Source: Kiritimatiellia bacterium (GTDB taxonomy: Bacteria > Verrucomicrobiota > Kiritimatiellia > RFP12 > UBA1067). Taken from it: a stretch of DNA of 32,356 bases. A program made the translations under genes and the position numbers. Positions 1 through 32,356 of this stretch are shown piece after piece; position 1 is the first letter of the stretch; each line of letters starts with the position of its first letter. Under the pieces are notes generated by a model, which was not told the DNA's origin, did no database searches, and saw only the letters and a program-made list of their open reading frames with translations. The stretch is from NCBI GenBank assembly GCA_017563185.1, contig JAFXIL010000056.1, forward strand, positions 1 through 32,356. Reading direction: 5' to 3'.

Positions 1-221
1 AGGTCCCCGTCTCCGTCAGCATCAGTACCGAGCGTAATCTCCACGTTGTTCGTGGGCGAAGGTGCAAACTCAAGCGAGAACGTCACCACTCCGGGCATTG
101 ACGACGCGGCGAAGACGATGTTGGTGACAGCTCCCGCGTCCGCGAAGTCGGGCTGCGGTAATGGTGCCGCGAAGGCCAAGGCGGAAGCCGCCAAGGCAAG
201 AAATGTGGCTACACGTCTCAT
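1..221 (-). CDS. Exported protein, N-terminal part (runs off the left edge)
   Basis: Reading leftwards from the ATG at 221 there are 73 open codons to the window edge. The protein starts with MRR, then a hydrophobic Ala/Leu-rich stretch (about residues 5-19) ending in AFA-A, a clear Sec signal peptide. The mature part contains SPTNNVEITLG followed by DADGDGD, a Asp/Gly repeat of the thrombospondin-3/calcium-binding kind. The same DADGDG motif recurs in the open frame at 22491-23222, so both are probably surface or secreted proteins. No Shine-Dalgarno sequence precedes the ATG; a -10 hexamer lies only 7 nt upstream, which suggests a leaderless message. The function is unknown because the body of the protein is outside the window. 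Confidence 0.75.
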   Translation of the reverse strand, partial: MRRVATFLALAASALAFAAPLPQPDFADAGAVTNIVFAASSMPGVVTFSLEFAPSPTNNVEITLGTDADGDGD

Positions 222-228
222 GGCGGAG

Positions 229-258
229 AGTATAGCAAACCCCCGTTGCAAATTGCAA
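229..258 (-). promoter_or_regulatory. Promoter of the left-edge exported protein gene
   Basis: On the minus strand there is TTGCAA (258-253), an 18-nt spacer, then TATACT (234-229) preceded by TG (extended -10). Only 7 nt separate the -10 from the ATG at 221, so transcription should start at or within a few bases of the ATG. The -35 sits in an interrupted palindrome: CCCC 241-244, TTGCAA 246-251, TTGCAA 253-258, GGGG 259-262. That could be an operator. Confidence 0.5.
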
Positions 259-377
259 GGGGATTGATTACGGCAGGTCGCCGCAGACCTTTTCGACTTC
301 ATGGAAGCGGGGAAACGGCTTCAATAATGGCGTATCGGTGTGAAGCGACAAGAGTGTCGATCCCCGATGTCGACGAA

Positions 378-486
378 TGTTGCCAATGAGGAAGTGTTGC
401 CAGTGCCGATTCCCAATTAAAGAGTGACCGGACTGGAATTGGTCATTGGCAACACTGGAATTGGCAGCATTCCCGCATTGGCAACA
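378..486. repeat. Four 11-nt repeats forming a nested inverted repeat
   Basis: TGTTGCCAATG (378-388) and TGTTGCCAGTG (395-405) face CATTGGCAACA (444-454) and CATTGGCAACA (476-486). The outer pair is perfectly complementary over 11 bases. AGTGTTGCCA (393-402) matches TGGCAACACT (447-456) perfectly, and inside it CCAATT (413-418) can pair with AATTGG (437-442). The arrangement can fold as a nested hairpin, or could give four binding sites for a regulator. Confidence 0.6.
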
Positions 487-648
487 ATCAGCAGAGTGTT
501 CGGCTGGTCGACTGATCGGTTGGCCTGTTGACCGCTCGCACATCTGGCACTAGACCACGAGCCATGAACCACGAAGCCTATAAACTTCGAAACCTCGAAA
601 CTCATAAACCTCCCATCCCCGCACTAGGCACCAAGCACTAAAATGTGC

Positions 649-654
649 TATAAT
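649..654 (+). promoter_or_regulatory. Extended -10 of the glycerophosphodiesterase gene
   Basis: TATAAT at 649-654 is preceded by AAATGTGC, giving the extended -10 form TGnTATAAT. No convincing -35 lies 16-18 nt upstream. A ribosome site GAAAGGA (678-684) lies between it and the ATG at 693. Confidence 0.5.
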
Positions 655-692
655 TTCGGCGTGGGGAAATTCGAAAAGAAAGGATAAACGAA

Positions 693-1535
693 ATGAAGCT
701 CGAAGTTCTGCTTTCAACATTCATGGCTGCAGGCGCGCTCGTTGCCGCCAAGCCCGACTACACGACATTCATCTGCCATCGCGGCGAATCCGACGACGCG
801 CCGGAGAACACGCTGCTCGCGTACAAGACCGCCGTGTCGCGCGGCTTCGGATTCGAGTGCGACATCTATCTCTCCGCCGACAAGCGCGTGTTCACGTTCC
901 ACGACAGCACTCTCACCCGCACTACGGCCGGGGCTTGCAGGAAGAAGTGCGCAGAGGCGAACTGGGAGAACGAGATCTCGAAGGTGGACGTGGGAGGCTG
1001 GGGCAAGTGGAAGGGCAGCAAGTTCTCGCCCACGCGCCCCGCGCTTCTCGAAGAGGTGCTTGAGCTCGCGCGCGACGGCCGCCAGATCTACGTGGAGGTT
1101 AAGCCCGGCCCGGAGATCGTGCCCTACATCAAGGAAGTCTTCGCGAAGCAGAAGAACGCCACCCCAAAGAACGCGCTCTTCATCGCCTTCAACCGCGAGA
1201 CGTGCAAGGCATTGAAGAAGCAGATGCCGGAGTACAAGGTGTACTGGCTCACTTCGTCCGTCATCGGATCCAAGGGCGCGAGAAAGCCCGTTACCGCCGA
1301 GTACATCATCGAGGGCATCAAGGAGACCGGCGCCGACGGAGTGGACTGCCACTTCAACCGCAAGATCATCACGGCCGACATCATCAAGAAGGTCAAGGAC
1401 GCCGGCTATGAGTTCCACGTGTGGACGGTCGACAAGCTCAGCGACTCGCTTCTCGCGTTCGAGCGCGGCTCGCAGACCGTCACCACGAACTGCGCCAAGA
1501 AGCAGCTCGACGAATACCGCGCCAAGAACAAGTGA
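693..1535 (+). CDS. Exported glycerophosphodiester phosphodiesterase
   Basis: This 280-residue protein belongs to the GDPD family, TIM-barrel enzymes that hydrolyse glycerophosphodiesters to glycerol-3-phosphate and an alcohol. Visible family residues are H29-R30-G, E38-N39-T40, E55-x-D57 and H70-D71 (the catalytic HD), with a later metal-binding Glu in VEVKPG. A signal peptide (residues 1 to about 19, ending GALVAA) places it outside the cytoplasm. The ATG at 693 follows GAAAGGA at 8 nt. The length is normal for a bacterial single-domain GDPD. Its TGA stop overlaps the GTG start of the ApbE gene, so the two are probably translationally coupled. The physiological substrate cannot be told from the sequence. 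Confidence 0.9.
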   Translation: MKLEVLLSTFMAAGALVAAKPDYTTFICHRGESDDAPENTLLAYKTAVSRGFGFECDIYLSADKRVFTFHDSTLTRTTAGACRKKCAEANWENEISKVDVGGWGKWKGSKFSPTRPALLEEVLELARDGRQIYVEVKPGPEIVPYIKEVFAKQKNATPKNALFIAFNRETCKALKKQMPEYKVYWLTSSVIGSKGARKPVTAEYIIEGIKETGADGVDCHFNRKIITADIIKKVKDAGYEFHVWTVDKLSDSLLAFERGSQTVTTNCAKKQLDEYRAKNK

Positions 1536-2533
1536 GGCCAGGCTTCAAGAAGGCCGCGATCTATGCGACGGCAATTCCGGCGGCAATCTCCGCCGGAATT
1601 GTCGTTCTCCATCTGTGTTTTGACCGGGAAGACGAAGAGGCGCCACTGGCAATGCGCTGGCCGGTGATGGGCACCGTGGCGCAGATGACGTCGCGTAGAC
1701 ATGCTGACGAGCGCAAGTTCGGAGAACTGTTCGTGCGCGTGCAGGCGTCCTATTCGCGCGTGGAGAAACTTCTTTCCGCGTGGAATCCCGAGAGCGAGCT
1801 GAGCCGCCTTTCCGCCGCGGGATGCACGAACTGGACGGAGGCGGCGTCCCCCGACGTGAGGCCGTGCTACGCGGCGGCGCTGCGCCTTGCGGAGGAGAGC
1901 GGCGACGCGTTCAATCCGCGCATCGGCGAGAAGCTGCGCGCCCTTGGAATGGGCCACGGCAGATATTCGCGTTTCGACCTTGGCGCGATTGCAAAGGGTT
2001 TTGCCGTTGACATGGCGGCGGAGGAGGTGGAGCGCGCAATGGGCGGGCGCTACTTCTCGCTTCTGCTGGACCTCGGCGGCAACCTGCGCGCCGTGGGCGC
2101 GGGCGAGTGGCGCACGGGCGTTCGCAATCCGTTCAGGGGCGTTGATGCGTCACAGCCGGAGATATGCGCCGTGATCACGCTCGTTGGCGGAGAGTCCGTT
2201 GCCACAAGCGGCAACTACGAACGTTTTGTGGAGAAGGACGGCAAACGCCTTTCGCACATCCTCGACGGGCGCACCGGCGAGCACGTGAGCGGAATCGCCG
2301 GCGTCACGGTGGTGACGCCGCGCGAATACGGGGCAATGCTGGCGGATGGTCTTTCCACCACGCTTTTCGTGCTGGGTCCCGAAGCGGGCGCCGCCTTTCT
2401 CAAGCGCCGCTATCCGCAAGCGCTTGCGCTTTGGATTCCCGACGACCCCGCTTCGCCGCGCATAATCGCCACGCCGGACATGGCCTATCGGCTCGAGCGC
2501 GCCGCCTGGCCGGTGGCGTCGCCGCGCATGTGA
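1532..2533 (+). CDS. apbE: Membrane-anchored FAD:protein FMN transferase (ApbE family)
   Basis: ApbE enzymes transfer FMN from FAD to Ser/Thr of target flavoproteins such as NqrB/C or RnfD/G. Counting from the GTG at 1532 (333 residues), a hydrophobic segment at about 9-28 should anchor the protein, followed by the ApbE start PVMGT (44-48). Also visible are DLGAIAKGFAVD, LLDLGGNLRAVG, SVATSGNYERF, SHILDGRTG and a C-terminal ADGLSTTLFVLG, all family signatures. The GTG overlaps the TGA of the upstream gene (GTGA), which fixes the likely start; an ATG at 1421 lies inside the upstream gene in another frame. A 12-bp perfect hairpin (1572-1601) sits in the anchor codons. No flavoprotein target is in the window. 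Confidence 0.88.
   Translation: MRPGFKKAAIYATAIPAAISAGIVVLHLCFDREDEEAPLAMRWPVMGTVAQMTSRRHADERKFGELFVRVQASYSRVEKLLSAWNPESELSRLSAAGCTNWTEAASPDVRPCYAAALRLAEESGDAFNPRIGEKLRALGMGHGRYSRFDLGAIAKGFAVDMAAEEVERAMGGRYFSLLLDLGGNLRAVGAGEWRTGVRNPFRGVDASQPEICAVITLVGGESVATSGNYERFVEKDGKRLSHILDGRTGEHVSGIAGVTVVTPREYGAMLADGLSTTLFVLGPEAGAAFLKRRYPQALALWIPDDPASPRIIATPDMAYRLERAAWPVASPRM
1572..1601 (+). terminator. 12-bp perfect hairpin in the start of apbE
   Basis: CAATTCCGGCGG (1572-1583) and CCGCCGGAATTG (1590-1601) are perfect inverted repeats with a 6-nt loop CAATCT. The hairpin starts 36 nt after the GDPD stop and lies within the codons of the ApbE membrane anchor. No T-run follows, so it is not a standard intrinsic terminator. 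It could attenuate or stabilise the mRNA between the two coupled genes. Confidence 0.35.
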
Positions 2534-2535
2534 TA

Positions 2536-2564
2536 TTGCCCCTTCCCGTCTATTGTGATATACT
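2536..2564 (+). promoter_or_regulatory. Transketolase promoter
   Basis: TTGCCC (2536-2541), a 17-nt spacer, and TATACT (2559-2564) preceded by TTGTGA (extended -10). It begins directly after the apbE stop. It is followed by GGAAGGAG (2614-2621) and the ATG at 2627, giving a leader of about 55 nt. Confidence 0.6.
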
Positions 2565-2626
2565 TTTATCGTTTCCGCCCCATTCCGGGGGCGGGCGAGT
2601 ATGTTCTGCATTTGGAAGGAGACGAC

Positions 2627-4624
2627 ATGAAGTACACTAACGACCAGCTGAAGCTTGCCGCCAACACCATACGCTGCCTCGCGGCGGACATGGTGGAGAA
2701 GGCCGCAAGCGGACATCCCGGCGTTGCCCTCGGCCTCGCCGACGTTGCGGCATCCCTTTGGCTCAAATTCCTCAAGTTCGACCCGAAGGATCCATCCTGG
2801 GCCGACCGCGACCGCCTCGTGTTCTCCGGCGGCCACGGATCGTCGCTCGTCTATTCGCTGCTGCACCTGAGCGGCACGGGCGACCTCAAGCTCGACGAGC
2901 TCAAGGCCTTCCGCCAGGTGGGATCTCGCTGCGCCGGCCATCCCGAGCGTGGACTCTGCCCCGGCGTGGAGGCGACCACGGGTCCGCTCGGCCAGGGCGT
3001 GGCAATGGCCGTGGGCATGGCGATCGCCGAGCGCATGGATGCCGCCCGCTGGAACAAAGAGGGACTTCCCGTCTCTGACCACCGCACCTGGTGCCTCTGC
3101 GGCGACGGCGACATGGAGGAGGGCATCTCCCACGAGGCATGCTCCCTTGCCGGACGCCTCAAGCTCGACAGGCTCTGCCTCATCTACGACTCCAACAACA
3201 TCACCATCGAAGGCGCGGCCGATCTCGCCTTCGCCGACGATACGCGCAAGCGCTTCGAGGCGTACGGCTGGAAGGTGTTCGAGTGCGACGGTCACGACTT
3301 CGACGCCATCGACCGCGTGCTCCGCCGCGCCATGAAAGTGGAAGGCCAGCCGACGCTCGTGATCGCGAAGACCCACATCGGCCAGGGCTGCCCCAGCAAG
3401 CACGACACAAGCGCGGTGCACGGTGCGCCCGTTGGCGCCGAAGAGCTCGCCGGCCTCAAGAGCGCGCTCGGCTTCGACCCCGAGAAGTTCTTCGATGTTC
3501 CCGGCGACGTGTACGACTTCTTCGACGACCGCGGCGCCGCATGCCACCGCATGAACCTGCGCTGGCGCAAGACGCTCAAGGACTGGAGTGCCGCAAACGC
3601 CGAGCTAGCCGCCGCGCGCGAAATCGCCCAGCGCGGCTCAATCCCCAAGGACCTCGCCGCGAAGCTCCCCGCCTTCGACCCCGCGAAGCCCGTCGCGACG
3701 CGCGCCGCATGCGGCACGGCCCTCTGCGCCATCGCCCCCGAAGTGCCGTTCCTCGTTGGCGGCTCCGCCGACCTTGAGCCCTCCAACAAGACGAACCTCA
3801 AGCCCTTCGGGTGGGTTTCCGCGGAAGATTTCTCCGGACGCAACTTCCACTGGGGCGTGCGCGAGCTCGGCATGAGCGCAGTCGTGAACGGCATCCAGGC
3901 GCACGGCGGCTACCGCGCGTTCGGCGCCACGTTCGCCGTCTTCAGCGACTACTGCAAGCCCGCCATCCGCCTCGCCGCGCTCATGGGCATTCCGTCCATG
4001 TGGGTGTTCTCGCACGACTCGTTCTACGTGGGCGAAGACGGCCCCACGCACGAGCCCGTGGAGCAGATCGCCATGCTGCGCACGATTCCGAATTTCTTCG
4101 CGTTCCGCCCTGCGGACGCCAACGAGACCGCCGCGAGCCTCCTTGCGATGCTGCAGTGCAAGGACGCGCCCAGCTGCATTCTCACAAGCCGGCAGAATCT
4201 TCCCGTGCTCGAGGGCGTCACGCCCGAAAAGGTGGCGAAGGGCGGCTACGTTATCTGGGAGTCGAGCCCGATGCCCGACGTGATGTTCATCGCCTCTGGC
4301 AGCGAGGTGGCGATATGCATCGAGGCCGCGAAGCGCCTCGCCGAGACGGGCCGCAACGCACGCGTCGTCTCCATGCCGTGCCGCGCGCTCTTCGACCGCC
4401 AGCCTCTTGGCTACCGCGAGAGCGTTATTCCCGGCACTTGCGCGAAGCGCGTGATCGTGGAGGCGGGCGTCTCGTTCGGCTGGGAGAAGTTCTCCATGAA
4501 CTCCGCCACCACGCGCTACGTCACGCTTGACACGTTCGGCGCGTCCGGTCCGTACAAGGAGCTCGCCGAGCAGTTCGGCTTCACGGTGGACAACGTGTAC
4601 GCCAAGGCGCGGGAGATGCTCTAG
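2627..4624 (+). CDS. tkt: Transketolase
   Basis: A 665-residue transketolase, the usual full length. It is a cytoplasmic thiamine-diphosphate enzyme that moves two-carbon ketol units between sugar phosphates in the pentose phosphate pathway. Visible are SGHPG with H30, TGPLGQG, the cofactor/Mg motif GDGDMEEG followed by SNNITIEG, the pyrimidine-domain region with HDS and GEDGPTHEPVEQ, and RPADANE. All three domains (PP, Pyr and C-terminal) are present. The ATG at 2627 follows GGAAGGAG at 5 nt; upstream in-frame codons lie in the promoter and are rejected. The hydrolase gene starts 4 nt after its TAG, so tkt, hydrolase and maf are probably co-transcribed. Nothing odd was seen. Confidence 0.96.
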   Translation: MKYTNDQLKLAANTIRCLAADMVEKAASGHPGVALGLADVAASLWLKFLKFDPKDPSWADRDRLVFSGGHGSSLVYSLLHLSGTGDLKLDELKAFRQVGSRCAGHPERGLCPGVEATTGPLGQGVAMAVGMAIAERMDAARWNKEGLPVSDHRTWCLCGDGDMEEGISHEACSLAGRLKLDRLCLIYDSNNITIEGAADLAFADDTRKRFEAYGWKVFECDGHDFDAIDRVLRRAMKVEGQPTLVIAKTHIGQGCPSKHDTSAVHGAPVGAEELAGLKSALGFDPEKFFDVPGDVYDFFDDRGAACHRMNLRWRKTLKDWSAANAELAAAREIAQRGSIPKDLAAKLPAFDPAKPVATRAACGTALCAIAPEVPFLVGGSADLEPSNKTNLKPFGWVSAEDFSGRNFHWGVRELGMSAVVNGIQAHGGYRAFGATFAVFSDYCKPAIRLAALMGIPSMWVFSHDSFYVGEDGPTHEPVEQIAMLRTIPNFFAFRPADANETAASLLAMLQCKDAPSCILTSRQNLPVLEGVTPEKVAKGGYVIWESSPMPDVMFIASGSEVAICIEAAKRLAETGRNARVVSMPCRALFDRQPLGYRESVIPGTCAKRVIVEAGVSFGWEKFSMNSATTRYVTLDTFGASGPYKELAEQFGFTVDNVYAKAREML

Positions 4625-4628
4625 AACC

Positions 4629-5411
4629 GTGGCCGACGGTGACTACGAACGCGGCCGCGGCCGCGAGATCGCCGCCATCCAGACGAGGCTGCGCGCGCTT
4701 GCGAAGGCGCGCGAGGTCTCGTCGTGCGTTCCCCCCGTAATCGTGTTGAACGGCTGGGCGGCGAGTCCGCACGCATGGGATCTGTGCCGCTTTCCGCGCG
4801 AGCGCGTGTTCTCATACGTCGAGCAGCTCGACGGCGGGCCGGAGGCCTTTCTGACCGAGACCGCCGAGCGTCCGGTCGTGCTCGTTGGATGGTCGATGGG
4901 GGGCTCGTATGCTCTGCGCCTTGCGTGCGCATGTCCCGCCCGCGTTGCCGGACTCGTCCTCGTCGCCGCCACGCCGCGCATGATGGAAGTGCGCGAGGAG
5001 GGATGGCGCGGAATGAACGAGCGTCGCCTTGACGCGCTTCTGCGCGGGCTGGAGCTCACGCGCGGCGACGGCTTCTTCGGTGTGCCGCCTGGCCTGCCGA
5101 ATCCATACATGATCGACGAGCCCGGGAATCTTCGGCGCGGACTCGACTACCTGCTCGCCACCGACCTTAGGCCGGACCTCGCGAAGGCGTTCCCCGCTGG
5201 TGCGTCTTTCCCTGTGCACATCTTCCAGAGCGAACATGACGGCATAGTGCGCCACGAGAACGCCGCGTATCTCAAGGCTGTGTTTCCGTGCGCCTACGTT
5301 ACACTCGTGCCCGGCACAGAGCATGCTCTGCCGATTTTCATTCCCAAGGAGATAGACAATGCCGTTGACGCTTGCCTCGCAGTCGCCGCGAAGGGCAAAG
5401 ATCCTCGCTGA
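4629..5411 (+). CDS. Alpha/beta hydrolase (BioH-like)
   Basis: A 260-residue alpha/beta-fold hydrolase counted from the GTG at 4629, five bases after the tkt stop. It has an oxyanion-type NGWAAS near residue 41, the nucleophile elbow GWSMGG with Ser89, a late acid Asp204 in SEHDGIV, and the catalytic His232 in GTEHALP, the expected order of the triad. The spacing and the NGW and GWSMGG forms resemble pimeloyl-ACP methyl ester esterase BioH, but no biotin genes are nearby, so the substrate is left open. There is no signal peptide; it should be cytoplasmic. Its last 53 bases overlap the maf gene in another frame. An upstream ATG at 4527 lies inside tkt and is not favoured. Confidence 0.75.
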   Translation: MADGDYERGRGREIAAIQTRLRALAKAREVSSCVPPVIVLNGWAASPHAWDLCRFPRERVFSYVEQLDGGPEAFLTETAERPVVLVGWSMGGSYALRLACACPARVAGLVLVAATPRMMEVREEGWRGMNERRLDALLRGLELTRGDGFFGVPPGLPNPYMIDEPGNLRRGLDYLLATDLRPDLAKAFPAGASFPVHIFQSEHDGIVRHENAAYLKAVFPCAYVTLVPGTEHALPIFIPKEIDNAVDACLAVAAKGKDPR

Positions 5412-5901
5412 GAACGGAGTTGACTTCGAAGTGTTGAAGACCGATGCGCCCGAGGTGTCGCTGCCGCACGATCCGGAGCGCACAGTGGTGGAGAACGCCT
5501 CGCGCAAGCTCGCCGCATGCCCGAAGTCGCCTGCGCTCGCGGCGGACACGATCGTGTGGTTCGACGGGCGCATATTCGGCAAGCCGTGCGATCTCGACGA
5601 GGCGCGCGAGTTCCTGCGCATTCTGTCAGGTCAAACGCATTCCGTCTTCACGGGAGTCGCCTACCGCGACGCGTCCGGGAAGGTGCGCACGTCGTGCGTG
5701 CGTTCGGACGTCACGTTCCACGCGCTTTCTACCGAGGCGATCGACCGCTATGTCGAGGCGGTGAAGCCCACCGACCGCGCGGGAGCGTACGACATCGACG
5801 AGAGCGGCGACTTGATAGTGGAGTCGTACACCGGCTCCTACGAGAACATCATGGGCCTTCCGCTCGAGCCGCTCAGGGAATTCGGCATACTTGCGCTGTA
5901 G
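5359..5901 (+). CDS. maf: Maf-family nucleotide pyrophosphatase
   Basis: A 180-residue Maf/YhdE-family protein. Members hydrolyse (d)NTPs, often modified or non-canonical ones such as dTTP/UTP or m7GTP, to NMP and pyrophosphate, and are linked to septum formation. Diagnostic features are the N-terminal SQSPRR (residues 7-12), AADTIVW, the region around SGQTHSVFTGVA, and the C-terminal DRAGAYDI followed by GSYENIMGLPLE, all typical of the family. The ATG at 5359 has AAGGAG at 7 nt, located inside the upstream hydrolase gene, so the 53-nt overlap looks genuine. The length is slightly short of the typical 190-200. Confidence 0.9.
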   Translation: MPLTLASQSPRRAKILAENGVDFEVLKTDAPEVSLPHDPERTVVENASRKLAACPKSPALAADTIVWFDGRIFGKPCDLDEAREFLRILSGQTHSVFTGVAYRDASGKVRTSCVRSDVTFHALSTEAIDRYVEAVKPTDRAGAYDIDESGDLIVESYTGSYENIMGLPLEPLREFGILAL

Positions 5902-5960
5902 AGATGGCGTCTGCAGTGGTGTTTTATCGTCCCGGTCCATTGTTTTATTCTTGATTCTTG

Positions 5961-5989
5961 TTGCGTTCGCCGCTAAAATGTGATTTAAT
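5961..5989 (+). promoter_or_regulatory. Promoter of the large LamG protein gene
   Basis: TTGCGT (5961-5966), a 17-nt spacer, TTTAAT (5984-5989), with AAAATGTGA directly before the -10. The leader to the ATG at 6117 is about 120 nt and carries AGAAGGAG at 6102-6109. The rest of the 215-nt gap (5902-6116) shows nothing else clear. Confidence 0.6.
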
Positions 5990-6116
5990 GTTAATAAGTT
6001 TTCTTCTAATTGTCGCTTGGAACGGTCTTGGCATTTCTGTCGGGTAGAGCATTTGTGGTTGGCAAAGTGGAGGATGGTTGGATGATTCTCAAGGAAAAGC
6101 AAGAAGGAGTTCTGCA

Positions 6117-9100
6117 ATGAAGGCAAGAGTTGGAAATGTTTTGTCGGGATTGCTTGCGGCTGCGGCGATGTGTGCGTCCATGCACTGCGGCGCGTTCGAG
6201 CTCACCCACCGGTGGAGCTTCAACGGCGACTATGCCGATTCCATCGGCGGCAGCGACGGAGTGGTGGTGGGGCATGCGGATCAGCTCAGCTTCGAGGCGA
6301 GCGCCTTTGGCGGACAGATGGTCAAGATGGCCTCCGACAACACCGACAACGACTCAAACAACGGCGCCTCGCTGAATCTAGGCACGGGAGTGCTGGGAAC
6401 AGACGACGCGACGATCGAAATCTGGGCGAAGCGCAACGCCGTGCGCAACTGGGCGCGAATCTTCGACTACGGGCCTGACAGCAGCCAGTACCTGTTCATG
6501 TCGTGGAGCCGCGGCACCGCCGCCGCCCAGGACCAGGTGGAGGTGAAGAACAAGTTCTCCAGGCTCGACACGATGGCGCCGTACGTGGACGGCACCCTCT
6601 ACCACATCGTCATGACGTTCAAGAAGAACAGCGACGGCTCCACCACGCTCGCATGGGCGCGCCGGAACACCGTCACCGGCGTCGTTGAGAAGCACGACTC
6701 GTACACCCAGGCCGGATGGACGCTTGCCGATCTCACATCGCCCATCTTCTACCTCGGCCATTCGCAGTGGCCTTCCGACCGCGACGCCAACGCGAGCTAC
6801 GACGAGGTGCGCATCTACTCCGGCATCGTCGGTGACGAGCAGCTTGCGGCGAACGCCGTGCTCGGCCCTGACGCGCTTGGCACCCTCGCCGGCACCGACG
6901 CCTCCACTGGCGTCGTGATACCCGCCGGCGCCACGTTCAAATTCCCCGACGGCGCCTACAGCGGCAATGCCTACACCGTCTCTGGAACGGTCACCATGGG
7001 CGCCGGCGCCAAGATCGTGTTCGACACCGCGAACGGCAGTGGCGCTGACATGGTGTTCTCTGCCGCGGCGTTCTCTCTTCCCACAGGCGTGGCGAGCATC
7101 CTCGACATGGTGGAGCTCACGGACTCGGCGAACTTTCAGGCCACGCTCTCCGGCACCACGATCACCGTTGCGTCGAAGCTCTCCGCCATCTGGACTGGCG
7201 ATGCGGGCGACGGTGATTGGCAGACTGCCGGCAACTGGAAGGACGGCGTTGTGCCGACTGCGAACACGCCCGTGTTCATCGGCGGCGACAAGATGAACCT
7301 TCAGCTCCCCGTGGGAACATCGTTCGCCTGCAGGTCCATCACACTTGAGGCGTGCACCTTCACGGCGGACTGCGACTGGCGCGGACTTCAGGTTGTTCCC
7401 GGAATGTCTGGCATCGTCGACCTTGCGGGGCACAACTTCACACTCTCCGCTCTGACGGCAAGCGCCGGCGCGGAATTCAAGAACAGCGCCGAGACCGATG
7501 GCGAGGTGCGCTTCTATGCAGACGGCGATCCCGTGACCGCTACGGAGTCCGGCTTCATAACGGGCATTGAGAACCTCAAGAGCGCGGACAACGCGAAACT
7601 CGTCATCATCCGCACGAGCGATGCAGACGCGTCAAACTCGGTCCTAAACCTGGGCGCCGCGAACAACACCACCGTCTTCCGCGCCGGCGGACATGGCACC
7701 ATAACGACGTCGGGGCGCGGCAACATCGGCGTCGTCAACGGTGGCGCGGGGCGCCTCGAAGTCACGGGCAACGTGCTTGACTTCAGCGTGGACGGTCTGA
7801 CGATCGGCGGAAACGCGGCTGCATCCAAGTCGTCCGTGGAGATCTCTGACGGCAAGATCCTCACGAACTGGATCGACGCCGGCGACGCCAACGGCCTCGA
7901 GTGCACGATCATGCAGTCGGGCGGCGAGGTGTGGACCGGCATCAACAGCAACGGCAACCTCTGGCTCGGTCGCTGGAGCGGATCCGACGTCAACTACGGC
8001 ATGTCGGGCGGCATCATCCATCAGGGCGGAACGAATCATGACCGCGGCACGTTCCAGGTGGCCTACTGGAGCGGCAGCAAGACCACGTTCGACATGACGG
8101 GCGGCACGATCTACGGCTTCGACATGTATGTGGGCGCAGGCGGCAACGGCACGTTCACGCAGAACGGCGGCGAGATCAGGACCAGAGACCTGCGAATGGC
8201 CAACGGCAACGGGAGCGTGGGCACATACATCATGAACGAAGGCACCAACACCTTCACAGGATGGGTGCGCCTTGGCTTGCACACCGGCGGCAAATGCACC
8301 TACACGCAGAACGGCGGCGAGGTGACATGTCCCCTGCGAATTCAGGTGGGCGAGTCGGGACCTGCCACCTTCACGCTCAACGGCGGCACATTCACGGCTG
8401 GCGACAACTCCTCCATCGGCACCGGCGAAGCCGGCAACGGGCAGGTGTTCGTCACCGGCGGCAAGCTGCGGATCAACGGCAACTTCCAGGTTGGCCAGAG
8501 CGGCGTAGGCCTTCTTGAGCAAAGCGGCGGCGAAGTCTCCTGCACGGCGGGTTGGTTCGCTCCCGGTCGTTTCGTAAAAGGCGTGGGCACGTATCGGTTG
8601 ACTGGTGGCACCTACGCCTCCACCGCGAATCCCGCGGCAATCGGCGAGGAAGGCAGGGCCACGTTCGACGTGAGCGGCACGGGCATTGCGTACTTCGAGA
8701 AGGGCACGCGCCTTGGCCATCAGGCCACGGGCGTAGGCACTCTGTATGTGCGCAATGGCGGCAAGGTGGTGACGCCGTTCATCGAGAAGGGGCCCGGCTC
8801 TGGCACGGTGGTGTTCGACGGCGGCACCGTAGAGTCGTCTGCCGACGGCGCCATCCTCTCCGGCGTGGGCAATGTGGCGTACATGAACGGAGGCGTCACA
8901 TTCGACACGGCAGGGCACAACGTGAAGATAACGGGGTGCAACTCTTCCGCAACTCCTGGCAGCAAGGCTGTGAAGACGGGCGAGGGAACGCTTGAAGTCG
9001 AAGCGCTTCCGCCCGTCGCCACGATGCAGGTGGAGAAGGGCACGCTCGCGATCTCCGCCAACGCCGACAACTCGGCCTTCGCAAGTCTCGCGCACCGCTG

Positions 9101-10169
9101 GAGCTTCACCGCCGGCAGCCTCGGCGACTCTGTTGGCGGGCTTACGGCCACGACGATTCCAGCGACCGACGCGGCGCTCGTCTACGAGAACAATGCAGTC
9201 GCAATGACCGGCAATGGCAACAGCAAGGGCTCGCTCAATCTCGGCAAGGGCATTGTTCCCGCCGGAAACGCCACGATAGAGATATGGGCCACTCGCACCG
9301 CCGCAAAGAACTGGAGCCGCATCTTCGACTACGGTACAAGCTCCACCGACTACATCACAATGTCGTGGGTCAGAGGAACAAACGGCGGTCAGGACGAGTT
9401 CGAGCTTTGCCAGGGAGGCACAAAGTACGCGTCAACCGACAATATGGGCTACGTCAACAACGAGAAGTACCACATATCGATGACGATAACCGTGAACGAC
9501 AACAAGACCACCACCTTCACCTGGACGCGCCGCAATGTCGAGACCGGGAATATCGAAAGAACCACCACCTACACTCCTGATGCCGAGTGGGATCTCGCAA
9601 AGCTGGCGCATGCGAATTTCTACCTGGGCCACTCCCAGTACGGGGCTGACGCCGACGCAAACGCCATCTACGACGAAGTGCGCATCTGGAACGGCGTGCT
9701 TTCCGATGACGCGCTGAACTTGAGCGCGAGGCTGGGTCCCGACGCCACGGCCGAGCAGATCGCCGCCATCGCGGCGGCGAACGGCGGAGAGGGCACGAGC
9801 GCGGCGCGCACGCTCGTGCTGGACGCGGGCACGTCGCTTGAACTGAACGGCAATACGCTCGTTCAGCCTGTCGTGAAGGGAACTGGCACTGTGTACGGCG
9901 GCACGCTCAAGGTCACCGACAAGCTCGTCGTCAAGACAGGCGAGATGCTGCTCGCAGGCGGCACTGTGGATCTTGACGGAGCGAAGGTCTCGCTTGTCGA
10001 TCCGGAGAACCTTTCGGGAATATTCACGTTCCTGAAGGCGCCGAATAGTCAGGTTCTCGCAATCGTCGGCACGCCCGTGCCTGAGAATCTGCCCAGCGGA
10101 TGGATGGTGACGACAAGCGGCGGCGTGGGCAAGATCATGAGATGCGGCTGCACGATCTACGTGCGTTGA
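6117..10169 (+). CDS. Large exported protein: LamG - beta-helix repeats - LamG
   Basis: A 1350-residue exported protein. The ATG at 6117 follows AGAAGGAG; a signal peptide spans residues 1 to about 26. Residues 29-265 form a LamG/concanavalin-like domain (HRWSF, ATIEIWAKR, RIFDYG, FYLGHSQ, YDEVRIY). Near 357 is the joint WTGDAGDGDW...AGNW, common in PVC surface proteins. Residues of about 550-970 consist of irregular 20-25-residue Gly/Asn/Thr-rich units built on 'xNGGxxxT', a right-handed beta-helix pattern as in autotransporter passengers. Residues of about 990-1215 are a second LamG copy with the same landmarks (HRWSF, ATIEIWATR, RIFDYG, FYLGHSQ, YDEVRIW), so the domain was duplicated within the gene. 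No outer-membrane barrel is visible at the C-terminus. Probable roles are adhesion or glycan binding; no catalytic motif was recognised. Confidence 0.85.
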   Translation: MKARVGNVLSGLLAAAAMCASMHCGAFELTHRWSFNGDYADSIGGSDGVVVGHADQLSFEASAFGGQMVKMASDNTDNDSNNGASLNLGTGVLGTDDATIEIWAKRNAVRNWARIFDYGPDSSQYLFMSWSRGTAAAQDQVEVKNKFSRLDTMAPYVDGTLYHIVMTFKKNSDGSTTLAWARRNTVTGVVEKHDSYTQAGWTLADLTSPIFYLGHSQWPSDRDANASYDEVRIYSGIVGDEQLAANAVLGPDALGTLAGTDASTGVVIPAGATFKFPDGAYSGNAYTVSGTVTMGAGAKIVFDTANGSGADMVFSAAAFSLPTGVASILDMVELTDSANFQATLSGTTITVASKLSAIWTGDAGDGDWQTAGNWKDGVVPTANTPVFIGGDKMNLQLPVGTSFACRSITLEACTFTADCDWRGLQVVPGMSGIVDLAGHNFTLSALTASAGAEFKNSAETDGEVRFYADGDPVTATESGFITGIENLKSADNAKLVIIRTSDADASNSVLNLGAANNTTVFRAGGHGTITTSGRGNIGVVNGGAGRLEVTGNVLDFSVDGLTIGGNAAASKSSVEISDGKILTNWIDAGDANGLECTIMQSGGEVWTGINSNGNLWLGRWSGSDVNYGMSGGIIHQGGTNHDRGTFQVAYWSGSKTTFDMTGGTIYGFDMYVGAGGNGTFTQNGGEIRTRDLRMANGNGSVGTYIMNEGTNTFTGWVRLGLHTGGKCTYTQNGGEVTCPLRIQVGESGPATFTLNGGTFTAGDNSSIGTGEAGNGQVFVTGGKLRINGNFQVGQSGVGLLEQSGGEVSCTAGWFAPGRFVKGVGTYRLTGGTYASTANPAAIGEEGRATFDVSGTGIAYFEKGTRLGHQATGVGTLYVRNGGKVVTPFIEKGPGSGTVVFDGGTVESSADGAILSGVGNVAYMNGGVTFDTAGHNVKITGCNSSATPGSKAVKTGEGTLEVEALPPVATMQVEKGTLAISANADNSAFASLAHRWSFTAGSLGDSVGGLTATTIPATDAALVYENNAVAMTGNGNSKGSLNLGKGIVPAGNATIEIWATRTAAKNWSRIFDYGTSSTDYITMSWVRGTNGGQDEFELCQGGTKYASTDNMGYVNNEKYHISMTITVNDNKTTTFTWTRRNVETGNIERTTTYTPDAEWDLAKLAHANFYLGHSQYGADADANAIYDEVRIWNGVLSDDALNLSARLGPDATAEQIAAIAAANGGEGTSAARTLVLDAGTSLELNGNTLVQPVVKGTGTVYGGTLKVTDKLVVKTGEMLLAGGTVDLDGAKVSLVDPENLSGIFTFLKAPNSQVLAIVGTPVPENLPSGWMVTTSGGVGKIMRCGCTIYVR

Positions 10170-10181
10170 CGCAGGTGTTGT

Positions 10182-11384
10182 CTACGCGATGAGGTTGCCG
10201 GCGTTGTCCACGCCGGCAACCTTCGTCTTTGCAAGCGAACGGCGCGGGGCGGGCGTGGAGAGACGGCAGTGCAGATATTCGGCGGTGCGTCCTTCAAGTC
10301 CGCCCGCCTCTACGCACACCTCCACTGTACTGCCGATGAACGAGCGGGCGAATGCGGCGTTGAGTTCGCGCGCGGCGAGGTTGAGTTCGCGAGCACGTTC
10401 GAGGCGAACTGCGCGGGGCATGGCGCCAGGCATCGACGCGGCTGGAGTGCCGGGGCGTTCGGAGAAGGGGAACGCATGGATGTGCGTGAAGGGGATTTCG
10501 CGCAGGAAAGAAAGCGTGGCGGCGAAATCGGATTGGGCTTCGCCCGGGAAACCCGCAATCACGTCAGCGCCAAGGGCGAAGTGTGGACCGATCCGGCGGC
10601 GCGCTTCCGCGCATAGGTGCGCTACGGCGTCGATCGTGTAGGGGCGGTTCATGCGCTTGAGAACCGAATGGCTGGCGGACTGCAGGGATATGTGAAGGAA
10701 CGGGCAGATGTTGGGGTGTGCGGCAATTGCGTCCACCAAAGCATCATCGCATATTCCGGGTTCGATTGAGCCGATGCGCACGCGGTGAACGGGGGACGAG
10801 CCTGGCGCGGGGGAGAGTTCCGCGAGGGCGGCAAGAAGCTGCGGAAGACCGTTGCCAGAATCGCGGTAGAGCGAGAGATTGCAACCTGTCACCACAAGTT
10901 CGCGGTAGCCGGTGGCAATGAAGGCGCGTGCGCGTTCGAGCACATGGGCGAACGGCACGGATACGGGAGGACCGCGGAATTGCGGCACGATGCAGAACGC
11001 GCAGCGTCCGCTGCAACCGTCCTGAACCTTCAGATACGCCCTTGAAGTCGCCATGGGGACAGTCCCCCCGAGGGTCATGGGGACTGTCCCCACGGGAGTT
11101 ACAGGGACAGTCTCGGCGCCTGCGAGGCAGCCGGTGCGCCATATTTTCGCGGAGGGGAACTGGCGGGAAAGTCTTGCGATCTCCTTCTCGCAGTCGCGCT
11201 GGGCGCGGGCGGTCACTGAGCAGCCGCGCACGATTATCCAGTCCGGTGCGAAGGCGGGATCGATGGCGCAGTCAGGATGGGGAATTGGCACCACCTGGTG
11301 TCCGGCCGCCTCGAACGCAGCCTCCATCTCGAGCGACTCGGCGAGGTTCAGGCGGCAGCCGAATGTCTTGAATGCCACGTTCAT
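10182..11384 (-). CDS. mtaB: tRNA (t6A37) methylthiotransferase, MtaB-like
   Basis: A 400-residue radical-SAM methylthiotransferase. MtaB converts t6A37 of ANN-decoding tRNAs to ms2t6A. The N-terminal MTTase domain has the three auxiliary-cluster cysteines C10 (TFGCRLN), C55 (RGCSVT) and C86 (RTGCLAG). The radical-SAM CxxxCxxC is C124-C128-C131 in DGCSGRCAFC. HISLQSAS and ADVIAGFPGE follow, and a short TRAM-like tail ends it. Residues 91-113, between the two domains, hold three near-identical 8-residue repeats (TVPVTPVG, TVPMTLGG, TVPMATSR) encoded by palindromic DNA; this insert is not expected in the family. The ATG at 11384 lies 2 nt after the CPBP gene's stop, so the two form an operon. 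It converges on the LamG gene with a 12-nt gap. Confidence 0.9.
   Translation of the reverse strand: MNVAFKTFGCRLNLAESLEMEAAFEAAGHQVVPIPHPDCAIDPAFAPDWIIVRGCSVTARAQRDCEKEIARLSRQFPSAKIWRTGCLAGAETVPVTPVGTVPMTLGGTVPMATSRAYLKVQDGCSGRCAFCIVPQFRGPPVSVPFAHVLERARAFIATGYRELVVTGCNLSLYRDSGNGLPQLLAALAELSPAPGSSPVHRVRIGSIEPGICDDALVDAIAAHPNICPFLHISLQSASHSVLKRMNRPYTIDAVAHLCAEARRRIGPHFALGADVIAGFPGEAQSDFAATLSFLREIPFTHIHAFPFSERPGTPAASMPGAMPRAVRLERARELNLAARELNAAFARSFIGSTVEVCVEAGGLEGRTAEYLHCRLSTPAPRRSLAKTKVAGVDNAGNLIA
11055..11114. repeat. Palindromic GGGGACNGTCCCC repeat array inside mtaB
   Basis: GGGGACAGTCCCC (11055-11067) and GGGGACTGTCCCC (11079-11091) are each palindromic and are reverse complements of one another. 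A decayed third copy, GGGACAGTCTC, is at 11104-11114. The copies start 24 nt apart, so the reading frame of mtaB is kept and each encodes one TVPxxxxx unit. A relative, GGGGACTGTCTCC, lies at 12376-12388. This looks like a dispersed REP-type element that has entered a coding sequence. Confidence 0.7.
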
Positions 11385-11386
11385 TT

Positions 11387-12109
11387 TCAGGTGACGAGTT
11401 CGGGGAACATCAGAAGCAGAATCAAGTTGAACGCATTGAAGAGGCAGTGCAGCATGATCGGCGCGAGAAGGGTGCGGGTGCGCGCATAGACCCAGGCAAA
11501 GGCTACGCCGAGGAACCATACGCCGAAGAACGAGGCGGCGTTCAAGTGCACTACGGCGAAGACGAAGCCGGATATGGCCATTGCAACGGGCATGGGGAGC
11601 GAACGCGCGAAGCCGCGGAACATCACGCCGCGGAACAGGCACTCTTCCACGATGGGGGCCTGCAGCAGAATGGAGAGGACGATGTGCGTCTTGAGCGAGG
11701 TGGTGGAGAATGGAGATATGAAGAACTTCACCAGCTCCTGGTCCGCCGCGCGTATGCCCCATATCCATTCGATGGATTTCGCTGTGAGCAGCTGCAGGCC
11801 TAACGCCACTGCGATTACGGCGGGTGCCACACATAGCGCCAGACGCACCGCCTTCAGTCGGTTGGGTTTCTCGGCGGAATCGTTCTGGCGGCTGAAGAAA
11901 AGGGTGGATATGAACAACGCCGCGGCGATGCCGCCCATCCAGACGCCGCATGCCACCAGGCTCTTTTTGATCATTTCGGCTGTGAGCGGATTCGCGTAGC
12001 CGTACACGAACTGACGCCACAGTGCGGCCGGGCTGCTGGCGAGCATGCCTGCAAGAACTAGCACGGCCGCCACGATGGCGTGGATGATGTTGAAGCGAGA
12101 TTTCTGCAT
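11387..12109 (-). CDS. CPBP-family intramembrane metalloprotease
   Basis: A 240-residue polytopic membrane protein of the CPBP (Abi/CAAX-processing, Rce1-like) family. The active-site motifs are present in order: EE at 155-156 in VEECLFRG with R160, H188 in VVHLN, and H221 with N225 in MLHCLFN. Hydrophobic segments lie near 8-25, 52-72, 88-110, 142-152, 174-190, 195-210 and 215-235. Family members cleave prenylated or other membrane substrates, or act in bacteriocin immunity; the substrate here is unknown. The ATG at 12109 has no Shine-Dalgarno site and lies 7 nt after a consensus TATAAT, so the mRNA is probably leaderless. The mtaB gene follows 2 nt after its stop. Confidence 0.87.
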   Translation of the reverse strand: MQKSRFNIIHAIVAAVLVLAGMLASSPAALWRQFVYGYANPLTAEMIKKSLVACGVWMGGIAAALFISTLFFSRQNDSAEKPNRLKAVRLALCVAPAVIAVALGLQLLTAKSIEWIWGIRAADQELVKFFISPFSTTSLKTHIVLSILLQAPIVEECLFRGVMFRGFARSLPMPVAMAISGFVFAVVHLNAASFFGVWFLGVAFAWVYARTRTLLAPIMLHCLFNAFNLILLLMFPELVT

Positions 12110-12116
12110 GGCAAAG

Positions 12117-12130
12117 ATTATATCACATTT
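12117..12130 (-). promoter_or_regulatory. Extended -10 of the CPBP-mtaB operon
   Basis: On the minus strand AAATGTGA leads into TATAAT (12122-12117), an extended -10 (TGnTATAAT). Only 7 nt lie between it and the ATG at 12109. No good -35 is found at 16-18 nt. Confidence 0.6.
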
Positions 12131-12416
12131 CGGCTGCCCGCGGAGGTTGGGTAATACATGTTCTGCGGGGACTCCGCTGAGTCCGGCAGACGGCTGATCT
12201 CTGCCGAGCTTGACGCGGGAGGGCCGACCTCCGCGTCGGCCTCCTACACGGCAGCGGCCTCAACCGGTATTCTGCGATAGGCCTATGTGGCGACACCTGC
12301 GTGGCGCGAAGTTGCGGCAATGACGGATATGTGGTAAACTGTACGGCAAGGGAAAGACAAGAGGTGGATGTCTGCGGGGACTGTCTCCGTGGAGGCAAGA
12401 GACGGAGGAAGGAATC
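12123..12416. other. Intergenic region with hairpins between divergent genes
   Basis: About 290 bases without a credible gene. Hairpin A is TCTGC (12162-12166) plus GGACT (12169-12173) against AGTCC (12180-12184) plus GCAGA (12186-12190). Hairpin B is GCCGAC (12223-12228) against GTCGGC (12235-12240), extended by GGAG/CTCC with one bulge; it looks like a dispersed intergenic repeat unit. The GH5 promoter (12312-12340) and a GGGGACTGTCTCC palindrome (12376-12388), related to the array in mtaB, follow. Confidence 0.6.
12312..12340 (+). promoter_or_regulatory. Promoter of the GH5-like gene
   Basis: TTGCGG (12312-12317), a 17-nt spacer, TAAACT (12335-12340), with ATATGTGG before the -10. The leader to the ATG at 12417 contains the GGGGACTGTCTCC palindrome (12376-12388) and the ribosome site GGAGGAAGGA just before the start. 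Confidence 0.6.
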
Positions 12417-13685
12417 ATGGCGAAAGAGAAAAAGTTCTATGGAAGGCCGCAGGCGAGGAGCCCGCGCGTGGTTGTTCTTGCCGCCTGCGCGGCGGCAGTT
12501 GCGCTGTCGGTGTTTGCCGGGAAGCCGCAGATCGACTGCGCGAAGATACGCGGCGTCTGCTACGGCATAAAAGACGAAGCGACGGTGCGGCGCGAACTTG
12601 CGTACGGCAGGAGGGTGGGGCTCAATGCGGTGCGCTTCTGGCTGAGCAGGGGCGCGTACGAGAAGTCCGGCGGCAAATACGTGCGGCAGGTCGTCGATTT
12701 CGTGCGCACGTGCCATTCGTGCGGATACAAGTCGATGCCGATTCTCTTCAACGGGAACGGACTTGATCCCAAGAGCGTCCAGCCGGACGCATACGCCTCG
12801 GCCGACCGTTTCACCGAGGCGATCGTCAAGGCGCTCAAGGACGAGCCTGGGCTTCTGATGTTCGACATGATGAACGAGCCTCTGTGCAACGACTGGCTGC
12901 ACAAGTCCTCAGGCGACGAGCGCAAGGCGCGCGCGGAGACTATCTGGGCGTTTCTCCGGCGCGAGATAGACCTTGCGCGGAAGCTTGCGCCGGACTGTCT
13001 GTTCACTGTGGGCTACACCACTGCGTTCGAAATCGAGCAGACGACTGCGGAGAGGCTGGACGTCATATCCTTCCACGACTATAGCGATACGCTGGAGGGC
13101 GGGCGAAGCAACTACGCCCGGGCCGTCCAGTGGGGCGAGAAGTTCGGCAAGCAGGTATTGCAGACGGAGACCGGATGCCTTGCCCGCGCAAACTCCTACG
13201 AGATGGCCCTGCAGCTCTGTGCCGAAAAAAAGATTGGGTGGGTGCTCTTCAATCTGATCATCTCCGGCCGCTGCTTCGACGAGCACGGCATCTTCTATCC
13301 CGACGGCACGATACGAGACGCCGGCACCATCGCGGCGATGTTCGGATGCTTCAGGAACCGCGGCGAGAAGTGCGCGGTGGTGGCGCCGAACCCAAACCGC
13401 GAAGGCAAGGCGGACAAGGCGCTGAGGCTCATCCGCGCGGCGCTCGACGCAAACGCCAAGGCCTCGACGTTCGCAGACCGCAAGATGGACAGGAAGCCTC
13501 TTCTCGACGCCTGCGAGGTGGCGGCGAACCTCCTTGAGGCCTGCGAGCTCGTGCCCATGAGCGAACTTCCCACCACGAAGATCGCCTACTACAGGCGGCA
13601 TCCGGAAGTCGACATCCTTGAAGTACGCCGCTTCGCCCACTCTCTTGCCATGCGGTTGAAAGAAGCCTGCCAGATCGTCGATTGA
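12417..13685 (+). CDS. Exported GH5-like glycoside hydrolase
   Basis: A 422-residue TIM-barrel protein resembling the GH5 cellulase/mannanase superfamily. The likely acid/base is E154 in MFDMMNEP and the nucleophile E251 in LQTETGC, with H220 in ISFHDY and an early RFW (73-75) as expected around the catalytic cleft. A basic N-terminus and hydrophobic segment (about 17-34, ending FAG) indicate export or an inner-membrane anchor. The C-terminal 90 residues or so after the barrel (from about 325) are helical and not recognised. The ATG at 12417 follows GGAGGAAGGA at about 5 nt. It probably acts on a beta-linked polysaccharide, but the exact specificity is not readable. Confidence 0.8.
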   Translation: MAKEKKFYGRPQARSPRVVVLAACAAAVALSVFAGKPQIDCAKIRGVCYGIKDEATVRRELAYGRRVGLNAVRFWLSRGAYEKSGGKYVRQVVDFVRTCHSCGYKSMPILFNGNGLDPKSVQPDAYASADRFTEAIVKALKDEPGLLMFDMMNEPLCNDWLHKSSGDERKARAETIWAFLRREIDLARKLAPDCLFTVGYTTAFEIEQTTAERLDVISFHDYSDTLEGGRSNYARAVQWGEKFGKQVLQTETGCLARANSYEMALQLCAEKKIGWVLFNLIISGRCFDEHGIFYPDGTIRDAGTIAAMFGCFRNRGEKCAVVAPNPNREGKADKALRLIRAALDANAKASTFADRKMDRKPLLDACEVAANLLEACELVPMSELPTTKIAYYRRHPEVDILEVRRFAHSLAMRLKEACQIVD

Positions 13686-13697
13686 AGTTCCCCGGCG

Positions 13698-13714
13698 AGT
13701 TCAAGATTTGAACT
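13698..13714. repeat. Small inverted repeat between convergent genes
   Basis: AGTTCAA (13698-13704), loop GAT, TTGAACT (13708-13714). It lies between the stops of the GH5-like gene (13685) and the convergent HTH-EIIA gene (13713). It could act as a weak bidirectional end signal, but it is AT-rich and has no T-tract. Confidence 0.25.
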
Positions 13715-14432
13715 AGGCGCGGGTGAGGAATTCATCTTCGGCGGCCTTGAGCGCGGCGTGCATGGCGGCCGCGTCTTCCGCGGCGCGGAGGTTCTCGAGG
13801 AGCGGCGTGCCGTGCGCGAGAAGGCAGAGGCGGGCGAGGATGTGAAGGTGCAGGGTGTGGTCGGTGCAGCAGATGAGGAAGAAGAGGTCCGTCGCAGTGC
13901 CGTCCTGCGCGCCGAAGAATACGGGGCGCGCGGTGCGGCCAAGGGCGAGGAACGTCTCCTGGAATAGATACGGGTCGTGGTACCTCGGATGAAGAAATGC
14001 CACGCCGCCGCCAGCCGCGGTGGAGGCGACCTCCTCGCGGGCGCTGAGCTCGGCGAAGAGGGTCTCGGGATCGTAGAGGAGGCCGGTGGAGTCGGCGAAG
14101 TCGGTCATGTCGCGCAGCACGCCGGCGCGCGTCTTCGAGGTGAGAAGGGGAGCTATCGTCCCTGCGCTGAGAATCTCCGCTATGTGGAAGTCGTGGCCGT
14201 CCGCCTGGCGGCGTTCGGTCATGGCGGCGCGGTGTTCGGTGGTGAGGGCCTTTTGGCTGATGGACATCAACCGCCGCTGCGCCCATTCGTCGAGCGCGCG
14301 GTGTTCGAAGAAGAACTGCTCGCCGCGCTTCACGCTCGGCACCTCGTCCCTCTGGGCGAAGTGCCGCAGCTCGTTCTTCTGCATGTGGAGATGCGCGGCG
14401 GCGCTCTTGAGATCCATCAGCTGATAGCCCAT
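13713..14432 (-). CDS. HTH (excisionase-type) - PTS EIIA (PtsN-like) fusion protein
   Basis: A 239-residue protein. Residues 5-55 form an excisionase/MerR-type winged helix (MDLKSAAAHLHMQKNELRHFAQRD, basic patch VKRG, EHRALDEWAQRR). Residues of about 83-235 form a PTS EIIA type-2 (fructose/nitrogen) domain, with the phospho-accepting His148 in GGGVAFLHPR, matching the family's GIAIPH. No EIIB/EIIC permease genes are nearby, so this is more likely a regulatory phosphoprotein than a sugar transporter. The ATG at 14432 has AGAGGTG just upstream; its gene starts 10 nt after the DUF1080 stop, so it is probably the third gene of the Gfo/Idh-DUF1080 operon. A phospho-regulated DNA-binding role is inference. 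Confidence 0.82.
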   Translation of the reverse strand: MGYQLMDLKSAAAHLHMQKNELRHFAQRDEVPSVKRGEQFFFEHRALDEWAQRRLMSISQKALTTEHRAAMTERRQADGHDFHIAEILSAGTIAPLLTSKTRAGVLRDMTDFADSTGLLYDPETLFAELSAREEVASTAAGGGVAFLHPRYHDPYLFQETFLALGRTARPVFFGAQDGTATDLFFLICCTDHTLHLHILARLCLLAHGTPLLENLRAAEDAAAMHAALKAAEDEFLTRA

Positions 14433-14442
14433 GGCGACACCT

Positions 14443-16281
14443 CTAGCGAACGCGCAGGTTGCGGAACTCCACCGTCATGGGCGGCCCCTGGTGCAGCTGC
14501 AGCGCGATGTGACCGCTCGACGGGAAGAACTCCTCGCGCGCGTCCTCCACGCTCGTGGTGCGCACGCCGTTGATCCACACGGTGATCGAGCGGTCCACCA
14601 CCTTCACGCGGATGTCGTTCCACTGCTCGATGCGGTAGATGGACTGCAGCGAGGCGCCGTCTGCGAAGCGGGCTACGGTCTTCGCGCCGTCTGCGGCGAG
14701 CGTCACGTCCGCCCCGCGTTCGCCCACGAGGTGCTGGCGGGGATGGTAGAGGAAGCCCACGTAGTTTCCGCCGCCGTTCATGTCGGCCTGGTATCCGTTG
14801 TCGCCGATGTACTGCGGCTTGCAGTGAATCTGGATGCCGGAGTTGGCGCCGCGCGAGAGGCGGAACTCGCCGCGCAGCTCGAAGTCGGTGAACGTTTCGG
14901 CGGTGTAGACGAGGTGGTGGTTGGGCTTGCAGGGATGGTCTGGCGTGGAGGCGCCCACGATCGCGCCGTCCTTCACGGAGAAGTAGCCGTCCTGCTGGCT
15001 CCAGCCTGCGAGGTCCTTGCCGTTGAATATTGGGCGGAAGAGAACGGCATCGGCGCCTTGCACGTCGCCTTTGCGCTCAAGGGCGTTGACGATCTTCACG
15101 AGCGCATCGCGGAACTTTCCGTCGGCGTTTTTGCAAGCGGCCACAAGCGGACCGGCGAAGCGCGCGTCGAGCGTGCTGCCCACGAGTTTGCATTCCTGGG
15201 TCTCGGGGATGAGCAGCGTCACGGCGGGGCCGCCGGCCTTCCTGTAGGTGAGGCGCAGCAGCTTGTGCTTCCCGGGGGCGGGATCGTGGGCGAAGCCGCC
15301 CTGTCCTGCAAGGCGGTTGCTGGATACGATCGAGCGGGAGCCGCTTGCGACAAGCGCCTTCACCATGGCGGTGACGTCGACCACGAGCGGCTTTGCGCCG
15401 GCCGAACCGTCGCCGTACCATCCGTACTCCGCCTTGACGATCTCGATGGAGTCGCTGTCGGGCTTGAAGCAGTTCGCGCCCATGTGCACGATTGCGCCCA
15501 CGAGGCGATCCTCGCCCGGCATCTCCTTGAGGAGTTCGAGAAGCGAGGGCACCTGCTCGACTTTGCAGAAGGCGGCGAACGCCTTGAACACCTCGTTGCG
15601 CAGCCCAGCGTCCTTCGTGGAGCGCGCGATGGCGCAGAACTTCGCGAAGCACGCGCTTGCCTGGCGCTCGCCCAGCGCGCCGACTGCGAGGCGCGCTTTC
15701 TTGGAGTCGGCGCTTTCGGCAAGGGCGAGCATCTCGCCTACGATGGCGTCGTTCGGGAATCCCACGAGGTGACGGCGCGCGAGGGTGGCCCCGAAGCCGC
15801 TGCCAAGCGCGGCCTCGACGAGAGCAGGCACGGCGGAGATGTCGCCGCGCTGCACGGCGTTCTTGGGCGGGAAGGCGGTGAGCTTCTCGCCTGCGCCGGC
15901 GTAGCCGGCGGGGACTGGATTGGCGCGTGCGGCGAGCGACTTCTCGATTCCGCTGCGGCGCTTGGCGTCCTTCACCGTCTTGAGAGCGTCCTCAAGGGCG
16001 TTCTTCGCCTCGGGGCCGGGAATGTTCTCGAGCGCGAAGCGCGCGGCGAGGAAGAGCGCGGGCTCTGTGGCGTCCGAGAGAAGGGCGGCGAGCGCTGGCA
16101 CTGCTGCGGGCGTCGCCACGTGGCTAAGCTCCTGGCATGCGGTAACCTTGTCGTTAAGGCCGTTCTCGTTCAGCACTGCGAGAAGCTCTGATTCGGTCAT
16201 CTGGAATGCGGGGTTCTTCAGCGTCGCTGCAAACAAGGTGGCAACCGCCATGCAAGAAGACATCACGATAAGCTTTTTCAT
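14443..16281 (-). CDS. Exported HEAT-repeat and DUF1080 (3-keto-glycoside hydrolase-like) protein
   Basis: A 612-residue exported protein. The signal peptide covers residues 1-19 (MKKL...LFAA). Residues of about 30-280 are alpha-helical HEAT-like repeats (PAAVPALAALLSD, ISAVPALVEAALG, QVPSLLELLKEMP). The last 200 residues or so, from FNGKDLAGW near 414, are a DUF1080 domain, a LamG-like jelly roll now known in some members to cleave 3-keto-disaccharides; VKDGAIVG, FELRGEFRLS, NSGIQIH and EQWNDIRV are its usual landmarks. The ATG at 16281 follows AGGAGAAATGAG. The gene lies 58 nt downstream of an exported Gfo/Idh oxidoreductase, the common partner, suggesting oxidation to a 3-keto sugar followed by cleavage outside the cytoplasm. 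Confidence 0.85.
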   Translation of the reverse strand: MKKLIVMSSCMAVATLFAATLKNPAFQMTESELLAVLNENGLNDKVTACQELSHVATPAAVPALAALLSDATEPALFLAARFALENIPGPEAKNALEDALKTVKDAKRRSGIEKSLAARANPVPAGYAGAGEKLTAFPPKNAVQRGDISAVPALVEAALGSGFGATLARRHLVGFPNDAIVGEMLALAESADSKKARLAVGALGERQASACFAKFCAIARSTKDAGLRNEVFKAFAAFCKVEQVPSLLELLKEMPGEDRLVGAIVHMGANCFKPDSDSIEIVKAEYGWYGDGSAGAKPLVVDVTAMVKALVASGSRSIVSSNRLAGQGGFAHDPAPGKHKLLRLTYRKAGGPAVTLLIPETQECKLVGSTLDARFAGPLVAACKNADGKFRDALVKIVNALERKGDVQGADAVLFRPIFNGKDLAGWSQQDGYFSVKDGAIVGASTPDHPCKPNHHLVYTAETFTDFELRGEFRLSRGANSGIQIHCKPQYIGDNGYQADMNGGGNYVGFLYHPRQHLVGERGADVTLAADGAKTVARFADGASLQSIYRIEQWNDIRVKVVDRSITVWINGVRTTSVEDAREEFFPSSGHIALQLHQGPPMTVEFRNLRVR

Positions 16282-16307
16282 CTCATTTCTCCTGATTCGT
16301 CATTGTC

Positions 16308-16326
16308 CACTATCACTATTCACTAT
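16308..16326. repeat. Short CACTAT tandem in an operon gap
   Basis: Three CACTAT units (16308-16313, 16314-16319, 16321-16326) lie in the 58-nt gap between the Gfo/Idh and DUF1080 genes. The rest of the gap is AT-rich and holds the DUF1080 ribosome site. No terminator is seen, so the two genes may share a transcript. Confidence 0.4.
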
Positions 16327-16339
16327 AACCTGTTATCTG

Positions 16340-17683
16340 CTACACGATTTCCCAACCTGCGCGCTGCGTGCGAGAGAGCATGCGGTTGGCCTCGTCGTCG
16401 CCGATGAACTGCTCCTTCACGGGGTCCCACTTCATGTCGCGGCCGAGCCACTGGGCAATGTTGGCGCAGTGCACGCTGGTCATGGAGCGGTGCATGATGA
16501 CGGGGTTGGCGACGGTCTTGGTGCGGGACCTCACGGAGTTGAAGAACTGGCGCATGTGGTTCTGGCCGGTGAAGCCGGTGCGCACGCAGTAGTCGGCGAG
16601 GATCTTGTCGTAGTCTGCGAGCAGCGACGGGCGCGACGCCTCTGGGCGCGTGTAGCCGTCGGCGCAGGAAACCCAGCCTTCGGAGCCGACGTACCTCACG
16701 CCGCACGTGCCGCGCCAGCCCTGGCGCACGGCCACCATCTCCATGCCGTTTGCGAAGCGCATGCGCATGCCGTCGGGAATGGCGCGGTGCATGCATGGGT
16801 AGAACACGGGCGAAGTGGACTCGGCGCCGATCGCGTGGTGGCACTGGGCGAAGGTGTGCGAGCCCCATTCGCCGATCATGCCGGTGTAGAGGTCGTGGTC
16901 GCGGTGCCAGCCGCCGGGGAGGTAGGCGTGGTTGTATGGGCGCCAGGGGCAGGGGCCGAGCCAGGCGTCCCAGTCGATGACGTCGCGCGGCGGCAGAGGC
17001 TCGGCGGGCAGCCAGTCGCGGTGGAGGTAGAGGTTTCCGCCGGGGGCGAGATGGGCATAGACGGTCTTCACCTCGCCGAGGCGGCCGAGGCGCAGAAGCT
17101 CGTTGCAGACGACGAAGTTGGGCTCGCTCAGGCGCTGCATTCCGGCCTGGTAGACGCGGTTGTACTTGGCGGCCGTGGCCACGACGGCCTGTCCCTCGCG
17201 CACGGTCATAGAGGCGGGCTTCTCGGTGTAGACGTCTTTGCCGGCCTTCATGGCGGCGATCGATACGCCTGCATGCCAGCGGTCGCCCGTGGCGGTGTGG
17301 ATCACGTCGATGTCGGGGCGGGCGAGGAGCTCGCGCATGTCGATGTAGGTGGCGCAGTCCTTGTTGCCGTAGTGCGCATCGACGATGTGCTTCACCTGGT
17401 CACGGCGGTTTTTCCAAACGTCGCAGATGGCGACGAACTGCACGTCCTTCTCGGGCAGCACCCAGCTGCGCATCACTCCCTGGCCGCGTCCGCCAAGTCC
17501 GATGCCAGCCACGACGATGCGGTTGGACGGCGCCACCGCGCCGTTGCGCCCCAGTGCCGATGCCGGTATCAGCCACGGCACTGCCGCGGCAGCCCCCGCG
17601 CGCGCGATGAACGAACGGCGCGACACCCCCATGCCGCGCGTCAATGATCCATTGCCAACCTTCGAGACACCTTTGCAGTTCAT
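16340..17683 (-). CDS. Tat-exported Gfo/Idh/MocA-family oxidoreductase
   Basis: A 447-residue NAD(P)-dependent oxidoreductase. The N-terminus has a twin-arginine signal, S21-R22-R23-S-F followed by an Ala-rich stretch (29-45), so the folded enzyme with its cofactor should be exported. The Rossmann fold follows with GIGLGGRGQG, and the family EKP motif is present in TEKPASMTVREG. The C-terminal substrate domain includes NMRQF-like FTGQNHMRQF and a His-rich centre. The start is placed at the ATG at 17683 because AAAAGGAG lies 6 nt upstream; an ATG ten codons earlier (17713) would overlap the -10. With the DUF1080 neighbour it probably oxidises a sugar or glycoside at C3. The substrate is not known. 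Confidence 0.88.
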   Translation of the reverse strand: MNCKGVSKVGNGSLTRGMGVSRRSFIARAGAAAAVPWLIPASALGRNGAVAPSNRIVVAGIGLGGRGQGVMRSWVLPEKDVQFVAICDVWKNRRDQVKHIVDAHYGNKDCATYIDMRELLARPDIDVIHTATGDRWHAGVSIAAMKAGKDVYTEKPASMTVREGQAVVATAAKYNRVYQAGMQRLSEPNFVVCNELLRLGRLGEVKTVYAHLAPGGNLYLHRDWLPAEPLPPRDVIDWDAWLGPCPWRPYNHAYLPGGWHRDHDLYTGMIGEWGSHTFAQCHHAIGAESTSPVFYPCMHRAIPDGMRMRFANGMEMVAVRQGWRGTCGVRYVGSEGWVSCADGYTRPEASRPSLLADYDKILADYCVRTGFTGQNHMRQFFNSVRSRTKTVANPVIMHRSMTSVHCANIAQWLGRDMKWDPVKEQFIGDDEANRMLSRTQRAGWEIV

Positions 17684-17716
17684 TAAGACTCCTTTTGGTT
17701 TGGAAACTGACAATAG

Positions 17717-17745
17717 ATTTTACATAAATCACCGCCAAATCGCAA
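17717..17745 (-). promoter_or_regulatory. Promoter of the Gfo/Idh-DUF1080-HTH-EIIA operon
   Basis: On the minus strand TTGCGA (17745-17740), a 17-nt spacer, TAAAAT (17722-17717). The leader to the ATG at 17683 is about 28 nt. It is divergent from the GspK promoter, 42 bases away from that -10. Confidence 0.65.
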
Positions 17746-17786
17746 AGGTTTTTTTGAGGTGTTCCCCGCCGCGGCCGATTTTATGG

Positions 17787-17816
17787 TATAATTCTCGCCT
17801 AGCGATGAAAGGCGAG
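17787..17816 (+). promoter_or_regulatory. gspK -10 and start-codon hairpin
   Basis: TATAAT (17787-17792) preceded by TGG is an extended -10. CTCGCCT (17794-17800) and AGGCGAG (17810-17816) form a 7-bp stem, and the 9-nt loop AGCGATGAA holds the ATG of gspK at 17805. Transcription should begin near 17799, so the leader would be only about 6 nt and there is no Shine-Dalgarno site. If transcription does begin near 17799, most of the 5' arm would be missing from the mRNA. Confidence 0.45.
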
Positions 17817-19085
17817 GCTCAAAGATGCGCCTGCGGCGGCGCGCGCGGTGGTTCCGCGCTTGTGATGGTGATCTGGACGATCGCCATCATCTCCGCCATG
17901 GTTGTGAGCTTTGCGGTGGAGGCGAAGCTGCAGACCGCAGCCAATGTGTACATGCGCGAGCGAGTGCACATGGACCACCTGGTGGACGCCGGGCGCGTGC
18001 TTGCGGAGATGGTGATCGCCAAGCATCAGAGCGTGGTCGACTACTCCGAGGACGAGAACCTAGACGAGCTTCTCGAGACCGACCGCTGGATACAGGAGAA
18101 GCGCCAGCTCAAGCAGACCGGCTCCACCACGACGATCGGCCCCATCGTGGTCGACGAGCGCACAACAGCCTCTTCTGGCCTCTCAAGCTCAAGCCTTGCC
18201 GCTTCGCCCGACGACGAACTCGCCAACCGCGGCACCGTCACCGTCCAGATCGAGAGCGTTGGCGGCGGCGAAGGCGGAGGCCCCAAGTTCAACATCAACA
18301 ACCTCTATCCAAAGGGCAACCCCCACTACGCCGAGATATGGGAGAACATCCTCTACTGGGCCGGCGTGCCGGAGGATGACCACGCCTACTTCATCAACGC
18401 CTGGATCGACTGGCGCGACGACGACGACGTGAAGATGGGCGACTACGGCGACAACCGCAAGGACGGCGGCGAGAAGGAGTACTACGAGGATCTCTGCGAA
18501 GAGAACGAGGAAGAGGTGTACAAGCCTAGGAACGGACCCATCCCCGACCTGAAGGAGCTCGCGAAGATAGGTCCGTTCCGCCAGCACCCCGGTCTGCTGA
18601 CAGGAGGGGTGTACAATCCCGAGGACAAGGAGGACGACCAGATCGTCGTCTCGAACATCACCGAGGTTCTCACTGTCTTCGGCGGCGACAAGATCAACGT
18701 CAACCTCGCGTCGAAGGACGTTCTGATGTGCATCCCCGGCATCCGCTCCACCGACTACCCAGAGGACGCGGAGGACGCCGACCTCATCTCGCAGGCGATA
18801 ATCGACTGGCGCGGGGGCCTCGACAAGGACGGCAATCAGGTGGACCTCGAGGAGGAGGAGACGGGCACGCTCATCAAGAGCTGGAGCAAGCTTCAGGAGA
18901 TAACCTCCGACGAGATCGGCAAGGAGGCGCAGGAGTACATAGGCTTCACCGGCGGTCAGGGCGACGGCGCTCTATACCGCATCACGATTACGGCGCAGTC
19001 CGTGGGCATGACCCACGTGGTGAAGGCGAAGATGACGATCCGCGAGTCGAAGCCGGTGTATCTCGAATGGTCCGAGGACCCGTAG
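17805..19085 (+). CDS. gspK: Type II secretion pseudopilin GspK-like protein
   Basis: A 426-residue protein with a type IV prepilin-like N-terminus: GGARG then GSALVMVIWTIAIISAMVV, i.e. Gly before the cut and the hydrophobic helix with the GspK-typical VxWxxAI and no Glu5. Later NINNLYPKG and KINVNLASKDVLMCIPGI match the repeated 'ININxA..VL..LPG' signatures of GspK, the minor pseudopilin that caps the T2SS pseudopilus with GspI/J. An acidic stretch (many DDD/EEE, about 205-240) might bind calcium. No other gsp genes are in the window. The ATG at 17805 lies 12 nt after the -10. The coiled-coil gene follows after 23 nt. It is longer than the typical GspK (about 320), because of acidic and Ser-rich insertions. 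Confidence 0.82.
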   Translation: MKGEAQRCACGGARGGSALVMVIWTIAIISAMVVSFAVEAKLQTAANVYMRERVHMDHLVDAGRVLAEMVIAKHQSVVDYSEDENLDELLETDRWIQEKRQLKQTGSTTTIGPIVVDERTTASSGLSSSSLAASPDDELANRGTVTVQIESVGGGEGGGPKFNINNLYPKGNPHYAEIWENILYWAGVPEDDHAYFINAWIDWRDDDDVKMGDYGDNRKDGGEKEYYEDLCEENEEEVYKPRNGPIPDLKELAKIGPFRQHPGLLTGGVYNPEDKEDDQIVVSNITEVLTVFGGDKINVNLASKDVLMCIPGIRSTDYPEDAEDADLISQAIIDWRGGLDKDGNQVDLEEEETGTLIKSWSKLQEITSDEIGKEAQEYIGFTGGQGDGALYRITITAQSVGMTHVVKAKMTIRESKPVYLEWSEDP

Positions 19086-19108
19086 GAAAGAAAGGCTAAG
19101 GTGAACAA

Positions 19109-20443
19109 ATGAGAATCTCGGGAACAACGGGAACCGCGCTGCTGTTCGTGGCTCTGGCCGCGGTCGGCGCGGGCGCGTACTTCTTAAAGACGGCCCAGGA
19201 GAACCGCCGCCTCGAGCTGCAGGCCAAGACGAAACAGGCCCAGCAGAAGACCAAGGAGGCCGACGCCAAGGCGAAGGAGGCCGCAGCGCGCGAGGAGGAC
19301 GCCAAGGCCCGCCAGCGCGACAGCGAGCGCAAGATAAAGGAGGCCGAAGCCGTGAAGGCGGCGGCCGATCTCGCGGCAAAGCGCCAGGAGACCGAGAGCG
19401 AGCTTGCCAAGGCCGAGGCCGACAAGGCCGCCGCCGCCAAGGCCGAGGCAGAGAAGGCCGCGTCTGACGCAGCCACCGCCAAGGCCGAGGCCGAGAAGGC
19501 TGCTTCCGACGCCGCGCGCGCCGCAAACGAGAAGAAGGCAGAGGCTGAAGGGCTCGCGCTGAAGCGCGCCGAGGCTGAACGCGCAAAGGCCCAGGCCGAG
19601 CTCGCCCGCACTGAGGCCGCCAAGAAGATAGCCGAGGCCGCTCTCGCCAAGAGCGAGAACGATGCCAAGGCGGCCGAGGCGAACGCCGCCGCCGAGCGCG
19701 ACAGAAAGCTGCGCATGTACCGCCGCGCAGAGACGAGCCGAGCCGAGATGCTCGCCCTGCAGCGCGCCGAGCGCCTGCTCGCCCTGGACGAGAGCGGCGC
19801 GCTCACGGCTGCGGACCTCGAGAATGCGTCCTCCGAATCCGGCGACCCCAGGGCGCAGCAGGATGGCGCCACGAACGCCGTCGTGAAGGTGGACTGGCCT
19901 GATGCAGCGCCGGCCGCGTCGCCCACCGATTCCGCAGCCGCCAAGGCCGACAAGAAGATGTCCGAGGCCGCAGTCGCCGAGAACAACCGCCGCGCCCGCG
20001 AGTACGTCGCCACTTTCGGCGCCCTTGCCGACCGCGCCGCCGCGGAGGGCCGCCTGGCCGATGCCGCCTACTACCGCCGCACCCTCACCTCCCTCGTGCC
20101 TAAATACGAGGACGTCTATGCCGAGCTCATAGACGAAGCCCGCAAGGAGGGCGGCCGGGCGAAGGACGAGGAGCGCTACGTGAAGGAGCTAATGGCGATC
20201 GTTCCCGAATGGCGTCGCGTCGCCGTGTGCGAGAGCCTGCTCCAGCGCGACGAGGACTATTTCAGCCGCGCGCTCGCCGGCCGCATGGCGCGCGACGAGT
20301 ACGTGAAGGTGTTCCGCAAGCTCTACGACAAGGCCATGCGCGACAAGGGCGAGCGCGACGAGCGCCGCGAGAAGATGGCCCACATCTGCAAGGTGCTCGC
20401 CACCTACGTGCCGGACTACGAGCGCTCGCCGGAGTGGAAGTAG
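19109..20443 (+). CDS. Membrane-anchored Ala/Lys/Glu coiled-coil protein (TolA-like)
   Basis: A 444-residue protein with one N-terminal transmembrane helix (about 8-25, TALLFVALAAVGAGAYFL). A very long Ala/Lys/Glu coiled coil covers residues of about 28-235, including near-repeats of AKAEAEKAASDAA. A linker of about 240-285 is rich in Ala/Ser/Pro/Asp. A helical C-terminal domain (about 290-444) is Arg/Glu-rich with TPR-like spacing (YYRRTLTSLVPKYEDVY, KELMAIVPEWRRV). The composition resembles TolA, but there is no TolA C-terminal domain, so homology is not claimed. The ATG at 19109 follows AAGGTG. It lies between gspK and a subtilase with gaps of 23 nt and 1 nt, so it probably works with them across the periplasm. 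Confidence 0.75.
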   Translation: MRISGTTGTALLFVALAAVGAGAYFLKTAQENRRLELQAKTKQAQQKTKEADAKAKEAAAREEDAKARQRDSERKIKEAEAVKAAADLAAKRQETESELAKAEADKAAAAKAEAEKAASDAATAKAEAEKAASDAARAANEKKAEAEGLALKRAEAERAKAQAELARTEAAKKIAEAALAKSENDAKAAEANAAAERDRKLRMYRRAETSRAEMLALQRAERLLALDESGALTAADLENASSESGDPRAQQDGATNAVVKVDWPDAAPAASPTDSAAAKADKKMSEAAVAENNRRAREYVATFGALADRAAAEGRLADAAYYRRTLTSLVPKYEDVYAELIDEARKEGGRAKDEERYVKELMAIVPEWRRVAVCESLLQRDEDYFSRALAGRMARDEYVKVFRKLYDKAMRDKGERDERREKMAHICKVLATYVPDYERSPEWK

Positions 20444-20444
20444 C

Positions 20445-22490
20445 ATGCCGGGGCGCGGCGCCATAGCGGCCTGCGCCGCGTTCGCGGCGGCACTGCTTGC
20501 GCTTGCTCCGTGGATATGCCGCACTGGATGCGGCAAGGCGCCGCCGCGCGAGATTTGCCTTGCGGGCAGAACGTTCGCGCCGGAGAGGGGGAGCTTCCCG
20601 GAGAGATTCGCGCAGTCGCCGTCGGCAAGAGGGACCATCCCCTGCATCGTCGTTGCGTCGCGTCCCGTATCCCGGCAGGTGCGCATGCGGGCGGAGGCCT
20701 TGGGCGCGCGCGTGACGGGGTTCGTTCCCGAGAACGCGCTGCTGGTGGAGGTGGACGATGCGGCGCTCGCGCGCATCGCTGGAGACCCGCTCTTCTACGC
20801 CGCCGTCGAGTTCATGCCGCGCGACAAGATGCCCGGCTCCCTGATGGAGGCCGACGTGGATTCCCTTGGGATTCGCGTTGTGCCGATGGCCGCGCAGGAC
20901 ATGGAGCGCATCGCGGCGTTCGTGGGTGCGAGCGGCGGCCGGGTGATGACAGATGCACCGGGAGCGGGCGGTGCGGTGAACGCAGTGGTTTCTCGTTCGC
21001 TCGTGGATGCTCTTGCCGCGCGGGGCGACGTGTGGAGAATCGAGTCTCTGCCGCATCCGCGCCTGATGAACGACGTGGCCGTCAATCCCGGTCTGATGAA
21101 CGTGCGCGGCGCGTGGGAGGTTCGCGGCCTCACTGGCGAAGGACAGGTCATATCCACTTCCGACTCCGGCATAGACACGGGCGACGTCGAGGCTTTGCAT
21201 CCCGACTTCTTCGGGCGCATCGCCTTGCTCGCGAATTCGGTTCCGGCGGCGTCTCTGGCCGACTACGAAGGGCATGGTACGCACACGGCGGGGTCGATCG
21301 TGGGCACCGGTTCATGTTCCGACGGGCGGATAAAGGGCGTGGCGCCGGGCGCAAGGCTCTATGCGACAAGCATAGCGCTGTACTCCGATCTCCATGTCCT
21401 CACGGACTTGAACTGGGAGACGTTCGCGGCCCTGTTCGATCCGGCCGGAGACTCCGCCGCGCGGATACATTCCGCCAGCTGGACGGTGGACTACTACGGC
21501 GCCTATTCGTCGCATGACGCGGAGATCGACCGCTACGTGTGGAACTCGCCGTGCTTTCTGCCCGTGATTGCCGCAGGCAACGATCGTGGAGACAGGGCGG
21601 TTAACATTCCCGCCTCGGCAAAGAACGTGGTCGCAGTCGGCGCCACGGAGAGTCTGCGCAGCGGCGAATCGCTGCCGTACGTTGGCAGCAGGGCCGACAA
21701 CGCCTCACAGGTGGCGGACTATGAGACGTATCCGGCATGGGGCTCGTCGAGGGGACCGACGACCGACGGGCGAATAAAGCCAGACCTGTGCGCGCCTGGC
21801 ACGTACATTCTCTCCACGTTCTCGTCTGTTACGGGCAGAGGCGACCTCGGGTATGGGTTGGACGGCGAGTCGTCAAGATACGCCTACAACTGCGGCACGT
21901 CGATGGCGTGTCCGCTAGTGGCAGGCGCGGCCGCGCTGGTGCGCCAGTGGCTCGTGGAAAGGCGAGGGATGGAACGCCCGTCGGCTGCGCTTGTGAAGGC
22001 GGTGCTTCTCGGCGGCGCGCATGACATGGTGGACGACGAGGGCGCGCAGTGCGGCGGCGAGGCACCGAACAACGTTCAGGGATGGGGACGCATCGACCTC
22101 GAGGAGACGCTGTACCCGTCGAACCGCGCCGTGCGTCTAGAGGACTGGATTCCGTTCTCGCTCGGCAGCGACTTCATCATCTCCCTTGAGACCACGAACA
22201 CGGCACCGCTCGAGGTCCAGCTAGTGTGGATCGACCATCCCGGCACCGAGGGCATGGGAAGGGCGATCGTGAACGACCTCGATCTCGTGGTCGCGAACGA
22301 GACTGCCGGCGGAACATGGCGCGGCAACGGCGTGAGGGAAGGCGACCGCGTGAACACCGTTGAAAGCGTGCGCATCGACTCCGCCGCGCCTGGACGCTAC
22401 GTCGTGCATGTGAAGGGTGTGACGGTGCCGTACGATTCCGAGGAGGGTGGCGCGGCGGCGTTGTACGTACGCGGCGCGTTCGCTGCCTAG
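20445..22490 (+). CDS. Exported subtilisin-family (S8) serine protease, ending at an in-frame TAG
   Basis: A 681-residue S8 protease. A hydrophobic N-terminal segment (about 5-22) should direct export. A propeptide-like region reaches about 210. The triad is D240 (STSDSGID), H277 (EGHGTHTAG) and S486 (CGTSMACP), with the oxyanion Asn in IAAGND. After the catalytic domain (to about 555) there is a beta-sandwich like that of KP-43/fervidolysin-type subtilases (SLETTNTAPLEVQLVW, VNDLDLVV, GRYVVHVKG). The ATG at 20445 is one base after the stop of the coiled-coil gene. The TAG at 22488-22490 is followed in the same frame by 243 more sense codons that look like the protein's own C-terminal extension (see next entry), so the gene may be interrupted. 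Confidence 0.88.
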   Translation: MPGRGAIAACAAFAAALLALAPWICRTGCGKAPPREICLAGRTFAPERGSFPERFAQSPSARGTIPCIVVASRPVSRQVRMRAEALGARVTGFVPENALLVEVDDAALARIAGDPLFYAAVEFMPRDKMPGSLMEADVDSLGIRVVPMAAQDMERIAAFVGASGGRVMTDAPGAGGAVNAVVSRSLVDALAARGDVWRIESLPHPRLMNDVAVNPGLMNVRGAWEVRGLTGEGQVISTSDSGIDTGDVEALHPDFFGRIALLANSVPAASLADYEGHGTHTAGSIVGTGSCSDGRIKGVAPGARLYATSIALYSDLHVLTDLNWETFAALFDPAGDSAARIHSASWTVDYYGAYSSHDAEIDRYVWNSPCFLPVIAAGNDRGDRAVNIPASAKNVVAVGATESLRSGESLPYVGSRADNASQVADYETYPAWGSSRGPTTDGRIKPDLCAPGTYILSTFSSVTGRGDLGYGLDGESSRYAYNCGTSMACPLVAGAAALVRQWLVERRGMERPSAALVKAVLLGGAHDMVDDEGAQCGGEAPNNVQGWGRIDLEETLYPSNRAVRLEDWIPFSLGSDFIISLETTNTAPLEVQLVWIDHPGTEGMGRAIVNDLDLVVANETAGGTWRGNGVREGDRVNTVESVRIDSAAPGRYVVHVKGVTVPYDSEEGGAAALYVRGAFAA

Positions 22491-23222
22491 CAGGAGGCGG
22501 AAGCGGCGAAGGGGATTGTGCCGCTTTGCAGGCGAACGCAGTTTCCGCTTCTTGGCGACGAGGGATATTCCGCGCTCTCATGGCATCCGTCCGGCAGCGT
22601 GGTGCGCGTGACGGTGCCTGCGGATCTGCCGCATGGAAGCGAGGTGCTTTCGGGGTTCGTGTGGACGGATGACGAAACGGGCGAGCAGACGACGCTTGGC
22701 GAGCAGCGCCTTGCCGAGGTGGAGGTGGCCGATCCGGGACGCGCGGGCGAACTGCGGCATGACGCGGCGGGGCGCATGGCCACTTCGTTCAACGTGGCTC
22801 TTGATGGCGCGCGCGACGTGCGCTTCCGGTACTATCCCGCTTCGGAGATGAACGCCTTGTCCGGTCTGCCGGAATGGTGGTGGCGGCGGAATCTCGCGGG
22901 CGCGACATCGGGCGGAGAAAAGGGGTGGGCGCATGGCGACGCCGACGGCGACGGAGCGTCAAACGCGGCTGAGTACGCGGCCGACACGGATCCGCTCGAC
23001 CCGCTTTCGGCGCTGCGCATCACGGCGTTCTCGCCCACGAACATCGTGTGGAGGGGCGGCTTGGAGGCAACGCAGGTTCTGGAGCGCGCAGAGAGCATTG
23101 GGCCCGGTGCGTCGTGGCATGGAGTCTTCACGAACAATCCGCCAACGAAGACGGAAGAAGCGCTTCCGCTCGCCCCCGCCGGCCCTCGCGCGTTCTACCG
23201 CCTTCGAGCACTCGGCCGCTGA
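22491..23222 (+). pseudogene. C-terminal extension of the subtilase beyond the TAG, or a separate small gene
   Basis: The frame of the subtilase continues after TAG for 243 codons to TGA at 23220. It encodes a beta-rich domain (VVRVTVPADLPHGS, GFVWTDDETGEQTTLG), then WWWRRN, a calcium-type DADGDG...ADTDPLDP segment and a tail ending PRAFYRLRALGR, all typical of secreted protein C-termini. It has no signal peptide of its own, as expected for a detached tail. A change of CAG to TAG would explain it. Alternatively AGGAGG (22492-22497) and AAGGGG (22509-22514) could serve a restart at GTG 22518 (234 residues). TAG ends other genes here (tkt, gspK, coiled coil), so it is a normal stop in this organism. 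Confidence 0.6.
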
Positions 23223-23248
23223 AAAATCCAGGCGCTAGTCACTAGGCA

Positions 23249-23764
23249 TTATATCGTGTAATGGCGCAAGGACTCGCCGTCGAAGTAGCCGAACGAGCAG
23301 GCGGAGCCGCCTTTCGGCAGAGATATTGAACCGGGATTGAAGATGGAGAGCCCGCATTCAAGGCGCTTGAGCTCGGGAACGTGGGTATGGCCGTGGGCGA
23401 GGACGGTGCCGATGCCCACGGGAGGAAGCCTGTGCTCGTTCCAGAGGTGGCCGTGCGTGAGGAAGAACGTTTCGCTGCCGGCGTCCATCAGAGCGTAGTC
23501 GGCCATCATCGGGAAGTCGAATAGAAGCTGGTCAACCTCGGCGTCGCAGTTGCCGCGTACGGCCACGATCTTGTCCTTCAGGCCGTTGAGGATCTTCGCC
23601 ACCTTCTCTGGGTCGTAGAAAGAGGGCACGCCGTTACGCGGCCCGTGGTATAGCAGGTCGCCAAGCAGCGCGATACGGTCGTATCCAAGGGCGTCCGCCG
23701 ACGCGAGCGCACGCTCGAGTGTGGACGGTACGCCGTGTATGTCGCTGAGAAAAAGAATCCGCAT
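23249..23764 (-). CDS. YfcE-like metallophosphoesterase
   Basis: A 171-residue calcineurin-like phosphoesterase of the YfcE/MJ0936 class. All metal ligands are in place: D8 and H10 (LSDIHG), D36 (LLGDLLYHG), N72 with D74 (RGNCD), H104 and H106 (FLTHGH), and H126 and H128 (AHGHTH). Relatives hydrolyse phosphodiesters and are cytoplasmic; the substrate is uncertain. The ATG at 23764 is chosen because AGGAG lies 6 nt upstream and the product then starts with the family's MRILFLSD; an upstream in-frame ATG (23791) lies almost inside the -10 and is rejected. It converges with the subtilase locus over a 26-nt gap. Confidence 0.92.
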   Translation of the reverse strand: MRILFLSDIHGVPSTLERALASADALGYDRIALLGDLLYHGPRNGVPSFYDPEKVAKILNGLKDKIVAVRGNCDAEVDQLLFDFPMMADYALMDAGSETFFLTHGHLWNEHRLPPVGIGTVLAHGHTHVPELKRLECGLSIFNPGSISLPKGGSACSFGYFDGESLRHYTI

Positions 23765-23791
23765 TTCATTCTCCTGTGTTGTGCGGTGCAT

Positions 23792-23802
23792 ATTATACCA
23801 TA
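23792..23802 (-). promoter_or_regulatory. Extended -10 of the phosphoesterase gene
   Basis: On the minus strand AATATGG leads into TATAAT (23797-23792), the TGnTATAAT form. The ATG at 23764 lies 27 nt further on, after an AGGAG ribosome site. No clear -35. Confidence 0.5.
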
Positions 23803-23958
23803 TTCGCGGCTTTTCCCGGCATCGTAAACGAAGCCGCGCAGCATCATGAGCTTGCGTTCTCCATTGACTTGAGCGAGGCTACGCCCGAGATGCCGCATGG
23901 CGACGGCGAGATAGTACTCGAGGCCAGGGACAAGGGCGCATTGCTGTGCATAAGGTAG
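23801..23958 (+). pseudogene. Possible remnant of a coding sequence
   Basis: One frame (ending at the TAG at 23956-23958) reads plausibly as protein: FSIDLSEATPEMPHGDGEIVLEARDKG, with C/G-biased third codon positions like neighbouring genes. It has no credible start: the upstream codons run into the phosphoesterase promoter. It may be the surviving 3' end of a lost gene. No family is recognised. Confidence 0.3.
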
Positions 23959-23971
23959 CGGCTATTTTCAA

Positions 23972-24000
23972 TTGACGGTTTCGCCGCCGTATTGTAAAAT
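23972..24000 (+). promoter_or_regulatory. Promoter of the frameshifted exported-protein gene
   Basis: TTGACG (23972-23977), a 17-nt spacer, TAAAAT (23995-24000). It leads to a ribosome site AAAGAAAGGG (about 24052-24061) and an ATG at 24068, so the expression signals of this broken gene are intact. Confidence 0.6.
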
Positions 24001-24067
24001 ATGGACAATGTTCTGGGGAAAGGATGCTTTCCTCAGGTTGTGGCATCCATAAAGAAAGGGCGATGGT

Positions 24068-24390
24068 ATGGCAGTTTGTTCATTCAGGCGCATGGCGGCG
24101 GCGTTCATCACGGGCGTGGCCATGTTGTCCTCGCCCCTGCTCTTGGCGGATGCCGTATACACTCCGGCAGGCGAAAGCCGGGGCACGGCGTTGACCGTGG
24201 CTAAAGTCGAGGCAGTGGTAATCGACGGTGGTCAGGACGCGGTGGTCATGACGGGTTCGTCCGTCGCAGCCGACACGCTGATCGGCGTAGAGGGACTACT
24301 CGGGCAAGTTCAAGCTCGTTGTCCGGGACGGACGCTTGGCGCTAGCCAATGCCTCGCCCGGCGGCATGGCGATATTCCTGCGCTGATCTG
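24068..24390 (+). pseudogene. Frameshifted remnant of a small exported protein gene
   Basis: From ATG 24068 the frame gives a signal peptide (residues 1 to about 28, ending PLLLADA) and a mature start (VYTPAGESRGTALTVAKVEAVVIDGG), up to about GVEG. The frame then degrades into CPGRTLGASQCLARRHGD. In the +1 frame, starting at about 24290, the sequence reads DYSGKFKLVVRDGRLALANASPGGMAIFLR and stops at TGA. That is a natural beta-rich ending for an exported protein, so one frame shift near 24288-24291 joins the parts. The product would be about 107 residues, so large internal loss is also likely. The ATG has a good ribosome site and promoter. A sequencing error at this point is the alternative. 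Confidence 0.6.
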
Positions 24391-24443
24391 ACTCTACGCG
24401 GGAGAAAGAACATTTAGGTGACAATTCAGCGACGGCTTTCTGC

Positions 24444-24449
24444 TAGAAT
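24444..24449 (+). promoter_or_regulatory. Probable -10 of the beta-helix/VTC operon
   Basis: TAGAAT (24444-24449) preceded by TGC (extended -10). A weak -35 (GACAAT-like) lies about 18 nt upstream. The leader is about 20 nt and includes AAAGGA before the ATG at 24477. Confidence 0.45.
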
Positions 24450-24476
24450 ACGTGTGTAAAAGAAAGGACACCACTT

Positions 24477-26309
24477 ATGCAAATAACAGATCATGCCAGA
24501 TTGTCGGGCATCGCTATCTTGGCGCTCCTCTGCATCGCGGAGGTGCGAGGTGCCGTGTTGAACCTTTCTGGACCATACACTACGGACTATGACTACACCG
24601 CCACGGAGAACACCACGATCAATCTCAACGGCGTCACCTTCACTGACTGCTGCCTCAAGCTCCGCGGCGACAAGACGTTCACCATCAATCTCGTGGAGGG
24701 CACGCAGAACGTCTTCACGATGGACAACGACAACAAGGAGCTCATCAAGGCCACCAAGGACTCCAACATCGTCTTCACCGGCAGCGGATCGCTCGAGCTC
24801 ACCAGCACGAAGCGCATCACCGACAACAAGAAGCCGTCCGGGATACTGGTGTGCAACAACCTCACCGTCGAGGGCGGCGACATCAAGGTGACGTTCGACC
24901 AGAACAAGAGCGACACCTCGTGCATCTTCGTGAAGGGCAACTACCTGCAGACCGGCGGCAAGGTGAAGGTGGACATGGACAAGAAGAACTGCACGAACGA
25001 GTTCAGCGGCGTGCATCTCGACTCCTTCAACACCACGTTCACCATCTCCGGCGGCAAGTTCGTCGCCGAGATCGCCGGCACCAAGAGCCGGGCGATAGAC
25101 CTCAAGAGGTCGTCCAAGGCGACGTTCAGCAACTGCGAAGTCTCCGTCGAGTTCGAGGGCCCCCAGGGCCGCTTCGTGAACGGCGGTCTGCTCGTATTCG
25201 AGAGCGGCACGTACAGCTTCACCACAAACATCACGGCGAAGATGACAGAGGCGTACTACCCCACGGCCATAAGCGCGGTGAAGGCAGACTACTCCATCAC
25301 CGTGAACGGCGGCGACTTCGAGGCCGACCTGCCGCTTGCGGACAGCGAAGTGTTCACCAACGACAGCACCTACGGCACCTCCGTGAACATCGCCGGCGGC
25401 GAGTTCGACCTCGTGTCCGGAAACGACTGCATCCACTCCAACGGCAACATAGAGATCTCCGGCGGCAGGATACGCGGCGTCTCCGTGTTCGACGACGTGA
25501 TCGACGCGAACGGCAGCATGACGGTCTCGGGCGGCTCCATCCGGGCATGGGCCACCGCCTCGGGTACGCACGGCCTCGACGTGAACAAGGGCAGCAGCCT
25601 CAAGATAACGGGCGGCATGGTCGTGGCGACGGACGGAGTTGACGCGATAAAGCTGGGCTCGGGGTCTTCTGAGGTCGGCAAGACGTCGTTCACCCAGGCC
25701 ACGTACTACGGCACGGTCTCGGCGGACGATTATTCCGCCAGGTATCTCGTCCTCGACGGCGCGACGAACGGCGTTCCGTTCACCATCAAGACCAGGCTGC
25801 CCGACTTCCCTGCGGGAAGCAGCTTCAACCTGCTGGTGAGCGTGCCGGGCCGCTCCGCCTCCGTGCCGGAGCCCAAGACGGTGGCGGAGGCGTATGCCGA
25901 CGCGAACAGCCGCACGCCGATCGTGTTCGAGAAGAAGGCCACTGCGAGCGGCGGCGCGATAACCACGAAGGAGGGCGACGTGCTGGAGGTGCCCGCATAC
26001 TACGACATAGCTCCGGCCTCGGGGAAGTCCAAGGTGTTCACGCTCTCGCTCAACGGCAATGCCGCGCCGGAGTATTCCGACCTCGAGGCTGACGGCGTGG
26101 CGGCGATCGCGGTGGAGGAAGACACGGTGTACGTGGGCGTGCGCACGCTGTCCGGGCTCGTGTACAGGCTCGTCTCCGCAGGGGGGGTCTCGGCGGACGA
26201 CGAGTGGACCGAGCAGGGCGATCCGGTGGCGGGAACGGGTGCCGCCGAGCGCCTGCAGTGCGCGCGCGCGGCGGACCGGGCGTTCTACAAGGTGAGGGTG
26301 AGCGACTGA
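24477..26309 (+). CDS. Exported beta-helix carbohydrate-binding protein (DUF4353/Cthe_2159-like)
   Basis: A 610-residue exported protein with a signal peptide of about 26 residues (AILALLCIAEVRGA). Residues of about 40-420 form a right-handed beta-helix with units such as 'ISGGKF', 'VNGGDF', 'IAGGEF', 'ISGGRI', 'VSGGSI' and 'ITGGMV', about 20-30 residues apart. The order NDCIHSNGNIEISGG, DDVIDANGSMTVSGG, HGLDVNKGSSLKITGG is the signature of the Cthe_2159 (DUF4353) family, which binds cellulose and acidic sugars in the known member. The last 150 residues are beta-rich and end in DRAFYKVRVSD, like the RAFYRLRALGR tail at 23222. The ATG at 24477 follows AAAGGA. Its TGA overlaps the ATG of the VTC gene (TGATG), placing it at the head of the operon. 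Confidence 0.85.
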   Translation: MQITDHARLSGIAILALLCIAEVRGAVLNLSGPYTTDYDYTATENTTINLNGVTFTDCCLKLRGDKTFTINLVEGTQNVFTMDNDNKELIKATKDSNIVFTGSGSLELTSTKRITDNKKPSGILVCNNLTVEGGDIKVTFDQNKSDTSCIFVKGNYLQTGGKVKVDMDKKNCTNEFSGVHLDSFNTTFTISGGKFVAEIAGTKSRAIDLKRSSKATFSNCEVSVEFEGPQGRFVNGGLLVFESGTYSFTTNITAKMTEAYYPTAISAVKADYSITVNGGDFEADLPLADSEVFTNDSTYGTSVNIAGGEFDLVSGNDCIHSNGNIEISGGRIRGVSVFDDVIDANGSMTVSGGSIRAWATASGTHGLDVNKGSSLKITGGMVVATDGVDAIKLGSGSSEVGKTSFTQATYYGTVSADDYSARYLVLDGATNGVPFTIKTRLPDFPAGSSFNLLVSVPGRSASVPEPKTVAEAYADANSRTPIVFEKKATASGGAITTKEGDVLEVPAYYDIAPASGKSKVFTLSLNGNAAPEYSDLEADGVAAIAVEEDTVYVGVRTLSGLVYRLVSAGGVSADDEWTEQGDPVAGTGAAERLQCARAADRAFYKVRVSD

Positions 26310-27115
26310 TGGCTGCCGCGGCGGACATAGTAAACCGATACGAGGCGAAGTACGTCATTCCGCGTTCTCTCGTTGCCGAGATACGCGAATACGTGCGTCC
26401 GTTCTGCGAGCCGGATCCCCACACGAGCGGCGATCCGCCGGAATACAACATCACCACCCTCCAGCTGGAGACGCCGTCATACGCGCTCCACTACGCGAAG
26501 GAGGACGAGATGGACGCGCGCTTCAAGATGCGCGTCCGCACGTACGGCGAGATAGGCAACGCCCCTGTATTCGCCGAGATCAAGGCGAAGTTCCAGCGCA
26601 CCATTGTGAAGGCGCGCGCGTGTGTGCCGTTCGGCGCGTGGAACGAGGCGCTGATATACGGCTCGCGCATTCCGCCGATCTTCAAGAACGAGAGGCAGGA
26701 GATCGACTTCCTCAAGTTCCGCCGCGTGGTGTGGGAGACGGGGGCGCGTCCCGAGACGCTCGTTCGGTACACGCGCGAGTCGTACATCGGCGTGGTGGAC
26801 GACTATGTGCGCATAACGTTCGACAGGAAGCTCCAGTACCAGCGCACCGACTCGTGGACCGACTTCGGCCGAAGCGGCGTATGGCGCGGCATGGACTCGT
26901 GCACGGCGCAGGGCTTCGGCCTTCCGTATTCCGGCGTGGTGCTCGAGGTGAAGACGTACAACACCGTGCCCTCGTGGGTGCTGGAGCTCGTGAAGCGCTT
27001 CAACCTGTGCCGCAGGGGCAACTGCAAGTATTCAACGGCCATCTGGCGGGAAGGGGCCTTCGGCGGCCATCCCGGCACAAACTTCGCCCAGCAGGCGATG
27101 CTTTCGGCCATCTAG
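26309..27115 (+). CDS. VTC-domain (polyphosphate polymerase-type) protein
   Basis: A 268-residue protein of the VTC domain, part of the triphosphate-tunnel superfamily. Yeast Vtc4 uses this domain to make polyphosphate from ATP. The tunnel residues are readable: RYEAKY with R10 and K14 near the start, FKMRVRTYG with K73, R75 and R77, AEIKAKF with E90, K92 and K94, a central R-E-S-Y strand (TRESYIGVVDDYVRITFDRK), and VVLEVKTY with E213 and K215, the metal-binding Glu. No membrane segment is present, so it should be cytoplasmic, perhaps docked on the DUF4956 protein. The ATG at 26309 overlaps the preceding TGA by one base. No SPX domain or transmembrane part is fused. Activity is inferred from the family. 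Confidence 0.88.
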   Translation: MAAAADIVNRYEAKYVIPRSLVAEIREYVRPFCEPDPHTSGDPPEYNITTLQLETPSYALHYAKEDEMDARFKMRVRTYGEIGNAPVFAEIKAKFQRTIVKARACVPFGAWNEALIYGSRIPPIFKNERQEIDFLKFRRVVWETGARPETLVRYTRESYIGVVDDYVRITFDRKLQYQRTDSWTDFGRSGVWRGMDSCTAQGFGLPYSGVVLEVKTYNTVPSWVLELVKRFNLCRRGNCKYSTAIWREGAFGGHPGTNFAQQAMLSAI

Positions 27116-27133
27116 CGAAAGGATGCATTTGAA

Positions 27134-27835
27134 GTGAACACCGCAAACGAATATCTTGCCCAGTTTCTAGGCGGCGGCTCCACCGCGTTCTCGCCAACGA
27201 TCATCTTGGCGTCGATGGGGCTTGCGCTGCTGCTGGCCCTGCTATGCGCCGTGGTGTACCAGTTCACGTTCCGAGGCTTCACGTATTCGCGCACCTTCAT
27301 CCACTCGATGGTGCTGGGCTCCATCGTGACGTGCATGCTGATCATGGCGGTGGGCAGCAATCTGGCGCGCGGCCTCGGCATCCTCGGCACGCTCACCATC
27401 ATCCGGTTCCGCACGCCCGTGCGCGATCCGCGCGACGCGGTGTTCCTCTTCGCGTGCCTCGGGGCGGGGATCGCCTGCGGTGCCGGGGCGTATATGGTGG
27501 CGGTGTCGGGCAGTCTGTTCTTCGCGGTCACGGCCTTTCTGCTGCATGTGCTGCCGTTCGCGAGCAGACGCGACTACGAGGGAATGCTGCGCTTCTCGAT
27601 GAAGGTGGGCGACAAGGACGCCGAGGCCGAGCTGGAGTCCATTCTCGTGAAGTACTGCAGCTCCTTCTGCGTGCTTGGCGTGTGCGACGCCGTGCAAGGT
27701 GAGGAGGCGGAGTTCTCGTATCAGGTGAGGCTGCTAGATCCGTCATATCGCAAGGATCTGGTGGCGGCGCTGAAGAGCGCGGGGCACTTCGCCTCGCCTG
27801 TGCTGCTTCTGCAGAGGAGCACTGTTGAACTGTGA
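27134..27835 (+). CDS. DUF4956 polytopic membrane protein
   Basis: A 233-residue inner-membrane protein of the DUF4956 family. Four hydrophobic segments lie at about 22-44 (TIILASMGLALLLALLCAVV), 55-75, 102-118 and 122-141. The family signature GILGTLTIIRFRTPVRDPRD covers about residues 81-100. The soluble C-terminal third (about 148-233) has an ACT/MgtC-C-like alpha-beta pattern (MKVGDKDAEAELESILVKYC). DUF4956 genes are usual neighbours of VTC-domain genes in bacteria, and a role in the membrane export or anchoring of polyphosphate has been suggested from that context. The GTG at 27134 follows GAAAGGA (27117-27123), 18 nt after the VTC stop. The HlyD gene starts 10 nt after its TGA. Confidence 0.87.
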   Translation: MNTANEYLAQFLGGGSTAFSPTIILASMGLALLLALLCAVVYQFTFRGFTYSRTFIHSMVLGSIVTCMLIMAVGSNLARGLGILGTLTIIRFRTPVRDPRDAVFLFACLGAGIACGAGAYMVAVSGSLFFAVTAFLLHVLPFASRRDYEGMLRFSMKVGDKDAEAELESILVKYCSSFCVLGVCDAVQGEEAEFSYQVRLLDPSYRKDLVAALKSAGHFASPVLLLQRSTVEL

Positions 27836-27845
27836 GGTGCGTGTA

Positions 27846-29051
27846 ATGGAGAAGTCGTATAGACGTCCACGTCTTGGAAGGCCAATGCGCCAGCGTCTGC
27901 GCGCTTTCGTGCGCGTAGTGTGCGGCGCTGCGGTGATAGTGGCGGCGGCTGCAGTGCTGATGTGGCTTTTCGGGCGCGAGAGCGAAGTGCGCTTCCGCGG
28001 AATCGTTGATTCCGGCGCGGAGAACGTGGGGCCAGTGGAGGCGGCGCGCATCGTCTCTATCGAGGTGGAGCCGGGGCAGCGCGTGAAGGCGGGCGATGTG
28101 CTGGTGCGCTTCGATCCGGCTACGCTTCTTGCCGAGCAGGCGCTGAACGATGTGAAGATACGCGAATGCGAGCAGAACGAGGAGAAGCTTCGCGAGAACC
28201 TGCGCGAGGCAGCGAGAAGAGGCAGGCAGACGGTGCGCGAGGCGTCCGTGGCGCTTGAGGAGCGGCGGATGGAGCGCCTGCGCGAGCAGGCGGAGCTTGC
28301 GGCGCTTGACGCTGAGATCGCGCGGCTCAAGCCGCTCGTCGAGAAGAAGCTGGTGAGCGAGCTGGAGCTTACGTCGCTCAGGCCGAAGGCCGACGCGCTC
28401 AGGGGCACGGTGGGCGGCTACGAGCCGCTGCTGAAGGCCCTGGAGGAGCGCCTTCGCGAGGCGCAGGACGGCCTGAAGGAGCTTGAGCAGGAGATTGCCG
28501 CGTTCGAGGCGCGCGCGGCGTCCTCCACGAACGCGACTCTCCGCGCGGCGCTCAAGCGCTACGAGGATATCCATCGCGTCGATTCGTCGGTGCTGCGCGC
28601 TCTCTCCGACGGCGTCGTCTCGCAGGTGTTCCGCCGCGCGGGCGACATCGTGCCGGCGGGCGAGGCCATCGTGCGCCTCGCCTCCGCGCCTGATTCGCGC
28701 TTCGTCACTGGCATGCTGCCCGCGGACCATCTCGACGACGTCCACGCGGGCGACGAGCTTCTCATAAGCCGCGCAGTGCTTTCCGGCCTCGGCGCGCAGA
28801 GCCTTGTGGTCACCGGGCGCGTGGAGACTATCGACCCTGAAGTGCTCGACTTCTTCGATCCGATGAATCCCGCGCCCCGCGTGCCGGTGCGCGGGCGCAA
28901 GGTGCGCATCCGCCTCTCCGGCGACGCGGCGGCGTTCATCCCCGGCGAGTCTGTGCTGATCTCCGGCAAGGCCGGCGGCGAGGGCTTCGTGGAGCGTCTC
29001 GCGCACATCTTCAGCTCCACCAACCAGCCTGCAAAGGAGGTCGGCTCGTGA
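27846..29051 (+). CDS. HlyD/EmrA-type periplasmic adaptor protein
   Basis: A 401-residue membrane-fusion protein. It has a basic cytoplasmic start, one transmembrane helix at about 27-44 (ending VLMWLFG), a first lipoyl half-motif at about 70-95 (ARIVSIEVEPGQRVKAGDVLVRFDP), a long helical hairpin (about 96-240, rich in Glu/Arg/Leu), a second lipoyl half (SDGVVSQVFRRAGDIVPAGEAIVRL) at about 256-280, and a beta-barrel end. Such proteins link an inner-membrane pump to a TolC-type channel. Here neither an ABC nor an RND pump gene is present. The ATG at 27846 is chosen for GAGGTG at 6 nt; an in-frame TTG at 27825 lies inside the DUF4956 gene. Its TGA overlaps the next ATG. Confidence 0.88.
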   Translation: MEKSYRRPRLGRPMRQRLRAFVRVVCGAAVIVAAAAVLMWLFGRESEVRFRGIVDSGAENVGPVEAARIVSIEVEPGQRVKAGDVLVRFDPATLLAEQALNDVKIRECEQNEEKLRENLREAARRGRQTVREASVALEERRMERLREQAELAALDAEIARLKPLVEKKLVSELELTSLRPKADALRGTVGGYEPLLKALEERLREAQDGLKELEQEIAAFEARAASSTNATLRAALKRYEDIHRVDSSVLRALSDGVVSQVFRRAGDIVPAGEAIVRLASAPDSRFVTGMLPADHLDDVHAGDELLISRAVLSGLGAQSLVVTGRVETIDPEVLDFFDPMNPAPRVPVRGRKVRIRLSGDAAAFIPGESVLISGKAGGEGFVERLAHIFSSTNQPAKEVGS

Positions 29052-30469
29052 TGGCGCTGCGCATAGCCGCGCTTGCGTGCGTGGTTGCGCTTGCCGCAGC
29101 GATCCGGGCCGAGGCTCCGGCAGAGGCGCCCGTGTCATCCGCCCAGTCCGTTCCCGCCAGGCCGGCGGGCGGATGGAGCTGGGACGAGCTTGCGCGCCTT
29201 GCGGGCGAGCGCGCCGACAAGGCGAAGATAGAGTTCCTGAAGGCGGCCGCCCGCCGCCAGAAGCTCGACGCCGACCTCGCATGGAAGGATCCGCAGCTCC
29301 GCATCGGCCGCACGTGGGAGGACAGCTGGCAGCGCTCGCGCCACCGCTTTCCCGATATCCGCGAAAGGCCCGAGAACGGATCGGGCGACACCTATACGGC
29401 GACGCTGCGCCTCTACATCTCCAACCCCTTCGTGAACCACTATGTGCGCCGCGCGGGCGAGGCGTCGATACAGTCGCTAGAGGCGCGCGCCAAGGCCGAG
29501 CAGTACGCGATCTACTGCGAGGTGAAGTCGCTCTGCCTGGAGGAGGAGCGCCTCAAGCGCGAGCACGCGCGCCGCACGGAGGCGGAGACGCTGTGGACGC
29601 GCGTGCGCCAGTGCCTCGACAGGCGCATGAAGGAGGGCGTGGTGAAGTCCCCGCTCGACGCGGTGAAGGCCGAGATCGCGCGCGAGAGGGCGGCCGCCCG
29701 CGCCGAGGAGGCCGCGCAGGAACGCCGCCAGATACGCCGCGAGATAGCCTTCCTCGCCGGAATCCCGGAGCGCGAGCTCGCGATACGCTACACTCCGCCG
29801 GAGCCGCCGAGCACGAACGTTGCTTTCGCGGCGGCCCTCGCCGAGGTTGCCTTCGCGCGCCGTCCCGACCTCGTGGGCGCGCTCGCCGAGCTCGAGAGCG
29901 CCCGCGCAAACGTGGGCGCGGCCAAGGCGGCGCACGTGCCGTGGTTCGACTTCGTGGAGGGCTCGTACTCCCGCAGCTCCGGCAGGGAGCGCGACTGGGG
30001 GTCGTACAAGTATCTGGGCGTCGAATGGCCGGACCGCGGGCACAGGCGCGACCACGAGGACGACTGGCAGATACGCGCCGCGATCACGCTGCCGATATTC
30101 ACGTGGTTCGGCAGCTCGGTGAAGATGTCGCGTCTAGTCGAGGATGCCGCCGACGTGCGCGTGCAGGGGCTGCGCGCGGCGATCAGGAACGAGGTGGAGT
30201 GCGCCTTGGACGACTTCCGCGCCTCGGACCTGCGATATGCGCGCATCTCCAAGGACGGCATCGCCTTTCTCAAGAAGATGGAGACCCGCCTTTCCGAGTT
30301 CGCGGAGTCGGCCGCCGTGAAGCCTGACGATGTTTGCCGCGCGCAGATCGAGCTGCTCGACTACCGTTCCTTCAAGGACGAGGCCGAATTCGACTGGGTG
30401 GAGCGGATTCTCATGCTCGAGACTGTCTCTGGCGGTCCTCTCCCCTACAATGCCGCCACATCCAAGTGA
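29051..30469 (+). CDS. TolC-like outer-membrane efflux protein
   Basis: A 472-residue outer-membrane factor. The signal peptide covers residues 1 to about 21 (RIAALACVVALAAAIRAEA). WSWDELARLA at about 42-51 starts the first helical repeat. Long coiled-coil helices follow (AYKA-like EIARERAAARAEEAAQERRQIRREIAFLAGIPE), then the second repeat beginning near EVAFARRPDLVGALAELESARANVGAAKAAHVPWFDF, the pattern used by OEP/TolC proteins, where 'RPDL..A...L..A...V..A.A...P' is characteristic. The ATG at 29051 overlaps the HlyD TGA by one base and follows AAAGGAGG at 9 nt. It forms the outer channel for the adaptor upstream. No lipobox was seen. Confidence 0.85.
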   Translation: MALRIAALACVVALAAAIRAEAPAEAPVSSAQSVPARPAGGWSWDELARLAGERADKAKIEFLKAAARRQKLDADLAWKDPQLRIGRTWEDSWQRSRHRFPDIRERPENGSGDTYTATLRLYISNPFVNHYVRRAGEASIQSLEARAKAEQYAIYCEVKSLCLEEERLKREHARRTEAETLWTRVRQCLDRRMKEGVVKSPLDAVKAEIARERAAARAEEAAQERRQIRREIAFLAGIPERELAIRYTPPEPPSTNVAFAAALAEVAFARRPDLVGALAELESARANVGAAKAAHVPWFDFVEGSYSRSSGRERDWGSYKYLGVEWPDRGHRRDHEDDWQIRAAITLPIFTWFGSSVKMSRLVEDAADVRVQGLRAAIRNEVECALDDFRASDLRYARISKDGIAFLKKMETRLSEFAESAAVKPDDVCRAQIELLDYRSFKDEAEFDWVERILMLETVSGGPLPYNAATSK

Positions 30470-30505
30470 CGGCAGGTCGCCTTTTGATTTTTCGCGATTT
30501 TCCAC

Positions 30506-30535
30506 TTGCGCGCAAACGCAGAAATGTGCTAAACT
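30506..30535 (+). promoter_or_regulatory. Promoter in the long leader before the HAD gene
   Basis: TTGCGC (30506-30511), an 18-nt spacer, TAAACT (30530-30535), preceded by GAAATGTGC (extended -10). Transcription should start near 30542, about 280 nt before the ATG at 30824. Confidence 0.6.
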
Positions 30536-30541
30536 GTAGTC

Positions 30542-30795
30542 AGAAATTCATGGGGGCGCTTTCGGTTTCCCGGGGGTGCCTTCGGAAGTCGGCGCGAGCC
30601 GACGTTCTCTGGATGCGTTAGCGGGCGGTCATCGTAATTAACTAATTACGGCTCTTCTGCTGACAGACGAGGACACGCTTGAGGCGCGTGAAGGGGAACG
30701 AAGGCGAACGACGGCGTTTTTTAGGCGTGCGGAAACGTGCGCCGCCGCCGAAAGGCGTGGTGGCCAGGCGCGGGAATCCGTGCCTGGCTTCCGTT
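30542..30795 (+). ncRNA. Putative structured RNA or long 5' leader
   Basis: From the predicted start near 30542 the RNA would fold a perfect GTCGGC-GCGA-GCCGAC hairpin (30588-30603), a CGTAATTA/TAATTACG stem (30633-30640 and 30643-30650), and end at an 11-bp hairpin (30763-30788). It does not match tmRNA, RNase P RNA, SRP RNA or any riboswitch I recognise. No ribosome site or protein-like frame is found within it. Confidence 0.3.
30763..30795 (+). terminator. 11-bp hairpin before the HAD gene (terminator or attenuator)
   Basis: GCCAGGCGCGG (30763-30773), loop GAAT, CCGTGCCTGGC (30778-30788), with one G-U pair, then TTCCGTTTTCATTT. The T-tract is interrupted. It lies 35 nt before the ATG of the HAD gene, so it could end a small RNA or attenuate the downstream operon. 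Confidence 0.4.
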
Positions 30796-30823
30796 TTCAT
30801 TTGCAGCGAGACAGGTTGACGGC

Positions 30824-31450
30824 ATGAGAAAGCATTGGTTCTTCGATTTCGACGGTACGCTCTGCGACACGGAGGCGGACATAAAGGCCGCGTGGCGCGC
30901 GGCCATACGCGGCCTTGGCCGTGAATGCCCGCGCTTCGACGCGGTGTACAGAACGGGTCCCACTCTAGACCAGGTGGCATACGAGCTTTTCGACGACGCC
31001 ACGCCCGAGCTGGTTGAGCGCATACGCGCGCTGTTTCGAGTGTCGTACGACGCGGGAGGCTTTCCGCTCACGCGTCCCTACCCGTGGGTGCAGGGCTGGC
31101 TGGATGCCCTGAAGGCCGATGGCTGCAGCATATACGTGGCCACGAACAAGCGCTTCTCGCCGATGGGCGCGCTGATGCGCAAGATGGGCTGGGAGACGTT
31201 CTTCGACGGCTACTACTCGTTCGACATGTTCGAGGGTGAGCGGCTGAAGAAGAGCGAGCTGCTGACGCGCGTGATGCAGGACCGCGCAATCGCGTCCGCC
31301 GACGCCGTTATGGTGGGCGACACGCGCGGCGACGTGGAGGCGGGCAGGGCCGCAGGCCTCTACACGATAGGCTGCACGTGGGGATACGGCACAAGAGAGG
31401 AACTGCAAGGAGCGGATGAGATCTATGACGCGGGAAGATTTCAGAAATAG
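30824..31450 (+). CDS. HAD-family phosphatase (phosphoglycolate phosphatase-like)
   Basis: A 208-residue HAD subfamily IA hydrolase. The nucleophile and acid are D8 and D10 in FFDFDGTLCDT, motif II is T107 (VATNK) with K109 next to it, and the metal-binding motif is D166 with D170 (VGDTRGD). A helical cap (about 18-80) lies between motifs I and II, as in Gph-like phosphatases. It should be cytoplasmic and hydrolyse a small phosphate ester; the substrate is not known. The ATG at 30824 follows a weak site (CAGG). Its last 35 bases overlap the start of the ACP-like gene. Confidence 0.88.
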   Translation: MRKHWFFDFDGTLCDTEADIKAAWRAAIRGLGRECPRFDAVYRTGPTLDQVAYELFDDATPELVERIRALFRVSYDAGGFPLTRPYPWVQGWLDALKADGCSIYVATNKRFSPMGALMRKMGWETFFDGYYSFDMFEGERLKKSELLTRVMQDRAIASADAVMVGDTRGDVEAGRAAGLYTIGCTWGYGTREELQGADEIYDAGRFQK

Positions 31451-31634
31451 GGTGGCGGCCGTCCTTGAAGTGCCGCAGGTCGAGGACTCCACTCGCTTCA
31501 GGGAGCTGCCGGGATGGTGCTCGCTGCAGGCGTTCGGCCTTCTCGTGATGCTAGAGAACGACCGCGGCGTGCGCCTCGACGCGGCGCGCTTCGCCGAACT
31601 GGAGACGGTGGGAGAGCTCTATGAAGCCGGATGA
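31416..31634 (+). CDS. Acyl-carrier-protein-like small protein with CSL in place of DSL
   Basis: A 72-residue protein with the outline of an acyl or peptidyl carrier protein: helix 1 (FRNRVAAVLEV), then GWCSLQAFGLLVMLEN where carrier proteins have GWDSLxxxxLVxxLE, a hydrophobic V-R-L and a final helix (AELETVGELYEA). The phosphopantetheine-attachment Ser would be S36; the preceding Asp is Cys35, so modification by a standard transferase is uncertain. AAGGAG (31407-31412) lies 3 nt before ATG 31416 and 12 nt before an in-frame ATG at 31425; either could be the start. It overlaps the HAD gene by 35 nt and the DUF721 gene by 14 nt. No acyl-chain enzymes are nearby. Confidence 0.65.
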   Translation: MRSMTREDFRNRVAAVLEVPQVEDSTRFRELPGWCSLQAFGLLVMLENDRGVRLDAARFAELETVGELYEAG

Positions 31635-32067
31635 CGAGCGTCTGCCGGTTGTGGACATCGCGGCAGAGCGCAGGAGGCGCGCGCGCGACGGCGCTATGCG
31701 AAGGCGCCTTGCGGACAGGCTGGTGCCTGGGCTGCCCGTGGACGCCGACGCCGCCGAGCTGCGCATCCCCGAGGTGAGGGTGGGGTCGCTGATGGGGACG
31801 CTCGTGGAAGAGCTCACCGCAGTGAGGGAGCCCTTCTTCGACATGGTTTGCGAGCGCTGGAAGGATGTCTGCCCCGACGTGCCGGCGCGTCCGGGCCGTT
31901 ACCGCGACGGACGTCTCTTCCTCTACGTAGGCACATCCGGACTCGTCTTCTCGCTGCGGCCCAAGCTCGCGAAGATCAAGAAGCGCCTTTTGGCGCTCCC
32001 GGGCGCGCCTGCCGCCCGCCGCCTTTCGCTTCACCTCGAGGTGCACGGCAGTGTCCGTGCGCGCTGA
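31621..32067 (+). CDS. DciA-like (DUF721) protein
   Basis: A 148-residue protein. Residues of about 55-148 match the DUF721/DciA pattern: LMGTLVEELTAV, a central MVCERWKDVCPDVPARPGRYRDGRLFLYVGTSGLVFSLRPK (in DciA: W..VVG..IA.HT....L.DG.L.V.V.S..WA..L), a basic IKKRLLALPG and a final beta strand LSLHLEVHG. DciA is the ancestral loader of the replicative helicase DnaB. The first 50 residues are Arg/Asp-rich and likely disordered. The ATG at 31621 follows GGGAG and overlaps the ACP-like gene by 14 nt, so it is the third gene of a coupled set. The family call is by pattern only. Confidence 0.62.
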   Translation: MKPDDERLPVVDIAAERRRRARDGAMRRRLADRLVPGLPVDADAAELRIPEVRVGSLMGTLVEELTAVREPFFDMVCERWKDVCPDVPARPGRYRDGRLFLYVGTSGLVFSLRPKLAKIKKRLLALPGAPAARRLSLHLEVHGSVRAR

Positions 32068-32251
32068 CTCGCGGCGGCGGTATGGCCTTGAAGGGAGATT
32101 TGTGGTATAACCCGAGTTTGCCACTTGTGTGTTAGGCCCTCGGCGTGACTGAGTGAGAAATCTTCAATAAAATCAATGCTTCCCCTTGCGGAGCCACTGT
32201 CGATATGATATAATTATATCGTGATTGCAACCTTGCTAATTAGGAGGCCCC
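32068..32251. other. Intergenic region before the transposase
   Basis: It holds one extra extended -10 (TGTGGTATAAC, 32101-32111) with no gene after it, and the transposase promoter with its palindrome (32186-32220). The left end of the insertion element should lie here (about 32130-32190), but no terminal repeat can be confirmed because the right end is outside the window. Confidence 0.4.
32186..32220 (+). promoter_or_regulatory. Transposase promoter with a palindrome over the -10
   Basis: TTGCGG (32186-32191), a 17-nt spacer, TATAAT (32209-32214). GATATAATTATATC (32207-32220) is a perfect 14-bp palindrome covering the -10, a possible operator or hairpin. AGGAGG (32242-32247) precedes the ATG at 32252. 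Confidence 0.6.
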
Positions 32252-32356
32252 ATGCACATTGAGCTGTTCACCGTCCGCAACCGTCCGTATCTCCGCCTTG
32301 TCGAGTCGAGGCGGAGGATGTCCCGCAACGGCAAGCCCATCTCCGGGACGAGGCTC
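32252..32356 (+). CDS. Transposase N-terminus (IS1634-like; cut by the right edge)
   Basis: Thirty-five codons from ATG 32252 to the window edge, preceded by AGGAGG at 4 nt. The start MHIELFTVRNRPYLRLVESRR with following GK...ISGTRL resembles the first residues of IS1634/IS4-group DDE transposases, where 'YLRLVES....GK' is usual. The upstream gap and a strong promoter also fit an insertion element. No catalytic residue is visible in this fragment, so the family is an inference from the N-terminus alone. Confidence 0.5.
   Translation, partial: MHIELFTVRNRPYLRLVESRRRMSRNGKPISGTRL

Follow-up and report, generated by a model that had tools for sequence, protein, structure and literature searches.

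Genes for a VTC-domain protein, a DUF4956 membrane protein, a HlyD-family periplasmic adaptor and a TolC-type outer-membrane factor (OMF) lie together on the DNA analysed here, a 32,356-nucleotide stretch (the window) from a Kiritimatiellia bacterium, and this joining is old and conserved in the PVC group. Our preferred reading, to which we give a chance just short of even, is that the four core genes encode one envelope-spanning machine which couples polymer synthesis to export. Spelt out in full, the proposal is slightly more tentative still: an exporter that crosses the envelope, has no pump and is driven by the synthesis of its polyphosphate (or a related phosphate polymer), that consists of VTC, a DUF4956 channel, HlyD and either an OMF or a phosphate-porin-like protein, and that is widespread in PVC bacteria. 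No published description of the VTC-DUF4956-HlyD-OMF joining was found, and a full-text search for polyphosphate together with HlyD and CotH came back empty. To this extent the suggestion in the preliminary description that the cluster may be an undescribed system holds; the system is not, however, special to its host, since it spans two PVC phyla.

Organisation of the locus

The ORF coordinates and the sequence at the junctions confirm the arrangement first described, with five genes on one strand between 24477 and 30469 (Table 1). The beta-helix and VTC genes overlap in the sequence TGATG at 26307–26311, and the HlyD and OMF genes meet in the same sequence at 29049–29053; gaps of 18 nt and 10 nt separate VTC from DUF4956 and DUF4956 from HlyD, respectively. 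All five families (Cthe_2159, VTC, DUF4956, HlyD_3 and OEP) exceed their curated Pfam cut-offs. The host belongs to the Kiritimatiellae and comes from a gut or rumen.

Table 1. Features of the five-gene block, in window positions
Feature	Positions	Strand	Basis
Possible extended -10 element, TGC-TAGAAT	24441..24449	+	Sequence reading; missed by consensus scan; weak
Beta-helix protein, Cthe_2159 family, 610 aa	24477..26309	+	Pfam PF14262 E 1.8e-11
VTC-domain protein, 268 aa, predicted cytoplasmic polyphosphate polymerase	26309..27115	+	Pfam VTC E 2e-26
DUF4956 membrane protein, 233 aa	27134..27835	+	Pfam DUF4956 E 2.7e-10
HlyD-family periplasmic adaptor, 401 aa	27846..29051	+	Pfam HlyD_3 E 9.1e-10
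TolC/NodT-type outer-membrane factor (OMF), 472 aa	29051..30469	+	Pfam OEP E 1.1e-15; NCBIfam outer_NodT E 1e-10

The likely promoter that had been placed before 24444 is only plausible. The extended -10-like site is present, but it has no well-spaced -35, and the consensus promoter scan gave nothing near 24444, its single match lying at 23972–24000 (0.8 expected by chance). Terminator-like matches comprise a weak one inside the block at 27428 (stem of 5 pairs), one at 30466–30480, just past the OMF stop, and a stronger one at 30762, the scan total being 4 against 4.4 expected by chance, so that these matches carry no information on termination. Rfam and tRNA scans of the window found nothing. 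All five genes are under purifying selection, as judged by NG86 dN/dS against one congener: 0.13 for DUF4956, 0.14 for VTC, 0.27 for HlyD, 0.31 for the OMF and 0.39 for the beta-helix protein, which is thus the fastest evolving of the five.

Predicted properties of the core proteins

The VTC/TTM domain scores 93.5 bits in Pfam against a curated cut-off of 23, and its profile matches yeast Vtc4 (3g3q, E 3.6e-14; also 8i6v). The domain stands alone in the protein, in which Pfam found neither an SPX domain nor VTC-type membrane helices; NCBIfam gave no match. Equivalents of the Vtc4 tunnel residues K200, R264, R266, K281, R361, R373 and E426 could all be aligned, and are invariant in 21 bacterial relatives. 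These are basic and acidic residues that serve catalysis in the tunnel. Of the seven, R264, R266 and E426 were changed in the Vtc4 construct used for cryo-EM (PMC9911596). Judged from these sequence matches, the protein most likely makes polyphosphate from ATP. PPK1 was not found in the genome.

The DUF4956 protein had been described as having four helices, but the AF2 prediction (pLDDT 80) gives five membrane helices and a folded C-terminal ACT/ferredoxin-like domain. In its predicted architecture it appears to resemble MgtC. Although the Pfam MgtC profile (PF02308) reaches only E 2e-4 and 22.1 bits, below its cut-off of 31.4, hhalign comparison with a profile of 20 MgtC sequences gives a probability of 96.6% across 200 columns that take in the C-terminal domain (range 95–97%; controls 0.1%). 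No solved structure matches DUF4956 by sequence. In fold, its C-terminal domain is shared with those of MgtC proteins (2lqj, 7qa5), a structural match that is confined to this domain and does not cover the membrane part. The motif RFRTP...DPRD differs from that of MgtC/SapB, and R91-F92-R93 is kept in 67/67 HlyD-type rows. A pore is not evident in the single-chain model, which is of middling confidence. Full-text searching found DUF4956 named in only three papers, and returned no published link of a VTC domain with MgtC.

The HlyD protein is predicted to have one membrane helix, a lipoyl domain, a long alpha-hairpin (about residues 92–225) and a beta-barrel (AF2 pLDDT 77.5). It is EmrA-like, matching 4tko EmrA both by sequence profile (E 1.4e-13) and by Foldseek (E 2.7e-18), the latter also returning EmrAB-TolC (8zar). 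The block thus holds two parts of a tripartite exporter, a HlyD-type periplasmic adaptor and a TolC/OEP-type OMF; in the alignment the OMF lipobox is present in relatives and blurred in the window's genus.

Linkage of the genes across relatives

In 68 loci, from Planctomycetota and from Verrucomicrobiota (Kiritimatiellia among them), DUF4956 is immediately followed by a HlyD gene. In the Verrucomicrobiota set this is so for 50 of the 105 testable DUF4956 genes, with short gaps or overlaps, and Planctomycetota contribute 17 loci; VTC accompanies DUF4956 in nearly all loci of the HlyD type. Seen from the adaptor, VTC-DUF4956 stands upstream in every testable locus of the subfamily to which the window's HlyD belongs (22/22), and in 0/56 more distant HlyD loci. 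The OMF follows the same pattern, being found within 2.5 kb in 36/50 HlyD-type DUF4956 loci of the Verrucomicrobiota set against 1/55 others. The tie of HlyD and OMF to VTC/DUF4956 that had been proposed is therefore borne out, and the neighbourhood survey did not find the two pairs usually apart. A DUF4956 gene of Hyalangium (L261) has neither VTC nor HlyD as a direct neighbour. In 14 of the 50 loci no OMF was found within 2.5 kb. Some of these lie at contig ends, but most members outside Kiritimatiellia with a 360-aa HlyD have no OMF within this distance, and such loci may share an OMF or do without one.

In a tree of 161 DUF4956 proteins, the HlyD type and the CotH type each fall on one side of a branch (support 97), and partner type changes once, compared with 31 times in shuffles. 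As the HlyD type forms one branch, the association with HlyD was inherited with DUF4956.

The preliminary description was also right that no ABC or RND pump is encoded: the block holds no dedicated ABC, RND or MFS pump gene, and among the neighbours in the 68 HlyD-type loci no gene for a pump of ABC, RND or another polytopic type recurs, whereas 36/56 ordinary HlyD loci have an ABC or polytopic pump neighbour. It had further allowed for a partner pump encoded elsewhere, which may still exist; the genome's one full-length RND pump is adjoined by its own OMF. The best candidate for the inner-membrane part, as had been suggested, is DUF4956, because no other polytopic membrane protein recurs in the module, and its most likely role is that of an inner-membrane channel.

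A possible mechanism

From the computed families, catalytic residues and linkage we infer a product, a complex, a channel role for DUF4956, a direction of transport and a link to CotH, which could fit together as follows. The VTC enzyme, in the cytoplasm and seated on an oligomer of the MgtC-like DUF4956, would convert the gamma-phosphate of ATP to polyphosphate. The polyanion would be received by the invariant Arg-Phe-Arg of DUF4956, where a membrane helix ends on the cytoplasmic side, DUF4956 doing the job of the Vtc1/3/4 membrane helices in yeast, in which a basic channel translocates the polymer in a process coupled to its synthesis (PMC9911596). Outward movement of the chain would be powered by polymerisation together with the outside-positive membrane potential, and this would account for the lack of an encoded ATPase or antiporter pump. 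An EmrA-like HlyD ring atop DUF4956 would dock to the TolC-type OMF and pass the chain to the surface, where it may be used or bound by secreted CotH kinases and, in the window's genus, by the beta-helix protein.

Several points count against such a machine. MgtC-family proteins are not known to form channels for polymers, the DUF4956 model shows no evident pore, 14 of the 50 loci have no nearby OMF, and CotH, the commonest other partner of DUF4956, is not a conduit.

Alternative explanations

The CotH genes bring in an alternative that we consider unlikely, though worth serious attention. Under this view, VTC-DUF4956 would supply short polyphosphate, or some other polyphosphorylated compound, as a phosphate donor at the outer face of the inner membrane or at the cell surface. 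The donor would be used by secreted CotH-type kinases or to decorate an exopolymer, and HlyD-OMF would only extend delivery across the diderm outer membrane. A secreted kinase would presumably be without cytoplasmic ATP. Of the 55 DUF4956 genes without HlyD, 25 have CotH as their immediate 3' neighbour, and of the 50 with HlyD, 11 have a same-strand CotH gene no more than 6 kb away. CotH also stands beside VTC-DUF4956 in several relatives and in the congener locus L044, where the order is BH-CotH-VTC-DUF4956-HlyD-OMF. CotH-PPP-DUF4956 also accompanies Pel polysaccharide operons in Gram-positives (PMC7112168). However, the window's operon has no CotH, although other CotH genes exist elsewhere in the genome, no DUF4956 gene has both CotH and HlyD immediately downstream (0/50), and polyphosphate as a CotH donor is hypothetical.

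It is somewhat more doubtful that the MgtC-like DUF4956 acts as a regulator or membrane anchor of VTC, with polyphosphate stored inside the cell, HlyD-OMF serving an unrelated substrate via an ABC, MFS or RND pump encoded elsewhere, and the linkage reflecting co-regulation only. The known roles of MgtC are regulatory, and adaptors can serve several pumps in other bacteria. Against this, the linkage persists across two phyla and within one DUF4956 branch, the HlyD subfamily was never found without VTC-DUF4956, no pump recurs in the 68 loci, and in a different DUF4956 branch another outer-membrane protein substitutes, the 3' partner being Porin_O_P in 8/8 examined. Porin_O_P is the Pfam family of phosphate-selective porins, of which OprP/OprO carry phosphate and pyrophosphate (PMC9769906); by family name it may represent a second outer-membrane conduit. 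The preliminary description mentioned neither CotH nor the Porin_O_P variant, nor the likeness of DUF4956 to MgtC.

That description had also offered the beta-helix protein as a passenger. Secretion of this Cthe_2159-type protein by HlyD-OMF, as a type I-like route, is very improbable: its gene opens the operon and overlaps that of VTC, but the protein carries a signal peptide of the Sec type and the operon lacks an ABC protein, on which grounds a type I system was rejected. The four core genes occur without the gene in nearly all relatives, homologues upstream of VTC being found only in the congeners L040, L042 and L044, together with a distant homologue in L200. The module has thus gained the beta-helix gene at genus level, and, given this and its own Sec signal, the fast-evolving protein is unlikely to be cargo. 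Its C-terminal tail reads AFYKVRVSD, and NCBIfam gave no match.

Comparison with known systems

PPK is a cytoplasmic-facing enzyme, and leaves unexplained how bacteria could place polyphosphate outside the cell. A Vtc4-type polymerase linked to a pump-less envelope conduit would offer a concrete route for extracellular polyphosphate. It would also bring DUF4956, with a likely role, into an MgtC-like group, and add to the HlyD-TolC architectures one in which polymerisation itself may be the motor.

The exporter that we propose shares with the yeast VTC complex (Vtc1/3/4; PMC9911596; PDB 8i6v, 7ytj, 3g3q) a homologous catalytic tunnel domain with the R264/R266/E426 equivalents, and synthesis would be expected in the cytoplasm beside a membrane protein with conserved basic residues. 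It differs in that the bacterial enzyme has no SPX domain or VTC-type membrane helices, separate genes operate in a bacterial envelope, the membrane partner is the MgtC-like DUF4956, and two envelope-spanning proteins are added. With EmrAB-TolC and other tripartite exporters (4tko, 8zar) it has in common an EmrA-like, single-helix, long-hairpin adaptor whose gene adjoins that of a TolC/NodT-type OMF, whereas in place of a recurrent MFS, ABC or RND pump gene there is DUF4956. In the CotH/PPP/DUF4956 set of Gram-positive Pel operons (PMC7112168), VTC (PPP) likewise adjoins DUF4956, with CotH in some relatives of our locus; here, in contrast, the cell is diderm, HlyD and OMF follow directly downstream, no Pel genes were seen nearby and the operon is without CotH. 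Finally, the likeness of DUF4956 to the MgtC/SapB family extends over the hhalign match and the C-terminal domain, whilst it falls below the Pfam MgtC cut-off, carries another motif and is tied to VTC in nearly all HlyD-type loci.

Organisation of the operon

The five open reading frames proposed in the preliminary description were borne out, with their coordinates and junctions, when re-read from the sequence, and all five products score above the curated Pfam cut-off for their families (Cthe_2159 beta-helix, VTC, DUF4956, HlyD and OEP). Measured against the congener locus L044, dN/dS lies between 0.13 and 0.39 across all five, which are therefore real genes under selection; constraint is strongest on VTC and DUF4956 and weakest on the beta-helix protein. 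For the promoter suggested near 24444, an extended -10-like site is present and nothing beyond that site, and a terminator scan of the window gave a number at chance level. The 107-aa ORF upstream may be what remains of a longer gene for a secreted protein.

Genes of the operon and its upstream flank
Feature	Position	Strand	Remarks
Subtilase-family (S8) protein	20445-22490		signal-peptide-like N-terminus
TSP3-repeat protein	22518-23222		next to the subtilase-family protein
107-aa ORF	24068-24391		just upstream of operon; signal-peptide-like start
Beta-helix protein (Cthe_2159)	24477-26309	+	Sec-type N-terminus
VTC	26309-27115	+	R76, R78, E214 equivalent to Vtc4 R264, R266, E426 (numbered from codon 26306, one before the ATG)
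DUF4956	27134-27835	+	R91-F92-R93
HlyD	27846-29051	+	one membrane helix
OMF (OEP)	29051-30469	+	cysteine kept, lipobox motif blurred

The core proteins

The bacterial VTC profile matches the yeast polyphosphate polymerase Vtc4 (3g3q, E 3.6e-14; 8i6v, E 1.5e-13), and the residues aligned to R264, R266 and E426, which were mutated in the yeast VTC structure (PMC9911596), are invariant in the 21 bacterial relatives aligned. VTC can probably make polyphosphate. The AlphaFold model of DUF4956 (pLDDT 80) predicts five membrane helices, not the four first counted, followed by a C-terminal alpha/beta domain of ACT/ferredoxin-like fold (NikR, Z 10.9, rmsd 2.1 over 80 residues). The Foldseek list for this domain includes the MgtC C-terminal domains 2lqj and 7qa5; hhalign of DUF4956 with 20 MgtC proteins of relatives gave 96.6% over 200 columns, where three control profiles gave 0.1%, and the Pfam MgtC score of DUF4956 is under the cut-off. 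The R-F-R motif occurs in all HlyD-type rows (loci with HlyD directly 3' of DUF4956) and almost all others. HlyD, whose closest match by sequence and by fold is EmrA, is modelled with a long hairpin with arms of ∼75 and ∼54 residues. The OMF lipobox is present in relatives and blurred in the window's genus.

Linkage of HlyD and OMF with VTC and DUF4956

In same-family relatives, almost all VTC loci keep the order VTC-DUF4956-HlyD-OMF with short gaps. When the HlyD alignment was used as query over 84,980 species, 23 loci matched strongly, at E 1e-37 or better, and the next matches fell sharply to E 1e-9. The proposed tie between the two gene pairs held in this test, set in the preliminary description: VTC and DUF4956 lie upstream in 22/22 strong loci having upstream DNA (the 23rd, L083, is cut by a contig end), as against 0/56 weaker loci with either gene. 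At L041 (G027:C69) the HlyD gene appears as two overlapping ORFs, through a frameshift or an assembly error.

DUF4956 is present in 75/388 genomes of the phylum. Among 105 DUF4956 genes with >600 bp downstream, drawn from fetched neighbourhoods and the earlier 40 loci (picked by kinship to the window, which makes the sample non-random), HlyD stands directly 3' in 50, CotH, a secreted kinase, in 25, and both in none; labels come from profiles iterated here, with a Pfam check on a handful. VTC is directly upstream in 49/50 HlyD-type loci, and an OMF lies within 2.5 kb in 36/50, compared with 1/55 other DUF4956 loci. In Planctomycetota, DUF4956 occurs in 111/392 genomes and HlyD directly follows it in 17/60 fetched neighbourhoods; Pfam agrees on HlyD there, and on OEP where examined.

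In a FastTree of 161 DUF4956 proteins, which was built quickly, has some long branches and is used here for no claim about root or deep order, a single branch (support 97) separates HlyD-type from CotH-type. The split needs one change, against 31 in shuffles, and three are enough when every row without HlyD is scored 'other'. The partner type is therefore inherited with DUF4956 rather than being a chance neighbour.

On the same strand and no more than five genes away, the 68 HlyD-type loci show only scattered polytopic or ABC genes (13 genes, at differing positions); ordinary HlyD loci have such a gene no more than two genes away in 36/56 cases. With no recurrent pump neighbour, DUF4956 is therefore the sole shared multi-helix inner-membrane protein. 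The 3.2 Mb assembly (206 contigs) that holds the window encodes one VTC, one full-length RND pump with an OMF directly adjoining (contig C28) and one more OMF (C154), and CotH is numerous outside the operon (11 matches); PPK1 was not found in it. Where relatives of the window's HlyD are named, they belong to Kiritimatiellae-type assemblies, and several of these come from rumen or omasum.

The beta-helix protein and other partners

The beta-helix protein had been considered as a possible cargo. Two features speak against this: the N-terminus is of Sec type, and only in members of the window's genus (L040, L042, L044) does the gene head the operon. It resembles a surface protein instead, one that may attach to the product or to the cell surface. 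One distant relative lies near another locus, L200. The tail of the window's beta-helix protein, AFYKVRV, resembles those of several CotH proteins from HlyD-type loci. Tails of the type [FY][FY][KR][VLI] (AFYKVRVSD, AFYRLRALGR, RFYKLEV, RFFKLEI) occur on the beta-helix protein, the TSP3-repeat protein and CotH at L032, L034, L041, L045 and L192, and were not seen on CotH encoded directly 3' of DUF4956; possibly they are a surface-sorting signal.

In another DUF4956 branch of the phylum (families f44/f46), eight loci (L163, L165, L166, L170, L172, L173, L175, L177) carry directly 3' of VTC-DUF4956 a gene assigned by family to Porin_O_P, the Pfam family of phosphate-selective porins; Pseudomonas OprP and OprO carry phosphate and pyrophosphate (PMC9769906). 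Positions such as Y51, S52, G112 and G116 are common to HlyD-type and porin-type DUF4956 and atypical of CotH-type. That one VTC-DUF4956 pair is joined to two unrelated outer-membrane routes is in keeping with export of its product. In a further branch (L179, L316, L323, L326, L327), the protein directly 3' has 350-370 aa and one N-terminal membrane helix, with weak TPR matches in the three scanned (L179, L316, L323).

The association with CotH, which has also been described for Pel operons of Gram-positives (PMC7112168), suggests that the VTC-DUF4956 product may serve surface phosphorylation, either as a rival to export or as its downstream use. At L034, L043, L092 and L100 a very large CotH (1550-1718 aa) lies on the opposite side of the VTC gene, besides a CotH after OMF; Lamin Tail Domains and InlB-type repeats occur in the one large CotH that was scanned.

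Proposed mechanism

In yeast, polyphosphate is passed through a basic channel in a step coupled to its synthesis (PMC9911596). By analogy, we propose that VTC would pass the chain on to DUF4956, that the chain would be drawn outwards by polymerisation and the outside-positive potential, and that it would cross the periplasm and outer membrane via HlyD and OMF. The original observation of the cluster stands, and a description of the module was not found in the open-access literature searched; one may exist beyond that scope. Compared with known systems, the module joins two known kinds of machine in an uncharacterised, widely conserved variant.
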